Assembly: GCA_035571835.1 (NCBI GenBank)
Contig: DATNBU010000008.1
Location: 1 to 64,000 of the forward strand
Reading direction: 5' to 3'
Length of the DNA stretch: 64,000 nucleotides
Origin: Candidatus Limnocylindrales bacterium
GTDB lineage: Bacteria > Desulfobacterota > Binatia > UBA1149 > CAITLU01
The notes under the pieces were generated by a model that was not told the DNA's origin, did not search any database, and saw nothing but the letters and a program-made list of their open reading frames with translations. Position 1 is the stretch's first letter, and each line of letters opens with the position of its first letter. This document shows, piece after piece, positions 1 to 64,000 of this stretch. A program made the translations under genes and the position numbers.

Positions 1-1329
1 GAGGAACGGTGTGGAGTTCACGGCGACCAGGTTCACGAGCACGAGTACGGGCAGGATCGTTGCGGCGATCCGTGCGCCGGCGGGCAGCATGGAGACGGCG
101 GCGACCGCGCCGATCGCACCGGCGAGCTGCCACTCCCATACCCGCAGGCCGGTGAGTGTCACCATGTGCAGCGCGGCCACGCCGATCCCGATTGCGACGA
201 ACGCCGTCAATCGGCTCCACTTCCCGGGAGGCGCGTCGACGAGTGCGCCCACGCCGAGCCCTGCGGCAATGCTGCCGGCGAAGCTCGACACCCAGATAAA
301 ACGGTTGGGCTCGCGGAATAACTTCCCCGCCGGCAGCGCCTGGTAGGCGGTATACAGAAAGTTGTCGAAGTTCAGCGCGAGATACAGCATGGCCACCAGC
401 GCGTAGAACAAGCCCATTCGGCGCTGACGCGATGCAACGACCGCCACGAGCAGTCCAAGAGGCAGCAGCGGGATCGGGGTGCCGCGGCCCGTGACCTGCC
501 GGGTGACATGGTCGCGAAAGATGGGCCAGTCCCACTTCTCGACTCGTATATCCGCGTTCTCCAGCGGTCCGCTGCGAACCGAGAAGTGAGCGAATTCTGC
601 CATCGGAAGCAGTTGAATCGCGCCGAGACAGACGCAGATCGTTACGGCGAGCGCCAGCACCCCGAACGTGCGCAGCGGCCGCGTCAGGTGACCGGTGGCG
701 AGCTCCCACAGCACCCGAAGGCCGATGACCTGGCAAGTGAACAACAGGATCTGCGGGTATGCGCCGAAGAGTTGCAGCGTCAGTACGAGGCCGAGCACGA
801 CACCATTTCCGACAGTCGGAGCGGCGAGGATGCGTTCGCACCGCCAGAGTGCCCACGGTGTCCAGACGTAGATCCCGAGGATGTTGGTGGATTGCCACAT
901 GGCCAGCTCCACCATCGGCCCACCGACTCCGAAGCACAGACCGCCGACCAGTGCTCCGACGCGGCCAGCACCCAGCTGCCGGCATAACAGATAGGCTCCG
1001 ACCGCGCCGATCGCCATGTGAACGACGGCGAGCAGGCGAAACCCGAAATCGAGGTCGATGAAGAAAAGAGGCCAGTTGAGCGGATAGAACATCCCGAGCA
1101 GGGTGCTCGGGAGAAACGGCTGGCCGCAATTCTGCAATGCGTTCCAGAGCAGGCCATGCCCGTCGCGGAGCGCGTTGAGCGCATAGAGGATGTTGGGATA
1201 GTGCGCTGCGTATACGTCGAAGGACGGGAATGCGTTGCGGCCGGCCAGTCCGGTCGCGAACGTTACGACGACGGCCGCCAGCAGGCCGAGCATCGCAAAT
1301 TCTTTGACGCGATCGCTTCCGGGCGTCAC
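1..1329 (-). CDS. YfhO-like / GT-C multispanning membrane protein (3' part outside the window)
   Basis: An open frame runs from a GTG at 1329 to the window edge (443 codons, no stop). It reads as a polytopic membrane protein: after a short N-terminus there is one hydrophobic helix, a large extracytoplasmic-type segment containing NCGQPF and GMFYPLNWP, then many hydrophobic helices, and an FREPNRFIW motif about 350 residues in. This pattern is typical of the YfhO family and related GT-C glycosyltransferases that move sugars from polyprenyl-phosphate donors onto envelope polymers. The first possible start after an upstream in-frame stop is the GTG; an internal ATG at codon 13 is the alternative. 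It lies about 100 bases downstream of the UbiA-type gene on the same strand and is probably co-transcribed, which fits a lipid-linked sugar pathway. Substrate unknown. The family call is from residue pattern only. Confidence 0.72.
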   Translation of the reverse strand, partial: MTPGSDRVKEFAMLGLLAAVVVTFATGLAGRNAFPSFDVYAAHYPNILYALNALRDGHGLLWNALQNCGQPFLPSTLLGMFYPLNWPLFFIDLDFGFRLLAVVHMAIGAVGAYLLCRQLGAGRVGALVGGLCFGVGGPMVELAMWQSTNILGIYVWTPWALWRCERILAAPTVGNGVVLGLVLTLQLFGAYPQILLFTCQVIGLRVLWELATGHLTRPLRTFGVLALAVTICVCLGAIQLLPMAEFAHFSVRSGPLENADIRVEKWDWPIFRDHVTRQVTGRGTPIPLLPLGLLVAVVASRQRRMGLFYALVAMLYLALNFDNFLYTAYQALPAGKLFREPNRFIWVSSFAGSIAAGLGVGALVDAPPGKWSRLTAFVAIGIGVAALHMVTLTGLRVWEWQLAGAIGAVAAVSMLPAGARIAATILPVLVLVNLVAVNSTPFL

Positions 1330-1432
1330 GACGGATCCTGCCCGGGCGCTAAGAAATCCATATCGGATTCATACCCGTGCATCCGGGGGTCCACAATCGA
1401 CGCCGTGGCATCCAGGTTCTCGCAGGACGCGG

Positions 1433-2923
1433 TTACAGGCGAGCGGCAAGCAGCAGAACTGCGATGGTCGCGCCTACGACATAACTGGACGGATCCTTGA
1501 TGGCGAAGAGCACTGGATCGTCTTTCAGCACGCCGCGATGCGCGAGCAGCCAGATGCGGCTGATCCAGTAGAGCAGCATCGGACAGATGAGCCAGAGCGC
1601 CGCGGGATGCGCGTAAAGTCCGACGACGCGGTCGCTGTTGATGTAGAGGGCGGCAACCAGCACCGAAATATAGCCGCTGACGGCGCCGTTGGTTGCGATC
1701 AGCTCCAGGTCCGAATGGTAATAGCCGCGCACCTTCAGCCCGTCCGGCTGCTGCTGTTGCCGTACTCCGTAGAGCTCCGAGTAGCGCTTGACGAACGCCA
1801 GGCTCAGAAAAAAGAACAGCGAGAACCCGAGAAGCCATGGAGACGGAACGATTCCGGTCGCCGCGCCGCCCGCGATGACGCGTCCCGTGTACAACATGGC
1901 GAGCAGGAGCACATCGATGAGCGGCACGTGCTTCAAACGAAACGAGTACGCCGTCGTGGCGGCGAGGTAGATCAGCAGCACCACCAGGAACGACGGCGGC
2001 AGCAGCGCAGCCACAGCGAGGCCGGAAAGCAGGCAGACGGGCCCCATGGCGAATCCGGCCACCAGCGGAAGGTCGCCCGAGGCGAACGGTCTCCTGCACT
2101 TCGTGGCATGCCTGCGGTCGGCCGCCAGATCGAGCAGATCGTTGGCGAGGTAGACCGAGGACGCGCACAGGTTGAATGCGACGAATGCAAGGAATGCGTT
2201 CACGAAAAGTTCCGGATCGCGCGCTTCCGGTGCCATCAGCAGCGCAACGAAGACGAGCAGGTTCTTGACCCACTGCTGAACTCGCAGCGCGCGTGCCAGC
2301 GTGCGAAAGCTCCACGGCGGCGACGGGAATGTGCGCGTGACGCGCTCGCCGGCGCGACCGGCAAGGCGAGCGTCGGAGCTGACGACGATTGCGTTGCGCG
2401 CGCTCGACCAGACGTCGAGGTCCGCAACATGGTCGCCTGCATAATCGTAGCCGCCGGCGCCGAAGCGTTCGCAGAGCTCGGCGCGCTTGTTTGCGCCCTT
2501 CAGGTTGTTCGTGCCGTTGCTCGCAATGACCTCGTGGAATACGCCGACGTAGTCTGCGACGGGCCGCACGATGGCCTCGTCGGCCGCAGATACGAGCACG
2601 ATCCTGCGACCCGCGGCATGCTCGTCGCGCAGGAAGGCGACGAACTCCTGATGATACGGAAGTGTCGAAGGGTCGAGCTCGACTCTTCTCGAGATCTGGC
2701 GCTTCAGGTTGGCCTTGCCTCCGGCCAGCCAGATCGGCAACGCCGCGATCAGGAGCGGATTCGCCTTGAGCAGAAGAAGGACGGACTCAAACAGTGTGTC
2801 TGTCCTGACGAGCGTTCCGTCCATGTCGACACAGAGCGGCGGCTCGGCGGAGGTCGAGATGGGGCGTGAAATCATTGCCAAAGCGCTCGATGCGGACCGC
2901 AAGGTGGGAATCGGGTCAGCCAC
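1433..2923 (-). CDS. HAD-domain/UbiA-family prenyltransferase fusion
   Basis: 496-residue two-domain protein. Residues ~30-210 are a haloacid-dehalogenase phosphatase-like domain, with DMDGTLV (nucleophile Asp) and a later GDHVADLDVW acidic motif. Residues ~225-496 are a UbiA integral-membrane prenyltransferase with the Asp-rich NDLLDLAADRRH motif and about eight hydrophobic helices. UbiA enzymes with this type of fusion resemble 5-phosphoribose-diphosphate:polyprenyl-phosphate transferases. By inference the HAD part could dephosphorylate the product, giving polyprenyl-phosphoryl ribose. A DprE1-like oxidase (7178-8512) in the same neighbourhood supports this reading; a quinone-biosynthesis or other prenylation role is the alternative. 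The first ATG is used, but an ATG at codon 17 would still include the whole HAD domain. It is divergent from the gene at 3112, so both promoters must lie in 2924-3111. Confidence 0.85.
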   Translation of the reverse strand: MADPIPTLRSASSALAMISRPISTSAEPPLCVDMDGTLVRTDTLFESVLLLLKANPLLIAALPIWLAGGKANLKRQISRRVELDPSTLPYHQEFVAFLRDEHAAGRRIVLVSAADEAIVRPVADYVGVFHEVIASNGTNNLKGANKRAELCERFGAGGYDYAGDHVADLDVWSSARNAIVVSSDARLAGRAGERVTRTFPSPPWSFRTLARALRVQQWVKNLLVFVALLMAPEARDPELFVNAFLAFVAFNLCASSVYLANDLLDLAADRRHATKCRRPFASGDLPLVAGFAMGPVCLLSGLAVAALLPPSFLVVLLIYLAATTAYSFRLKHVPLIDVLLLAMLYTGRVIAGGAATGIVPSPWLLGFSLFFFLSLAFVKRYSELYGVRQQQQPDGLKVRGYYHSDLELIATNGAVSGYISVLVAALYINSDRVVGLYAHPAALWLICPMLLYWISRIWLLAHRGVLKDDPVLFAIKDPSSYVVGATIAVLLLAARL

Positions 2924-3111
2924 GCTTTACCGACGATTTCTCCGTGCCGCAAGCCGGCGTCCTCATTGCCCGGCGCGTCAATCGGGCCCGCAACCACCGG
3001 CATCGGCACCGCAGTGCGATCGAATCCTGCTATCTCCTGTGGTAGCTATTCGCTTCGATCGCGCTCGAACCGGCGCGCCCGATTAACTCGAGCAGCGAAG
3101 TACCAGGGTCG

Positions 3112-3546
3112 ATGACTGCACCACGCCGGCTCGGCGCGCGACACAAAGCCACCGTCGCGAGAATTGTCGAGTCCATCACTCCGACATTCCCGCCGCTCGA
3201 TTCCGGCAAGCGCACGGTCGTCTTCGCCGATGTCACCCGGTTCGTCGCATCGCAGATCGAGGCACTGCCGGATTTCCTGCGACCTCCATACAAAATGGCG
3301 CTGAGCGGTTTTGAATGGCTCGCCGTCGTCCGGTGGGGCCGGCCGTTCACGGCGCTCGACGCGGCCAGGCAAGCCGCCTGGATCGCGCTCTGGAGCGACT
3401 CGCCGGTGGGCGCGATGCGGAACTTCGTCAAGCTCATTCGCGGTTGCGCGTTGCTTGCGTACTACGACCACCCGCTCCTGCTCGAGGCATTGGAAGCCGA
3501 AGCCGGCGGAGAAGGTTCCCGGGAAAGCATCGGAGAACCCGCATGA
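3112..3546 (+). CDS. small protein preceding GMC oxidase, probable oxidase partner
   Basis: 144-residue soluble-looking protein. It has a basic N-terminus, a central hydrophobic/aromatic stretch (LPDFLRPPYKMAL, FEWLAVVRWG) and a C-terminal segment with W-x-DSP...RNFVKLIRG...LAYYDHP. Small proteins with this WxxS...K.L..LAYYD pattern are commonly encoded beside GMC alcohol oxidases, and resemble the N-terminal region of long-chain fatty-alcohol oxidases and gluconate-dehydrogenase subunit-3-like proteins. Its stop overlaps the start of the GMC-oxidase gene in an ATGA junction, so the two are translationally coupled and probably act together. No catalytic motif is visible. The partner role is inference from context and motif resemblance. 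Confidence 0.65.
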   Translation: MTAPRRLGARHKATVARIVESITPTFPPLDSGKRTVVFADVTRFVASQIEALPDFLRPPYKMALSGFEWLAVVRWGRPFTALDAARQAAWIALWSDSPVGAMRNFVKLIRGCALLAYYDHPLLLEALEAEAGGEGSRESIGEPA

Positions 3547-6110
3547 AGCGAAGCGATGCAGGCGCCGCGATGACGACGCAGATCCTCATCGTGGGCTCGG
3601 GCGCGGGCGGCGCTGCGACGGCGACCGCCCTGGCCGAAGCCGGCTGCGAAGTGCTGATCCTGGAGGAAGGCCCGAACGTAGATACCTCGCGTATCGCGTC
3701 CAACTCGACGGACGCCATCTCGCTTCTCTATCGCAACGGTGGAATGACGCCGATGCTTGGCCGCCAGTCGACCGCATTCGTCGAAGGACGCTGCGTCGGC
3801 GGGTCGACCGAGATCAACAGCGGCTTCTGGCACCGTCTGCCGGAAGACACGTACCTGCGGTGGAAAGCCAACGAGCTGCTTGCCGATTTCACGGCGGAGA
3901 TCATGACGCCGTACTTCGAGCGCATAGAAGCGGACCTGTCGGTTTCCCACATGCGGCCGGAACAGATTCCGCGCAGCTCCGTGCTGTTTCGTGAAGGCGC
4001 CGAGCGACTCGGCTGGAAGTACGTCGAGGTGCCGCGCTGCCAGAAGGAGTCCGGCAGCCAGTTCGCTCCGGGCGCGAAGCAGTCGATGCAGCGCACGTAC
4101 ATTCCACGAGCGATCGCGGCCGGAGCGCGCCTGCTTGCCGACTGCAAGGCGACGCGAATCGTCCACGAGAACGGATACGTGCGCGGCGTGGAGGTCACGC
4201 AGAATACCGACGGCACCCGGCGGCGCTTCGAAGTACGCGCCGACGCCGTCTTTCTGTGCTGCGGTGCGATTCAGACGCCGGCACTGCTCCGGCGCAGCGG
4301 AATCCGGAAAAACGTCGGCGACAGGCTCTGCATTCATCCGATGATCAAGGCGGCCGCGCTGTTCGACGAAGAGGTCGAGGCCCACGACGCCGCGCTGCCG
4401 GTCTACCAGGTCAAGGAGTTCTGGCCGACGATCTCGCTCGGCGGCGCGGTGTTCAGCCCTGGTTTTCTCGCGATGACGCTGTCGGACAACTGGACACCGT
4501 ATCAGCACGCCATGCAGGACTGGACACGCATGGCGCTCTACTACGCGACGACGCGCAGCATGGGACGCGGGTCGATTCGCGCGGTGCCCGGCGTCGAGGA
4601 CGGAGTCGTCATTCGCTACGAACCGTCGGCGGCCGACGAGCGCAATCTCACGACAGGTCTCGCAAGGCTCGGTGAGCTCCTGTTCGCTGCGGGCGCGAAG
4701 GCGGTGTATCCGTCCGTCGCCGGCTCACCGATCCTGCACTCGGCCGACGAGTGTCGCGGGCTCGGCCAGCAGCAGATTCCCATCACGTCGATGAGTCTTT
4801 CGAACGTGCACGCGTTCAGCACGTGTCCGATGGGTGAGAATCTCGACATTTGTGCGACCGACTCGTATGGAAAAGTGTACGGATTCCGCAATCTCTTCGT
4901 CAACGACGCCAGCCTGATTCCCGATGCACCGGGCGTCAACCCGCAGGGCACGACGATGGCGATTGCGTTCCGCAACGCGGAGCACTTCATGGAAGCAAAG
5001 CAGAGGACGATGCCGCGCACGGTCGCAAAACCTCCGGGTCGTGCCGACGTGCTCGTCACCGGCGCGCCCGGCTGGCTCGGCACGCGCCTGGTCGAGGTCC
5101 TTGTCCGCGGCATGGACGATTCGTCGGCTGCGCAGTCGCCGGGCAGCGCGAACCTGGCGGGCCCGGCAGAGCGCACGGTGCGCTGTCTGGTGCGACCGTC
5201 CGACGACCCGTCGTCACTCGCCGGACTTTCGGACAACCTCGAGATCGCGGCCGGCGACCTCACCGATCCTGCGTCGCTGCGCGAGTTCTGCCGCGGCGCC
5301 GAAGGCGGAACGCTGTTCCATTCGGCAGGGCTCATTCATCCCGAGCGCTTCGTTCGCGACTTCGATCGCGTCAACTTCGAAGGCACGCGCAATCTTCTTG
5401 CTGCGGCACAGGAAGCCGGCGTGCGGCGCGTGGTCGTCGTCTCGTCCAATTCGCCGATCGGCTGCAATCCGTCTCCGGATCACCTGTTCGACGAGCGATC
5501 ACCGTACAATCCGTACATGGGCTACGGCCGTTCCAAGGCCCGTGCCGAGGCTCTCGTGCACGACGTGCAGGCGAGCGGCCGGATGGAGACGGTCATCATC
5601 CGGCCGCCGTGGTTTTACGGGCCGCACCAGCCGCCGCGTCAGACGCTGTTCTTCACGATGATCAAGGACGGACGGTTCCCGATTCTCGGCGACGGCAATC
5701 AGAAGCGCTCGATGGCCTACGTCGACAACATCTGCCAGGGCCTGCTGCTCGCCGCGTCCAGCCCGAAGGCGAACGGCGAAACGTACTGGATCGCGGATGC
5801 GCGCCCGTACTCGATCAACGAGGTCGTCGCGACCGTGACCGAAGTCCTCGAGTCGTTCGGCTTCCACTGCAAGGGATCGCAGGTCCGCCTTCCCGCCATC
5901 GTCGGGGAAACTGCGCGCGTCATCGACGCAGCTCTGCAGAGCGTCGGGCTTTACCATCAGAAATTTCACGTGCTCGGCGAGATGCACCAGTCGATTGCCT
6001 GCTCGATCGACAAGGCGCGTGCCGAGCTCGGATACGAGCCGAATTACGAGCTGCAGGGCGGCATGCGTGCGTCGATCGAGTGGTGCCTCGCCAACGGCCA
6101 ACGGATATGA
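3543..6110 (+). CDS. GMC-family FAD oxidase fused to an extended SDR (3beta-HSD/epimerase-like)
   Basis: 855-residue bifunctional protein in one uninterrupted frame. Residues ~10-485 form a GMC oxidoreductase: a dinucleotide motif GSGAGG near the N-terminus, GGSTEINSGFW, and a C-terminal region with HAFSTCPMG and GVNPQGTT supplying the usual catalytic His/Asn positions. After a short linker, residues ~500-855 are an extended short-chain dehydrogenase with GAPGWLG for NAD(P), a YGRSK active-site motif and RPPWFYGP. The GMC half resembles long-chain alcohol or sterol oxidases; the SDR half resembles 3beta-hydroxysteroid dehydrogenases and nucleotide-sugar epimerases. Start at 3543 (ATGA overlap with the previous gene) is preferred over an ATG at 3570. 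It overlaps the next gene by four bases. Likely a lipid-alcohol or sterol redox enzyme; substrate not determinable. Confidence 0.85.
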   Translation: MKRSDAGAAMTTQILIVGSGAGGAATATALAEAGCEVLILEEGPNVDTSRIASNSTDAISLLYRNGGMTPMLGRQSTAFVEGRCVGGSTEINSGFWHRLPEDTYLRWKANELLADFTAEIMTPYFERIEADLSVSHMRPEQIPRSSVLFREGAERLGWKYVEVPRCQKESGSQFAPGAKQSMQRTYIPRAIAAGARLLADCKATRIVHENGYVRGVEVTQNTDGTRRRFEVRADAVFLCCGAIQTPALLRRSGIRKNVGDRLCIHPMIKAAALFDEEVEAHDAALPVYQVKEFWPTISLGGAVFSPGFLAMTLSDNWTPYQHAMQDWTRMALYYATTRSMGRGSIRAVPGVEDGVVIRYEPSAADERNLTTGLARLGELLFAAGAKAVYPSVAGSPILHSADECRGLGQQQIPITSMSLSNVHAFSTCPMGENLDICATDSYGKVYGFRNLFVNDASLIPDAPGVNPQGTTMAIAFRNAEHFMEAKQRTMPRTVAKPPGRADVLVTGAPGWLGTRLVEVLVRGMDDSSAAQSPGSANLAGPAERTVRCLVRPSDDPSSLAGLSDNLEIAAGDLTDPASLREFCRGAEGGTLFHSAGLIHPERFVRDFDRVNFEGTRNLLAAAQEAGVRRVVVVSSNSPIGCNPSPDHLFDERSPYNPYMGYGRSKARAEALVHDVQASGRMETVIIRPPWFYGPHQPPRQTLFFTMIKDGRFPILGDGNQKRSMAYVDNICQGLLLAASSPKANGETYWIADARPYSINEVVATVTEVLESFGFHCKGSQVRLPAIVGETARVIDAALQSVGLYHQKFHVLGEMHQSIACSIDKARAELGYEPNYELQGGMRASIEWCLANGQRI

Positions 6111-7168
6111 ACCAGGACAAACAACCATCAAGGGCTCGCCTGTCGCTCATCACCGGAGGCTCCGGTTACTTCGGCTGCCTTCTGCGCGACCGTCTGGTCG
6201 AGCGTGGCGAGACGGTGCGCGTGTTCGATCTCGTCGACGTCGAGGACCGGCCCGCGTCGGTCGAATTCATCCAGGGCGACATTCGCGACACGGGTGCGAT
6301 CGCACGGGCCTGCGAAGACGTCGACGTCGTCTACCATAACGTTGCGCAGGTGCCGCTCGCCAAGGACCGCGAGGCGTTCTGGTCCGTCAATTTCGGCGGC
6401 ACCGAGAATCTGCTGAACGCGGCGCGCACGGCCGGCGTCGCGAAGATCGTCAACACGTCGTCGAGCGCGATATTCGGCGTGCCGAAGAAAAATCCCGTCG
6501 ACGAGTCGACCGAACCGACGCCGATGGAGCAGTACGGCAAGGCCAAGCTCGCGGCCGAGAATCTCGTGCGCCGTCACGTGGCCGAGCACGGCATCGACGC
6601 GACGATCATTCGCCCGCGCACGATCGTCGGCCACGGCCGCCTCGGCATTTTCCAGATCCTGTTCAACTGGATCGAGGAAGGCCGCAACATTCCGGTCCTC
6701 GGCAAGGGCGACAACCTCTACCAGTTCGTGCACGCCGATGACCTTGCCGACGCCTGCATCCGCGCGGGCGGACGGCCGGGCTTTGCGGTCTACAACATCG
6801 GAGCCGAACGTTTCGGAACGATGCGCGAGATCCTGGAGGCGCTCTGCCGCCACGCAGGCACCGGCAGCAAGGTCTATTCGGTACCGATGGGGCTCGCGGT
6901 GGCCGCGATGCAGGTGACGAGCATGCTCGGGCTGTCGCCTCTCGGACCGTATCATTCGATGATGTACGGACGCAGCCTGTGGTTCGACACCAGCCGCGCG
7001 CAGCGCGAGCTCGACTGGAAGTCGCGGTGGTCGAACGAAGAGATGATCTGCGAGTCTTACGACTGGTACATCCGGCACAAAGCCGAAGTGCTCGCCGACA
7101 GCACCGCGTCGCCGCACAAGTCGGCGATCAAGCAGGGCGTGCTCGCGATCCTGCGCCGTTTTTCGTGA
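6107..7168 (+). CDS. NAD-dependent epimerase/dehydratase (extended SDR)
   Basis: 353-residue extended SDR. The N-terminal TGGSGYFG is the NAD(P)-binding glycine motif, followed by a GDIRD acidic patch; NTSSSAIFG and YGKAK supply catalytic Ser, Tyr and Lys. The C-terminal substrate domain ends in a hydrophobic/basic tail. Homologues act on nucleotide sugars, flavanones or 3beta-hydroxysteroids. It starts at the ATG inside the ATGA that ends the GMC-SDR gene, so it is the third gene of a coupled operon 3112-7168. It ends only nine bases before the stop of the convergent DprE1-like gene, leaving no room for a separate terminator. Having two extended SDRs in one operon suggests sequential oxidation/reduction of the same substrate. 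Confidence 0.85.
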   Translation: MNQDKQPSRARLSLITGGSGYFGCLLRDRLVERGETVRVFDLVDVEDRPASVEFIQGDIRDTGAIARACEDVDVVYHNVAQVPLAKDREAFWSVNFGGTENLLNAARTAGVAKIVNTSSSAIFGVPKKNPVDESTEPTPMEQYGKAKLAAENLVRRHVAEHGIDATIIRPRTIVGHGRLGIFQILFNWIEEGRNIPVLGKGDNLYQFVHADDLADACIRAGGRPGFAVYNIGAERFGTMREILEALCRHAGTGSKVYSVPMGLAVAAMQVTSMLGLSPLGPYHSMMYGRSLWFDTSRAQRELDWKSRWSNEEMICESYDWYIRHKAEVLADSTASPHKSAIKQGVLAILRRFS

Positions 7169-7177
7169 GGCAGCGGT

Positions 7178-8512
7178 TCAGCTAGCGCGTCGGTCGGGAA
7201 ACAGGCGCTGGGAAAGACCGCTCGCGATCGTGCCGTCCGGATCGATCCGGCGGCGCACATCGAGGAAGCGCTCCAGTCTCGACTCCATTCGTGCGAACTG
7301 TTCGGCGGTCGTGAAGGCATCCTTCGCCAGATAGATGCGGCCGCCCGCATCGATCACCGCTTCGTTCAGACGCGAAACGAGCGCCGCCGTCCCGGCGTGG
7401 ATCGGGAAGTCGAGCGCAAAGGAAATGCCAGGCATCGGAAACGACAGCATGCCTTTGCCCTCGGCGCCGTAATCCTTGATCACCGCCAGGAACGGGCCCG
7501 GGCCTCCGCTACCGGCGATGTCGACGATCCGGCGGTAGCTGCGCATCGTTGCGTCGCGCGGCAGCACGCATTGATACTGCGTCAGCCCGCCGCGCCCGTA
7601 GAGCACATTCCAGTTCTCCACGATGTCGAGCGGATAGAAGAACGACAACGCGCTGCCGACGGTGCCGTCCGCGCCATCGCGCGCGTGCGACTGGCGCGCG
7701 AGATTGTAGCGGAGCGCATTGTAGGCGCGGATCGTCGCGTTGCTCAGAAACGTGGCGGGCACCCGGCGCGGAACCACGACACGCGGCAGCTCCCGGTGGT
7801 GAATCAGAGCCGCTTGCTCAGGGCTTGCCCAGCGGCCGTAGAACAGGATGCCGCGACCGAAGGACCCGCCTCGCGCCATCAGGTCCGACCACGCGACCGT
7901 GAACGGCCATCGGTGGCTCGCATCCTCGAGCGCATCGATCAGTGACTCGAGGTCGACGAACGTCCGCGAGGTGCCGATGATCGAGCTCGACGGCACACGC
8001 TCGAGAACCAGCGTCACGTCGAGGATGTGACCGGTAAGCCCCATTCCGCCGAGAGTTGCCCAGAAGATCTCCGGATGCGTCTCTCCCGTGACGTCCTCGA
8101 CGCGGCCGTCGGGAAACCGCATGCGAATCGACCGCACGTGCGCGCCGATGGTGCCCGCAGCGTGATGGTTCTTGCCGTGCACGTCGGCGGCAACCATGCC
8201 TCCGAGGGTCACGTAGCGCGTGCCGGGAGTGACCGGAACAAAGAAGCCGCGCGGAAGGAACATCTCGATGAGGCGGTCCAGGCGAAGGCCGGCCTCGGCG
8301 CGCAGCACGCCGGAGCGTTCGTCGAACGAGAGGACTCGATCGGCACGAAGGCTCGATGCAACCGGTCCGCGGCCCGCCGGTGGCAGCGATGCATCGCCGT
8401 ACGAACGTCCGAGGCCGCGCGTCAGCACGGCCCCGTCGGTAATTTTTTCGAGGTCGGGATCTTCGAGCTCGGTGGCGCTCGCGACAGGGTAGCGACCCCA
8501 GCCGCTGAGCAT
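7178..8512 (-). CDS. DprE1-like FAD-linked oxidase (polyprenyl-phosphoryl-ribose oxidase type)
   Basis: 444-residue vanillyl-alcohol-oxidase-superfamily flavoprotein. Residues 33-40 GLGRSYGD and 112-117 HGKNHH match the FAD-domain signatures of mycobacterial DprE1, and TPGTRYVTLGG, WATLGGMGLTG, QYQ and the C-terminal LAKDA also correspond. The position of the DprE1 cysteine attacked by benzothiazinones is Ala here (SFPMPGISFALDFP). DprE1 oxidises decaprenyl-phosphoryl-ribose at C2 in D-arabinose donor synthesis; the HAD-UbiA gene nearby could supply such a substrate. No classical DprE2-type SDR is adjacent, although extended SDRs are. Start chosen at the ATG 15 bases after the desaturase stop; the longer in-frame extension would overlap the desaturase gene. 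Third gene of the PaaX-desaturase operon. Confidence 0.82.
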   Translation of the reverse strand: MLSGWGRYPVASATELEDPDLEKITDGAVLTRGLGRSYGDASLPPAGRGPVASSLRADRVLSFDERSGVLRAEAGLRLDRLIEMFLPRGFFVPVTPGTRYVTLGGMVAADVHGKNHHAAGTIGAHVRSIRMRFPDGRVEDVTGETHPEIFWATLGGMGLTGHILDVTLVLERVPSSSIIGTSRTFVDLESLIDALEDASHRWPFTVAWSDLMARGGSFGRGILFYGRWASPEQAALIHHRELPRVVVPRRVPATFLSNATIRAYNALRYNLARQSHARDGADGTVGSALSFFYPLDIVENWNVLYGRGGLTQYQCVLPRDATMRSYRRIVDIAGSGGPGPFLAVIKDYGAEGKGMLSFPMPGISFALDFPIHAGTAALVSRLNEAVIDAGGRIYLAKDAFTTAEQFARMESRLERFLDVRRRIDPDGTIASGLSQRLFPDRRAS

Positions 8513-8526
8513 CTTGACGCTGTTGT

Positions 8527-9561
8527 TCAGGTTTCGGCCTTCGAAGAAGCGACCCGCAGGACGCCGAGATAGCCGTGCGCAACGTTCGCGTTGGCGAGCA
8601 GGCCACGATCGCGAAGCATGCGGTGAAACGTCGGCAATTTGTAGTGCGGTACGGTCATCAGCAGGTGATGTTCCAGGTGAAAATTGACGTAGTTCGGTGC
8701 CAGAAACAAACGTTCCCACCAGCTCGCCATGGTCGTGCGCGCATTGTGAAAAGGATCAGATGGGTCCTTCGGCATCGCATGCTCGGCGATCGCGCGGATG
8801 CGAAGCACCAGGCTGTACGTCGTCATCCACGCTCCGAACCACAGAAGATACAGCGCCGGATGCCCGAAGGCCGTGAGGATCGCCAGCAGCACGAGGTTGC
8901 TGACGATGACTCCGCGCAGGGCTTCGCTTGCGCTCGTCGCCTGGCGCTTGCTCTTTCCGGCGCTCATTCCAAGGTCGCGCCGCAGCAGCGCCTTGAACCT
9001 CTTCCATCCGGTCTGTCCGGAAAGATCCCGCCAGATCTTGCGCCGGAGGCTCGCGCGCGTGATCGGAAACGGCGTCGCGAGGTCGAGGTCGGGATCGTCC
9101 TTGGACCAGTTCTTGGCGTGGTGCTTGAGATGGTACGGGCGATACGGCGCAAGATCGGACCAGACCGGATAAGCGGCCAGCCAGTTTCCCATGAAGTCGT
9201 TCAGCCGACGGTCCTTGAACAGCGTGCGGTGCGAGGCCTCGTGCATCAGGATCGACATGCCGAGCTGGCGGCCGGCAATCACGAACAGCGCGAAGACGAT
9301 CGTCAGCGGATTCGGCCAGCGCGCAACCAGCGCCATCGACGCGAAGACCAGGCCCCAGTTGACCGCGAACGCGGCCCACGAATGCCGGTCTTCGAACTGA
9401 AGCAGCTCGACGATCTCGGCGCGCGTGAAGCGGTCGAGCCAGCGCTCGGCGGCGACAGTGCGTTCGACGCGCGCGCCGTCGCTCGTCGTCGTGGATTCGT
9501 TCGGGCTCGCCGTATCGTCGGCAGTCGGCTGCAGGGCTGCTGGCCGCAACAAAGTTGTCAT
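8527..9561 (-). CDS. membrane fatty-acid desaturase
   Basis: 344-residue integral-membrane di-iron desaturase. Three histidine boxes are present: HEASH at 107-111, HLKHH at 144-148 and HLEHH near residue 296. Hydrophobic segments lie at ~65-105 and ~210-240. It introduces a double bond (or hydroxyl) into an acyl chain or another hydrophobic substrate in the membrane. The first ~40 residues are a Ser/Thr-rich tail outside the family core. Start ATG 9561 lies within an ATGA overlapping the stop of the PaaX-type regulator gene, with a good upstream GGAGA. Co-transcribed with that regulator and the downstream DprE1-like oxidase, which suggests modification of a lipid carrier or membrane lipid. 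The exact substrate is unknown. Confidence 0.9.
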   Translation of the reverse strand: MTTLLRPAALQPTADDTASPNESTTTSDGARVERTVAAERWLDRFTRAEIVELLQFEDRHSWAAFAVNWGLVFASMALVARWPNPLTIVFALFVIAGRQLGMSILMHEASHRTLFKDRRLNDFMGNWLAAYPVWSDLAPYRPYHLKHHAKNWSKDDPDLDLATPFPITRASLRRKIWRDLSGQTGWKRFKALLRRDLGMSAGKSKRQATSASEALRGVIVSNLVLLAILTAFGHPALYLLWFGAWMTTYSLVLRIRAIAEHAMPKDPSDPFHNARTTMASWWERLFLAPNYVNFHLEHHLLMTVPHYKLPTFHRMLRDRGLLANANVAHGYLGVLRVASSKAET

Positions 9562-10427
9562 GACGGTTCTCCGGAGCGCGTGACATAGCTGACGGCAGCG
9601 GCGCTTCGCCAGATCTGCCGGTCCATCGGGGATTCGGTGACGAGCACCCCGAAACGGTTGAGGAACGGCGCCCAGCAGCGCCGCCCGACTTCGTCGTACG
9701 CGCTCATCACGCGGATCAGCGCGTCGCGCTCACCGGTCGGGACGATCGCGTCGGGAAGAAGAGGATCGAGAACGATGCGGCGGATGGCCTCGCCGCCGAG
9801 CAGAAAGCTTTCGGACATCGCACGGCGCTCGTCCATGCCGGGGAGCGCGGCGGCGCTCTTTTCGAGCTCTTCGGCGAGCGAGCGGTAGGATTCGCAGATC
9901 CGGCGGGCGTCCCACAGCGCGCGGGCGCGGGCTTCGCCGGCTTCGTCGAAGTCTTCGATCCGGAAGACCGGGCATCCTTCGGGAAGGCGCAGACCCTGCA
10001 GCGCTTCCCGTGCGGCCACGAGGCCGCCGTCCAGGTTGTCCGGCCGGATCCACAGGCCGTTCGAGAACTCGCGCATTCCGGTGAACTCGAGCGCGCGCAC
10101 GCTGGCAGCCCGGGCATCCTTCGAGCAGCAGCAGGCATCGGGCGTTGCGCCGATCCACGTGCCGTCCCAGTCGCGCGTGCGCTTCTCGATGCTGCGCCAG
10201 GAGGTGAGGCGGCGAAGGATCGGAGCGGCGGCGGCGCCGGTTCGGTACGCGCCGCGCTCGTCACGCTCGATCAACCCGCAGGAAAGCAGGCGCGTGATCG
10301 CGACCCGCGTTGCATTGGAATCGATGTCGAAGATCTCGGCGGCGGCGACGAGGAAGCGTACCGGTGCCGAGCGCCCTCGCAGGGTCGAGAGCAGGTCGAG
10401 GACAACGCTTTTCGGCCGCGGTTTCAC
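9558..10427 (-). CDS. PaaX-family transcriptional regulator
   Basis: 289 residues. The N-terminus (KSVVLDLLSTL...ATRVAITRLLSCGLIERD) is the winged-helix DNA-binding region of the PaaX family. The middle (W..IEKRTRDWDGTW) and the C-terminal alpha-helical part also fit PaaX, the repressor of phenylacetyl-CoA catabolism. There are no paa genes here, so the effector is more likely another acyl-CoA or lipid intermediate. The start is GTG. It is the first gene of the minus-strand operon with the desaturase (four-base overlap) and DprE1-like oxidase. It is divergent from the operon at 10598 and probably controls its own promoter, perhaps also the divergent one, through the inverted repeat at 10439-10474. 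Confidence 0.82.
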   Translation of the reverse strand: MKPRPKSVVLDLLSTLRGRSAPVRFLVAAAEIFDIDSNATRVAITRLLSCGLIERDERGAYRTGAAAAPILRRLTSWRSIEKRTRDWDGTWIGATPDACCCSKDARAASVRALEFTGMREFSNGLWIRPDNLDGGLVAAREALQGLRLPEGCPVFRIEDFDEAGEARARALWDARRICESYRSLAEELEKSAAALPGMDERRAMSESFLLGGEAIRRIVLDPLLPDAIVPTGERDALIRVMSAYDEVGRRCWAPFLNRFGVLVTESPMDRQIWRSAAAVSYVTRSGEPS

Positions 10428-10438
10428 GTGGCCGAACC

Positions 10439-10474
10439 TTACGAAACTGCTAACTGCTGGTCAAGGGTTCGTAA
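10439..10474. promoter_or_regulatory. inverted repeat TTACGAA-N22-TTCGTAA, candidate operator
   Basis: Exact 7-base inverted repeat in the 170-base divergent intergenic region, only 12 bases upstream of the PaaX-type start codon. The spacing between half-site starts is 29 bases, just under three helical turns. The location suits autorepression by the adjacent PaaX-type regulator. No experimental or comparative evidence; a 7-base repeat can occur by chance. Confidence 0.35.
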
Positions 10475-10597
10475 CATTGGGACGGGAGAAACGAACTCAC
10501 GCCGGCCCTGTGGAGCGAGGATTCTACGCGATCCCGGAGCGTGCCGGTTTTCTCTCCGATCGACCTCTGCTGTACTCCCGCGCCGCCGGAGGGATCC

Positions 10598-11260
10598 GTG
10601 GAAGAGGTAAAGTTATACTTTGATTACAAGAGTCCATTTGCCTATCTCGCAAAGGATCCTGCGTTCGAGCTGGCAAATCGCTTCGAGCTGGCCGTGCGCT
10701 GGATCCCGTTCATCCTGAGGATCAAGGGCAAGGGCGAGCGCAGCATCTATTCCGAGTACAAGGCGCGCTACTCGTACCTGGACGCGCGGCGCTGGGCGAA
10801 TCGCCGCGGAGGGTTCCCGATCAAGGGGCCGCTCAAGATCTACGACTCGGTGCCGTCGCTGATCGGCGGCCTCTTCGCGATGCGCCACGGTTTCTTCCGC
10901 CGCTACACCGACGAGGTTTACTCCCGGTTCTTTGACCGACGGCTCGAGATCGATCGGCCGGACGACGTGGCTGCGCTGATCGACGAGCTCGGCCAGAGCG
11001 GCGCCGGGTATCGCGAGTATCTCGCCGGCAGCGGGCCCGCCGAGTTCGAGGCCTGCCAGCAGGAGGCTGCGGGCGACCACATCTTCGGCGTTCCGATCTT
11101 CGTGTTTCGCGGCGAGCCGTTCTGGGGCCACGACCGGATGCCGCTGCTCGAGGAGCGGCTCGCCGAGGCTGGGTTGCTGCGGCCGGATGCCGGTGCGAAC
11201 ACCGCATCCGGTGCCGGACTGCCCGGCAGCGGCACCAGCAACGGAAAAGGAGAAGCGTGA
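10598..11260 (+). CDS. DsbA-family protein, 2-hydroxychromene-2-carboxylate isomerase-like
   Basis: 220-residue thioredoxin-fold protein of the DsbA/kappa-GST group. The N-terminus VKLYFDYKSPFAYL has Ser in place of the CxxC of true disulfide oxidoreductases, as in HCCA isomerases. The C-terminus GVPIFVFRGEPFWGHDRM is the cis-Pro/substrate loop typical of this family. Such enzymes isomerise aromatic catabolites using glutathione. Start GTG at 10598 is chosen because a GGAGGG lies just upstream and translation then begins with the first beta strand; an upstream ATG at 10541 would add 19 non-homologous residues. The last ~25 residues are a Gly/Ser/Ala-rich tail. First gene of a tightly packed operon continuing to 14473. 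Confidence 0.78.
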   Translation: MEEVKLYFDYKSPFAYLAKDPAFELANRFELAVRWIPFILRIKGKGERSIYSEYKARYSYLDARRWANRRGGFPIKGPLKIYDSVPSLIGGLFAMRHGFFRRYTDEVYSRFFDRRLEIDRPDDVAALIDELGQSGAGYREYLAGSGPAEFEACQQEAAGDHIFGVPIFVFRGEPFWGHDRMPLLEERLAEAGLLRPDAGANTASGAGLPGSGTSNGKGEA

Positions 11261-12078
11261 TGGAGATGTCCGACAGTGCGAGCAAGGCGACGAGGGCGCA
11301 CGGATCCGACCGCATGCATGTTTACGCATTTTCGTGCGGCTGGCTGGCAAGCGACATGGCCGGATTCGTCGCGGGAGCTCCAGGCCGCGTCAAGGTGCCC
11401 GTGCCGGCATTCCTGATCGACCATCCGAAAGGCCGCGTGCTGTTCGATACCGGCATGCATCCGGCGGCCGGCACCGACCCCGACACGCGTCTCGGCGCGC
11501 TGTCGCCGATGTTCGACGTGTTCTTCGGCGAGGACGAGAACGTCGCGTCGCGCCTGGCGGCGCTCGACGTCGACGCCGCGCGCGTCGACCGCGTGATTCT
11601 TTCGCACCTGCACTTCGATCACGCCGGCGGCGTCGAGCTGCTGCCCAATGCGCGCCTCGTCGTGCAGCGCCGCGAGTGGGAAGCCGGCGGCGACGCCGAT
11701 CTTGCCGCGCGCTGCGGCTTCGATCGCAAGGACTACGACCTCGGCCACGACGTCGAGCTCGTCGACGGCGAGCACGACGTGTTCGGCGACGGTCGCGTCG
11801 TCTGCATTCCGACGCACGGGCATACGCCGGGACATCAGTCGCTGCGCATCCGCATGGACGACGGCACGGACGTCGTGCTGTGCTCGGACGCCTGTTATCT
11901 CAAGCGCAACCTCGACGAGATGATGCTGCCGAGCGTGGTCTTCAGCAAGCGGCAGATGACCGCGTCGCTCGAGAAGCTCGCGGCGCTGCGCGCGGCCGGC
12001 GCGACGATGGTCTACGGCCACGACCCCGAAAACTGGGCGACCGTCGTGCAGGCGCCGCTGGATTTCCGAGTGGCATGA
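11260..12078 (+). CDS. metallo-beta-lactamase-fold hydrolase (N-acyl-homoserine-lactonase-like)
   Basis: 272 residues. HLHFDHAGG (about residues 116-124) is the zinc-binding HxHxDH motif; HTPGHQ and GHDPEN supply further ligands. The early VPVPAFLIDHPKGRVLFDTGMH arrangement matches the AiiA/AttM lactonase branch, which opens N-acyl-homoserine or gamma-lactones. A glyoxalase-II-like or other esterase role cannot be excluded. An AAGGAGA ribosome site precedes the ATG at 11260; a GTG one codon earlier is possible. The start overlaps the stop of the previous gene. It overlaps ilvA by four bases, so the operon is translationally coupled. Confidence 0.85.
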   Translation: MEMSDSASKATRAHGSDRMHVYAFSCGWLASDMAGFVAGAPGRVKVPVPAFLIDHPKGRVLFDTGMHPAAGTDPDTRLGALSPMFDVFFGEDENVASRLAALDVDAARVDRVILSHLHFDHAGGVELLPNARLVVQRREWEAGGDADLAARCGFDRKDYDLGHDVELVDGEHDVFGDGRVVCIPTHGHTPGHQSLRIRMDDGTDVVLCSDACYLKRNLDEMMLPSVVFSKRQMTASLEKLAALRAAGATMVYGHDPENWATVVQAPLDFRVA

Positions 12079-13625
12079 GCGCTTCGCTCTCCGACTACCT
12101 CGAGCGCAGCCTGAACGCGGCCGTCTACGACGTCGCGATCGAGACCGCGCTCGAGCCTCTGACCAGGCTGTCGGTGCGCGCCGGCTCCGAAGTCCTGCTC
12201 AAGCGCGAGGACACGCAGCCGGTCTTCTCGTTCAAGGTTCGCGGCGCGTACAACAAGATGGTGCGGCTTTCGCCCGAGGCGCTCGCGCGCGGCGTGGTTG
12301 CCGCGTCGGCAGGAAATCATGCGCAGGGCGTTGCGCTGGCTGCGCAGCGGCTCGGATGCCCGGCGTGGATCGTGATGCCGGTGACGACGCCGACGATCAA
12401 GATCGACGCCGTGCGCGCACGCGGCGCGAATGCCGAGCTCGTCGGTGAGACGTATGCAGACGCCGCTGCCCATGCGCTCGTGATGGCCACCGAGCGCGGA
12501 CTCACGTTCGTGCATCCGTACGACGATCCCGACGTGATCGCCGGTCAGGGAACGATCGGGCTCGAGATCCTTCGCCAAGCCGGACGGCGTCTCGATGCCG
12601 TGTTCATTCCGATCGGCGGCGGCGGCCTCGCGGCCGGCGTCGGTGCCGTCGTCAAGCGCCTGCGGCCCGACGTGCGCGTGATCGGCGTCGAGCCCGACGA
12701 TGCGGATTCGATGGCGCGCTCGATCCGCGAAGGAAAGCGGGTCGTGCTCGACCAGGTCGGCCTGTTCGCCGACGGCGTCGCCGTGCGCCAGGTCGGCGAA
12801 GAGACGTTCCGGATCTGCCGCGAAGTCCTCGACGATGTGGTCGTCGTCGGCAACGATGCGATCTGCGCTGCGATCAAGGACGTATTCGAGGACACGCGCA
12901 CGGTGCTCGAGCCCGCCGGTGCGCTTTCGATTGCCGGGCTCAAGGTGTGGGCGGATCGCGAAGGCGTGCGCGGACGGCGCCTCGTCGCGATTGCGTCGGG
13001 CGCGAACATGAACTTCGACCGGCTCCGCCACGTCGCCGAGCGCGCCGACGTCGGCGAGCAGCGCGAGGCGCTGTTCGCCGTGACGATTCCGGAAAAGCCC
13101 GGCAGCTTCCGTGCGTTCTGCACGCTGCTCGGCAAACGCCGCATCACCGAGTTCAACTACCGGTTCTCGGATCCCGGCGAGGCCCACGTGTTCGTCGGTG
13201 TCGAGATCAGCGACGGCAGCGAACGATCCGCGCTGGTCGCGATGCTGCATCGCGCCGGCCTGCCGGCGCTCGATCTTTCCGACGACGAGACGAGCAAGCT
13301 GCACATCCGTCACATGGTCGGAGGCCGCGCCGTGGTGCCCGACGAAGTCCTCTATCGTTTCGAGTTCCCGGAGCGGCCCGGCGCGCTCGCGCGCTTCCTC
13401 GAGGCCGTCAGCCAGGGCTGCAACATCTCGCTCTTTCACTATCGCAATCACGGCGCGGACTACGGCCGCGTGCTGGTCGGCGTGCAGGTCGGCGCGGCGG
13501 GCAGCCACGAGGCGTTCCGGCGTCGCCTCGACGATCTCGGATTCGAGTATTTCGAGGAGACACGAAATCCCGCCTACCGGCTGTTCGCGCGCGGCGATAC
13601 CGACCATACGAACCAGGGGAAATAG
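12075..13625 (+). CDS. ilvA: threonine deaminase (threonine ammonia-lyase), biosynthetic type
   Basis: 516 residues, the usual length of the biosynthetic enzyme. Fold-type II PLP domain: FSFKVRGAYNKM places the PLP lysine at residue 54, followed by SAGNHAQG and the phosphate-binding IGGGGLAAG. Two C-terminal ACT-like regulatory domains follow, beginning near AVTIPEKPGSFRAF and YRFEFPERPGALARF. It converts L-threonine to 2-oxobutanoate, the first committed step of isoleucine synthesis. The ACT domains imply feedback regulation by Ile/Val, known for the family. ATG 12075 overlaps the stop of the lactonase-like gene. No other branched-chain biosynthesis genes are nearby. Confidence 0.95.
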   Translation: MSASLSDYLERSLNAAVYDVAIETALEPLTRLSVRAGSEVLLKREDTQPVFSFKVRGAYNKMVRLSPEALARGVVAASAGNHAQGVALAAQRLGCPAWIVMPVTTPTIKIDAVRARGANAELVGETYADAAAHALVMATERGLTFVHPYDDPDVIAGQGTIGLEILRQAGRRLDAVFIPIGGGGLAAGVGAVVKRLRPDVRVIGVEPDDADSMARSIREGKRVVLDQVGLFADGVAVRQVGEETFRICREVLDDVVVVGNDAICAAIKDVFEDTRTVLEPAGALSIAGLKVWADREGVRGRRLVAIASGANMNFDRLRHVAERADVGEQREALFAVTIPEKPGSFRAFCTLLGKRRITEFNYRFSDPGEAHVFVGVEISDGSERSALVAMLHRAGLPALDLSDDETSKLHIRHMVGGRAVVPDEVLYRFEFPERPGALARFLEAVSQGCNISLFHYRNHGADYGRVLVGVQVGAAGSHEAFRRRLDDLGFEYFEETRNPAYRLFARGDTDHTNQGK

Positions 13626-13636
13626 GAGAAGCGACG

Positions 13637-14473
13637 ATGCCCGCGAAGCCGGCACACAAACCCTCGAAGAAGCCCGCCCGGACGCCTGCGAAGAAGTCAG
13701 AACAGAAGAAGCTGCAGCCGGCGGCCGCCGCGCCGCGAAAGCCCGGCAAACCGGCGGCGCCGCGAAAGGCAGGCAACGTCGCCGCGCCGCCGTTCGCCGG
13801 GTTCCCGAAAGACTTCCTCGCGTTCTTCCGCGAGCTCGCGAAGAACAACGAGCGGACGTGGTTTGCCGCCAACAAGCAGCGCTATCTCGATTCGATCCAG
13901 GCCCCGCTGCGTTCGTTCGTCATCGCCATGGACGTGCCGCTCGGCAGGTTCGCCGACTGTTTCGTTGCGGACACGCGCTCGATCTTCCGCATCTACAACG
14001 ACATGCGCTTCCATGAGGCGAAGCCTTACAAGGAACACGCTGCGTGCCAGTTCCGGCATGAAGCCGGCAAGGACGCGCACGCGCCCGGCTTTTACGTGCA
14101 CTTCGAGCCGAAGGAAGTCTTCTTCGGCGGCGGCATCTGGCGTCCGCCGGGACCGCAGCTTCGTCAGGTGCGCGAGGCGATCGCGGCCGATCCCGAACGC
14201 TGGAACAGCATCACGCGCGCGCCGGCGTTCCGCCGCCGCTTCGGAGCCGTCGAAGGCGACAGCCTGAAGAGGCCGCCGCAGGGCTTCGATCCGGACCATC
14301 CGGCCATCGAAGATCTCAAGCGTACGAGCTTTTTCGCAGTCCAGACGGTGAAGCCCGACGTGATCCAGTCGAAGGACTTCGTGCGCGAAGTCGCGAAGTC
14401 GTTCGAGGCGCTGGCGCCGTTCATGGAATTTCTGACCGAGGCCGTCGAGCTGCCGTTCCATCGCGGCGACTGA
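13637..14473 (+). CDS. DUF2461 (TIGR02453) family protein
   Basis: 278 residues. Residues ~50-278 match the conserved DUF2461 pattern: FAGFPKDFLAFFRELAKNN, RIYNDMRFHEAKPYKEH, GFYVHFEP and WRPPG, ending with a helix before PFH. Function of the family is unknown. The first ~48 residues are a low-complexity Lys/Ala/Pro tail with repeated PAKK and PRKPGKP, reminiscent of histone H1-like or nucleic-acid-binding tails and not part of the core family. A good AGGAG precedes the ATG, 11 bases after the ilvA stop. Last clear member of the 10598-14473 operon. Confidence 0.85.
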   Translation: MPAKPAHKPSKKPARTPAKKSEQKKLQPAAAAPRKPGKPAAPRKAGNVAAPPFAGFPKDFLAFFRELAKNNERTWFAANKQRYLDSIQAPLRSFVIAMDVPLGRFADCFVADTRSIFRIYNDMRFHEAKPYKEHAACQFRHEAGKDAHAPGFYVHFEPKEVFFGGGIWRPPGPQLRQVREAIAADPERWNSITRAPAFRRRFGAVEGDSLKRPPQGFDPDHPAIEDLKRTSFFAVQTVKPDVIQSKDFVREVAKSFEALAPFMEFLTEAVELPFHRGD

Positions 14474-14518
14474 CGCGTTGCCCGTTTATGGCTTGTCGAG
14501 TCTTGTCCTGATTCCGGG

Positions 14519-14947
14519 GTGGTGGCAGAACCTTTCGCAATGGGACTCGTGCACGTGCCGATGCTCGTCAAGGGCACGCGCGGACGCAGCCGCACCGTAC
14601 GCATGCTCGTCGATTCGGGTGCGGTCTGGTCGCTACTGCCGGAGGTGGACTGGAAAGCGCTCGGCCTGAAACCGAGTCGCACGTGCGAGTTCGCGCTCGC
14701 CGACGGCACGGTCATCGCGCGTGCAATTTCGGATTGCCGGTTCTGTTACGAAGGGATCGAGGCTCCGTCGCCGGTCATCCTCGGAGAAGCGGGAGACGTG
14801 GCCCTGGTCGGCGCAGTGACGCTGGAGAGCCTTGCGTTGGTGCTGAACCCGTTCGACCGTTCACTGAAGCCGATGCGGCTGCTGCTCATGCAATTGCGCG
14901 GAGGCAATTGCACGCGGCCGCAGTCCGCATCTCTGCTTCACGCCTGA
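14519..14947 (+). CDS. retropepsin-like aspartic protease / clan AA protein
   Basis: 142 residues. The strand VRMLVDSGAVWSLLP carries the D-S/T-G catalytic triad motif of single-domain retroviral-type aspartic proteases, followed by the expected second strand pair (FALADGTVI) and a C-terminal LVGAVTLESL like the psi-loop region. Such proteins dimerise to build the active site; many bacterial members have no known substrate. The start is uncertain: GTG 14519 opens the frame, but ATG 14540 begins exactly at the first conserved strand. The last ~25 residues are basic/Cys-containing and outside the fold. It ends two bases before the stop of the convergent esterase gene. Confidence 0.72.
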   Translation: MVAEPFAMGLVHVPMLVKGTRGRSRTVRMLVDSGAVWSLLPEVDWKALGLKPSRTCEFALADGTVIARAISDCRFCYEGIEAPSPVILGEAGDVALVGAVTLESLALVLNPFDRSLKPMRLLLMQLRGGNCTRPQSASLLHA

Positions 14948-14949
14948 GT

Positions 14950-16353
14950 CTACTCGTACGGTTCTGCGTCGGTCGTGAACGTCGGTGCGCCCATGCCGGC
15001 GCCGTTCGCAAGATTCGCGAACCCGTATTCCTTGTGGTAGCCGTAACGCACGATCGTCGGTGACGGAACGTCATCGCTCCACACGACGACCTCCTCTCCT
15101 TCGATCTGCGCATTCGTCGCCCACGTGAACGTCACGCCGTCTCCCGAGATCGAGAAGCCCTGAAGCGGCCCGCCGCGAGCCTGCAGCCCGGTCGCGGTGC
15201 CGGGGCGGAAACGGATCCGCACATGGTTCCCGGATTCGATCGACATGCCCTGATACGTCGGACCTGCGAAGATGATCGGCGCGCCGTAGACGAAGCCCAT
15301 GACCGCGTCGACGATGCGCTGCAGGTAGCCCTCGCGATCTCTCGGGTGCAGCCCGGCGACCAGGTCGGCGTTGGTGATGACCTGCGTGTTCGGGATCCGT
15401 AGCGCGCGGATGAACGCCTGCCGCATGTGCGCGGACTGCTGCGGAGTGTAGTTCGGATCCGGCAGCGGATCGGGCACGGTCTGCTCGGCAAGCATGCCGC
15501 CGCCGACCGGCTCCATCATGAAAAGGAACGGAAGCGTGTCGTCCTGCCACATGTGCCGCCACGACTGGACGACGGCAGGCAGCACGTGGGCGTACTCTTC
15601 GCCCGGATCGTTGCGGCTTCGCGTATCGCTCTCGCCCTGCCACCAGATGAATCCCTTGATCTTGAAACCTTCGTCGCGAACGACGGAGGCTTCGTAGCTC
15701 TGCCCGAAGTTCCCGGTCGCAATGATGTCGGCGATGACCTGATCGCCCAGGTCGGCTCCCTCCGGGGCGATCCACGTGCGGGCAAGGCCCGACGAACCGC
15801 GCGCGGTGCATTGCAGCACGGCAACGGGAATGCCGAGCTCTTCGGTCATCGACCTTGCGAAGTGGAACGGGATGCCGCCGACGCGGTCGAACCACGTGCG
15901 CTTGAACACGCGCGAATCGGGATTGTCGGCCATCACGCCCGGAAACGGGCGGTGGATCATCAGGTTCGACTGGCCGGCCATGAGCCAGACGTCGCCGAAC
16001 AGGATGTCGCCGAACGTCAGCGTATTGCTGGCTCCGGCAACGACCATCTCGTAGGGCCCGCCGGCCGAAACCGGATCGAGGACGACCCGCCAGGTTCCGT
16101 TCGGGGCCGCATCCGTCTCTTTGGTCTGGGAGGCGATGGTGACGGTGACGTGTTCGCCGGGAGCCGCCGTGCCCCACACCGGATCGTTCGCGTCGCGCTG
16201 CAGGACCATGTGCTCGTCGAACAGCTTGATCGGCAGGCCGTGGTCGTACCCGTTGATCATCTCCACGACGGCCGATGACGGCGTGGCAATGGAAAAGAGT
16301 GACAGCGCGGCCAGAAGCGAGAGCCCGCGATGAGCGGTAAAAATGCGTTTCAA
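14950..16353 (-). CDS. secreted sialate O-acetylesterase-like SGNH hydrolase
   Basis: 467 residues. The N-terminal signal peptide is LKRIFTAHRGLSLLAAL...SSA, followed by a mature domain with LFDEHMVLQRD and VWLMAGQSN (block I, nucleophile Ser). GFIWWQGESD and a late GLHPRDREGY carry the remaining SGNH residues. This is the SASA/sialate 9-O-acetylesterase arrangement, acting on acetylated carbohydrates outside the cytoplasm. The start is inferred as TTG 16353 because a GGGGGA lies just upstream and the signal peptide then begins with LKR; a start further upstream at 16407 would prepend a polar stretch to the signal. It is convergent with the retropepsin-like gene. Confidence 0.85.
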   Translation of the reverse strand: MKRIFTAHRGLSLLAALSLFSIATPSSAVVEMINGYDHGLPIKLFDEHMVLQRDANDPVWGTAAPGEHVTVTIASQTKETDAAPNGTWRVVLDPVSAGGPYEMVVAGASNTLTFGDILFGDVWLMAGQSNLMIHRPFPGVMADNPDSRVFKRTWFDRVGGIPFHFARSMTEELGIPVAVLQCTARGSSGLARTWIAPEGADLGDQVIADIIATGNFGQSYEASVVRDEGFKIKGFIWWQGESDTRSRNDPGEEYAHVLPAVVQSWRHMWQDDTLPFLFMMEPVGGGMLAEQTVPDPLPDPNYTPQQSAHMRQAFIRALRIPNTQVITNADLVAGLHPRDREGYLQRIVDAVMGFVYGAPIIFAGPTYQGMSIESGNHVRIRFRPGTATGLQARGGPLQGFSISGDGVTFTWATNAQIEGEEVVVWSDDVPSPTIVRYGYHKEYGFANLANGAGMGAPTFTTDAEPYE

Positions 16354-16517
16354 GTCCGATCCCCCGAGGATGCGTTGTTGAGCGCGGCCGGACACTTGCG
16401 GTCCCACACCGCGACGATCCGGTCATGGCTGGAACACACTTGTATCCCGGCGGGACCCCGCTCAGTCAACCGGCAATCCGGTTTTTCGCCCGGGTTTGCT
16501 GCAGGTTCGCGTAGCGG

Positions 16518-16567
16518 AAATCGGGGACAGACACCGATTTCCGGAAATCGGTGTCTGTCCCCGATTT
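16518..16567. repeat. perfect 50-base palindrome (REP-like element)
   Basis: Two perfectly complementary 25-base arms with no spacer. The core of each arm contains TCGGGGACAGACACCGATTT or its complement. It begins directly after the stop codon of the amine-oxidase gene (reading leftward) and precedes the esterase gene. The sequence resembles dispersed GTGTCTGTCCCC-type palindromes associated with REP-associated Y1 transposases in other genomes. There is no T-run, so it is not a standard intrinsic terminator, but it would form a very stable hairpin in RNA and could protect or attenuate the transcript. Confidence 0.9.
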
Positions 16568-17923
16568 TCAGCCGGCCGCGAGCACCTCGGCGGCCGTCCG
16601 TTCGCCGGACCGGACCGCGCCCTCCATCAGCCCGTGCATTTCGGTCGCTCGCTCAGCTCCGGCCCAGTAAACGCGCCCGGCGGGCTCGCGCAGCGCCTCG
16701 CCGAACGAGGTCAGCGCACCAGGAACGAAATGGCCGATCATGCCTCCGAGCGACCACGGCTCGGCCTGCCAGTCGGTCTCGAGGTAATGCACCGGCTCGG
16801 CCGCACGCGCACCGAAGCAGTCGGCGAGCGCGGCGAGGAACGAGCGCCGGCGTGCGTCCGCGCTCATCGCGGCGGCACGGACCGCACCCGGTCCGAACGC
16901 ATAGCTGCTGAGCACGCCGGGACGTCCCGCGCGCGGCGTCTGGTCGATCGTGACGGGAAGCAGCGAGCCGACCGATGCCGCTTCGCCGCTGAGGCCGTCG
17001 GCGCGCCAGAACGGTTCGGTATAGACCGTCTGCACGCGGATCATCGTGCCGGGAAGCATGCGCGCAAGCAGCGCCGAATGCGCGGGCGGCAGCGCGGGCT
17101 CGAAATCGATACGCGCGGCCAGCGGCGGCGGTGCCGCCACGATAACGCGTGCGGCCGTCACGCGGACATTTCCGGAGCAGACTTCGACGCCGCCGCCGTC
17201 CTGACGGATGCGGTGCACCGGACAGCCGACGTGCAGCGAGCCTTCGAGAGCTGCGCCCATGCGCGTCGCCACTTCGGGCACGCCGCCGTCGACGAGGTGC
17301 GTCTCGGTCTTCGTGCTTTCGATGTAGTAGTCGAAGCCGTTGCCGCCGCGGGCGAGCACCAGCGCGCCAAGCAGAGAAACCTCGCGCGGATCGACGCTGA
17401 ACAGAAGCGTCATTGTGGTTGCCAGAAGCTCGCGCGCCGCGCGCGACGGCACGTTGCGACGCGCGTCGATCCACGCGCCGAGGGTCTGCGAGTCGAGGCG
17501 ATGCGCCTTTGGTGCATCCCACGGACGGTCGAGCGGCAGGCTCATCGCCATGCGCTCGAGGCGCTTGAGCGCGACGCCGAGCGAAACGAGCGCGAACGCG
17601 CCAATGCCCGGCGGCAGGCCCGCGTAACGATGGTTCCTGCCGCCGATGCGAAGAATCTTGCTTCCGGCGTGGGAGTGCGGGTACGTCTCGAGGCCGAGCT
17701 CGTCGCAGAGCGCGAACATGCGATGCTGCCCGGCACCGAGCCAGGTACCGCCGGCCGAAAGCACGGTCCCGTCTTCGAGCATGCGGTTCCAGATCCTTCC
17801 GCCGACTCGATCGCGCGCTTCGAGCACGACGACGTCGCATCCGGCTTTTCGAAGTGCCCGCGCGGCCGCGAGGCCGGCCAGGCCTGCACCGACCACGACC
17901 ACATCCGTGCGAAGACTCGTCAC
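16568..17923 (-). CDS. FAD-dependent flavin amine oxidase
   Basis: 451 residues. Residues 8-50 contain VVVGAGLAGLAAARALRKAG and LEARDRVGGR, the Rossmann FAD-binding signature of the flavin monoamine oxidase family. The C-terminal GRVYWAGAERATEMHGLMEGAVRSGERTA is the second FAD motif. It oxidises amines, or related substrates such as polyamines or protoporphyrinogen-like molecules; the specific substrate is unclear. Monocistronic-looking. The 3' end abuts the 50-base palindrome, and the start lies in a 255-base intergenic region opposite the cysteine-rich protein gene. Confidence 0.85.
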   Translation of the reverse strand: MTSLRTDVVVVGAGLAGLAAARALRKAGCDVVVLEARDRVGGRIWNRMLEDGTVLSAGGTWLGAGQHRMFALCDELGLETYPHSHAGSKILRIGGRNHRYAGLPPGIGAFALVSLGVALKRLERMAMSLPLDRPWDAPKAHRLDSQTLGAWIDARRNVPSRAARELLATTMTLLFSVDPREVSLLGALVLARGGNGFDYYIESTKTETHLVDGGVPEVATRMGAALEGSLHVGCPVHRIRQDGGGVEVCSGNVRVTAARVIVAAPPPLAARIDFEPALPPAHSALLARMLPGTMIRVQTVYTEPFWRADGLSGEAASVGSLLPVTIDQTPRAGRPGVLSSYAFGPGAVRAAAMSADARRRSFLAALADCFGARAAEPVHYLETDWQAEPWSLGGMIGHFVPGALTSFGEALREPAGRVYWAGAERATEMHGLMEGAVRSGERTAAEVLAAG

Positions 17924-18063
17924 GTGCGTTTCCTATGGAATGCGCCGGATTGACGACAGGGATGTTTTTCGGCCCGCGCCGGCGACAGCAAGGCGTGCAC
18001 AGCTTCTGGCGCGCCGCGTTAGCGCTATTCACAGAGCCATCTTTCCTCTATGGTCCGACTGAA

Positions 18064-18165
18064 ATGTCGAAGTTCGTTCGCAGTGCAGCAGCGGGGCTGC
18101 GCTGCGATGCCATGCCGGGCAAGCCGGGCAAGCCGGGCAAGCCAGGGATGATCACGCCGCTGTAA
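18064..18165 (+). CDS. possible 33-codon micro-ORF with PGK repeats
   Basis: ATG-to-TAA frame ending in the short collagen-like stretch PGKPGKPGKPG followed by MITPL. It sits just 13 bases before the start of the cysteine-rich protein and could act as a leader peptide. There is no convincing Shine-Dalgarno sequence before its ATG. It may simply reflect the nine-base tandem repeat. Low confidence. Confidence 0.2.
   Translation: MSKFVRSAAAGLRCDAMPGKPGKPGKPGMITPL
18114..18147 (+). repeat. nine-base tandem repeat GCCGGGCAA (about 3.8 copies)
   Basis: Three exact copies of GCCGGGCAA followed by a degenerate fourth (GCCAGGG), in the leader region of the gene at 18179. The unit length keeps a reading frame (Gly-Lys-Pro). 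Copy number could vary by slippage. Confidence 0.85.
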
Positions 18166-18178
18166 GGGTAGGGAAGCG

Positions 18179-20551
18179 ATGACCGCGATAGCGCATTGGA
18201 AAGGTTCGATTCTGTTTCGGTCCGGGTTCCTGTCAGCGACGTTGACCACAGCGCTCTGCGCTGCCGCCTGGCCGGGGACTGCACGGGCGAACTTCACCTG
18301 TTCGAACAACCAGGATTGCGCGGGCCGCGCGGCGCAGTGCGATCCGGGCCGGACACCGTGCGACGACGGCATCTGCAGGCCGGGAGATCCGGACGCCGAC
18401 AACATCGGCTGCGTGCTGATTCCGAACGACGGCAAGTGCGACGACGGAAATTTCTGCAACGGCGTCGAGTTCTGCCTGCACGCGCACGGCTGCCGGGACG
18501 CACCGCCTCCCGACTGCGACGACGACATCGCGTGCACCGGCGACCAGTGCGATGCGCAGCTCGGCTGCACGCACACCAGGCACAATTCCCTGTGCAGCAA
18601 CGGCCTGTTCTGCGACGGAAAGGAAATCTGCGACGCCACTCGCGGCTGCATCGACGGAACTCCGCCGAAGTGCGGCGACAAGGTCGATTGCACGACCGAT
18701 TTCTGCGACGAGGCGCACGACGTCTGCGCGCACACGCCGAACGATTCCGTGTGCAACAACGGCCTGTTCTGCGACGGCACCTCGACGTGCGATCCGGCCT
18801 CCGGTTGCCGGCCGGTGACACTGCCGAACTGCAACGACAACATCCCGTGCACGGCCGACTCGTGCGACGAGGCGCACGACACGTGCTCGCACGTCGCGAA
18901 CAACGCCTTGTGCAGCGACGGACTGTTCTGCGACGGCGTCGAGACGTGCAGCCCGACGCAGGGCTGCCGTCCCGGAACGCCTCCCAACTGCAACGACAAC
19001 GTGCTCTGTACGGCCGACGCGTGCGATGAGACCAACGACGTCTGCTCGCATACGACGAGCAATGCTCCGTGCAGCGACGGACTGTTCTGCGACGGCGTCG
19101 AGATCTGCAGTCCCACGCAGGGCTGCCAGCCGGGAACGCCGCCCAACTGCAGCGACAATGTCACCTGCACGAGCGACCGATGCGTCGAGACCACCGATTC
19201 GTGCGAGCACACGCCGCGCGACAGCAACTGCAGCAACAACATCTTCTGCGACGGTGTCGAAGTCTGCAGCCCGACGCTCGGGTGCCAGCCGGGGACGCCG
19301 CCGAGTTGCGCCGACAACATCCCGTGCACGACCGACCAGTGCATCGAGGCCACGCACGGTTGCAGCCATACTCCGAATGACACGGCCTGCAGCAACGGCC
19401 AGTTCTGCGACGGGCCGGAAATCTGCGACATCCTGATCGGTTGCCACCACGGAACGCCGCCGAACTGCGCCGATGCCATCCCGTGCACGGTCGACGTGTG
19501 CGTCGAGGAAACCGACACCTGCGCGCACATGCCGAACGACTTTCCGTGCAGCAACGGCCTGTTCTGCGACGGCTCCGAAGTCTGCAACCCGACGCTCGGA
19601 TGCACGTTCGGAACGCCGCCGGACTGCGCGGACACCATTGCGTGCACGACGGACTTCTGTTCGGAGGACCAGAACGCCTGCGTGCACCAGCCGAACAACC
19701 AGCTCTGCACCGACGGTCAGTTCTGCGACGGCGTCGAGGTCTGCAACCCGTTAACCGGCTGCCAGCCCGGTACGCCTCCGATCTGCGCCGACGTGCTCGT
19801 CTGCACGGATGATTCCTGCAACGAAACGATCGACCGCTGCGTTCATGAGCCCAACGGCACGCTTTGCGGCAACGGCGTGATCGACGGCGTCTGCGGAGAA
19901 GTCTGCGACGACGGTCCGGTCACGGGCGAGATCTGCAACAACGACATCGATGACGACCACGACGGCCTCATCGACTGCGCGGATCCGGACTGTGCGAACC
20001 TTGTCTTCGAGACCTGCGACAACAATTGCCATCCGGTTCCGCCGTGCCAGCCGCTGCGAAACGATCCTGCCCTGATTTCCTTCGGCGGCACCGAGGCGAC
20101 GTCCGAAAGCTCCGACGGAAGCGGCGAACGGTCGGCCGGCCCCCCGGGCCAGTTCAGTTTCCACGCAAGGCTGATTCCGACCACGGAGATCGATCCGCTC
20201 CGCGAGCGCTTCGTCCTCACGCTCTCGAACGACAACGGCGTGATCTACCGTGCCGAGCTGGATCCGAGCCGCCTGCGGGCGGACGGAAAGCGGTTCCGGT
20301 ACTACGCGACCGATCTCGGCGCTGTGGCAAGAGACGGCGGGATCGCAAAGCTCAGCATTCAGCAACGCACCTACGGCGGCCAGGTCGGCTACGCGTTCCG
20401 TGTCCGGGCAATCGGCGATTTCTCGCGGGCCACGCTCGCGCTGATGACGACGCAGGTCTACTTCGGCGACGACGTCGGCTACGTGACGGCGTTATGGACC
20501 GGCGAGCCCGGCCACTGGGTCCTCAGGCAGAAAGACTACGACGTGCCCTGA
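18179..20551 (+). CDS. secreted cysteine-rich repeat protein with shared C-terminal module
   Basis: 790 residues. The N-terminal signal peptide is hydrophobic at about residues 14-32 and ends in TARAN. Residues ~115-545 hold eight tandem copies of a ~53-residue unit containing eight cysteines each: DNxxCTxDxC..., C-S-x-G-x-F-C-D-G-x-E-x-C, and GCxxGTPPxC; a ninth copy is partial. After a metal-binding-like segment (EICNNDIDDDHDGL-IDCADPDC) comes a C-terminal domain of ~150 residues (FSFHARLIP, LTLSNDNGVIYRAELDP, TTQVYFGDD) that is also the C-terminus of the giant protein at 54407. Probably disulfide-rich and cell-surface or matrix located; no enzymatic motif. Start ATG follows AGGGAAG. It overlaps the convergent SGNH gene by 16 bases at its 3' end. 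Confidence 0.85.
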   Translation: MTAIAHWKGSILFRSGFLSATLTTALCAAAWPGTARANFTCSNNQDCAGRAAQCDPGRTPCDDGICRPGDPDADNIGCVLIPNDGKCDDGNFCNGVEFCLHAHGCRDAPPPDCDDDIACTGDQCDAQLGCTHTRHNSLCSNGLFCDGKEICDATRGCIDGTPPKCGDKVDCTTDFCDEAHDVCAHTPNDSVCNNGLFCDGTSTCDPASGCRPVTLPNCNDNIPCTADSCDEAHDTCSHVANNALCSDGLFCDGVETCSPTQGCRPGTPPNCNDNVLCTADACDETNDVCSHTTSNAPCSDGLFCDGVEICSPTQGCQPGTPPNCSDNVTCTSDRCVETTDSCEHTPRDSNCSNNIFCDGVEVCSPTLGCQPGTPPSCADNIPCTTDQCIEATHGCSHTPNDTACSNGQFCDGPEICDILIGCHHGTPPNCADAIPCTVDVCVEETDTCAHMPNDFPCSNGLFCDGSEVCNPTLGCTFGTPPDCADTIACTTDFCSEDQNACVHQPNNQLCTDGQFCDGVEVCNPLTGCQPGTPPICADVLVCTDDSCNETIDRCVHEPNGTLCGNGVIDGVCGEVCDDGPVTGEICNNDIDDDHDGLIDCADPDCANLVFETCDNNCHPVPPCQPLRNDPALISFGGTEATSESSDGSGERSAGPPGQFSFHARLIPTTEIDPLRERFVLTLSNDNGVIYRAELDPSRLRADGKRFRYYATDLGAVARDGGIAKLSIQQRTYGGQVGYAFRVRAIGDFSRATLALMTTQVYFGDDVGYVTALWTGEPGHWVLRQKDYDVP

Positions 20552-22113
20552 CCGGAAGCCGGACACGTTCGTCCGAGAATCTCGCGTGCGTACGTGTCGG
20601 CAACGATCGCGTTGCCGCGCGGATTGAGGTGCACCCAGCTGACGAGCAGGTCGCGATCGTGATCCAGCGCGGAGACGATATCGGCCACAGGAACTCCGTT
20701 CTCGCGCGCCCAGCGTTCCTCGGCTGCAAGCACGCGCTCGTGGATCAGGAAGTTCATCTCCATCCGGCTCACGTGACCTTCGCGTGAAAGCTTCTCGCGT
20801 ACGCGCGCAATCTCGTCCGCGTACGTCACGCCCTTGATCTTCTCGCGCGGAACCAGCAGGGACCGCGCCTGCTGTTTGCCGACCACGAGCAGGATGCCGC
20901 GCTTCCGGCACTCGTCGCGAACCCGCGCCAGATTCTCCACGAAATGCTCGGGACGGCCGGCTGCGACCTTCTCGACGTGTGCGGCATCGAAGCTCTCGGC
21001 GGGGTCCGTGACCATCTCGTGGTACAGGAACGAGATCAGGAAATGCTCGCGCGCCCAGTGCTTGATCTCGCTCGTCACGCTGCGCTGTTTGGTCGCGGCG
21101 GACTGGTCGCCCTCGACGCCCTCGGAGCTGTCGTTGATGCCTTCGTAGAACGTGACGACGTCCGGCGTGAGCGGCAGACCTTCGGCAACGAACAGCGAAG
21201 CGATCTCGCTCGAAGTCAGGTGCGGGATGCCGAGGTTGACCACTTCGTAGCGAGTGCCGGCGGAGCAGCGCTGGTTCAGAACGCGCTCGAGCGTGGCCGG
21301 GTACGTGCCGTCGTCGGGATCGTGGTAGCCGAACGTCGACGACGCGCCGAGGGTCACGACGCGGATGGTGCCCGACGGCTTGGCCTCGACGATTTCCGGG
21401 CCGCGGAATCCGCGCGCGTTGATCGTCGCGCGATAGACCTCGCCGGTGTCCGCGTCGTACGTGAATCGCGATTCGTTCGGAAAGTACTTGGTGTAGTTGC
21501 CGGCGACGAAGGTGTGCTGGCGTACGTTGTGGTATTCGTCGTCGCTGCCGCGCAGGCGCCTCTGGTAGAGGCTGAGCAGTAGCGGAGAGCTCTCGACGGA
21601 GCCGCCGATCTGAAGGCGCTGGACGCTCGTGCCGAACCAGAACACGCTCGGTCCCAGCAGCGTTGCGAAGTATGCGCGCAGCACGAGCTCGACCGTGCCG
21701 AGCACGAACACGAGGACGATCGCTGCGAAGGCGGTTTTCTTGCCGCGTCCGATCAGGGACGTGCGGCACGCATCGCACGTAACCGCATTCCTTCGAACAG
21801 TGGCTCCGCAGTGCGGGCAGCGCTTGCCCTGCGGCGCGACGGATTCCTCGCCGGATTGATCGAACGACCCGGGACGCCGGTCGGACGACGGCTTGTCGAG
21901 CTTTTCCAGTGAACCGATCCCCCTGACTCTGAACTTGCTGACTCTGAGCTTGCGACGCGGCGACGGCCGCGTTTCGCAGGTGCTTTTGCCGCTCGCAGCA
22001 TCGTCAACTCGACGGGGCGACGCAGCCCGCGCACCTTCCAACGCGAGATGCGGGCAGTCAAGGACCGGGCGCTCGCGCCCACCTTCTACGGATGTGGCGG
22101 AAGAACGGCGCAT
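20536..22113 (-). CDS. SGNH/GDSL-hydrolase-like membrane protein with N-terminal zinc ribbon
   Basis: Up to 525 residues. After a polar N-terminus comes a zinc-ribbon (CPHCGATVRRNAVTCDACR), one transmembrane helix (FAAIVLVFVLGTVELVL), then an SGNH-hydrolase-like domain with GASSTFGY (block I Ser), a GINDSSEG Asn block and a C-terminal WVHLNPRGN His block. The Asp usually found two residues before that Trp-x-His is Ser here (VSWVHL), so the catalytic dyad may be altered. The likely topology is a cytoplasmic zinc ribbon and an external hydrolase domain, perhaps deacetylating or binding envelope glycans. Start uncertain: the ATG at 22113 is used, but only the region from the zinc ribbon onward is recognisable, and TTG or CTG starts lie between. 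It overlaps the convergent gene at 18179 by 16 bases. Confidence 0.7.
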   Translation of the reverse strand: MRRSSATSVEGGRERPVLDCPHLALEGARAASPRRVDDAASGKSTCETRPSPRRKLRVSKFRVRGIGSLEKLDKPSSDRRPGSFDQSGEESVAPQGKRCPHCGATVRRNAVTCDACRTSLIGRGKKTAFAAIVLVFVLGTVELVLRAYFATLLGPSVFWFGTSVQRLQIGGSVESSPLLLSLYQRRLRGSDDEYHNVRQHTFVAGNYTKYFPNESRFTYDADTGEVYRATINARGFRGPEIVEAKPSGTIRVVTLGASSTFGYHDPDDGTYPATLERVLNQRCSAGTRYEVVNLGIPHLTSSEIASLFVAEGLPLTPDVVTFYEGINDSSEGVEGDQSAATKQRSVTSEIKHWAREHFLISFLYHEMVTDPAESFDAAHVEKVAAGRPEHFVENLARVRDECRKRGILLVVGKQQARSLLVPREKIKGVTYADEIARVREKLSREGHVSRMEMNFLIHERVLAAEERWARENGVPVADIVSALDHDRDLLVSWVHLNPRGNAIVADTYAREILGRTCPASGQGTS

Positions 22114-22240
22114 TCGCGGCGGAAAAGCACGCCGGGGCGTGGCTGATCGGGCGGAGGCGGGTCATGCTCGCGAGCAATTCGGGAGGCACCGGCAGCACGA
22201 GCCGCCGGGATGACCATTCCCGACTCGCCAGGAGAACACG

Positions 22241-22450
22241 ATGTTGATTACCCGAACCCTCAGCGCCCTGCTTTTCGCACTCACACTTGGTCTGGGAGTA
22301 ACCGCCTGCGAGCGGCACCACGATGGTCCCGCCGAACGCGTCGGCGAGAAAATCGATGACGCCGCCCACGACGTGAAAGACGCAGCGCATGACGCAAAAC
22401 GCGACATCAAGGACGCCGCCCACGATGCCAAGGAAGATCTGAAACACTGA
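22241..22450 (+). CDS. small lipoprotein with LEA-like 11-residue repeats
   Basis: 69 residues. The N-terminal signal ends in a lipobox LGVTAC (lipidated Cys at about residue 23). The mature part is almost entirely a charged, alanine-rich amphipathic helix made of near-repeats DAAHDVK, DAAHDAKRDIK and DAAHDAKEDLK. This 11-residue periodicity is reminiscent of group-3 LEA and other stress-protective proteins. A GGAGA Shine-Dalgarno site lies five bases before the ATG. Monocistronic, followed by a strong hairpin at 22459. Probably a periplasm-facing lipid-anchored protein; function unknown, a membrane- or stress-protective role is inference. Confidence 0.75.
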   Translation: MLITRTLSALLFALTLGLGVTACERHHDGPAERVGEKIDDAAHDVKDAAHDAKRDIKDAAHDAKEDLKH

Positions 22451-22458
22451 CGCAGCGT

Positions 22459-22495
22459 GCGCGTCCGCCTCCGCGCTGTGCGGAGGCGGACGCGC
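22459..22495 (+). terminator. strong hairpin after the small lipoprotein gene
   Basis: Perfect 16-base-pair GC-rich stem with a five-base loop (GCTGT), starting eight bases after the stop codon. No poly-T follows, so intrinsic termination may be incomplete, but the position and stability argue for a transcript end. Confidence 0.65.
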
Positions 22496-22854
22496 TCCGT
22501 GCAACCGCAGCTCCGCGCGAACCAGAGTCGCCCGCTTACAATTGGATGCGCTCGACGCGCATCGATCGCTCACAAGTCAATTCTTGCCGCGCTCCGAAAA
22601 CAGCGAAAGGGCGCATTTCGCTTCTGCGATGTGGGATAACGTTGGGCCGCACGGAGCTCGATAAAAACCGCCGTGTGGTAGCGCGACGCGTGCCGCGGAT
22701 GCTCGCCGCAACGGCTCGGGCGGGGACGCAGCCTCTGCAGTTTCGCGGTCGGCCCAGGCCGGCTCATCAGGCCACGGCGCATGTGGCGATGGCGATGCCA
22801 CGCCGGTGCGTCAGCCGCCGACGCACAAGCCGCCTGGCTGACGCGATTGCGACA
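22496..22854. other. non-coding stretch with one further hairpin
   Basis: No convincing gene on either strand. At 22808-22844 there is a nine-base-pair stem (GCGTCAGCC/GGCTGACGC) with a 19-base loop, placed just downstream of the minus-strand 65-codon gene, where it could serve as its terminator. Confidence 0.5.
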
Positions 22855-23052
22855 TCAGTGCGAGACGCGTCGCGTTCGGCGGCGCACCGAGGGCGCGAGC
22901 TCACATGCGACCTCGATGAGGTCCTGGTTCATCTCATCCGACACGGCCGGTCGGTCCGAAGCTGCGTTACCAAGGTATGCGTCGTACAGCGCATTCATGC
23001 GGGCAAAGCGCTGATCGTCCTGGAATTCACTAGTCTGCTCTGGGCTTGTCAT
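22855..23052 (-). CDS. small acidic hypothetical protein
   Basis: 65 residues starting MTSPEQTSEFQDDQRFARM. Chosen as a real gene because an excellent AAGGAGAGAGAC Shine-Dalgarno site stands directly before the ATG at 23052, and codon use is gene-like. It is probably helical (ARMNALYDAYLGNA, DEMNQDLIEVACELA) with a basic C-terminal tail (RRRTRR). No family recognised, no signal peptide. It is followed by a possible terminator hairpin at 22808-22844. The longer in-frame extension upstream has no protein-like composition. Confidence 0.6.
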   Translation of the reverse strand: MTSPEQTSEFQDDQRFARMNALYDAYLGNAASDRPAVSDEMNQDLIEVACELAPSVRRRTRRVSH

Positions 23053-23695
23053 TGTCTCTCTCCTTGCTGGAGTCGTGCGATGTTGCACGATCGCCGTCGG
23101 GATTCCGGTGCAGTTCGGATCGCGCCTGCTCCCTTCAAGATGCGGAGTGTGCTGGGTATTTCGCGCGAGTAAAAGACCGTCGTGCGGATATCGACTTCCG
23201 TGAGTCAGGAAATCGCGCTCAACGAAAATCGTGCAAGTTTGCATCTTCGAGTCAGGCGACGAACGTCTGGTACGCGGCCAAACCGATGGATGCGCAGGGT
23301 CGCGCCGACGGTCTCGGCTCTTCCGGTCGAGCTCTCGCACGCCGGGGTCTGCCGGCGCCACGTCGCCGAGAGTTGCGAAGCACCGGCCGGCACCATCCGC
23401 CCGCATCTGTGGCCGGCACGCGGCAGCGGCCGGAGAGGCGGGCCGGCCAAGACTGCGGAGCTCCTTCCACGCGTGCGGTTCGCGGTGACCCGCTTCACGT
23501 GTGCTGCCGCTGGCGCTCGGGCCGAACGGGAAATGCGTTCGAGGCGAGGCGAGAGGTGGGGCTTCGTCGCGCCGACCTTTGGACTGGACCGCGGGCACTC
23601 GTCTCCTGCGGCGTGCGGCGCTTCCGTAATCCCTTCGTAAGGACCGCGAGTCGGAAACCGGGCTATAAGGATGTCTCCCGGAAGGAGGGATCCCG
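23053..23695. other. non-coding intergenic region
   Basis: About 640 bases between the divergent 65-codon gene and the lipase. Several frames stay open, but their translations are Arg/Ser-rich without recognisable structure, and none has a ribosome site. It must hold the two divergent promoters; I could not assign -35/-10 boxes with confidence. Confidence 0.45.
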
Positions 23696-24805
23696 ATGAC
23701 CAAGGGTACATTTCGCGTCTGGGCTTCGATCGCCGTGGCGCTCGGCGTCGTCGCGCTGCCCGGCGACAGTTCCGCCTACACAGCGGGCCGCGACAGCAAG
23801 GTGCTTCTGCTTCACGGGCGGCAATGCCACGCCAACTACACGTCGAACGACAAGAACCACATGCAGACCGACTGGTGGCGCAATGCGGACTCGACGCTGG
23901 AGTCGCTCGGCTGGAGCGGCAGCGGCATCAGCGTCATCAAGATGGGTTACTACTCGGACACGTATACCGTCAACGGCGCCAGCAACTATGACGTGTGGGC
24001 GCTCAAGCACTGGAAGGGCAGCGCGAGCGGAAATACGAGCAACCATAATCTGCATTTCGACCGGACAGGCTGCCACGTGAAGTGGTCAGGCGACGCCGAC
24101 TGGTCGCATACGGGCAAGTGCGACATCCGGCATCTCGCGTACCACGTCGCTTGGGCCATCTACAACAAGTACACATCGAACGGGGAATCCGTCGACGTCG
24201 TGGCACATTCGATGGGAGGCCTCGTCATTCGTTACGCGCTACAGCAAGTGCAGGCCGGCCACGCGGACTTCCCGCCATCGCTGATGATCGAAGACGTCGT
24301 GACCGTTTCGACGCCGCATGGAGGAATCAATCCGACGCTGAACGGCTGGGATTGCGACGATTTCCAGACCAGCCAGATGGCGGTCGGCAGCACCTTCCTG
24401 ACGTCACTGTCCAGCCATCCGGCGGGCACCGGCGGAACCGACTGGACCGCGATCGGCGGGTTCGAAATCAAGTGCCATGGTCTCACCGGAGATATCGTCT
24501 CGCCGGAAAGCTCGACGTGGAACGGCGCCGACCACAAGGCCGTTTATGCGAATCCGGGCTACGGGCACGAGGAATACTTCAACGCCGGCAAGGGCGTGGG
24601 TCCGGCGGATACCGACGTCTTTCGCCAGGACGGCAATGGAAGCGGAACCGCATTCAAATACGGCTGCTGCGGATCGTGCCTGCTTCCCGGCTGCGGCGAC
24701 TTCGGCACTCGCTGCACCAACAGCAACGGTGCGTACAGCGGAGCATCGAACCAGCTGCGATCGCTCGGGCGCATCGACAACGCGCTTCGGATGAATACCT
24801 GGTAG
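23696..24805 (+). CDS. secreted triacylglycerol-lipase-like alpha/beta hydrolase
   Basis: 369 residues with a cleavable-looking signal peptide (hydrophobic residues ~9-20, ending DSSAYT). The mature protein begins KVLLLHGRQCH, contains the nucleophile motif VVAHSMGGLVIRYAL (Ser about 171; the first Gly of GxSxG is Ala), and then TVSTPHGGINP, characteristic of lipases and PGAP1-like esterases. Many cysteines in the second half (GCCGSC, GCGDFGTRC) suggest disulfides in an exported enzyme. GGAGGG stands before the ATG. Monocistronic, facing the porin gene across a 418-base spacer with a large hairpin. Confidence 0.82.
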   Translation: MTKGTFRVWASIAVALGVVALPGDSSAYTAGRDSKVLLLHGRQCHANYTSNDKNHMQTDWWRNADSTLESLGWSGSGISVIKMGYYSDTYTVNGASNYDVWALKHWKGSASGNTSNHNLHFDRTGCHVKWSGDADWSHTGKCDIRHLAYHVAWAIYNKYTSNGESVDVVAHSMGGLVIRYALQQVQAGHADFPPSLMIEDVVTVSTPHGGINPTLNGWDCDDFQTSQMAVGSTFLTSLSSHPAGTGGTDWTAIGGFEIKCHGLTGDIVSPESSTWNGADHKAVYANPGYGHEEYFNAGKGVGPADTDVFRQDGNGSGTAFKYGCCGSCLLPGCGDFGTRCTNSNGAYSGASNQLRSLGRIDNALRMNTW

Positions 24806-25223
24806 AGATTGCCGCGCGCGATGTTCTGATCTTCGGCTGCGACCGAGACGGGTCGGCACCGCCTGACCATCTCGTCACGACGTGTCTCCGAAAGGGACTT
24901 CGTGGGTTCGTGTGGGCCCCTGTTTCGGGGTTTTTTGATCGAACGGGATCCGTCAGATTGGCGGCGGCATCCCTGGTGCACGAGCATTCCGCGCGGAATG
25001 TGATGCAGGTCTCGTCCCTGCATCAGCGCTGAAAGTGATCTGTATTGCGCGCGGCTCAGGACCTCGAAGGACGCACACCAACCCGCGAAGCCAAAACAGA
25101 GATGCATCGCGCGCTGCGGAGGAGTGTCGCAGCGCGCGATGCATCCCGAATGCCGGCTTCGAGCCGGACGGACGCGCGGGATGCGTCCGCCCGGTTGGTC
25201 TCGCAGCCGGTCGGCAAGGCCCA
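24806..25223. other. non-coding spacer between convergent lipase and porin genes
   Basis: No gene-like frame. It contains the large hairpin at 25101-25145 and a small one at 25152-25166 (CCGGCT-TCG-AGCCGG). Otherwise featureless. Confidence 0.5.
25101..25145. terminator. perfect 18-base-pair hairpin, probable bidirectional terminator
   Basis: GATGCATCGCGCGCTGCG pairs exactly with its complement across a nine-base loop (GAGGAGTGT). It lies between the 3' ends of the convergent lipase and porin genes. Runs of T are absent, so it may be a transcript-stabilising or Rho-assisted end rather than a textbook terminator. Confidence 0.6.
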
Positions 25224-26639
25224 TCAGAATACGAACTGCACCCTCGTCAGGAAGACATCCTCGTCATGGCGATCCCCGCCGTCCTTGTCGCCGCCTGCGA
25301 ACGTCGAGTGCTCGAAGTTGAGCGCCCACATCACGTTCTTGTTGAGATACCAGTTGACGGCCGCCGTGAGCGAATCCATCGCGGTGACGGATCTGGTCTT
25401 GTCGGCAAAGCCTTTGTCGAAGACATCGTTGTCGACGTCCAGGCTCGCGTAGCGAAGCGCCAGCTCCCACGCGCCCCAGCCGCCTGTTCCGAACCCGAAG
25501 TTGTTGTTCGGCACGATCTGCTTGTAGTTGGCAGCTTCGCCGGTCACGAGGTACGACGCGCGCACCTGCCATGCGCTGTTATCGACCGTTCCCTCGACGG
25601 GATCCTTCTTGACGTCCTGTGAGGAGTACGCGTACTCGAACATCGAGCCGAACGGCCCGAAGTAGTAGTACGCCTGCGGCGAGACGCGCCAGTGCGTGCC
25701 GTCGGCGATGGTCGTTCCGCCTGGAGTCGACGGGTTGTCGGCCGAGTAGCGGAAGTACGTGTTACGCGACGACGTACGGAACTGCGGAAGCTGCGGCGAA
25801 GAAGCCGAACCCTGTTCCTCACCGTAGGTTGCCGCAACACCGATCCCGAGCCCGCGCAGCGGCACGATCGACGTGTTGATGAACGGATGCGAGAACACCC
25901 GCGCTGCAACGTCGACGGCGTCGTTCACGTCGGCGTCGGTGCTTCCGCCGTCGACGACACCGTTCAGCACCGCGACCTGGTAGCCGAGCAGTCCCTGCTG
26001 GACGTCTCCGTAGACCTGAACGCCGAGATCGCGGTTCGGCACCAGGTTGTCGACGAGCGAGCGTTCGATGAACAGAAGATTGGTCGCGGACTGCAGTCGC
26101 TCGAGGCCGAACGGCGTCTTGAACTTGCCGGTGCGCAGCACGGCCCACGGCGCGAACCTGGTATCGAGATACGCATCCTGGAGCACGAGCGAGCTGCCGG
26201 CAAAGTCGGGCATCAGGCGGAACTCGAACCGCTCGGCGAGCGTGCCTCGAATGTCGAGCCGCGCGCGGCGGATCGTGAACGAATCGACGGTCGGGTTGTC
26301 CGCGTGGTCCGTGGCCCAGCGGCTGTCGGCGTGCACGTAGCCGCCGACCTTCAGCTTGTACTTGCCGTCGGCCGTACCGACGAAGAATCCGTCCTGGTAG
26401 CCGGCGACCGGCTTCGCCTTCGTGCGGTTCTCGTCGGAGACCTCGAGCACGCGCGTATCCTTCTTGAGCTGCTTGATCTCCTCTTCGAGCGCATCGATGC
26501 GCTCGAGAAGCGCAGCGTTGGTTGTCTCCTTGGTCGGCGATGCCGCCAGCGCGCTCGCGGGCATCAGGCCACACGCGCAGGCGACTGCGATGGCGGCAAG
26601 CGACGCTCGAGCTCGGTAGATGGTTCCTGGCGGCTTCAT
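25224..26639 (-). CDS. phosphate-selective-porin (OprP/OprO)-like outer-membrane porin
   Basis: 471 residues. The signal peptide (ASLAAIAVACACGLMPASALA) is followed by a short coiled coil (ALLERIDALEEEIKQLKKD), then a beta-barrel rich in alternating aromatic/polar strands (YKLKVGGYVHADSRW, FTIRRARLDIRGT, FEFRLMPDFAGSS, KTPFGLERLQS) and the terminal Phe (RVQFVF) needed for outer-membrane assembly. This is the OprP/OprO porin type, usually for anion uptake. ATG 26639 is selected over upstream codons because AAGGAGAAAG precedes it and the signal peptide starts there. A sigma-54-like promoter lies about 80 bases upstream, and the divergent gene encodes a sigma-54 activator. Probably the outer-membrane pore for the oxyanion taken up by the Sbp/Cys system. 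Confidence 0.87.
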   Translation of the reverse strand: MKPPGTIYRARASLAAIAVACACGLMPASALAASPTKETTNAALLERIDALEEEIKQLKKDTRVLEVSDENRTKAKPVAGYQDGFFVGTADGKYKLKVGGYVHADSRWATDHADNPTVDSFTIRRARLDIRGTLAERFEFRLMPDFAGSSLVLQDAYLDTRFAPWAVLRTGKFKTPFGLERLQSATNLLFIERSLVDNLVPNRDLGVQVYGDVQQGLLGYQVAVLNGVVDGGSTDADVNDAVDVAARVFSHPFINTSIVPLRGLGIGVAATYGEEQGSASSPQLPQFRTSSRNTYFRYSADNPSTPGGTTIADGTHWRVSPQAYYYFGPFGSMFEYAYSSQDVKKDPVEGTVDNSAWQVRASYLVTGEAANYKQIVPNNNFGFGTGGWGAWELALRYASLDVDNDVFDKGFADKTRSVTAMDSLTAAVNWYLNKNVMWALNFEHSTFAGGDKDGGDRHDEDVFLTRVQFVF

Positions 26640-26716
26640 GGCGGTTCTTTCTCCTTTTGTGGGCGGATGCTTCCATCCGGCACGTCGACTGGACCGATTT
26701 CGGACTCCGCTGCCTG

Positions 26717-26732
26717 AGCAATGGCCGTGCCT
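26717..26732 (-). promoter_or_regulatory. sigma-54 promoter of the porin gene
   Basis: Reading on the minus strand the sequence is AGGCACGGCCATTGCT. Against the consensus TGGCACG-N4-TTGCW it has the essential GG and GC at the correct spacing and a single mismatch, the first base. The predicted start point is about 12 bases beyond the GC, roughly 65 bases before the porin ATG. A sigma-54 activator is encoded divergently. Confidence 0.7.
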
Positions 26733-26839
26733 CACGGGCCGGCATCCACTAACGCCTCGATTTCATGAAGTTTTTGTTGGTAACCCGCGCTGCTTTTAGC
26801 TTTGCGCCGTGAACATTGCTGGAAACACCTCGTTTGTTT

Positions 26840-26882
26840 TCACGGCCGGCCTTTATATTTGACGGGTTCAGGCCATCACGGG
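26840..26882 (+). promoter_or_regulatory. candidate upstream activator site (copy 1)
   Basis: Contains TCACGG (26840), TATTTGACGG (26856) and ATCACGGG (26875) in this order. The same three words in the same order recur at 28556-28606 before sbp. It lies 108-150 bases upstream of the porin -24 element and directly before the regulator start, so it could also autoregulate. Motif inferred from two copies only. Confidence 0.45.
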
Positions 26883-26896
26883 CCTGTGGAGGCCGC

Positions 26897-28480
26897 ATGG
26901 ACGAGTTCCGAGCCCTTTTGCTGGAAGTGTGGCGCGAAGCCTGTCGCCACACCGACATCGCAACGTCGACCGCGACGATCGCGGACCTCGTCTCGACGCG
27001 TCTTCCGATCGACCACATCGGCGTGCTCGCGATCGACTGGAACCGGGCCCGCGTTCAGCAGCGCGCCGGCGGGCTGGGCGACGGCGGTCGCCCGGCGGCG
27101 CTCGACCGAAATCTCAGCGACGCCGAGAAAGCACTGCTGCTCAGCTGGGCGCGCAGCTCGCGCGTGCTGCACCGAAGTGCCGCTGCGGCCTCCGCATCCT
27201 CCGCCTCCGATACGCATATCCACGAGCTGCTGCTGCCGTCGCATTCGGATGCGAGCTGGATGATCGGCGCGCTTCGCAGCGACGATGGTCCGACCGGCGT
27301 CGTCGTGCTGCGCGCAAAGCCCGACGCCGATTTCGATGTGACGCACGAGCGGATGCTCGAAGCCCTGCTCGAACCGCTCTCGGCTGCGCTCGAGAATGAC
27401 CGCCGTCTTCACGAGCTGGCCGCACTTCGCGAGGCAGCCGAGGCCGACAAGCGCTCGGCTCTCGCACGCCTCGGACGCGACGACCTGCGCGACACGATCA
27501 TCGGAGCCGATGCCGGCCTGCGGCAGGTGATGGAGCGGGTGAACCTCGTTGCGCGCCTCGACGTTCCGGTGCTGCTGCTCGGCGAGACCGGAACCGGAAA
27601 GGAAGTCATTGCGCGCACGATCCACGAAGCGTCGTCGCGAAGCCGCGGACCTTTCATCCGCGTGAACTGCGGCGCCATCCCGCCGGAGCTCATCGATTCC
27701 GAGCTGTTCGGCCACGAAAAAGGCGCATTTACCGGCGCCACGTCGTCGCGTCGCGGATGGTTCGAGCGCGCCGACAACGGCACGCTGCTGCTCGACGAAG
27801 TCGGCGAGCTGCCGCTGCCCGCGCAGGTCCGGCTCCTGCGTGTGCTTCAGGAAGGAAGCTTCGAGCGCGTCGGCGGCGAGCGCAGCGTGAACGTCGACGT
27901 GCGCATCGTGGCATCCACGCATCGCGATCTGCCGGCGATGATCCAGAACGGCGAGTTCCGCCAGGACCTGTGGTATCGGATCGCGGGGTTTCCGATCGTG
28001 CTACCGCCGCTGCGCGAGCGCCGCGAGGATACTCCGGCGCTGGCCGCGCATTTTGCCGCGCGTGCCGCCCGGCATTTCGGCCTGCGTCCGACGCGTCTTG
28101 CTGCCGAAGACGTCGAGTTGCTGACGGAGTACGACTGGCCGGGCAATGTGCGCGAGCTCATCTCGGTGATCGACCGCGCGGCGATCCTCGGCGAAGGCGA
28201 GCGCCTCGAGCTGGCGGCCGCACTCGGCAGTCCCGATCCGAGACTTCACCGGCGCGGTACGTCGGCGCCGGCAGCACCGGACGCATCACGCGGATCGGCG
28301 GCTCTCGATGAAGCGATGCGCAAGCATATCGAGTCGATGCTGCGCTCGTGCCGCGGGCGCATCGAAGGGCACGGCGGAACCGCCGAGCGGCTCGGCATCA
28401 ATCCGCATACGTTGCGCGCGCGCATGCGAAAGCTCGGCATCGACTGGCGAAAGTTCCGCGGCGCAGCTTCGGGAGACTGA
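26897..28480 (+). CDS. sigma-54-dependent enhancer-binding regulator (GAF-AAA+-Fis)
   Basis: 527 residues. Residues ~1-190 are a GAF-like sensory domain, not a phospho-receiver. Residues ~205-440 are the AAA+ domain with Walker A GETGTGKE (about 229), the sigma-54-contacting GAFTGA loop (about 276) and a Walker B LLLDEVGEL. The C-terminus (GHGGTAERLGINPHTLRARMRKLGI) is a Fis-type helix-turn-helix. The arrangement resembles NorR/SfnR-like one-component activators that sense a small molecule. ATG 26897 follows a GGAGG; an upstream in-frame start would add non-conserved residues. Divergent from the porin and immediately upstream of a sigma-54 promoter and the sulfate-type ABC operon, its probable targets. 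The effector is unknown. Confidence 0.9.
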   Translation: MDEFRALLLEVWREACRHTDIATSTATIADLVSTRLPIDHIGVLAIDWNRARVQQRAGGLGDGGRPAALDRNLSDAEKALLLSWARSSRVLHRSAAAASASSASDTHIHELLLPSHSDASWMIGALRSDDGPTGVVVLRAKPDADFDVTHERMLEALLEPLSAALENDRRLHELAALREAAEADKRSALARLGRDDLRDTIIGADAGLRQVMERVNLVARLDVPVLLLGETGTGKEVIARTIHEASSRSRGPFIRVNCGAIPPELIDSELFGHEKGAFTGATSSRRGWFERADNGTLLLDEVGELPLPAQVRLLRVLQEGSFERVGGERSVNVDVRIVASTHRDLPAMIQNGEFRQDLWYRIAGFPIVLPPLRERREDTPALAAHFAARAARHFGLRPTRLAAEDVELLTEYDWPGNVRELISVIDRAAILGEGERLELAAALGSPDPRLHRRGTSAPAAPDASRGSAALDEAMRKHIESMLRSCRGRIEGHGGTAERLGINPHTLRARMRKLGIDWRKFRGAASGD

Positions 28481-28555
28481 GGGCCGGGGACGCCGGGCAA
28501 CGACCGGGTGCGGGCCGGTCCGACGCTTCCGGCAGACTTGCTGGTCCCGGCAATA

Positions 28556-28606
28556 TCACGGTTTCGCTGACGCGGGCCCGTCGTATTTGACGGCTGCGAT
28601 CACGGG
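28556..28606 (+). promoter_or_regulatory. candidate upstream activator site (copy 2)
   Basis: TCACGG (28556), TATTTGACGG (28584) and ATCACGGG (28599), repeating the words found at 26840-26882. The middle part is also a short inverted repeat (CCGTC-N6-GACGG). It lies about 40-90 bases upstream of the sbp -24 element, a usual distance for an enhancer-binding protein site. Confidence 0.5.
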
Positions 28607-28644
28607 GCCCTACGCAAAGACTGGTTTTTCAATGAGATAGCTGC

Positions 28645-28660
28645 TGGCACGTGGGTTGCT
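28645..28660 (+). promoter_or_regulatory. sigma-54 promoter of the sbp-cysTWA operon
   Basis: TGGCACGTGGGTTGCT is an exact match to the consensus TGGCACG-N4-TTGCW. It lies 64 bases before the sbp start codon and 165 bases after the stop of the sigma-54 activator gene. Predicted transcription start near 28671. Confidence 0.85.
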
Positions 28661-28723
28661 CAATGCCGCCCGCGAGATCGTCGCCGGGCTCCAGCTCGAG
28701 CGGCACTCCCAGGAGCTGCTCCC

Positions 28724-29725
28724 ATGAAGCCCAGTGTGCTGCTTGTCTCTGCATTGCTGATCGCCGCCGCCGCCGTCTCGCGGCTGGCGATGGCCGGGGA
28801 CATCACGCTCCTCAACGTGTCTTACGATCCGACGCGAGAGCTGTGGAAGGACATCAACAGCCACTTCATTCCCGCGTACGAAAAAGAGACCGGCAACAAG
28901 CTGACGATCAACCAGTCGCACGGCGGATCGAGCTCGCAGGCGCGAGCGGTCATCGACGGGCTCGATGCCGATGTTGTCACGCTCGCATCGTTTCTCGACA
29001 CCGACGCGATCGCGAAGAAAGGGCTGATCAAGGAAGGCTGGGTCGACGCACTCCCGAACCGCTCGCTTCCCTACACGTCGACGGTGATCTTCGTCGTGCG
29101 CAAGGGAAATCCCAAGGGCATCAAGGACTGGCCCGATCTGGTCAAGCCAGGTCTCGAGATCGTCACGCCGAATCCGAAGACGTCGGGCAACGGATACCTG
29201 AGCTTCTTCAGCGCGTGGGGCTCGGTGATCCTGCGCGGCGGGTCGCGGCAGGACGCGATCGACTTCGTCACCAAACTCTACGGCCAGGTCCCCGTTCTCG
29301 ATTCCGGCGCGCGCGGCGCGACCACCACGTTCGTGCAGAAGGGAATCGGCGACGTTCACCTCGCATGGGAGAACGAAGCACGGCTCGAAGTGGAGGAAGC
29401 CGGCGGCGATCTCGAGCTCGTCTATCCTCCGATCAGCATCCGCGCCGAGCCGCATGTGGCCGTCGTGAACATCAACGTGGCACGCAAAGGCACTGGACCG
29501 GCTGCCGAAGCCTACCTCAAGTACCTGTATACCGACGAGGCGCAGGACATCATCGCGAAGCATTTCTATCGGCCGGTGAGCGAAGCCGTGCTGCAGAAGT
29601 ACAAGGCAAACTTCCCGGACATCCGGCTCTTCCCGATCACGGATATCGCGAAAGACTTTCCCGACGCGCACAAGCAGCTGATCGCCGACGGCGGCGTGTT
29701 CGACTCCATCTACAAACCGAAATGA
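28724..29725 (+). CDS. sbp: periplasmic sulfate/thiosulfate-binding protein
   Basis: 333 residues with an N-terminal signal peptide ending RLAMA-GD. Family motifs: LLNVSYDPTRELW, NQSHGGSSSQARAV, ADVVTLA, VRKGNPKGIKDWPDL, TPNPKTSGNG and LAWENEA. These match Sbp/CysP of the sulfate ABC importer; the periplasmic protein hands sulfate (or a similar oxyanion) to CysT/CysW. An AGGAG lies upstream of the ATG. First gene of the operon, preceded by a consensus sigma-54 promoter instead of the CysB-type control usual for sulfate uptake in proteobacteria. Sulfate is the likely ligand by family; thiosulfate or a related anion is possible. Confidence 0.93.
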   Translation: MKPSVLLVSALLIAAAAVSRLAMAGDITLLNVSYDPTRELWKDINSHFIPAYEKETGNKLTINQSHGGSSSQARAVIDGLDADVVTLASFLDTDAIAKKGLIKEGWVDALPNRSLPYTSTVIFVVRKGNPKGIKDWPDLVKPGLEIVTPNPKTSGNGYLSFFSAWGSVILRGGSRQDAIDFVTKLYGQVPVLDSGARGATTTFVQKGIGDVHLAWENEARLEVEEAGGDLELVYPPISIRAEPHVAVVNINVARKGTGPAAEAYLKYLYTDEAQDIIAKHFYRPVSEAVLQKYKANFPDIRLFPITDIAKDFPDAHKQLIADGGVFDSIYKPK

Positions 29726-29807
29726 ATCTCGACGAGCGCAGCGGCCGCGTCGCGCGCGAAGCACGGCGGCTGCGCACCATCACGTTTCGGGGGGAGGCTA
29801 CGCAGTC

Positions 29808-30632
29808 ATGGCAACGGTAAGTCGGCGGGTATTGCCGGGGTTCCACGTAAGCCTCGGCTATACGATTTTTTACCTCGGCGTCCTCGTGCTGATTCCGATC
29901 GCCGCGTGCTTCGTCAAGGCGGGCTCGCTCAGCTTCGATGAGTTCTGGGGCGCGGTCTGGACCGAGCGCGCGCGCGCTGCCTACGCCCTTACTTTCGGCG
30001 CAGCGTTCGTCGCCGCGCTCGTCAACGCGTTGCTCGGACTCGTGCTTGCGTGGGTGCTGGTGCGCTACACGTTCCCGGGAAAGCGGATCGTCGATTCGCT
30101 CGTCGATCTTCCGCTCGCGCTGCCGACGGCAGTGGCGGGCCTGGTCTACTCCGCGCTGTACGTGCCGAAAGGATGGCTCGGCCAGTACCTGGTGCCCGTC
30201 GGAATCTACGGCGCATACAGCCGCTTTGCGATCATTCTCGTGCTCGTCTTCGTCGGGCTGCCGTTCGTCGTGCGCACCGTGCAGCCGATTCTCGAAGATC
30301 TCGATCCGGAGTGCGAAGAGGCCGCCGCTTCCCTCGGGGGAACGCGCTGGCAGGCATTCCGCCACGTGATCTTTCCGACCGTGCTGCCTGCGCTGATCAC
30401 GGGCTTCGCTCTCGCGTTCGCCCGCGGCATCGGCGAGTACGGCTCGGTCGTCTTCGTCTCGGGCAACATGCCGTACAAGACCGAGATCGCCCCCATCCTG
30501 ATCGTCGCGCGGCTCGAAGAGTTTGCGTACGGGGAGGCTACCGCGATCGCGGTCGTGCTGCTCGTCGTCTCGTTTGCGCTGCTGATCCTGACCAACCGGC
30601 TGGAACGCTGGAGCATGCGCCATGAGCACTGA
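29808..30632 (+). CDS. cysT: sulfate ABC transporter permease CysT (CysU)
   Basis: 274 residues, the usual size, with about six transmembrane helices and the ABC-permease EAA loop (CEEAAASLGGTRWQAF..VIFPTVLPALITG). DLPLALPTAVAGLVY is a hallmark of CysT/CysU. It forms the inner-membrane channel with CysW, driven by CysA. A GGGGGAGG Shine-Dalgarno site precedes the ATG, 82 bases after sbp. It overlaps cysW by 11 bases. Confidence 0.93.
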   Translation: MATVSRRVLPGFHVSLGYTIFYLGVLVLIPIAACFVKAGSLSFDEFWGAVWTERARAAYALTFGAAFVAALVNALLGLVLAWVLVRYTFPGKRIVDSLVDLPLALPTAVAGLVYSALYVPKGWLGQYLVPVGIYGAYSRFAIILVLVFVGLPFVVRTVQPILEDLDPECEEAAASLGGTRWQAFRHVIFPTVLPALITGFALAFARGIGEYGSVVFVSGNMPYKTEIAPILIVARLEEFAYGEATAIAVVLLVVSFALLILTNRLERWSMRHEH

Positions 30633-31731
30633 AGTTTCGGCGACCGCCGCGGTGCTGCCGCCGCGAAGATTCCGCAAGGCACAGCAGGATCCGGCCTGGG
30701 TGCGGTGGGGCCTGACCGCGTTCGTGCTGCTCGTGGTCGGCGTACTGATCGTGATTCCAGTCGTCAACATTTTCGTCCAGGCGCTGACCCCGGGTCTCGG
30801 CGTGTATCTGCAGAACCTGTTTGCCGACCCCGACACGCGCCAGTCGATGATCCTGACGCTGACGGTGGTTCCGATCGCGCTGGTTGCCAACATCATTTTC
30901 GGCGTCGCCGCGGCGTGGGCTGTCGCGCGCTTCGATTTCCGCGGGCGGACTCTTCTGATCGCACTGATCGACCTTCCGTTTGCGGTATCGCCGGTGGTCG
31001 CGGGACTGATGTTCGTGCTGATCTTCGGACTGCAGGGTTACCTCGGCCAGTTCCTGCGCGACGATGGTTATTCCATCATGCCGTGGCTGATCGCGGGTCT
31101 GGCCGGGGTGGTCTTCATCCTGATGTTCTTCCTGCTTCGTCCGAGTGGATCGAAGGCGCGGCATGCGCTGTGGAATCATCCGTGGCCGGTGGTGTCGGCA
31201 GGTAGCGCGCTCGTGTTTGCGCTGCTCGTGTTCGTGCAGCTGCACTTCGACGTGTGGCCGCACAACCAGAGCCTGAAGATCATCTTCGCTCTTCCCGGGC
31301 TCGTGCTCGCGACGGCGTTCGTCACGTTTCCGTTCGTCGCGAGGGAGCTCATCCCGGTGATGGAAGCGGTCGGGCCCGACGAGGACATGGCGGCCGTCAG
31401 CCTCGGCGCGAGCGGCTGGCAGATGTTCTGGCACGTCACCGTGCCGAACATCAAATGGGGTCTCGTCTATGGGATCATCCTCTGCAACGCGCGCGCGGTT
31501 GGAGAATTCGGCGCGGTCTACGTCGTCTCCGGGCACATCGCCGGACTGACCGATACGATGCCGCTGCGGATCGAAAAGCTGTTCCAGGAATACAACATGG
31601 CCGGATCGTTCGCCGTGGCATCGGTGCTGACGCTGCTCGCCATGGTCACGCTGGTCGCAAAGTACAGGCTCGAGCGAAAGGCGCCGTCGATGACGAGCCT
31701 CGAGCCGGCGCTGGAGAAAATCGAAGCATGA
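30622..31731 (+). CDS. cysW: sulfate ABC transporter permease CysW with an extra two-helix insertion
   Basis: 369 residues, about 80 longer than usual CysW proteins (about 290). The two halves match the family: [48 protein letters not shown], and the EAA-type loop ([21 protein letters not shown]) with [16 protein letters not shown]. Between [14 protein letters not shown] and [10 protein letters not shown], about 70 extra residues contain two hydrophobic segments ([18 protein letters not shown], then [16 protein letters not shown]) separated by a basic loop. In typical CysW these flanks are joined by only a few residues. The insertion keeps the frame and topology parity. Coupled with cysT and cysA (ATGA overlap). 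Confidence 0.9.
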
Positions 31732-32858
31732 GCATTCTCATCGAAAACGTTTCCAAAGCGTTCGGCAGCTTTGCTGCGCTCGACAACGTGAGCCTCGAGG
31801 TTCCGGACGGCGACCTGCTCGCGCTGCTCGGCCCGTCGGGCTCCGGAAAGACGACCCTGCTTCGGATCATCGCCGGACTGGAAATCGCCGATTCGGGCAC
31901 GGTGCTGCTGCAGGGCGACGACATCACCGAGCAGTCCGCGCGCGAGCGCAACGTCGGCTTCGTCTTCCAGCACTACGCGCTGTTTCGCCACATGACGGTG
32001 GCCGACAACGTCGCTTACGGCCTGCGGGTGCGCGGCGTCGCGAAAGCGAAGCGTCGCGCTCGCGCAGAAGAGCTTCTCAACCTGGTCCGGCTCGAAGGAC
32101 TCGGCGCGCGTTATCCGGCGCAGCTGTCCGGTGGCCAGCGCCAGCGCGTCGCGCTGGCGCGTGCGCTCGCCGCCGAGCCGAAGGTCCTGCTTCTCGACGA
32201 GCCGTTCGGTGCGCTCGATGCGAAGGTGCGCCAGGAGCTCAGGCAATGGCTGCGCAAGCTGCACGACGAGCTGCACGTGACCAGCATCTTCGTCACGCAC
32301 GACCAGGAAGAAGCGATGGAGCTGGCCGACCGCATCGTCGTGATGAACAAGGGACGCATCGAGCAGATCGGCTCGACCGAGGATCTCTACGAGCGGCCGG
32401 CGACGCCGTTCGTGTTCGATTTTCTCGGAGAGACCAACGTGCTTGCGGCCGCGGTGCGCGGCCGAAGCGTTTTCCTGCCAGGTTCCGATCAGCCGATCTC
32501 GACCGACAGCATTCATCCAAGTGGCCTCGTCGACGTCTACGTAAGACCGGGCGATCTGCGACTCGCGGACCGCGGCAGTGCGGGCGTCGAAGTTCGCGTG
32601 ACCGGCATTCAGCGTACCGGCCCGGTCGTGCGGGCAAGCGTTGAAACGACATCCGACCGCGTAGCCCTCAACGTCGATCTGCCGCACCTGCACCACGACG
32701 TGCCGGCCTTCGTGGTCGGTGCCGTCGTGCGTCTCCGGCTGATGCAGTTCAGCGTCTATGCGCGCGGTGAGCGTGCTCCGTCGCACACGACCGTGACGGC
32801 GCCGGTGCTGATCGGCAGGGAGCGCGAACGGCAGCGCGACGAAGCGACGCACGCCTGA
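31728..32858 (+). CDS. cysA: sulfate ABC transporter ATP-binding protein CysA
   Basis: 376 residues. Walker A GPSGSGKT (35-42), a glutamine-loop VFQHYALF, the [15 protein letters not shown] signature, Walker [12 protein letters not shown] and the switch His in VTHDQEEA. After ~240 residues comes the CysA/TOBE-type C-terminal regulatory region ([10 protein letters not shown]...VYVRPGDL). It energises sulfate import through CysT/CysW. ATG 31728 lies in an ATGA junction with cysW. Last gene of the operon; a possible terminator follows at 32861-32905. Confidence 0.95.
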
Positions 32859-32860
32859 CG

Positions 32861-32905
32861 GGCCGCCGTGCGTTCGAGCCGGCGGCTTCGCGCAACGGCC
32901 TTTTT
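32861..32905 (+). terminator. possible intrinsic terminator after cysA
   Basis: GGCCG near the cysA stop can pair with CGGCC at 32896-32900 (with an imperfect inner stem), followed by five T residues. Imperfect, but the position at the operon end fits. Confidence 0.4.
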
Positions 32906-32936
32906 CTGGCGTACGGCTCGCTCCAGGCTCGACGGA

Positions 32937-33746
32937 TCAGTGGCGTTCGATGAACTGTGAAACCGCCGCGTTCCACGCGTCGGGATTTTCGAAGTACGGC
33001 GAGTGACCGGCGTTCGCGATCTCGGCGACCTCCGATCCGGCAATGTACGCGGACGCCTTGCGCACAATCGCCGGCGGAAAAAGCCGGTCCTCCGTGCCGA
33101 CCACGAACAGCGTCGGCACGCGCAGGTCCTTCAGCGACTCGCCCGCAACGCGCGCGGCGCCGAGCTGCCGCGCCATCCCGTCCGGCGGCGGCGAGCCGAA
33201 CGTCGCGAGCGTCTGATACAGATAGCCGAGCTCCGGATGCTGGTCGGAGAAACCTTTCGACAGGGCAGGGTGGACGCCGAGCGCGGGCGGCGCACCGCGA
33301 AGGCTCGCGACTGCCGCCGACACTTCCCGCATGTGCGCACCGATCGCATCGTCGCTGATGCCGCCGAGCGTATCGGCGAGCACCAGCGCGGAGACGCGCT
33401 CCGGCGCGCGCATTGCCGTTCCGAGCGCGGTCCAGCCGCCCATCGATTGCCCGACGACCACGGCCTTGGTCACGGATGCTGCGTTCAAGACCGCTTCGAG
33501 ATCGCGAACGACGACTGCGACGTCGTAGCGGTGCTGATCGCCGCCCGACGGTGCGAACCCGCGCTGACTCGGCGTGATCACCGTGTGGCTGCGCGCAAAA
33601 TGCGCGACCTGGTGGAACCACACGGCATGGTTTCCGCCGAGACCGTGCACCAGAACGATTGCCGGCCCGCTGCCGCACGACTCGTAGTAGATGCGGACGC
33701 CGTCGTCTGCGACGGCCGATACCGTCTGTCGCGCGATTTCGGTCAT
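32937..33746 (-). CDS. alpha/beta hydrolase (tandem paralogue, cytoplasmic)
   Basis: 269 residues. It has an HGLGGNHAVWFHQ oxyanion-hole region, GQSMGGWTALGTA (nucleophile Ser), GTEDRLFPP (acid) and AGHSPYFENP (catalytic His): a complete alpha/beta-hydrolase triad. It is strongly similar throughout to the neighbouring gene at 33748-34680 and arose by tandem duplication. Unlike that copy it lacks a signal sequence and starts MTEIARQ. The start codon lies one base after the stop of the upstream paralogue, so the two are co-transcribed. Substrate unknown; the sequence resembles esterases and 3-oxoadipate-enol-lactonase-like enzymes. Confidence 0.85.
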   Translation of the reverse strand: MTEIARQTVSAVADDGVRIYYESCGSGPAIVLVHGLGGNHAVWFHQVAHFARSHTVITPSQRGFAPSGGDQHRYDVAVVVRDLEAVLNAASVTKAVVVGQSMGGWTALGTAMRAPERVSALVLADTLGGISDDAIGAHMREVSAAVASLRGAPPALGVHPALSKGFSDQHPELGYLYQTLATFGSPPPDGMARQLGAARVAGESLKDLRVPTLFVVGTEDRLFPPAIVRKASAYIAGSEVAEIANAGHSPYFENPDAWNAAVSQFIERH

Positions 33747-33747
33747 G

Positions 33748-34680
33748 TCAGTGCACTCGTCGCCGGATGAAGCCGCCGACCACGGCATTCCAGAGCCCGG
33801 GGTTTTCGTAGTATCCGGAGTGGCCCGTGCCGCCGAGCTCGGAAACCTCGACCTTGCGCACTCCCGAAGCCGCGTGACGAACGAGGTCCGGCGGAAACAG
33901 GTGGTCGTGCTGGCCGACAATGAACATGGCAGGCGCGCGAAGGCCTTTCAGCTCGGAGAACGGCACCGTCTGCGCGGCAAGCTGCTTCGCGATCGCGTCG
34001 GGAGCCGGCGAGCCGAACGTCGACAGCGTCTGGTAAAGGTACGCGAGGTCCGGATGCTCGCGGCTGAACGACGGATCGAGCGCCGGATGGATTCCGAGCG
34101 GTGGCGGCGCTGCCCGCAGTTTCTCGGCTTGCGCCGTCATCGTGCGAAGATGCGCAGCAATCTGCCGGTCGCTGATGCCGCCGGTCGTATCGGCGAGCAC
34201 CAGGCCGGACACGCGGGCGGGCGCATCGAGCGCCGTGCGCAGCGCAGTCCAGCCGCCCATCGACTGGCCGACCAGCACGGCAGTCGGCACCTGCGCGGCG
34301 TCCATCACGGAGACGACGTCGCGGGCGAGTCGCCGCGAATCGAATCCGCCGCTCTCGCCCGACGGTGCGAAGCCGCGCTGGCTCAGCGTAACGACCGTGT
34401 ACCTGCGGGCGAACGAAGCGACCTGCTGGAACCAGACCGCATGATTGCCGCCAAGGCCGTGCACGAAAACGATCGCCGGTCCGCTGCCGCAGACTTCGTA
34501 GTAGATGCGGGTGCCGTCGTCGGCTTTCGCGAATCCGGTGCGTCGTGCGATCGGCGTCGATGTCGCGCCGAGGTCGGCCGTATCCGCCGTGGGCGTGGGG
34601 CTGTTGGCGACGTCGCGATCGCCGAGCGTCGAGCACGAGGCCGTCAGCGACAGCAGGATGGCGAGCAGAAACACGGGCAC
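33748..34680 (-). CDS. alpha/beta hydrolase lipoprotein (tandem paralogue)
   Basis: 310 residues. The N-terminus MPVFLLAILLSLTASCS is a lipoprotein signal with a lipobox Cys near residue 16, followed by a ~30-residue Thr/Ala/Pro/Asp linker. The catalytic domain follows with HGLGGNHAVWFQQ, GQSMGGWTALRTA, GQHDHLFPP and GHSGYYENP, closely matching the paralogue downstream. One copy is therefore predicted to be membrane-anchored outside the cytoplasm and the other cytoplasmic. First of the two-gene unit. The 229-base region upstream, toward the divergent SDR gene, must contain its promoter. Confidence 0.85.
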   Translation of the reverse strand: MPVFLLAILLSLTASCSTLGDRDVANSPTPTADTADLGATSTPIARRTGFAKADDGTRIYYEVCGSGPAIVFVHGLGGNHAVWFQQVASFARRYTVVTLSQRGFAPSGESGGFDSRRLARDVVSVMDAAQVPTAVLVGQSMGGWTALRTALDAPARVSGLVLADTTGGISDRQIAAHLRTMTAQAEKLRAAPPPLGIHPALDPSFSREHPDLAYLYQTLSTFGSPAPDAIAKQLAAQTVPFSELKGLRAPAMFIVGQHDHLFPPDLVRHAASGVRKVEVSELGGTGHSGYYENPGLWNAVVGGFIRRRVH

Positions 34681-34909
34681 GGCGACCTGCTATCAATGCC
34701 TCGATCCGCCATCCAGCGCTCCGGCGGTTCCCGTCGCTGCGCTTTGACGGATCATGCCGATCGCTCCCCGGAACGCGGCGGGTCACTGCAGGCACGAAGC
34801 GACTGCTCGCGCTTGCGCCGGGTGCGCTGATTGGTAAGTACGCGCGGCGCGCCGGACACCGGCACCCCATCTTCAAGCAGCTTCAAGCAACTCCAAGGAG
34901 GATCTTATC

Positions 34910-35677
34910 ATGCGTCTTTCCGAAACAGTCGCCGTCGTGACCGGCGGTGCATCCGGGCTCGGGCTTGCCACGGCCGAGGCGATTCTTGCCGGCGGGGGCC
35001 GCGTCGCGATTCTCGATCTCGAACGCTCGAACGGCGTCGAGGTGGCTGCCGGGCTCGGCGATCATGCGATCTTCACGCCCGCCGACGTCGCCAGCGAGGA
35101 CGACGTGAACAAGGCTCTCGATGCGGCGATCGCCGCATTCGGCAAGATCAACGCGGCGATCAATTGTGCCGGCATCGGCACCGCGATGAAGACGACCGGC
35201 AAGGGCGGCCCGTTTCCGCTCGCGCTGTTCGCGAAGACGATCGAGATCAACCTGATCGGTACGTTCAACGTGCTGCGCCTCGCGGCCACGCGCATGCTCA
35301 GCAACGATCCGAACGACGAAGGCGAACGCGGCGTCATCATCAACACCGCATCGGTCGCCGCGTTCGACGGGCAGATCGGGCAGGTGGCCTACACCGCATC
35401 CAAGGCCGGCGTCGTGGGCATGACGCTCCCGATCGCACGCGACCTTTCGCGCGACGGCATCCGCTGCTGCACGATCGCACCCGGCACATTCGACACGCCG
35501 ATGCTCGCGCTGCTCCCGGAAGAGAATCGCAAGGCACTCGGCGCAGGCATTCCGTTCCCGCAGCGCCTCGGCAAGCCGAAGGAATACGGACAGCTCGCGT
35601 GCGCGATCATCGAGAATCCGTATCTGAATGGCGAGACGATCCGGCTCGACGGTGCGCTGAGAATGCCGCCACGCTGA
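34910..35677 (+). CDS. short-chain dehydrogenase, HSD10 / 3-hydroxyacyl-CoA dehydrogenase type-2-like
   Basis: 255 residues, classical [15 protein letters not shown] binds NAD(P); NCAGIGTA and [23 protein letters not shown] supply the catalytic Ser-Tyr-Lys. The long insert after [11 protein letters not shown] and the C-terminal [40 protein letters not shown] are typical of type-2 3-hydroxyacyl-CoA/17beta-hydroxysteroid dehydrogenases. A strong AAGGAGGA Shine-Dalgarno site precedes the ATG. Monocistronic, closed by an excellent intrinsic terminator. Likely a beta-oxidation or sterol-side-chain enzyme. Confidence 0.92.
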
Positions 35678-35694
35678 CGCCGAATCGGCGTTGC

Positions 35695-35735
35695 AAGGCG
35701 GGGACGGATGGCGACATCGGTCCCCGCCTTTTTTT
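35695..35735 (+). terminator. intrinsic terminator after the SDR gene
   Basis: An 11-base-pair stem (AAGGCGGGGAC / GTCCCCGCCTT) with a 14-base loop, followed by an uninterrupted T-run at 35729-35735. Textbook Rho-independent structure. Confidence 0.92.
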
Positions 35736-35966
35736 CGTCAGGGAGCCCAGGGTCTCGGCGGATGTTTCCGCTGGTTTCCGCGGGCGAACGTCGACGCAGT
35801 GGCGCATCCGGGACCCGAATCGCGCAGATCATCGGCGAGCATCGTTCCTGCGCGACCGGCGACAGAAGGTCTTGCCCGGAAGCTCTTGCTGAGGAGGACG
35901 CGAGCGCCGACAATTCGGACTGCAGGACGACGGCGCCGAATTCTCCTGGCGCCGCAAGGAGCTTCC

Positions 35967-37076
35967 ATGCGAAATCCTCATGTTGTGAAGATCTGGTTGA
36001 TCACGGGATCGATCGTCGCGAGCGTCGTCACGGCGCAAGGCGACGAACAGCAGATCGCGCCCGGAACCGGGCAGCAGAACTCGGTCGTGATCGACACCGG
36101 CGCCGACGGCATCTGCAACACGACTGCAGCCGACGGAGACCTGCAGTTCGCCGCTGTCGGCAGCGGAAGCCCCAATCGCACCGAGATCCGCTGCGGGACC
36201 AACCAGGTCGTCGAAACGCTGGCCATCGGCGACGACGTGCAGCTGATCGCGCTCGGAGCTGCCTGCAAGAACACCACGACCGCAATCATCGATACCGGCG
36301 ACGATGGGATCGCGGACACGACCGCCGCCGGCGACGACACGCAGACGATCGTGGTCGGCGTCTCACCGGCCAATCAGGCCTGCGTGATGACCGGTGCCGA
36401 CGGAGTTGCGCAAACGACGGCACCGCTGGGCGATGATTCGCAGGTTCTCGCTGCCGGAGGCGCCGCTCCCAACACCGCGGTCGTGCTGTGCGGGCCCAAT
36501 CTCGTCGTCGACACGTCGGCCAACAATGCAGGCGCCGGCGACGACGTGCAGGTCACGGCCGTGGGCATGCCCTGTGCGGCAACCGATGTCGTCGTGAATT
36601 CGGGCGCCGACGGAATCGCGACCACACGCGCCGAAGGCCCCGACCTTCGAATCGCGGCCGCCAGGCCCGCAAGGATTACGATTTCGCCAGGCGATTTCGC
36701 GGGCTCGCGACGCCTGACGTTCAAGATCACCAACACCGAGTTCGGCGCCGGCGCGCCGCCGTCGCGGTCCTATCGGATCACGACCACCAGCGGCAGCTGT
36801 GGCGGTGGTGTCGTCTCCCAGGTGGATGCCGACACGCGCACCGACGGCCTGCAGGCTACTGCAGCGGTCGACCTCGGCGGCTACATGAGCGCGTCGCTGG
36901 TCGCGACGATGAAGCTCCAGAACGTGACCACGGTCGACTCGCACAACCCGTATCGTTGCTCGTTCGACGTTTCCGTGGTCGCGCTCGACACCGATCCCGC
37001 CGTGGATGATGGAGCGAATTCCGAAGGCAACACGACGACGGTAGATCTCGAGGTCAGCGACCGCAACGATTACTGA
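35967..37076 (+). CDS. exported protein with about six ~33-residue TGADGI repeats
   Basis: 369 residues. An N-terminal signal-like segment (VVKIWLITGSIVASVVTAQG) leads into residues ~35-230, with about six repeats of a 32-36-residue unit. The pattern is TGADGIxxTTAAxGDDxQxxAVG, alternating with CGxNxVVxTxAxGDDVQ units, predicted to be all-beta (propeller or solenoid). Residues ~235-369 form a separate Cys-containing beta domain (LTFKITNTEFGAG, SGSCGGGVVSQ, NPYRCSFDVSV). No family recognised. ATG 35967 follows AAGGAG; the frame is open far upstream but that part is not protein-like. Surface or periplasmic location is inferred. Confidence 0.7.
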   Translation: MRNPHVVKIWLITGSIVASVVTAQGDEQQIAPGTGQQNSVVIDTGADGICNTTAADGDLQFAAVGSGSPNRTEIRCGTNQVVETLAIGDDVQLIALGAACKNTTTAIIDTGDDGIADTTAAGDDTQTIVVGVSPANQACVMTGADGVAQTTAPLGDDSQVLAAGGAAPNTAVVLCGPNLVVDTSANNAGAGDDVQVTAVGMPCAATDVVVNSGADGIATTRAEGPDLRIAAARPARITISPGDFAGSRRLTFKITNTEFGAGAPPSRSYRITTTSGSCGGGVVSQVDADTRTDGLQATAAVDLGGYMSASLVATMKLQNVTTVDSHNPYRCSFDVSVVALDTDPAVDDGANSEGNTTTVDLEVSDRNDY

Positions 37077-37146
37077 GCGCGGGCGCCGTGCCGATCGCCG
37101 ACGCATTGAGCGATCCGCAAGCGCGCCGACCGGCCCGGGCGGAAGT

Positions 37147-38319
37147 TCAGGGCAGCGTTTCATCCGAGATGGCCGCGAGTCGTCCGGATCGCTGTCTTTG
37201 AAACGGCGGCGAGAAAACGGCTCCCCAGCAGATGTCGTCATCGTTGCGCAGTTGCACGTCGACAACGCCGCTGATCTGCGACAGATCGGGAAGTGCCAGA
37301 GATTCGCCGCTGCCTTTCATGCTGATGCGCGCCTTGCCGTCGACCACGCCCTCTTTCAGCCGCAGTGACGTGATCCCACCCGTCGAGCCTCCCGGATTGT
37401 CGTACGCGAATCCGTCGTTCCTGCTCGTCCAGTAACGATTGCTTTGAGGGATCGGAAAGCTGTCGAGCAGGGTGCCGTCCTCATAAACACACAGCCGGTA
37501 ACCGTCGGTTGCGGTCGGATCGCCGAAATCGTCGCGTGGTGACACCGGTCCCGTTCGCCAGCTCCACGAAAGCCGGTCGGAGAGGTCGTCGGCATCGTCG
37601 ATCAAAACCAGACGAGACTTCCCTGCCTGCAGCGGGTTGCGGCAGTCGGCGGGCGTCGGAGTGCAGACGGAATGTCGCGGCAGTCGCTGCCAGGTCGCGT
37701 ATTGACCTTGGGCGAAGACCGTCGCCAGGCCTTCCGATTCCGCGACGAGATCGGTGGAGAGCAGCTCGCTCGAATAAGTCCAGCCATCCGGCAGCGGGCT
37801 GCCGGCAAGTCCGCCGACGACGGTGGGATCGTACTGCCCGAGCAGACTGACGGCGATGGCCTGCAGCACGTAGCGATCGCCCCGCGTGTCGGTCACGACG
37901 TGAATGACCTCGCCTGCGGCGAATCGATATCGCGTGTCGCGCGCAATGCTCGCGACCGCGAAGATGCCGAACGTCGGATCGTTACCGACCACGGTGGCGG
38001 AGACGAGCTGGGCAACAAAGACGAAATCGTCGCCGGGCACTTCCGGGATAAGGTCGAGAGACTGGGCTACTCCAGGCGGAGCAGTCGGCAGGTTCGCGGT
38101 CACTTCCGTCGGCAGGAAAAGCTTTGCCGGCGCCTTTTCGAACCCGGGCGGAGGCGTGACCGCTTCGAACTGCTCCAGAGTGCACTCGGGTTTGCAGACG
38201 TAGACGTTTCGCGAGAACGGCGGGTTCTCCGCGGTCAGCTCGCGGACCTCGAGCAGATAGGCGGCATCGGCAGTGTGGCCGAAGAGCAGAATCGAGAGTG
38301 TGGCCAGGGCCATTCGCAT
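37147..38319 (-). CDS. exported hypothetical protein
   Basis: 390 residues with a signal peptide (MRMALATLSILLFGHTADA-AY). The mature part is mixed alpha/beta, with cysteine pairs (VCKPEC, SVCTPTPADC) and a Trp-rich region near WSWRTGPVSPRDDFGDPT. No recognisable catalytic motif or family. ATG 38319 is chosen since CGGAGA precedes it and the signal peptide starts there. Divergent from a TetR-family gene with a palindrome in between, so it may be that regulator's target. It ends facing the repeat protein at 35967 with a 70-base gap. Confidence 0.65.
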   Translation of the reverse strand: MRMALATLSILLFGHTADAAYLLEVRELTAENPPFSRNVYVCKPECTLEQFEAVTPPPGFEKAPAKLFLPTEVTANLPTAPPGVAQSLDLIPEVPGDDFVFVAQLVSATVVGNDPTFGIFAVASIARDTRYRFAAGEVIHVVTDTRGDRYVLQAIAVSLLGQYDPTVVGGLAGSPLPDGWTYSSELLSTDLVAESEGLATVFAQGQYATWQRLPRHSVCTPTPADCRNPLQAGKSRLVLIDDADDLSDRLSWSWRTGPVSPRDDFGDPTATDGYRLCVYEDGTLLDSFPIPQSNRYWTSRNDGFAYDNPGGSTGGITSLRLKEGVVDGKARISMKGSGESLALPDLSQISGVVDVQLRNDDDICWGAVFSPPFQRQRSGRLAAISDETLP

Positions 38320-38338
38320 AATAATCTCCGGAGCAATA

Positions 38339-38361
38339 TATTGGTGTTTCGGGTTCCAATA
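38339..38361. promoter_or_regulatory. candidate TetR operator TATTGG-N11-CCAATA
   Basis: Perfect six-base inverted repeat spanning 23 bases, centred between the divergent exported-protein gene (start 38319) and the TetR-family gene (start 38388). Size and location fit a TetR-dimer site controlling both promoters. Not tested. Confidence 0.45.
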
Positions 38362-38387
38362 GTTCAATTACCCGGAATGGGGCACTG

Positions 38388-38993
38388 ATGTCAACGAAAT
38401 CCGTGCACGAGGATGACCAGACCGCCGACGGCCGCCGCCAGCGGTCCAGCCGCAGCCGGGCCCGCGTGCTCGACGCGATCTATGAGGTCTTCGCGGATGC
38501 GGACCTCGACGTGACCCCGGAACACATCGCGGCGCGAGCCGGCGTGAGCCTCAGCACGATCCGCCGCCACTTCGGCGACATCCCGAGACTTTCGCATGCG
38601 ATGCGGGAGCACATTCTCGGCCGGATTCTTCCGATCCTGCAGTCACCGCCGTCCACGGGCTCGCGCGAGCAGCGATTGCGGGCGGTCGTCGCGTGCCGGC
38701 GGGAAGTCTTCGAGATCGTGATGCCCGGCATGCGCGCGACTCCGATCGGCGAGCGTGGAGGAGCTGCGCGCGCACGCGCGGACCGCAAGGAGCTCGAGTC
38801 TGTGCTGCGCGCACACCTTACGGCCACTTTTCCCGACGAGCTTTCCGGCGAAAAAGGACTCCTGCGCGGGGAGATGCTGTCGGCCATTCTGTCGTTTGGA
38901 GCGTGGGAACATCTGCGCACCGTTCGCGAGCTCGACCCGGAACGCTGCGCGGAGTTGCTAGAGCGCGCAGCTCGACCGCTGCTCGACGACTGA
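38388..38993 (+). CDS. TetR-family transcriptional regulator
   Basis: 201 residues. The N-terminal helix-turn-helix reads RARVLDAIYEVFADADLDVTPEHIAARAGVSLSTIRRHFGD, the TetR DNA-binding signature. The remaining ~140 residues are an alpha-helical ligand/dimerisation domain without recognisable specificity. Divergent from the exported protein at 37147-38319; the palindrome at 38339-38361 is a plausible binding site. The ligand is unknown. Confidence 0.87.
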   Translation: MSTKSVHEDDQTADGRRQRSSRSRARVLDAIYEVFADADLDVTPEHIAARAGVSLSTIRRHFGDIPRLSHAMREHILGRILPILQSPPSTGSREQRLRAVVACRREVFEIVMPGMRATPIGERGGAARARADRKELESVLRAHLTATFPDELSGEKGLLRGEMLSAILSFGAWEHLRTVRELDPERCAELLERAARPLLDD

Positions 38994-39131
38994 GATCTGC
39001 AGCAATCGGCGCCGGCAGAATATGCGCGCCGCTCGTTACGCACTGCGACACGTGCCCCTTTTCATGCCGATTCCGGTTTTCTTGCGTTGTCGCCAGCGGC
39101 GATCACGCGTAAACCACAGCCTGGGGGGACG

Positions 39132-41705
39132 ATGTTCGAACGCGGGATACGCATAGCGCGGCGGTACCGGCAGGTACTGTTCGCGAGCATTGCTGTTCAC
39201 AGCGTGCTCGCACTCGCCGGTGCGACTTCGGTCGTCGCGCAGACGAGCGAGGAGCTTGCGTGTTACGCCGGCAAGATGGGAGCGTCGGTCTATCACGCGA
39301 AGAGCCTAGGGCGCTGTCACGGTGGTCTTGCCAAAGGCGGTCCCGTTTCGGAGTTCGATGGGTGTATTGCCGCCGCAGCAGGCGGCGCCGATTCGCGCAT
39401 CCAGTCGGCGGATGCGAGTGTCGCCCACTCCGGTTTCGACTGCCCCGGTGATCTGCAGAGTCTCGCTCTCGACGGAACGTCGCCGTGGCAGGACACGCTC
39501 GTGTCGTCGGCAATCTTCCAGGCAAACGCGCTGCCGAATGTCTGCGTACAGAAGCGCGCACGCGCGCTGTCGAAGTATGCGACGAAGTACGCCTCCTGCG
39601 TGCGGCGCGGGTTCGGAATTTCCGTGCAGGAGCTCGATGCGTGTGCGGAGCGGGCGCGTACCAAATTCGCCGACGGGTGGACGAAAGCCTCGCTCGTCGT
39701 GCCGTGCACGTCGGACGACTTCTCCTCCGTGGTTGCAAGCCTCGAACAGGCCATTCGCTCCCAGGCTGCACTGCTGCATGTCGCCTGCGGTGATGGCATC
39801 CGTGCGGGCTTCGAACAGTGCGACGACGGCAATCTGCTGGGAGGCGACGACTGCGACGGGGCCTGCATCTTCGAAGAGTGTGGAAACGACGTCGTGCAGT
39901 CCGGTGAGGCATGCGACGACGGCGGACAGACCGCGGGTTGCGACGAAGACTGCACCGCCGTTGCGTGCGGCGACGGGCTCGTCAACTTTGCGGCGGGAGA
40001 ACAGTGCGACGCGTCCGGCCAGTCGGCCTCATGCGAAGCGAGCTGCCGGCGCGCTGTCTGCGGCGATGGAACGCTCAACGAACTTGCCGGCGAGGAATGC
40101 GACGGCCGCGGCGAGACAACGTTCTGCAATGGCGATTGCACTGCGGCCGCTTGCGGCGACGGAGTCGTCAACGTGACGGCCGGCGAGCAGTGCGACGACG
40201 GCAACACCCAGGCCGGCGACGGCTGCGATGCGAGCTGCCAGCTTCAGGACTGCGGCGACGGCCGGCGTCAGACGATCGAGGAATGCGACGACGGCAATAC
40301 CATCGCGGGCGACGGCTGCTCGCCCGTGTGCAATCGCGAGACCTGCGGCCTGGTCGCCGGCACGGCGAAATGCCTGTACTGCCCGATTGGCTCCAGCCCT
40401 AACGCCGCGTACTCGGCGTGCGTATGCAATGCCGGATACACGCTCGCCGGATCGACCTGCCTCGACATCGACGAGTGCGCGGCGAACCCGTGCGGCGCAA
40501 ATCCGTGCGACAACCTGCCCGGCACGTACTCCTGCCCGATCGCATGCACCGAGGCTGCCTTCCACGCGGCACTGCAGAGCTGCGGCGGCCCGGGCCGTGC
40601 GATCACGTTCAACTGCACCGACACGACGATTCTCATCTCGGACGCCAGCAACGGTCCGCGCCAGACGAGCTGCAACAATCTGGTGATCGACGGGATGAAT
40701 CGCGGCATCACGTTCGAAATGAACCCGAAGTGCTGGGGCCGCGCGATCCCGGCCGACCAGTGCCGCGTGGCGCTCGATGCGGACGGCACGTGCTCGTGTC
40801 CGGACGTCAACAGCGGCACGCTCTTCCTTGCCCTCAACGGCAACAACATGACGGTGCGCAACCTTGCCGTGCGTTACTTCTTCGACGGCATCAAGACCGG
40901 CGGCAACGACAACACCGTCGAGAACGTCGACTTCGAGCGCGTCTGCGACGAGGCGACCGGCAATACGGCCGGCGTCGGCAATCTCTACACCGGCATCCAT
41001 GCCCGGACAGCCTGCGGCAAATGCATGCAGAACTACGGCGTCATCTCGGCAACCGCGGCCGATCCGAAGCTGCGCGACCATTACAACGCGATCGTGCGCG
41101 ACAGTCTGTTCACCGATTGCCAGCAGCCGATCCGCATGACCAATGCCGGACGCTACCGCATCGAATACACGCGAATGGAGGGCTTTTACGCGTCGGGAAT
41201 CTTCCGCTGCCTCGGTCCGCGCTTCAGCACCAGTGCCGGGGATACTCAGGTCGTTCACATGACCGGATGCGAGCTCGACGGCTGCGACAACGGCGTGCGC
41301 GTCGGCGGCAACGTCGAGGCTCTGGTCTGGGGCAATACGCTCGTCAACAACGAGTTCCGCGGGCTGCTCGCGACATCGAATGCGCGCGTGTCGATGTGGG
41401 ACAACATCGTGCGCGGAAACGGCGGGCTCGCGACTTCGGAGGCCGGTCTTGGCGGCGTCGGTGTTTCCGATACGGCCGAGCTCGATCTCGGAGGCGGCAG
41501 CCTCACCATCGACGGCCAGCTCGTCACGAGCCCCGGTCGCAACGTGCTGTGCGACAACGTGAGCCCGCAAGGCACGAGCCGCGAAGTGCACAACGTGACG
41601 ACCGCGACCGTCAAGGCCGAGAACAACTACTGGTGCACGATGGATCCGCAGAGCCATGTGACAGGCCCGGTCGACACGGATCCGTTTCTCGCCGAAGAGC
41701 CGTAG
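39132..41705 (+). CDS. secreted multidomain protein: helical Cys-rich, DUF4215 repeats, EGF-like, parallel beta-helix
   Basis: 857 residues. A signal peptide (VLFASIAVHSVLALAGATSVVAQ) is followed by: residues ~40-215, a helical cysteine-bearing domain (CVQKRARALSKYATKYASCVRR); ~217-400, DUF4215-type repeats (CGDG...EQCDDGN...GDGCxxxC); ~405-470, Cys-rich/EGF-like with a calcium-type DIDECAANPC start; ~475-857, a right-handed beta-helix rich in N-x-V/I ladders (GITFEMN, MTVRNLAVRYFFDGI, NTVENVDFERV) as in pectate-lyase-like surface proteins. Probably adheres to or processes polysaccharide; no clear catalytic residues. ATG 39132 follows GGGGGA. A cbEGF-type module is unusual in bacteria. Confidence 0.8.
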   Translation: MFERGIRIARRYRQVLFASIAVHSVLALAGATSVVAQTSEELACYAGKMGASVYHAKSLGRCHGGLAKGGPVSEFDGCIAAAAGGADSRIQSADASVAHSGFDCPGDLQSLALDGTSPWQDTLVSSAIFQANALPNVCVQKRARALSKYATKYASCVRRGFGISVQELDACAERARTKFADGWTKASLVVPCTSDDFSSVVASLEQAIRSQAALLHVACGDGIRAGFEQCDDGNLLGGDDCDGACIFEECGNDVVQSGEACDDGGQTAGCDEDCTAVACGDGLVNFAAGEQCDASGQSASCEASCRRAVCGDGTLNELAGEECDGRGETTFCNGDCTAAACGDGVVNVTAGEQCDDGNTQAGDGCDASCQLQDCGDGRRQTIEECDDGNTIAGDGCSPVCNRETCGLVAGTAKCLYCPIGSSPNAAYSACVCNAGYTLAGSTCLDIDECAANPCGANPCDNLPGTYSCPIACTEAAFHAALQSCGGPGRAITFNCTDTTILISDASNGPRQTSCNNLVIDGMNRGITFEMNPKCWGRAIPADQCRVALDADGTCSCPDVNSGTLFLALNGNNMTVRNLAVRYFFDGIKTGGNDNTVENVDFERVCDEATGNTAGVGNLYTGIHARTACGKCMQNYGVISATAADPKLRDHYNAIVRDSLFTDCQQPIRMTNAGRYRIEYTRMEGFYASGIFRCLGPRFSTSAGDTQVVHMTGCELDGCDNGVRVGGNVEALVWGNTLVNNEFRGLLATSNARVSMWDNIVRGNGGLATSEAGLGGVGVSDTAELDLGGGSLTIDGQLVTSPGRNVLCDNVSPQGTSREVHNVTTATVKAENNYWCTMDPQSHVTGPVDTDPFLAEEP

Positions 41706-41848
41706 GCGTCAACGAGATTGCAGCGTGCGCGAATTGCTGCCTCCAATCCCAGGATTGCAACGGTACGTGCTATCCCGCTGTGGCCGCCAATTGCGATACC
41801 GGCGCTCCGCACTTGACGATTGCCGCGTCGGCGGGTGAGGATGCCTCC

Positions 41849-42379
41849 ATGACTTCCATGGTGGCCCGCGCGATCTGGTCTTTGGGGTTTGCCCTTGCGC
41901 TCGTCTCGCCCGCGGCTGCGGCTGATGCGTGCGCCCGGCCGATCACCGACGGAGACAAACCGGCTATCGCCGACTGTCTCTACATCGCCAGGGCCAGCAT
42001 AGGATCAAGGCCGTGCAGCGAATGTGTCTGCGACGTCAACGGGTCAGGTTCGATAGAGATTTCCGATGCACTTCGCTGTCTTCGCGTTGCCATCGGAGGA
42101 CAAGGCGAGCTCGCGTGCCCGCCGTGCGATTCGACAACGACCACGCTGGAAACCTGCGCGCCGTGTGCGGACGCTCTGATCGGGCTGGCTCATCCCGAGG
42201 ATCTCTGCGACGTCGACCGAATCGAGTATGACGAAACGATCGCTTGCCTGCACTCGTGCTGTTCATTCGTCTGCCCCGCGGTCGTAGGCGGCTCGTGTAC
42301 GCCGTGCACCGGGCCGTTGCTTCTTACGTGCCTGCGCGAAACGTGCAGGGCGGAAATCGAGAGCTGCTCAGAACGGTAA
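41849..42379 (+). CDS. small secreted Cys-rich protein with dockerin-like repeat
   Basis: 176 residues. After MTSMVA comes a signal peptide (IWSLGFALALVSPAAA-ADA). Residues ~25-70 (DGDKPAIADCLYIARASIG and CDVNGSGSIEISDALRCLRVAIGG) form two calcium-loop/F-helix units like a type-I dockerin (DxNxxGxI..SDALxxLR). A Thr-rich linker (STTTTLETC) leads to a C-terminal part with ~14 cysteines. No catalytic motif. Start ATG 41849, 143 bases after the large multidomain gene; an ATG at 41858 is equally possible. Perhaps a small binding or anchoring partner of a cohesin-like domain. Confidence 0.6.
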   Translation: MTSMVARAIWSLGFALALVSPAAAADACARPITDGDKPAIADCLYIARASIGSRPCSECVCDVNGSGSIEISDALRCLRVAIGGQGELACPPCDSTTTTLETCAPCADALIGLAHPEDLCDVDRIEYDETIACLHSCCSFVCPAVVGGSCTPCTGPLLLTCLRETCRAEIESCSER

Positions 42380-42452
42380 GAGGCCAGGGTCGGAAGCTTT
42401 TTGCACGTCGAGCTGCTCCGGCGCTCGTAGCCGCAGGGTTTCCCGGACGTCG

Positions 42453-43145
42453 CTACTTCGGCGGCGCGCCGACGCAGATTCCCGGGCAGTCGGCGCTGAT
42501 GTCCGGCTCGCAATCGTCGCGCGGATCGTCCACGCAGTTGCCGGCGGAGCACTCCAGGCCTGCGATGCCGGCACACATTTCGTAGCGCGGCATTCGTCCA
42601 AGCAAACGAATTGCGATCCGGTCGCCGTCCCGGACAATCAGTCCGGCGGCCTCACAGTTCGCCGAGCTGGCGTTGCCGGCAACGGAGACCCGCTGCCCGG
42701 TCGTGCGGTTCCTGCAGACGGTCCGGCGCAGGTCTGCTCCATGAAGCGAGCCGCCAAGCCGGTCGATGACAGCAAATGCGATGTCGCCGAGCGGCTGCGG
42801 CGGGATTTGCGGTGGGTGTTCCAGGCGCACGCTGGCGGAGTACGATCCCGGAGCGAGGAGACCGAGCTCTGCGCGCACCTTCCACGGGGTCACGACTGCC
42901 GCGCACGGGGCGAGCGGCTCCGAAAGGACGATGTCGATCCCGCTCCCCGTTCTATTCACGCTGGAGAGCTGCGGAACACAGAGATCCGGCGAGACCGCAT
43001 CGATCACGATGGCGACGGGCTCGAACGACGACGGTGCCGCGGGTTCCACGCGCACCGCGAGGTCGGAATCGGCCAGGCACCATGCAGGCAGACCGGCTCC
43101 GAGAAGAGCGGCGGCCAGAAAAATGATTCTCGAGCAGGCTCTCAC
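42453..43145 (-). CDS. exported hypothetical protein
   Basis: 230 residues. The signal peptide (IIFLAAALLGAGLPAWCLA) is followed by an Ig/FN-like beta region (LAVRVEPAAPSSFEPVAIVI, APCAAVVTPWKVRAEL, GSYSASVRLEHP) and a cysteine-rich C-terminus (MCAGIAGLECSAGNCVDDPRDDCEPDISADC). No family recognised. It is convergent with the dockerin-like small protein. Its start lies about 80 bases beyond the stop of the Rieske gene on the same strand, so it could be the downstream member of that transcript. Confidence 0.65.
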   Translation of the reverse strand: MRACSRIIFLAAALLGAGLPAWCLADSDLAVRVEPAAPSSFEPVAIVIDAVSPDLCVPQLSSVNRTGSGIDIVLSEPLAPCAAVVTPWKVRAELGLLAPGSYSASVRLEHPPQIPPQPLGDIAFAVIDRLGGSLHGADLRRTVCRNRTTGQRVSVAGNASSANCEAAGLIVRDGDRIAIRLLGRMPRYEMCAGIAGLECSAGNCVDDPRDDCEPDISADCPGICVGAPPK

Positions 43146-43224
43146 GGTGTCGTTGCGCCTGCGGGAACCGCGAACAAAAGACCTTCCGGATCACGGATGC
43201 TGATCTTGATGAATTCACCCCGGT

Positions 43225-44208
43225 TCAGAACGCGACTTCGACCGGCGTCGAATAGAACTGCTTGTACCAGCGGCGGAATCGCGAGATGTCGCCGTCGCCT
43301 TCGGCAAGGTTCGGCTTTTCGCGGAACAGCTTGTTGTTCCACAGCGGCATGTCGAGCTCCCAGTCCTTCGCGTAGTAGTCGAAGAAATCGGCGACCGCTT
43401 CCTTGTTGGAGTCGCGATGCACATAGTAGTTGTGCGTCAGCACCATGCGCTCGGGGTCGAGCGGCGTCAGCGACTGCACCGAAACCCCGTCGATCATGCC
43501 GCTGACGCGCGTCAGCGAGAGCCCCGGGCCGAACATGAACGAGCGGATCGTCGCCATGCCTTCGGCGCTCGACTGCACCGAATCGCGCTCGAAGTCGAGA
43601 TGAAGCTTGCAGATCGGGCCTTCGGTGTCGTAGACGACGCCGCGCACTTTCATTCCGTGCAGCGTTCCGAAATGCGCGACGTCGAAGCCGTTCTCGTACA
43701 GCTCCTGCGGATGGGCCGTCAGCTCCCACTGGCGGCGGCCATGCACGTAGTAGTCGTCCGAGAGTGTTTCGGGAACGATCTCGGGCGTCCACTCCGGCGC
43801 GATGCCTTCGGCGTGATGCCAGATGAGGATGAACCCGTTCTGCTCGCGAACGACGGGCTTGCCGATCTGCGCCTTCGCCGGAATCCGCTTCGCGTACGGA
43901 ACGTCGACGCACGCGCCGGTCTCGCCGCTCCAGCACCAGTTGTGGAACGGACAGCGGATGTTGTCGCCTTCGACTTTTCCGCCGACGCCGAGATGCGCTC
44001 CGAGATGCGGGCAGTACGCGTCGAGCACGTGCGCCGCTCCGCCGTCGCCGCGAAACACGACGAAGTCGCGGCCGATCGCGTGCACCGCCTTGACCTCGCC
44101 CGCCTGGACTTCGTGCGAATAGCAGACGTTGAACCAGCCGTTCGGAAACGGCGGCAGGGAGATGCGCGGGGTGCTCGGTGCGGGAGTCGCGGTCTGCTGG
44201 GGCGTCAT
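43225..44208 (-). CDS. Rieske non-heme-iron oxygenase, DAF-36/Neverland/KshA-like
   Basis: 327 residues. [2Fe-2S] ligands are in CPHLGAH (Cys66, His68) and CPFHNW (Cys86, His89). Mononuclear-iron ligands are in ENGFDVAHFGTLH (Asn173, Asp176, His179, His184). The N-terminal PPFPNGWFNVCYSHEV and later VFRG...VLDAYCPHLGAHLGVGG...VPYAKRIP closely follow cholesterol 7-desaturases (DAF-36/Neverland) and 3-ketosteroid 9alpha-hydroxylase oxygenases (KshA), so a steroid or similar polycyclic substrate is likely. ATG 44208 is preceded by AGGAGA. No ferredoxin reductase is encoded nearby; one must come from elsewhere. It is divergent from the SMP-30-like gene. Confidence 0.88.
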   Translation of the reverse strand: MTPQQTATPAPSTPRISLPPFPNGWFNVCYSHEVQAGEVKAVHAIGRDFVVFRGDGGAAHVLDAYCPHLGAHLGVGGKVEGDNIRCPFHNWCWSGETGACVDVPYAKRIPAKAQIGKPVVREQNGFILIWHHAEGIAPEWTPEIVPETLSDDYYVHGRRQWELTAHPQELYENGFDVAHFGTLHGMKVRGVVYDTEGPICKLHLDFERDSVQSSAEGMATIRSFMFGPGLSLTRVSGMIDGVSVQSLTPLDPERMVLTHNYYVHRDSNKEAVADFFDYYAKDWELDMPLWNNKLFREKPNLAEGDGDISRFRRWYKQFYSTPVEVAF

Positions 44209-44448
44209 ATGGTCTCCTGGTTCGCGGATTTCCGCTGTAACCGCTGCGCATTCGCTTCGGGCGGCAGCTAGAACGTGTTCCAGTCGCGCATTATAGGCGC
44301 CGGCCGGGCCGTGTCCACCGCAGGCGCACCCCGCCGCAAAAGGCCGCAATATCGGGGGCTTGCCAGAAGGCGAGTTGACCGGGTTGTCGCTGTTGCCGCT
44401 AGTCCGGACGCCCCTTATATTCCGCCGCTTCAAAGCCGGGGGTGGATC

Positions 44449-46884
44449 TTGAAACGCTTCGTCAATTTGTCGTGTGTTGCTGCTGTGACTGCAGCAGTGT
44501 CCATGTTTCCGCACGCTGCCGTCGCGCGCTCGTGCCGTGCCGGGCTTCTCAAGGCGAGTGCGCAGTTCTTGCGCGGGTCGAACCAGGTCTGGACCGAATG
44601 CCTGCAGCGCGAGCAGGAAGAGAACGGCACGGTCGGATCTGTCTGCAACAGCTTCGACTACTACGACGCATTTTCGAAGGTCTACGACGATTTCGAAAAG
44701 CTCCGTACGGACTCATGCCCGTGGGATGATTCCACGACGACCGGCAGCGAAGCCGCGACCATCTACGATTTCGGGTCGACCGATTTTTCGTGCAACGCGT
44801 CCATCCATGGCGCGTGCGATTTCGAGTACTACGCCGACTGGACGCGTGGCATCCTGCTGCCTGCGGCCGGCTGGATCGGCACGTGTGCGCAGTGCCAGGG
44901 TGAATCGCAGGGCTGGATCCTCTCGTCTCTGTTCTACAGAAACTTCGTCAACCAGCCTCCCGATGGCGGCGTAGCGCGCTGCCAGCAGGTTCTCGCGAGC
45001 GCATCGAACAAGTACTTGCAGAAGCGATCGAAGGCGATCGAGAAATGCCTGCGACAATCGGTCGACGGGCCTCTGGTATCCGAATGTCGTGCGAGTCCCG
45101 GCTCGAGCCTCTCGACGTTGCTCGACAAGTACCGCACGAGCTTCGTGAAGAAGGTCTGTGGCGCATGCGGCGGGCCCGATGGAAGCTGCGACGGCCTAGC
45201 TGGCGGTGTCGCGGGGTCGGGAGGCAGCGACGACATTGCGGCAGGCGAAATCGGCATGCCGGCCACGTGCATCGGTGTCGAGAGTCCCGTCACCGGGCGC
45301 TGTTACCGGACGGTCGCCAGCGTCTCCGATCTGGTCAGCTGCGCGTCGTGCGTCACCGAATCGATGGTCGACTGCGGAATGCAGATCGCCGCTCCCTGGG
45401 CGGGTCCGCTCGACGCCGCTTGCGGAGGCGATGGCAGTGCGCGCGTCCTTTACGCCGAGGATTTCGACGGCCTGCCGCAGGATGCGTGGCCATCGCCGTG
45501 GGTCGCAGCCGCCGAACCTGCACTCGCCGACACCGGCGAGGACGCAGCAAGGCTCGAGCCGCGCCTCGCTCATCCGTCAGAAGCGCGGATGTATGCGGCA
45601 AACATCGGACGCGACGTGGATGTGCGCATCCATTTTCGCGTCACCGACGCAGAAACCCAGGGATGGCGACTGAGCCTGCGCGACGACGGCGCAGGCAACG
45701 CGTACCGGGTGCAGCTGCGCAAAGAAGGTGGCGTGCCGGTGCTCCGGTTGCAGCGGGTTCTCGGCGGGGTCGTCACCGATCTCGCCTCTTTTGCCGGAAT
45801 CGAGCTGCAGTTGTGGAACGATGCCCACGAGTGGGCGCGCTTCCGCATCTCGACCGAGCACGGCGCAGCGAGGCTTCAGGCAAGCTCGTTCATGCCGGGA
45901 AATTACGAACCGGATTCGTGGCAGGTCGACGCCCTCGACTCGTCGGCGGGCCTCCAGGTTACGGACGGGATCGCATTCGAATCGTTCAGCTCGCTTACGC
46001 CGGACAATGGCGCCGAGGCCGGCATAGTCTATCTCGAAGACATCGCGGTGCAGAGCGCCCGCAATCCGCTCGATCGGTTGGGGCCGGCCGAAGTGGTCGC
46101 ATCCGGTTTTGTTGCCGCCGATGGCCCGCTTTGGCGCGACACGACGCAGACGCTTCTCCTGACCGATCACGCGAACGACGCGGTCTACGAATTCGACCCC
46201 ATTGCGCAGACGATCTCTTCGCTGGCGCTCGGGCTCAACGGTGCCGCAGGCCTTGCGCTCGATCCCGACGGACGGCTGCTCGCCGCCGAGTATGGCGCAC
46301 GCGACCTCGTGCGCGCCGAAGCCGACGGAACGACGACCGTGCTCGCCGATCGTTATCAGGACCTGCGGCTGAATTCGCCACACGACGTCGCCACGGACGG
46401 CGCCGGCCATGTGTACTTCAGCGACCCGTCTTTTGGCGTTGCTGATGCCGACCGCGAACAGTTCTTCAATCAGGTCTATCGCCTGGAGGTCGACGGGACG
46501 CTGGAACGGATCGATTCGTTCCGTTCTCCCGAACAACCCGTGGGGATCGAGCTGACCCGTGGAGGCACCCATCTGTTCGTCGCGGATCCGGCAAACGCGT
46601 TGCTGCGTCGCTATCACATCGAAGAGCCGCTCTTTTCGTACCTGGAACGCGGGTACGCCGGCTACTCCGGTGCGTCGGGCATCTGCAGCGATCCGGCTTC
46701 GGGAACGCTGTTCGTCGGTATGCCGGACGGCCTCGTCGCCATCTCGTGGCAAGCGGTGAAATGGGCAACCGTCGCCCTGCCGGAGCCAGTCACCAATTGC
46801 GCCGTCGCCGGTGACGGCTTGCAACGAACGCTGTACGTCACGACGGCGAGCTCCCTCTATCGAATGGCGTATCCGGAGCCGTGA
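44449..46884 (+). CDS. secreted protein with helical Cys-rich domain and C-terminal SMP-30/gluconolactonase-like propeller
   Basis: 811 residues. A signal peptide (FVNLSCVAAVTAAVSMFPHAAVA) is followed by: ~25-300, helical/Cys-rich (KYLQKRSKAIEKCLRQ, CGACGG); ~335-540, a concanavalin-like beta domain (VLYAEDFDGLP...GWRLSLRDDGAGNAYRVQLRK); ~550-811, SMP-30/gluconolactonase-like beta-propeller repeats (AADGPLWRDTTQTLLLTDHANDAVYEF, LNSPHDVATDGAGHVYFSDPSFG). The propeller could hydrolyse lactones or bind metal. The start is inferred as TTG 44449 since GGGGGTGG precedes it and the signal begins LKR, mirroring the esterase at 16353. Divergent from the Rieske gene. Confidence 0.75.
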   Translation: MKRFVNLSCVAAVTAAVSMFPHAAVARSCRAGLLKASAQFLRGSNQVWTECLQREQEENGTVGSVCNSFDYYDAFSKVYDDFEKLRTDSCPWDDSTTTGSEAATIYDFGSTDFSCNASIHGACDFEYYADWTRGILLPAAGWIGTCAQCQGESQGWILSSLFYRNFVNQPPDGGVARCQQVLASASNKYLQKRSKAIEKCLRQSVDGPLVSECRASPGSSLSTLLDKYRTSFVKKVCGACGGPDGSCDGLAGGVAGSGGSDDIAAGEIGMPATCIGVESPVTGRCYRTVASVSDLVSCASCVTESMVDCGMQIAAPWAGPLDAACGGDGSARVLYAEDFDGLPQDAWPSPWVAAAEPALADTGEDAARLEPRLAHPSEARMYAANIGRDVDVRIHFRVTDAETQGWRLSLRDDGAGNAYRVQLRKEGGVPVLRLQRVLGGVVTDLASFAGIELQLWNDAHEWARFRISTEHGAARLQASSFMPGNYEPDSWQVDALDSSAGLQVTDGIAFESFSSLTPDNGAEAGIVYLEDIAVQSARNPLDRLGPAEVVASGFVAADGPLWRDTTQTLLLTDHANDAVYEFDPIAQTISSLALGLNGAAGLALDPDGRLLAAEYGARDLVRAEADGTTTVLADRYQDLRLNSPHDVATDGAGHVYFSDPSFGVADADREQFFNQVYRLEVDGTLERIDSFRSPEQPVGIELTRGGTHLFVADPANALLRRYHIEEPLFSYLERGYAGYSGASGICSDPASGTLFVGMPDGLVAISWQAVKWATVALPEPVTNCAVAGDGLQRTLYVTTASSLYRMAYPEP

Positions 46885-46977
46885 GGCGAAATCGGCGTTG
46901 GGCGACCTGGGGCACCAACTGCACGACTAATGCGTAGGTTGCCTACGGTATGGTCGGCAAGATTTCGACCGTTCCCG

Positions 46978-48636
46978 TCAGTCGTCGAGGCCGAGCTGTG
47001 CGCGAAGCTCGCGCTTGACGATCTTTCCCATCGAGTTGCGCGGAATGCTCGCGACGAAATGGAATCGTTCCGGAATCTTGTAGCGCGCGAGATTTGCCGC
47101 GCAGATTTCCTTGAGCTCGTCTTCTGCGACATCGGCGCCGTCCGCAAGCTGCACCGCCGCGATCACGCGTTCGCCAAGCCGCTCGTCCGGTATGCCGAGC
47201 ACGGCACACGCGGCGACTCGCGGATCGCCGTGCAGCACACGCTCGATCTCGGCCGGATACACGTTGGCGCCGCCGCGAAGAATCAGGTCGCCCCTGCGGC
47301 CGCGGATGTAGAGCTGGCCGCTTGCCGGATCGCGCATGCCGAGATCGCCGGTGTGGAGCATGCCGCCGCGCAGCGCCCTGGCGGTCTCATCCGGTTTGTC
47401 CCAGTAGCCGAGCATCGGCGTGTAGACGCCGGCGAACGCGCCGTCATGTGCTGCGGCGACGCAGATCTCGCCGACTTCACCGTCGGCAACCCTGCGCCCA
47501 TCCTCGTCGATCAGATCGATGGCGATCTGCGGCAGCGGCTGGCCGATCAGTCCGGGCTCCGGCTCGCGATCGCCGAGCGAACGCGTGACGGCGGTCGGCG
47601 CTTCGGTCATTCCGTAACCGATCGCGACGTTCTTTCCGAAACGCTCGCGATAGAGCCGAAGGAACGACGGCGGACATTCGGCGCCGCCGACTTCCGGCGT
47701 CGCAAGCGACGCGAGATCCTCACCGCGCACTTCCGGATGCGTAAGAAGATCGTGGTAGATCGCCGGCACGGCCGCGAAATGCGCGACGCGCTCGGTGCGC
47801 ACCCATTCTGCAATCCCGAGCGCATCGACGCGGTCGATGCAGACGCACGTGCCGTCGATCTGGAACACCAGCGTCGGCACAAGCACCATCAGGTTGAGGA
47901 CCGTAAGCGGCAGCAGTACGCCCTGGACCTGTCCGTTCGGATACGCGCCGGTCGCGGCAGCCACGGCGCCGGGCAGAAGCAGGTTGTGCTGGCTGTGCAC
48001 GGCGCCTTTCGGAAATCCCGTCGTGCCGCTCGTGTACGCGATGGCCGCCGGTGCGTACGGATCGATCTCGACGCGCGCGGCGGCGTCCGTCTTTGCCGCG
48101 GCGACTGCGCATGCCCACGAACAGCTTGCGTCGCCGGCCTCGCTAACAAGAGTGTGCCGCAGCGTTGCGACCGGGTTGGCTTGGATCTGTGCACACGCGG
48201 CGCGGTCGCCGATGAAAACCGACGCGCCGGCGTCGCGGAGCAGCGCGGCTTTTTCGACGGCCGCGAGCGCACGCGCGATGCCGACCCAGATCGCGCCGAG
48301 CCGCATCGTGGCGAGGTACGCGATGACGATGTCCGGATGATTGGGCGTGCAGGCCGCCACGCGATCACCGCGACCGATGCCGAGCGCGGCCAGGGCGCCG
48401 GCAGCGCGTGCGACGGCGTCGTCGAGCTCACGATATGTGTAGCGAGCGTGACGGCCGACGAGCGCGACGCGGTCAGGGCAGCGCGCGAGTGGCCCAGCGA
48501 GAATCTCCGCGACGTTCTGCGGACCGTTGCCGGGTATCGCAGGGCGCGCGGAGGCGACGAGATGATGCTCGCGTTCGAGCTCGCGCCAGAAGTCCCGCGA
48601 CGCGCTGCTCGCGTTCTGCGGACCGAGATCGCTCAA
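46978..48636 (-). CDS. acyl-CoA synthetase (AMP-dependent ligase)
   Basis: 552 residues, ANL superfamily. AYTSGTTGFPKGA is the ATP-binding P-loop (about residue 200), followed by YGMTEAPTAV, LHTGDLG, YIRGRRGDLILRGG, and the C-terminal NSMGKIVKREL catalytic lysine. It activates a carboxylic acid via the acyl-adenylate to the CoA thioester; chain length or aromatic specificity is not evident. The only plausible start is a TTG at 48636, without a strong ribosome site; no earlier in-frame ATG exists before the neighbouring gene. It lies 19 bases downstream of the SDR gene on the same strand, so likely a catabolic operon with it and the amidohydrolase. Confidence 0.9.
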   Translation of the reverse strand: MSDLGPQNASSASRDFWRELEREHHLVASARPAIPGNGPQNVAEILAGPLARCPDRVALVGRHARYTYRELDDAVARAAGALAALGIGRGDRVAACTPNHPDIVIAYLATMRLGAIWVGIARALAAVEKAALLRDAGASVFIGDRAACAQIQANPVATLRHTLVSEAGDASCSWACAVAAAKTDAAARVEIDPYAPAAIAYTSGTTGFPKGAVHSQHNLLLPGAVAAATGAYPNGQVQGVLLPLTVLNLMVLVPTLVFQIDGTCVCIDRVDALGIAEWVRTERVAHFAAVPAIYHDLLTHPEVRGEDLASLATPEVGGAECPPSFLRLYRERFGKNVAIGYGMTEAPTAVTRSLGDREPEPGLIGQPLPQIAIDLIDEDGRRVADGEVGEICVAAAHDGAFAGVYTPMLGYWDKPDETARALRGGMLHTGDLGMRDPASGQLYIRGRRGDLILRGGANVYPAEIERVLHGDPRVAACAVLGIPDERLGERVIAAVQLADGADVAEDELKEICAANLARYKIPERFHFVASIPRNSMGKIVKRELRAQLGLDD

Positions 48637-48655
48637 GCCGGCGTTCCGTGCGTGC

Positions 48656-49420
48656 TCACGGCCGCATGTACCAGCCGCCGCTGATGTTGATCGCCTCGCC
48701 GGTGATGAACGCCGAGCGATCCGAACCGAGGAAAGCGACGAGCTCGGCCACTTCTTCCGGCTGGCCGAAGCGGCGCAGCGGCGTGCGGTCGACCTCGGGC
48801 TGGAACTGGTCGGCGTAGCGCGCGACGAACTTGCTCCAGATCAGCCCGGGCGCGATCGCGTTGCAGCGCACGCCGAACGGCCCGCCTTCGAACGCGACGC
48901 TTCGCGTGAGACCGAACAGCGCGGCCTTTGCGCACGCATACGGCGCCTCGCGGCCCTCGTTCGCATCGCCGAGCCAGCCGGCGATCGACGAAATGTTCAC
49001 GATCGCGCCGCGGCGGCGCTCGATCATGCCGGGAAGGATCAGCCGCACGAGGTGGAACGCGGCGGTGATGTCGACGTCGATCACGCGGTCCCAGTCCTTC
49101 ATCGTGAACTCGCGGATCGGTGCGAGGACGTTCTCGGCGGCGTTGTTGACGAGCACGTCGATCGGTCCGAGCGAGCCCTCGATCTCGCCGATCACGGCCT
49201 GCATGCGCGCGCGATCGGCAATGTCGCCGGGAAACGCTTCGACGCGCGCGCCGGTATCACGCGCGATTTCTTCCGCAACAAGGCGGCAGCGCTTCTCGTG
49301 GATGTCGACGATGGCGACCGCTCCGCCTTCCTCGGCGATCCTGCGCGCCGCGTGGCTTCCGATCCCGGCGCCGGCACCGCCGGTCACGAGCGCAACTTTG
49401 TTCACGAAGTCTTTCGGCAT
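48656..49420 (-). CDS. short-chain dehydrogenase/reductase
   Basis: 254 residues, classical SDR (FabG-like). TGGAGAGIGSHAA is the cofactor motif, NNAAEN lies at the end of strand 4, and ISSIAGW...YACAKAAL supplies Ser-Tyr-Lys. The C-terminus INISGGWYM is typical. ATG 49420 with an upstream AAAAGGAA. It is followed after 19 bases by the acyl-CoA ligase and preceded by the amidohydrolase 132 bases upstream. Probably oxidises a hydroxyacyl or cyclic alcohol intermediate of the same catabolic pathway. Confidence 0.9.
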   Translation of the reverse strand: MPKDFVNKVALVTGGAGAGIGSHAARRIAEEGGAVAIVDIHEKRCRLVAEEIARDTGARVEAFPGDIADRARMQAVIGEIEGSLGPIDVLVNNAAENVLAPIREFTMKDWDRVIDVDITAAFHLVRLILPGMIERRRGAIVNISSIAGWLGDANEGREAPYACAKAALFGLTRSVAFEGGPFGVRCNAIAPGLIWSKFVARYADQFQPEVDRTPLRRFGQPEEVAELVAFLGSDRSAFITGEAINISGGWYMRP

Positions 49421-49552
49421 GGATTCCTTTTCGCGGTCGGTCTTTGCATCTGGCCGATCAGGGATTGTCCTGGCATCCGCATGATCGCGATGGTCGTGGA
49501 GCGTGGCCGATCCCGGATCGGCGCGCCTGGTGTTGCCGGTGTTCTCTGCCCG

Positions 49553-50749
49553 CTACGCGTCGAGGCCGACGAGCCGCCGCTGGTTGTCGCGCATGATCAT
49601 CCGCGTTGCGGCGGGACCGAGCGGTTCGCAGCCGTGCGCGAAGTCGACCGGATCGGCCAGGCCCTCGGGATGCGGATAGTCCGAGCCGAATACGACGTGC
49701 TCGGTACCGATCAGGCTCGCCAGATGCGGGATGTCTTCCTCATGGTACGGCGACACGTAGATGTGCCGGCGGAATACCTCGCTCGGCCGCCCCGACCAGC
49801 GTCCGCCGATCCACGGGCCGTTGCGCCCCATGCCTTTCATCTTGTCCATCGCTTTCAGCAGGTACGGCACCCACAGGCAGCCGTTTTCCACGCTGACCAC
49901 GCGCACATCAGGAAAACGTCCGAACAGGTTGTGGAAGATGAGCGCCGACATCGTGTCCATGATCGGACGGTCACCGTAGAAGTTGCACCACTGGAACGCC
50001 GACTGGCTGTGCGAGCTCGGATTGGCCTGCTCGCCCCACGCGACCGACATCATCTCGTTGTAACCCGACTCGCCGACGTGGAACGCGACCGCGAGCTTCG
50101 CTTCGTTGACGCGCGACCAGAACGCATCGAAGACCGGATCGGCCGGTGACTTGCCGCCTTGCGGCCCGGGGCGCATGCCGATGATGCGCGCGCCGCGCGA
50201 AAGCGCCCACTCGAGATCCTTTACCGCTTCGACCGGGTCGAGCAGCGACAGGATCGGTGCGGCGAAGATGCGATCCTTGAATGCAAAACCCCAGTCCTCG
50301 TCGAGCCAGCGGTTGAACGCGCGAATGTTCGCATAGCTGAGCTCGACGTCGTCCTTCATGAAGTGCTCGACACAGACGGCGAGCGTCGGGAAGAGCAGGG
50401 CGCTCTCGAGCTTCTGCTCGTCCATCCGCTTGAGACGCGCATCGCGATGCACGAACGCCGGCTCGACAGGCTGCTTGACGCCGTCGTCGCTGGCCGCGTT
50501 CTCGCCGGTCAGGTAGCGGAGATAATCGCGCAGCGAGCCCGGCCGCAGCGTCACGTCGTAGTTGAGCTCCATGTCGGACAGGAACGTGAACGGGCGCTCG
50601 CCGATCAGGATCGATTCGGCGCCGTCGCTGGTCTGGACGCACCGGACCGCGCGGTCGCGATACTTCGGCTCGATGTGACGCGTGAACGCGTCACGCGTCT
50701 CGTAGTAGTGGTTGTCGCCGTCGAAGCTGAGGTAGTCGAGCTCGGTCAT
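49553..50749 (-). CDS. amidohydrolase 2 family (ACMSD-like) metal-dependent hydrolase
   Basis: 398 residues. It starts FDGDNHYYE, where the usual DxHxH metal motif is reduced to DNH. ISxxLLFPTLAV, VAFHVGE (metal His), IFHNLFGRFPDVRVVSVENGC and the terminal FGSDYPHPEG (catalytic Asp) place it in PF04909 TIM-barrel hydrolases/decarboxylases. Such proteins are frequent in clusters for degradation of cyclic or aromatic acids. An AAGGAGTC stands before the ATG at 50749. First gene of the minus-strand group with the SDR and acyl-CoA ligase. Confidence 0.9.
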   Translation of the reverse strand: MTELDYLSFDGDNHYYETRDAFTRHIEPKYRDRAVRCVQTSDGAESILIGERPFTFLSDMELNYDVTLRPGSLRDYLRYLTGENAASDDGVKQPVEPAFVHRDARLKRMDEQKLESALLFPTLAVCVEHFMKDDVELSYANIRAFNRWLDEDWGFAFKDRIFAAPILSLLDPVEAVKDLEWALSRGARIIGMRPGPQGGKSPADPVFDAFWSRVNEAKLAVAFHVGESGYNEMMSVAWGEQANPSSHSQSAFQWCNFYGDRPIMDTMSALIFHNLFGRFPDVRVVSVENGCLWVPYLLKAMDKMKGMGRNGPWIGGRWSGRPSEVFRRHIYVSPYHEEDIPHLASLIGTEHVVFGSDYPHPEGLADPVDFAHGCEPLGPAATRMIMRDNQRRLVGLDA

Positions 50750-51217
50750 CGCGTGACTCCTTCGGTCGCGGCGGGTCTTCGGCCTTCCGCGACCGCAGCC
50801 GGGCTGGCCCGGTCAGCGTCGTTGCGCCCGGCTACTGCCCTTCTCCGCGCATGCCGGCCGCGCCGAAGCCGGGAAAAACCGGCCCGCCAGGGCCAGAAGA
50901 GAACACGTTCTACCTGGACAGACAAGGCCGCCTGTCCCCCGTGACGCAGTCCAGGCGAAATCCTGGCCGCCGCCCGCGATTCCGGGCTGCTTTCGCAAAC
51001 GACGTTGAGCCGGCACGCGCTTTTGGTCACCGGCGACCGACGCCCGCTCGTCGACGTTCGCGTTCCTCTACGGCGCCATGTTTCGGTCGAGATCGTCCAG
51101 CGCGGTACGCATGGCGCGCTCATCGATGTGTGAGCGAAGCTACATCGTGAGTCGTCGACGCAATCCGAAGCGACGGTTGCCGGCATTCGGCTCTGGACCG
51201 GCGCATCGACGTCAGGC
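50750..51217. other. non-coding region between divergent genes
   Basis: About 470 bases between the amidohydrolase and the BNR-type protein. Frames on both strands are open but translate to Arg/Ala/Ser-rich strings with no ribosome site and no recognisable fold. It should contain both promoters; I could not place them confidently. Confidence 0.45.
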
Positions 51218-54200
51218 ATGGTCGCCTCGTTGCGCACGCTTACGCGAAGACGTTCGGCGTTCATTGCCGGCCTGGTTGCTGCACTCGCTCCGTGCGTTTC
51301 GCACGCCGCGCTCCGTGCCATCGGTCATGAATTCCGGCCGACGACCGACGAGCGCACGCGCGAGTTCGCATGTCCGGCCGGAGACGGCACCACCGGCTTC
51401 GTCGAGTTCCGTTGCCAGGAATCGCAGCCCGGGCACTGCGCCGATCCGAACATTGGAACACTGTTTGCCACATGGCGTTCGGCCGACGGCAACGCCGTCG
51501 CGGAACCGATCGAGATCGGAATGGTGTACGGCTCGTCCGGGATTCCGTACGACTGCGCTGCGGACGGCCGGATCGTGGTGCTGCGAGAAGGCTATCTTCG
51601 ATTGATCGACCGCAACGGCTTCCTCGAAGTTTCCACTGCGATCTGTGGCGGCGGCCCTTGCTGGGGACCGTTCGCGCTGACCGCGACGAACGACGGGTTT
51701 TTCGTGATGTGGAGCGACTACACCCGCGGCCTGGTCGGGCGTTCGTTCGGCGGTGACGGCGTGGCGACGACTGCGCCACGTCTTCTTTTCAAGCAGGACC
51801 GCCTGTCCGTCCTGCTGGCGGCCAACGGCCTTCTTCAATCGGACGGCAGCATCGTCGTCGCATGGCGCGAGGGCACCTCGGCAGTCTCCGCGATGCTGGT
51901 GCATCCGGGCGGAACGGCCGATCCGCCGGTTCCCGCAAGCGAATTTCCATATCTGGATCAGGTTGCTCCACTCGTGCTCGTTCGCGAAGACGGCGATCGC
52001 AGCATCGTTGCATGGCAGAACGTTGCGGAGCAGGCCGGCTGGGTTGCACGCCGAATCGTGTCGGGCGATGCCCCGGTGACGACCACGAGCACGACGACGA
52101 CCACGCTCGAGCCCGACGCCGAGGTCTTCGAAAAGCCGATCTCGCTCGGTACGACGCCAGCCGGCGACGACACGTACTTCCTGGCGCGGCCCGGACTGAT
52201 CGGCGACGTGCACGGCCGGTGGGCAGCGACATGGCCGGATTACAGCCCAGCCGACGAATACGATGAGATGGAAACCAGCATCGCGAGCTCGCGCGACGGC
52301 GCGTTGCAATGGTCCCTTTCCGAAACGTTTCATTTCGACCCTTACGATTCTCGGCTCGGCGCAACGATCGCGACCGACGGCGACAGCGTGGCGCTTGCCG
52401 CATGGCCGCGCCGGGATGGTGCGATCCTGCTGCGCCAGTCGGCCGACGGTGGTCAGACGTGGAGCGAGGATTCGGTTCTGTACGCCGGGGTCGGCTTCGT
52501 CGAGGGCTTCTTCGGCGGGTACGTCGGGATCTCCGACATCGCGCTGACCCCTGGCGGCGACGGCGTCTGGCTCGCGACGTGGAGCGAAGCCGTCGTCGAG
52601 TACGTGTCCTGCTGGGAGGATCCCGGCTGCATCGACTACAAGGACAAAGTGCTCATCTGCGCGCTGCGTTCGGCACGCTCGTTCGATGCGGGATCGTCAT
52701 GGACCGAAGCGACGACGATAGCCGCCGGCGTGTGCGGCGAGCGCGACCTCGCCGTCGCGACCGACAAAGACGGCCAGTGGCTCGCGATCTGGAGAGACTG
52801 GCATTGGGATGGACCCGACTCGGTCGCCGGAGCGTGGTCGTCCGACAACGGACAAACCTGGTCGGAGCAGGAAGTCATAGCTGCAGACGTACGCCTGCCT
52901 CAGCGCGCTCTTTCGGTCGCGGCCGACGAAGACCAATGGGTCATCGCATTCGCACGCGCCGACTGGGATGAGGTGACCGCCTCGCTGAACTCCAACATTT
53001 ATGTTTCCCGGCGCGACAGCGGCGGCGGGGAATGGAGCGATCCTGCCGGCATCGCACCGTGGAACGGCGAGACTCCCGTGCGCGACCTCTATCCTTCGCT
53101 CGAGGCCGCCGGCGACGGACTGTTCGGCCTCGCGTGGTCGTCGCATTCGGCCGGCGCGGGCCTCGATGCGGATATCGTCGCATCGTTCTCGCACGATGGC
53201 GCAGCGTCCTGGACGGGCCCGCGGCTGGTCGATCCGGAGGCGCGCGAGGATCCGGCCAAGGATCTCAATCCGGAGCTGGTCCGCGCGGGCGAAGCATGGG
53301 GCGTCGCGTGGCGTGCGCGAGAGTCGTCGAGCAACGTGATCCGGTTCGCGAGAACGCGCGGAAGCTGCGGCAACGGCGAGCCCGACGAGCCCGAGCAGTG
53401 CGACGACGGCAACGACGTAGACGCCGACGGATGCGATCGCACCTGCCGCCCGACGGGATGCGGCAGCTTTGTCGTGACCGGCGATGAGCAATGCGACGAC
53501 GGCAACACGACCGACACCGACTCGTGCGTCGATTGCCGCGACGCCTTCTGCGGCGACGGATTCGTCGAAGCCGGACACGAGGAATGCGACGACGCGAACG
53601 ATGTCGATGGTGACGGCTGCCTGAACGACTGCCGGGTGGCCAGGTGCGGCGATGCCGTGGTTCGCGCCGGCGTCGAGACGTGCGACGACGGCGATACCAG
53701 CGGCAACAACGACTCGTGCCTGTCCGACTGCAGCCTTCCGGTCTGCGGCGACGGCTACGTCGAGATCGGTCCCGAGGAATGCGACGACGGCAACCTCGCC
53801 GACGGCGACGGCTGCACGAGCCGGTGCGTGCTCGATCCGGATTGCGGGTTCTTCAGCCGCTCCGGCCTGCGTGTGACGGCAACGGATGCGCTCAAGGTGC
53901 TCAAGCGGGCGACGGGTCTCGCGACGCGCTGCCCGCTGCGAAACTGCGATCGCAACGGCGACGATCGCGTGACCGCCAGCGATGCGCTCGCCGCGCTTCG
54001 CTCCGCCGTCGGCCTGTTCGCCGAGGGCTGCTCGCTGCCGACCGGCCTCGTCGTGCGAATGACGTCGGACGAGAAGCTCGGCGCCGTCGAGTTTTCCCTG
54101 CGCTTCGCCGACGCGGCCGGATTCATTCCCGCGAAGGGCGATGGCAAGCCGCGGTGTACGATCAAGGTCGGTGCACCGACGCTTTCCGCCATCGGATGGG

Positions 54201-54397
54201 ACGACCGGCACGAGGTCGTGGCGGTCTCCATCGTCTCGGTCGTCGGCGTGCAGGGACCGGCGACGCTCGTCGAGTGCTCGTACGATCCGGTCTCCGGCCC
54301 GTCGCTGCGCGACTTCCAGCTGACCGTGCAGCATGCGACCTCGTCGACGGGATCGGCGCTCGATCCGCTGCCGACCCTCGTCGTCGAGACGCGCTGA
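51218..54397 (+). CDS. secreted BNR-type beta-propeller protein with DUF4215, dockerin-like and cohesin-like C-terminus
   Basis: 1059 residues. The signal peptide is AFIAGLVAALAPCVSHA. Residues ~30-285 form a beta-rich head, followed by a Thr linker (TTTSTTTTTLEPD, ~288-300). Residues ~310-710 carry sialidase-type BNR/Asp-box repeats (SADGGQTWSED, FDAGSSWTEA, SSDNGQTWSEQ, SHDGAASWTG). Residues ~715-880 are DUF4215 repeats (CDDGND-DADGC). Residues ~885-945 hold paired calcium loops with DALKVLKRATGL and NGDDRVTASDALAALRSAVGL (dockerin-like), and ~950-1059 is a cohesin-like beta sandwich (EFSLRFADAAGF...). The propeller may be glycan-binding or sialidase-like, but no full catalytic set is evident. 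It is convergent with the giant surface protein; stops are nine bases apart. Confidence 0.8.
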   Translation: MVASLRTLTRRRSAFIAGLVAALAPCVSHAALRAIGHEFRPTTDERTREFACPAGDGTTGFVEFRCQESQPGHCADPNIGTLFATWRSADGNAVAEPIEIGMVYGSSGIPYDCAADGRIVVLREGYLRLIDRNGFLEVSTAICGGGPCWGPFALTATNDGFFVMWSDYTRGLVGRSFGGDGVATTAPRLLFKQDRLSVLLAANGLLQSDGSIVVAWREGTSAVSAMLVHPGGTADPPVPASEFPYLDQVAPLVLVREDGDRSIVAWQNVAEQAGWVARRIVSGDAPVTTTSTTTTTLEPDAEVFEKPISLGTTPAGDDTYFLARPGLIGDVHGRWAATWPDYSPADEYDEMETSIASSRDGALQWSLSETFHFDPYDSRLGATIATDGDSVALAAWPRRDGAILLRQSADGGQTWSEDSVLYAGVGFVEGFFGGYVGISDIALTPGGDGVWLATWSEAVVEYVSCWEDPGCIDYKDKVLICALRSARSFDAGSSWTEATTIAAGVCGERDLAVATDKDGQWLAIWRDWHWDGPDSVAGAWSSDNGQTWSEQEVIAADVRLPQRALSVAADEDQWVIAFARADWDEVTASLNSNIYVSRRDSGGGEWSDPAGIAPWNGETPVRDLYPSLEAAGDGLFGLAWSSHSAGAGLDADIVASFSHDGAASWTGPRLVDPEAREDPAKDLNPELVRAGEAWGVAWRARESSSNVIRFARTRGSCGNGEPDEPEQCDDGNDVDADGCDRTCRPTGCGSFVVTGDEQCDDGNTTDTDSCVDCRDAFCGDGFVEAGHEECDDANDVDGDGCLNDCRVARCGDAVVRAGVETCDDGDTSGNNDSCLSDCSLPVCGDGYVEIGPEECDDGNLADGDGCTSRCVLDPDCGFFSRSGLRVTATDALKVLKRATGLATRCPLRNCDRNGDDRVTASDALAALRSAVGLFAEGCSLPTGLVVRMTSDEKLGAVEFSLRFADAAGFIPAKGDGKPRCTIKVGAPTLSAIGWDDRHEVVAVSIVSVVGVQGPATLVECSYDPVSGPSLRDFQLTVQHATSSTGSALDPLPTLVVETR

Positions 54398-54406
54398 GAC
54401 GCTTCG

Positions 54407-57400
54407 CTACTGCCCGTACGCCTGCTGCATCGTCAGGTACCACGCGCCGGGCTTGCCGAGCCAGTCGGCGGTCAGGTACGCGGTGTCGTCGCCGATGTAG
54501 ATCTGCGACGTCATCGTCGCCTCGGTCGCCACCGTCAGGTCACCGTACGTGATGATCGTGAACGGGTACGACGTCGCGCCGTCCTTCTCGATGCGCTGGT
54601 GGATGCCGAGACGGTAGATGCCGTACGGAGACGGCTGATTCTTCACGGTCGTGTCCTTGTAGACCCAGCGCTTCAGCTCACCGCGCACGCCTTCGACCAT
54701 CACGCCCGGATCGAGCTCGACCGAGTAGATGAGGCCCGTCGAGTTCGACAGTGTGAACTTGATGCCGTCGTCGGTCGGATTCGCGTCCGTCGACGGGATG
54801 AAGCGCCCGTGGATCTTGATCCGGGTGTTGCTGATCCGGGCCGGGTCGTTGAGGATCGCGACGCACGCCGGAGCGAGCTGGCAGTTGCCGTCGCAGCTCT
54901 GGAATCCGCTGACCTGGCAGGCCGGATCGGCGCAGTCGACTGCGAGGTTGCCGTCGTCGTCGATGCCGTTGTTGCAGATCTCGGCATCGGGCGGATCGCA
55001 GTCTTCGCCGGCGTCGACGATACCGTTTTCGCACGTGGCGCTCGCGCTCACGTCCGTAGGCTCGCTGTCGAAATTGTCCGAGACCACGGCATCGGCCGAT
55101 GCAGAGGCCACGAACGCATCGTTGCAGACGTCCTCGAGATCGTCGCAGTCGCCGTCCTGCCTCGTCGAGTCGACCGGTGCGTCGGCAGCGATGGTGACGA
55201 CGACGTTCACGGTCGCCGAGCCGGCGTTCGCGATCGTGCCGACCGGGCACGTCAGCGACGTGCCGATGCTCGATGAGCGTACCGTGCATCCCGCATCGTC
55301 GCTGACGTATGTCATTTCCGGATCGAGCAGGTCGTAGACGACGACGCCGGTCGCGGCATCCGGTCCGGCGTTGCTGACGACGATCTGGTACGTGACCGCA
55401 TCGCCCGGCTGCACCGGCTCGACGGCCAGATCGCTCTTGACGAGCGACAGTGCCGACGACGTCGTGGTCGTGACGACGTCGGTCGAGACGTCGGCGACGT
55501 TGTTCGACGGATCCGGGTCGGTCTGGTCGGCGCTGACCGATGCGCGGTTGCACATGTCCTCGGCGCCCGAGCACGGCACGCCCGAGGCGGAGCTCGCCGT
55601 CGGCGCCGACGGATCGACGCGCACGACGATGTCGAACGCGACGGTCTCACCGGCAGCCATGTCGCCGATCGGGCACGTCAGCATGCCGGTCGGAGCTTCG
55701 GTGCACGCGAGCGTGCCGCCGACGTACGTCATGTACGCGTCGAGCGTGTCGACGACCTGGACGCCGGTGGCGGCATCCGGGCCGTTGTTGGTGACGCTGA
55801 TCGTGTACGTCGCAAACGCTCCGGCCTGGACCGGGCTCGACACGTCGGTCTTCGTGATCGACAGGTCGGCCGGATCGGTCGCAATCGTGCGCACGTTGGT
55901 CGGCTCGCTGTCACTGTTGTTCGACGGGAACGCGTCAGTTTCGGTCGCGGCAACGGTTGCGTTGTTGCAGAGGTCCTCGCTGCCGTTGCACACGCCGTTC
56001 TCGCGCGAGCGCGACGTCTGCGCCGTGCCGCTGGTATGGACGATCACGTGGAACGTCAGCGAGGCGCCCGGCGCGAGAGAGCCGATCGGGCACGTGAGCG
56101 TGTTCGGCTGCGTCTCGGTGCAGCCGAGATCGTCGCTCACGTAGGACGTATCGGAGTCGAGCACGTCGACGACCGTCACGTTGGTCGCGGTGCCGGAGCC
56201 GTCGTTGGCGACCATCAGCGTGTACGCGAAGTCCTCGTTCAGGTTGACGCCGGTACCGGCGTCGCTCTTGACGAGGCGCAGGTCGACGGTCGCGACGTCG
56301 GTCGGCTCGCTGTCGGAGTTGTTCGACGGCACCGGATCGACCTGGTCGGAGCTGACCGTCACGCGGTTGCAGAGATCCTCCGCACCGGTGCACGTGCCGT
56401 TCTCACGCGTGCCGCTCGACGGCGCAGTCGGCCCGACGAGGACCGTGACCGTGAAGCTTGCCGAGGCACCCGACGCAATCGATCCGACGTTGCACGTGAG
56501 CCTGCCGACCGGGCTCTGCGTGCAGCCCGCGCTGTCGGACACGTACGTGGTGTTCGGATCGAGCGTGTCGACGGCCGTCACGTTGGTCGCCGTACGCGGC
56601 CCGTTGTTGGTCACGTTGATCGTGTAGGTGACGCTGCTGCCGCGCGCGACGGTCGCGCCGGCGTCGCTCTTGGTGACCGCGAGGTCGGCCGTGGCGGCAA
56701 GCGGCACCGACGCATCGTCGCTGTTGTTGCCCGGGACGGGATCCGGCGTCGTCGACGAGACGGTCGCCGTATTGACGATCGGATCCGGCGACGTGTATCC
56801 GGCCGGAACCGTGTACGTCGACGTGATCGTGCGCGTCGCTCCCGAGGCGAGCGTGCCGAGCGAGCACGGATACGCCGTTGCGCAAGCGCCTGAGTTGCTC
56901 GCGAACAGCAGACCGGACGGAGTCGGATCGGCGACGACCACGTTCTGTGCGTTCGACGGTCCGTGGTTCGTCACGACGACCGTAAACACCACGTTCGCAC
57001 CCGCTACGGCCTGCGCCGGACCGCTCTTGACGATCTCTACGTCTGCCGTCGGGCTGATCGGCACGGTGGCCGTATCCGTGTTGTCCGACGGATCGGGATC
57101 CGCCACGTCGTTGGAGAACACGCTCGCGGTATTGCTGATCGGATCGGGCGACGTGTACGACGACGGCACCGAGTACGTCACCGTGAGGTCGACCGATCCG
57201 CCGACCGCGAGGCTCGCGATCGTGCACGGCAGCGTCGAGCAGCCGCCGCCGGTGACGGAGACCAGCGTGAGCCCGCCCGGCGTAGGATCCGTGACGACGT
57301 CGTTGGTCGCGACGGCGGGTCCCGCGTTCGCGATGTGCAGCGTGAAGACCACATTCTGCCCGGGCATCGCCGAAGCGGGCCCGGATTTGACGATCGACAG

Positions 57401-60400
57401 GTCGGCCTGCACGAACGAGATGTTCGTCGACTGGCCGTCGCTGTTGTCTGCGAGGCTGGTCTCGAGCGTCGAGGTCGAGACCGATGCCGTGTTCACGATC
57501 GGGTCCGGCGTCGTGTAGCCGCCCGGCACCGAGTACGTGGCCGTGATCGCGACCGAGCCGCTGGCCGCGATGGTTCCCACCGAGCACGGGAATCCGGAAG
57601 CGCACGGCGCCGACGCCGACACGAACGTGAGGCCGGTCGGCGTGGGATCGGTGATGACCACGTTCGCGGCAGGCTGCGCGCCGTTGGTCACGGTGATCGT
57701 GTAGACGATGTTGCTTCCCGGCGTCACCGCGCCCGGTCCGGTCTTGTCGAGGACGAGGTTCGTCACCGGCACGAAGCCGAAGTCGATGCCGCTCGTGGCA
57801 AGCGCATCGTCCGTCGTGTCGGTCACGCCCTGCATGGGCGTTACCGGCGCGCCGGACGGATCGTTCGAGTCGAGCTGCGGATTGCCGCCGGCTCCGACCG
57901 GGCTTGCGACGAAATCGGCCGGAGTCGCGACCGTGACCTCGTACGTGGGCTCGCCGGCGCCGACGCCGTCGAAACTCTCGTCGAGCAGCAGGTTGCCGAA
58001 CGAGTACGCGCCCTGCGCGTCGGTCACGGTGACGACGGTCGTCACGTCGCCGTTCGGATACGTGATCGTCAGCGTGACGGCGACGCCCGCAATGCCCGTC
58101 TCGGACGGATCCTGGATGCCGTCGCCATCGGTGTCGTTGAAGACGAAGTTGCCGAACGCCGCGCCCGGCGCGAAGTAGCCGAAGTCGCCCGTCGTATTCG
58201 TTGCTCCGCCGCTTACCGTCACCGAGTAGCCGGCGACCTGGCTGTTGTTGTCGGCGCCGGGGTTCGGCCCGGTGGATTTGACGAGGCCGCCGAGCACGTT
58301 GCCGGCCTCGGACACTTCGACGGTATAGGTGCCGTCCGGAAGCCCGCCGAAGCTGTAGTTGCCCGACGCGTCGGTCGTCGTCGTGCCGACGACGTTGCCG
58401 TCCTGATCGCGCAGGATCACGGTGATGCCGGCGTATCCGCCGGTTTCGCCGCCGCCGCGCGTGCCGTTGCCGTTCGCGTCGTTGAAGATCGTTCCGCCGA
58501 TCGTGTTCGGCGTGGCGGCTTCATACGCGAAGTCCTGATCGAACGTGACTCCGTTTGCGAAGGCCGTCAGATCGACGGTTGCTTCCTCGTCGAAGCCGCC
58601 GTCCGGATCGACGCTGTTCGTCATGCCGGCGCCGCCGTTAGGCAGCGTCGCGTGATCGACTGCGACGACGTACGTCGCAGTCGAATCGAGACCGCCGAAC
58701 ACGTACTGGCCGTTCGCGTTGGTCACGGCGCTCGCGATCAGCGTCGTGCCGTCGGACGCGTACAGGTTTACCGTAACGCCTTCGATGCCTTCGCCCGCGT
58801 CGGCGATGCCGTCGTTGTCGCGGTCGAGGAAGATCGTGTCGCCGATCAGGCCGTCGCCCGGATCGTGGCCCGCCGGTGCGAAGCCGAAGTCCTGCGTCAG
58901 GTTGTCTGCGCCCGCGAGCACGACCGTGCTCAGGCGGTCGTTGCCACCGTCCGGATCGCCGGTGTTGGCCGAGGCGCCGGCGAGGATGTTGGCCGAATCC
59001 GTCACGACCACCGAGTAGATGCCGTCGGCGAGGCCCGGGAACGTGTACTCGCCGTTGGCGTCGGTCACGGTGGACGCGACGACGTTGCCGCTCGCGTCGA
59101 CGAGGACGATCGTCACGTTCGCGATGCCCGGCTCGCCCGGATCGCGCACGCCGTCGGCGTCGGCATCGAGGTAGATCGTGTTGCCGATCGTGTGGCCGCC
59201 CGGCAGCGGGAAGCCGAAATCGCCGGTCACGTAGACGTCGCCCGGTGCGAGCACGATCGGGTTCGACGTAGTGTCGCCGTCGCTATCCGGATCACCGGTC
59301 GGCGTGGAACTGTAGCCGGCCGGCAGCGTCGACGTGACCACGTCGATCACGTACGCGCCCGCAGCGAGGCCGTCGAAGTAGTAGTGACCGGCAGCATCCG
59401 TCGTCGTGGTGAGCGCGGCGTTGTCGCCCGCACCGCCGTACACGCCGTCGCCGTTGTCGTCACTCAGCAGCCGCACCGTCACGTCCGCGATTCCGGCTTC
59501 GCCGAAATCCTCGACGCCATCCATGTCCGCGTCGTTCCAGATGCGATCGCCGATCATGCCCGTCGCGCCCGGCGCCGGGTTCGTCGACGTGCCCGGCGCA
59601 ACCCAGTTGAAGCCGAAGTCGCCGCTGTCGTTGAACACGCCCGCGGCCACGGTGATCGACGTCTCGCCGTCCGGCGCTGTCGTGCCGTCGTCGAGGTCGT
59701 AGGTCGGGTTCGCGGCAAGCCCTGCCGGCAGCGTCGTCGTATCGACTCGCACGACGTAAGTGCCCGCGGCCAGGTCGGCGAAGATGTAGCGCCCGTCGGT
59801 GTCGGTGGTGGTCGCCGTGATCAGCACGGTGCCCGTCGCATCGTAGAGACGGACGATGACGCCCGCGAGGCCGTCCTCGCCGGCGTCCTGCACGCCGTCG
59901 CCGTCTTCGTCGAGCCACAGGCGGTCGCCGATGAACGACGGGGCTGCGGCGCGCGCATCCTGGTCGTCGTCGCTGTTGTTTGCCGGCACCGGATCGGTGA
60001 CTCCTGGAGGCGCAGTCACCGTGGCGATGTTGACGAGCGGGTCTACCGTTGCGCCCGGCACGATGTCCACGCTGGCGAGATACGTGACGCTCGCTCCGAC
60101 AGGCAGATTGACCGTGTCGGCGATGTCGCCGTTTCCGGATGCGCTGCACGAGCCGCCGCCGGTGCCAGAGCACGTCCACGCGATCGCCGAGATCTGCGGC
60201 GGGAACACGTCGCTCACGCTCGCACCGGTCGCGTTGCTGGGTCCGGCGTTCGAAACGGTGATCGTGTAGGTGAGGCTTCCGCCCGGCACGTAGACGGCGC
60301 TGCCGTCATCCTTGGTGATCGACAGATCGGCGGTCGGCGTGACCGGCGACGTCGCGGTGTCGGCATTCGGGAACACGCCCGGATCCGGCGTCGTCGAGCT

Positions 60401-63400
60401 CGCGGTTGCGGTGTTGCTGACCGGATTCGGCGCGGTGTAGCCGGACGGCACCGAGTACGTGACGTTGATCGTTGCGGTTGCGCTTGCGGCGAGAGTGCCG
60501 ATCGAGCACGGGAAGCCGGCGGCACACGGCGCCGTCGCCGAGACGAACGTCAGGCCGGACGGAGTCGGATCGGCGATGCTCACGTTCTGCGCGGCCGACG
60601 GCCCGTGGTTCGTGAGCGTCACCGTAAACACCGCATTGCTGCCGGGCGTGACCGATGCGGGAGCAGTTTTCGTCAGCTCGAGATCGGCCGACGGAGCGAG
60701 CGGCACGTTCGCCGTGTCGCTGTTCGGGAACACGCCCGGATCCGGCGTCGTCGAGCTCGCGGTTGCGGTGTTGCTGATCGGGTCGGGCGACGTGTAGCCG
60801 CTCGGCACCGAGTAGGTCACCGTGACCACCGCCGAGCCGGCCGACGCGATCGTGCCGAGCGAGCACGGGAATCCACCGGCGCACGGCGCGGTCGCCGAGA
60901 CGAAGCCGAGACCACTCGGAGTCGGATCGGCCAGGCTCACGTTCTGCGCGTCCGACGGACCGTGGTTGATCACGGTGATCGTGAACGTGGCGTTATTGCC
61001 GGGCACTGCCGAGGCGGGACCGGACTTGAACAGCTCGAGATCGGCGGACGGTACGAGCGGCACGTTCTCGGTGTCGCTGTTCGGGAACACGCCCGGATCC
61101 GGCGTCGTCGAGCTTGCGGTCGCGGTGTTGCTGATCGGATTCGGCGCCGTGTAACCGGCAGGCACCGAATACATCGTCGTGATCGTGGCCGATGCTCCCG
61201 ATGCGAGCGTGCCGAGCGAGCACGGATATGCGGTCGCGCACGCGCCCGAGTTCGACACGAAGCCGAGGCCGGCCGGCGTCGGATCGGCAACGCTCACGTT
61301 CTGCGCATCGGAAGGACCGTGGTTCGTCACGGTGATCGTGAACGCGACGTTGGTGCCCGGCACGGCCGAAGCCGGACCGGTCTTGGTCAGCTCGAGGTCG
61401 GCGGACGGAGCGAGCGGCACGGTTTCGGTGTCCGAATTGTTGGCCGGGTTCGGATCTCCCTGGTCGTTGGAGAACGCGTTCGCTGTATTGCTGATCGGGT
61501 TCGGCGCCGTGTAGCCGGCCGGTACCGCGTACGTCAGCGTCAGGTTCACGAAGCCGCCGTTGAGCAGGCTCGGGATCGTGCAGGGCAGGGCCGAGCAGCC
61601 GCCGCCCGAAACGCTCACGAAGCTGATGCCGCCGGGAGTCACGTCGCTCACCACGACGTTGGTCGCGTTGTCGGGGCCGTTGTTCTGCACGTGCAGCGTA
61701 AATACGACGTTCTGGCCCGGAACGGCCGACGCCGGTCCGGTCTTCGTGATGAGGATGTCCGCCGCGGTGAACGAAAGCGCGGTCGAAGCGCTGTCGCTGT
61801 TGTCGGCGAGGCTCGTCTCCGAAGTGGTCGTCGTCGCCGACGCGGTGTTGACGATCGGATCGGGCGTCGTGTAGCCGCCCGGCACGTTGAACGTGGCCGT
61901 GACGACGACCGAGCTGTTCGCCGCGATCGTGCCGATCGCGCACGGGAAGCCGCCGGCGCACGGCGCGCTGGCCGAAACGAACGTCAGGCCGGCCGGCGTC
62001 GGATCGGCCAGCACGACGCCCAGTGCCGGGGAAGCGCCGTTCGAAACCGTGATCGTGTAGGCCACGTTGTTGCCCGGCGTCACCGCGCCCGGGCCCGCCT
62101 TGTCGACGACGAGGTTGGTCACCGGCGTGAAGCCGAAGTCGACCGTCGCGTCCGTCGCGCCTTGCGTAGGCGTGAAGCCCGCTCCCGCAGGATTGTTCGA
62201 ATCGAGGGCGACGTTGCCGCCCTGTGCGATCGGGCTCGGCGTGAAGTTGGCGGGCGTCGCAACAGTGATCGAGTACGTCGGCTGGGTCGCACCCGTCACG
62301 TCGTAGCTCTCGTCGAGCCTCAAGTTCGTAAACGAGTACGCGCCCGTGCCGCTGGTCACCGTCGATTCGGTCACGACGTTTCCGTTCGGATACGTGATCG
62401 TCAGCGTGACGACTGCGTTCGCGATGCCGACCTCGCCGGCGTCCTGGATGCCGTCGTTGTCGGTGTCGTTGAAGACGAAGTCGCCGACGACCGACACCGG
62501 CGTGTAGTAGCCGAAGTCCGCGGTCGTGTTGGTCTGGCCGCCGGTCACCGTGACGCTGTAGCCCCGGACCTGGCTGTTGTTGTCGGCGCCGGGGTTCGGG
62601 CCCTCGGACTTGGTCTTGCCGCCGAGCACGTTCGCGGTCTCGGAGACGTCGACCGTGTACGTGCCGTTCGGAATGCCGGCGAACGAGTAGTTGCCCGATG
62701 CGTCGGTCGTCGTGGTGGCCACGATGTTGCCGTTCGCATCGCGCAGGATCACCGTCACGCCTGCGTAGCCGGTCGTCTCGCCGGCGCCTTTGGTGCCGTT
62801 GCCGTTGGCGTCGTTGAACACCGTGCCGCTGATCGTGTTCGGCGTGTTCGGGCGGTAGCCGAAGTCCTGCGTGAACGTCGTTGCGCCCGCGAACAGCGTC
62901 AGGTCGACGATCGACTGGCTCGCGATCCCGCCGTCCGGATCGACGGTGTTGGTCATGCCGGCGCCGCCGCCGGGCAGTGTCGTGGTATCGACGCGCACGA
63001 CGTACGTCTTCGTCGCGTCGAGGCCGCCGAACAGATAGCGACCGTTGATGTCGGTGTAGACCGTTGCGACGAGTGTCGTGCCGTTGGCGGCGTACAGGTT
63101 GACGGTCACGCCCTCGAGGCCTTCACCGGCGTCGAAGACGGCGTCGTTGTCGCGGTCGAGATAGATCGTGTCGCCGATCAGGCCGTCGCCCGGCTCGTGT
63201 CCGCCCGGTGCGAAGCCGAAGTCCTGGACTAGGTTGTCGGCGCCCGCGAGCACCACCGTGCTGATGCGATCGAAGCCGCCGTCCGGATCGCCGGTGTTGG
63301 TCGGCGTGTTCGCGAGGACGTTGAACACGTCGGTCACGACCACCGAGTACGTGCCGTTCGCCAGGCCCGGGAAGAGGAAGTTGCCGTTCGCGTCGGTAAT

Positions 63401-64000
63401 CGTCGACGCGACGATCTGGCCGCCGTTGTCCAGCAGGGAAACCGTCACGCCCGGCATGCCGACTTCGCCGCCGTCGCGCACGCCGTCGGCGTCCGCATCG
63501 ACGTAGATCGTATCGCCGATCGTGTGCCCGGTCGGGAGCGGATAGCCGAAGTCGGCGTTCACGAACACGTCGCCCGGCGCCACGAGAATCGGGTTCGTCG
63601 TGTTGTTGAAGTCGCCGTCCGGATCGCCGGTCGGCGTGGTCGTGAAGCCGGCAGGCAGAGTCGCCGTGTTCACGTTGATCACGTACGCGCCCGGCGCGAT
63701 GCCGTCGAAAATGTAGTGACCGGACGCATCGGTGGTCGTCGTGACCGCCGCGGCATCGCCCGCACCGCCGAACGTGCCGTCGCCGTTGGTATCGACGAGC
63801 AGCCGCACCTGGACGCCCGCGATTCCCGCTTCGCCGAAATCCTGCACGCCGTCGGAGTCCGCGTCGTTCCAGATGCGGTCGCCGATGGTGCCGGTCGCGT
63901 TCAGCGCCGGGTTCGAGGTGGTCGCCGGCGCAACCCAGTTGAAGCCGAAGTCGATGCGGTCTTCGTTCACGCCTGCTGCGACGGTGATCGTCGTCGAGGC
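54407..64000 (-). CDS. giant SdrD-B-like / DUF11 repeat surface protein (5' end outside the window)
   Basis: At least 3,197 codons; the frame stays open through the right window edge, so the apparent start at 63970 (GTG) is internal. Order N to C: SdrD B-like prealbumin/calcium modules (IGDRIWNDADxDGVxDxGE...), six DUF11 beta-sandwich repeats (ADLELTKTGPASAVPG...), again six SdrD modules, seven DUF11 repeats, then EICNNGIDDDGNLAVDCADPAC and a final domain (NDPARIS...TSQIYIGDDTAYLTADWLG). The last ~190 residues match the C-terminus of the protein at 18179. No LPxTG or transmembrane anchor is visible at the C-terminus. Probably an extended adhesin or matrix fibre stiffened by calcium; the gene is nearly internally duplicated. 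Confidence 0.85.
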   Translation of the reverse strand, partial: ASTTITVAAGVNEDRIDFGFNWVAPATTSNPALNATGTIGDRIWNDADSDGVQDFGEAGIAGVQVRLLVDTNGDGTFGGAGDAAAVTTTTDASGHYIFDGIAPGAYVINVNTATLPAGFTTTPTGDPDGDFNNTTNPILVAPGDVFVNADFGYPLPTGHTIGDTIYVDADADGVRDGGEVGMPGVTVSLLDNGGQIVASTITDANGNFLFPGLANGTYSVVVTDVFNVLANTPTNTGDPDGGFDRISTVVLAGADNLVQDFGFAPGGHEPGDGLIGDTIYLDRDNDAVFDAGEGLEGVTVNLYAANGTTLVATVYTDINGRYLFGGLDATKTYVVRVDTTTLPGGGAGMTNTVDPDGGIASQSIVDLTLFAGATTFTQDFGYRPNTPNTISGTVFNDANGNGTKGAGETTGYAGVTVILRDANGNIVATTTTDASGNYSFAGIPNGTYTVDVSETANVLGGKTKSEGPNPGADNNSQVRGYSVTVTGGQTNTTADFGYYTPVSVVGDFVFNDTDNDGIQDAGEVGIANAVVTLTITYPNGNVVTESTVTSGTGAYSFTNLRLDESYDVTGATQPTYSITVATPANFTPSPIAQGGNVALDSNNPAGAGFTPTQGATDATVDFGFTPVTNLVVDKAGPGAVTPGNNVAYTITVSNGASPALGVVLADPTPAGLTFVSASAPCAGGFPCAIGTIAANSSVVVTATFNVPGGYTTPDPIVNTASATTTTSETSLADNSDSASTALSFTAADILITKTGPASAVPGQNVVFTLHVQNNGPDNATNVVVSDVTPGGISFVSVSGGGCSALPCTIPSLLNGGFVNLTLTYAVPAGYTAPNPISNTANAFSNDQGDPNPANNSDTETVPLAPSADLELTKTGPASAVPGTNVAFTITVTNHGPSDAQNVSVADPTPAGLGFVSNSGACATAYPCSLGTLASGASATITTMYSVPAGYTAPNPISNTATASSTTPDPGVFPNSDTENVPLVPSADLELFKSGPASAVPGNNATFTITVINHGPSDAQNVSLADPTPSGLGFVSATAPCAGGFPCSLGTIASAGSAVVTVTYSVPSGYTSPDPISNTATASSTTPDPGVFPNSDTANVPLAPSADLELTKTAPASVTPGSNAVFTVTLTNHGPSAAQNVSIADPTPSGLTFVSATAPCAAGFPCSIGTLAASATATINVTYSVPSGYTAPNPVSNTATASSTTPDPGVFPNADTATSPVTPTADLSITKDDGSAVYVPGGSLTYTITVSNAGPSNATGASVSDVFPPQISAIAWTCSGTGGGSCSASGNGDIADTVNLPVGASVTYLASVDIVPGATVDPLVNIATVTAPPGVTDPVPANNSDDDQDARAAAPSFIGDRLWLDEDGDGVQDAGEDGLAGVIVRLYDATGTVLITATTTDTDGRYIFADLAAGTYVVRVDTTTLPAGLAANPTYDLDDGTTAPDGETSITVAAGVFNDSGDFGFNWVAPGTSTNPAPGATGMIGDRIWNDADMDGVEDFGEAGIADVTVRLLSDDNGDGVYGGAGDNAALTTTTDAAGHYYFDGLAAGAYVIDVVTSTLPAGYSSTPTGDPDSDGDTTSNPIVLAPGDVYVTGDFGFPLPGGHTIGNTIYLDADADGVRDPGEPGIANVTIVLVDASGNVVASTVTDANGEYTFPGLADGIYSVVVTDSANILAGASANTGDPDGGNDRLSTVVLAGADNLTQDFGFAPAGHDPGDGLIGDTIFLDRDNDGIADAGEGIEGVTVNLYASDGTTLIASAVTNANGQYVFGGLDSTATYVVAVDHATLPNGGAGMTNSVDPDGGFDEEATVDLTAFANGVTFDQDFAYEAATPNTIGGTIFNDANGNGTRGGGETGGYAGITVILRDQDGNVVGTTTTDASGNYSFGGLPDGTYTVEVSEAGNVLGGLVKSTGPNPGADNNSQVAGYSVTVSGGATNTTGDFGYFAPGAAFGNFVFNDTDGDGIQDPSETGIAGVAVTLTITYPNGDVTTVVTVTDAQGAYSFGNLLLDESFDGVGAGEPTYEVTVATPADFVASPVGAGGNPQLDSNDPSGAPVTPMQGVTDTTDDALATSGIDFGFVPVTNLVLDKTGPGAVTPGSNIVYTITVTNGAQPAANVVITDPTPTGLTFVSASAPCASGFPCSVGTIAASGSVAITATYSVPGGYTTPDPIVNTASVSTSTLETSLADNSDGQSTNISFVQADLSIVKSGPASAMPGQNVVFTLHIANAGPAVATNDVVTDPTPGGLTLVSVTGGGCSTLPCTIASLAVGGSVDLTVTYSVPSSYTSPDPISNTASVFSNDVADPDPSDNTDTATVPISPTADVEIVKSGPAQAVAGANVVFTVVVTNHGPSNAQNVVVADPTPSGLLFASNSGACATAYPCSLGTLASGATRTITSTYTVPAGYTSPDPIVNTATVSSTTPDPVPGNNSDDASVPLAATADLAVTKSDAGATVARGSSVTYTINVTNNGPRTATNVTAVDTLDPNTTYVSDSAGCTQSPVGRLTCNVGSIASGASASFTVTVLVGPTAPSSGTRENGTCTGAEDLCNRVTVSSDQVDPVPSNNSDSEPTDVATVDLRLVKSDAGTGVNLNEDFAYTLMVANDGSGTATNVTVVDVLDSDTSYVSDDLGCTETQPNTLTCPIGSLAPGASLTFHVIVHTSGTAQTSRSRENGVCNGSEDLCNNATVAATETDAFPSNNSDSEPTNVRTIATDPADLSITKTDVSSPVQAGAFATYTISVTNNGPDAATGVQVVDTLDAYMTYVGGTLACTEAPTGMLTCPIGDMAAGETVAFDIVVRVDPSAPTASSASGVPCSGAEDMCNRASVSADQTDPDPSNNVADVSTDVVTTTTSSALSLVKSDLAVEPVQPGDAVTYQIVVSNAGPDAATGVVVYDLLDPEMTYVSDDAGCTVRSSSIGTSLTCPVGTIANAGSATVNVVVTIAADAPVDSTRQDGDCDDLEDVCNDAFVASASADAVVSDNFDSEPTDVSASATCENGIVDAGEDCDPPDAEICNNGIDDDGNLAVDCADPACQVSGFQSCDGNCQLAPACVAILNDPARISNTRIKIHGRFIPSTDANPTDDGIKFTLSNSTGLIYSVELDPGVMVEGVRGELKRWVYKDTTVKNQPSPYGIYRLGIHQRIEKDGATSYPFTIITYGDLTVATEATMTSQIYIGDDTAYLTADWLGKPGAWYLTMQQAYGQ
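56700..63900 (-). repeat. two-copy super-repeat inside the giant gene
   Basis: The block starting IGDRIWNDADSDGVQD (about 63890) recurs as IGDRIWNDADMDGVED (about 59560), offset by about 4.3 kb. The following modules recur in the same order: IYxDADADGVRD, IxLDRDNDxxxD, IFNDANGNGT, FVFNDTDxDGIQD, TNLVxDKxGPGAVTPG, GPASAxPGQNVVF, NHGPSxAQNV. Protein-level similarity is high. Boundaries are approximate. Confidence 0.75.

Follow-up and report, generated by a model that had tools for sequence, protein, structure and literature searches.

A family of C-terminal beta-sandwich domains shared by exported proteins of an uncultured bacterial lineage, with a plausible role in sorting or anchoring

Two exported proteins with dissimilar bodies, encoded in a 64,000-nucleotide stretch of bacterial DNA (the whole stretch analysed, hereafter the window), end in a shared C-terminal module. 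We found that this resemblance is real and larger than first noted: re-scoring in open frames gives a total of about 81 proteins with a related domain in the 5.46 Mb genome, and their sequences make a sorting role plausible. The domain in the two initial proteins (subfamily A) is best explained as one branch of a large superfamily, specific to the lineage, whose members are beta-sandwiches at the C-terminus of exported proteins.

The first protein, encoded at 18179..20551 (+), is an exported Cys-rich repeat protein of 790 aa whose N-terminus is, by eye, a signal peptide (MTAIAHWKGSILFRSGFLSATLTTALCAAAWPGTARA). The second is a giant SdrD/DUF11 protein of 5002 aa, of which the window encodes the C-terminal 3197 aa (54407..64000, -); its open frame runs on past the window edge and starts at about contig position C8:69416. 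BLASTP between the last 220 residues of each aligned 218 aa at 39% identity (144 bits, E 7e-48), and by this comparison the two tails are homologous, as the sequence-only reading had claimed. All the motifs on which that reading relied were located in both tails: EICNN-IDDD with DCADP-C, C..LRNDPA or ILNDPA, F.ARLIPT or H.RFIPS, LTLSN..G.IY..ELDP, TQVYFGDD or SQIYIGDD, and W-x-G-x-PG-x-W. The same reading held that the rest of the proteins is entirely different. This stands for the pair, i.e., Cys-rich repeats in one and DUF11/SdrD repeats in the other, but not for the other five subfamily A proteins of the genome, whose bodies are 39-60% identical to that of the 18179 protein.

The module is composed of a Cys-rich acidic linker (EICNN-IDDD--GLIDCADPDC---C---C----C) followed by a beta domain of ~150 aa that reaches the stop codon. 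In the 18179 protein, the linker was delimited by alignment at 19889..20059 (+; GE.CD...EICNN-IDDD..GLIDCADPDC...C..C...C) and precedes a 163-aa domain at 20060..20548 (+), assigned to subfamily A (the 'MTTQ' subfamily) by BLASTP and all-beta in the AF2 model. In the giant protein, the linker lies at 54851..55033 (-) and the subfamily A domain, identified by BLASTP and by the protein search of the genome, at 54410..54850 (-). The linker resembles the acidic double-disulfide repeat NF033662 in its pattern CNN-IDDD-DG-DC-D-C, but the match in the giant protein is confined to the linker and falls below threshold (E 9.6e-7, 28.4 bits against a curated cut-off of 41), and the 18179 protein has no match to this model. 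For the beta domain, neither Pfam nor NCBIfam has a convincing model.

Both genes converge with a neighbour. The 18179 gene shares its last 16 bases (20536-20551) with the stop end of a gene encoding a GDSL-like lipase (20536-22161, -) with a zinc-ribbon-like N-terminal segment. The gene at 51218-54397 (+), whose stop lies ~10 bases from that of the giant gene, encodes a 1059-aa exported protein with BNR/sialidase-like repeats, DUF4215 Cys-rich repeats and a dockerin-like EF-hand pair; its C-terminal beta region, possibly cohesin-like by eye, is a module different from the subfamily A one.

The protein search revealed seven copies of subfamily A in the genome, all C-terminal in their proteins. 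Apart from the giant protein, these are Cys-rich repeat proteins that are mutually related over a large part of their sequence (33-60% identity). Hosts in relatives are of more kinds, and strong matches in ~30 related genomes nearly all end 0-8 aa before the stop; in one relative (L084), a Pro/Thr tail follows the domain.

The profile of 58 subfamily A domains (A4) also matched weaker C-terminal domains in the genome. Profiles built from these weaker domains, A6 and A8, retrieved 58 and 63 loci, respectively. We distinguish three subfamilies, A (profile A4), B (A9) and C (A8), which hhalign relates to one another at 98.6% for A-B (E 9e-16), 98.9% for B-C (E 3e-17) and 89% for A-C, while controls with reversed or column-shuffled profiles gave at most 1.6%. 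By best match, the family members of the genome split into 7 A, 17 B and 57 C. One of them is a third member within the window, a 406-aa exported protein (37147..38367, -; E 1.2e-39) with a signal peptide (MRMALATLSILLFGHTADA) and a subfamily C domain at its end (37150..37602, -, delimited by the profile match). Two Cys and one Trp are invariant in 34 of 34 subfamily C domains. Sequence searches of the PDB with profiles A4 and A8 returned nothing significant, and the domain family appears to be uncatalogued in Pfam and NCBIfam.

The position of the domain is strongly biased. In 76 of the 81 members, no more than 20 aa separate its end from the C-terminus, where uniform placement would predict ~3, although the copies are homologous and hence do not represent 81 independent events. 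Signal peptides were identified with a rule that is passed by 47 of the 52 members with a complete N-terminus; this rule is loose, since 20 of the 37 genes of the window pass it too, and it misses the 18179 protein, whose signal peptide is plain by eye. The cargo includes Peptidase_S8 (subtilase), phosphoesterase, penicillin amidase, Spherulin4 and DUF3604 proteins as well as DUF5122 and further beta-propellers, beta-helix, ice-binding, PKD and DUF11 proteins. Since these cargos are unrelated, the domain has stayed C-terminal despite extensive shuffling. A dockerin-like motif is not a common partner of the domain, being found in 1 of the 81 proteins; we observed it in a protein of 431 aa (L179, G000:C8:97828-100267) that also has a subfamily C domain at its C-terminus.

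Unrelated exported proteins thus share only their C-terminal domain. The initial reading had expected that a profile search would turn up the module at the end of many exported proteins, and this is the outcome, rather than matches that are internal or in cytoplasmic proteins. A pattern of this kind has served to recognise C-terminal sorting signals, including GlyGly-CTERM, MYXO-CTERM and the C-terminal domains (CTDs) of the type IX secretion system (T9SS) (PMC3237569, PMC11980579, PMC4804311). We give about even weight to the reading of the shared domain as a sorting or anchoring domain, analogous to the T9SS CTDs and unrelated to them in sequence. The homology of the domains, their C-terminal position, the diversity of the exported cargo, the ~81 copies and the lack of a transmembrane tail are observations; the sorting or anchoring role, plausible as it is, is inferred, together with the path taken and the place where the proteins end up.

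A close parallel is with the T9SS, where a C-terminal Ig-like beta-sandwich can serve as an outer-membrane export signal (PMC4804311). The T9SS CTDs (type A, TIGR04183; type B, TIGR04131; the CTD of RgpB) are C-terminal Ig-like beta-sandwiches found on many unrelated Sec-exported proteins in a diderm lineage, which the domain described here would resemble. This logic, a signal peptide plus a C-terminal sandwich on diverse cargo (PMC4804311), could mean that the domain is a true T9SS CTD of the Por secretion tail families, which we regard as highly improbable. The lineage is different, the domain is about twice the length of the RgpB CTD construct, and the Por_Secre_tail and gliding CTD profiles (TIGR04183, TIGR04131) matched none of the 58 subfamily A or 34 subfamily C domains scanned against NCBIfam, nor did any Pfam model. 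The one TIGR04183 match in the giant protein falls in an SdrD repeat and not in the C-terminal domain. Peptidase_C25, the class of PorU, is absent from the window's genome (G000) and from 54 of the 58 genomes searched, and the same search matches another genome (G003) at 7e-87. The T9SS marker SprA_N (PF14349) has no match in the genome, and none in the control genomes either.

Other C-terminal signals provide further analogies. MYXO-CTERM with myxosortase, GlyGly-CTERM with rhombosortase and PEP-CTERM with exosortase are likewise lineage-specific, numerous per genome and placed at the extreme C-terminus of exported proteins; those that carry MYXO-CTERM or GlyGly-CTERM make use of the type II secretion system (T2SS) (PMC11980579). 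CTERM tags (LPXTG, PEP-, GlyGly- and MYXO-) are short and consist of a motif, a transmembrane helix and a basic tail, whereas the family described here has a soluble beta domain of ~150 aa with no such helix: of 79 closed proteins, only 1 exceeds 1.6 on the Kyte-Doolittle scale in any 19-aa window of its last 60 aa. The absence of a transmembrane tail, of an NCBIfam tail model and of a C25 peptidase in the genome agrees with the initial view that the module is of a type different from the T9SS and GlyGly-CTERM tags. The choice-of-anchor domains of NCBIfam also lie near the C-terminus of surface proteins. Those domains are followed by a distinct anchor signal and the one described here by nothing, and 1 of the 58 subfamily A domains touches such a model (choice_anch_X, E 0.0087).

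The AF2 model of the domain from the window, run together with four relatives, is an all-beta sandwich (mean pLDDT 75.5, core ~80-92); a subfamily C domain modelled from one sequence alone came out poorly (pLDDT 42) and was left out. The fold resembles Ig-like domains generically and weakly, with a best Foldseek E of 0.054 (none below 0.05) and a best Z of 7.2 in VIA, to EBV gp350 at an rmsd of 4.5 Å. Because the matches are only generic and weak, they give no functional hint.

An Ig-like sandwich would also suit a binding domain, CBM- or adhesin-like, that sticks secreted proteins to extracellular polysaccharide, mineral or matrix; export would then be ordinary, with no machinery reading the domain, and domain shuffling would have kept it C-terminal. 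This is a serious rival because secreted proteins made of the domain alone are hard to explain as tagged cargo and because one strong member has an internal domain, and we consider it a substantial possibility, though not the favoured one. The domain-only proteins are found in relatives (L086, L096, L106 and L070:276-923) and have a signal peptide, the domain and nothing else; the first three, from related genomes, are short, with a short segment carrying a CC.C motif between the two. They suggest that the domain does something by itself. The internal copy is in L209 (G000:C28:22268-27011), the sole strong member of this kind, which has 500 aa after the domain and is possibly a fusion of two genes; the copy with a Pro/Thr tail and the Pro/Thr-rich linkers ahead of the domain in several relatives (L094, L103, L110, L112), which are typical of binding modules, point in the same direction. 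On the other hand, the domain is single and C-terminal in nearly all members, while binding modules are usually found N-terminal, internal and in tandem as well, and the cargos have no evident common substrate. The proposal of a secretion, sorting or anchoring domain made by the sequence-only reading is thus upheld as far as the C-terminal place on exported cargo is concerned, and is weakened by the domain-only proteins, which are unexpected for a pure cargo tag, and by the fact that no cognate machine was found.

The segment ahead of the domain is rich in cysteines. Over the 80 aa preceding it the median count is 10 Cys, compared with 2 for an equal length of the body, and a Cys-rich stretch is present there in 56 of 77 members. 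Together with the invariant Cys of subfamily C, this fits an oxidising, extracytoplasmic location. It could also indicate that the domain has no targeting role and instead stabilises Cys-rich or repeat proteins as a structural cap or a folding unit, especially as subfamily A mostly follows Cys-rich repeats. We find this unlikely, since the domain also occurs alone and on enzyme and propeller proteins, which should need no cap.

Under the sorting or anchoring reading, the cargo would leave the cytoplasm via Sec signal peptides, as the N-termini suggest, and would fold in the periplasm, with disulfides forming in the linker or, for subfamily C, inside the domain. The C-terminal domain would then act as a shared handle by which the folded protein is routed across the outer membrane, retained at the cell surface, or both. 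Passage through the outer membrane might use the T2SS; this link is a guess because genomes without the domain also encode GspD. We considered GspD as a discriminating partner and rejected it, as it is present in 57 of 58 genomes, both with and without the family. The genome of the window has two full-length copies above the cut-off (G000:C39:35141-37009 and C39:170118-172157). Many genomes with subfamily A also have two full-length copies and family-negative ones mostly have one, or none, but some strongly positive genomes (family f13) have one as well, so there is no clean co-occurrence. Around the seven subfamily A genes no neighbour is conserved, and only a gene of the short-chain dehydrogenase type recurs. 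Neither the distribution of GspD nor these neighbourhoods revealed cognate machinery. A stronger version of the sorting reading, in which the Binatota lineage has a new pathway for outer-membrane sorting or secretion whose dedicated machine recognises a C-terminal beta-sandwich of ~150 aa present on ~1.5% of the proteome, is conceivable but rather doubtful.

The family is restricted in its distribution. Within the class, 30 of 58 genomes have subfamily A and 38 of 58 have subfamily C, with up to 57 copies. The domain occurs in families f1-f4, f8, f9, f11 and f13 of the class; families f5, f6, f7, f12 and f14 have neither subfamily A nor C. Across 297 genomes of the phylum, matches among the best 12-13 candidates per genome were only in members of this class. 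One match to the family domain is on contig JAJRWY010000089.1 (L055), from a 'Candidatus Binatota bacterium', and the source organism is in or near Binatota. Because several families of the same class do without the domain altogether, the machinery of a sorting route, if the domain marks one, could be sought by phyletic profiling.

We found no paper on secretion and C-terminal domains in Binatota or Binatia, and the genome paper on Binatota does not mention secretion. As far as this literature search shows, no study has addressed the proteins secreted by this uncultured lineage. In this genome, ~80 of them carry a single domain family that has not been described, and naming it would make the exported proteome readable from any related genome. 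If the domain is indeed a sorting signal, then the lineage has a route analogous to the T9SS or to the myxosortase system.
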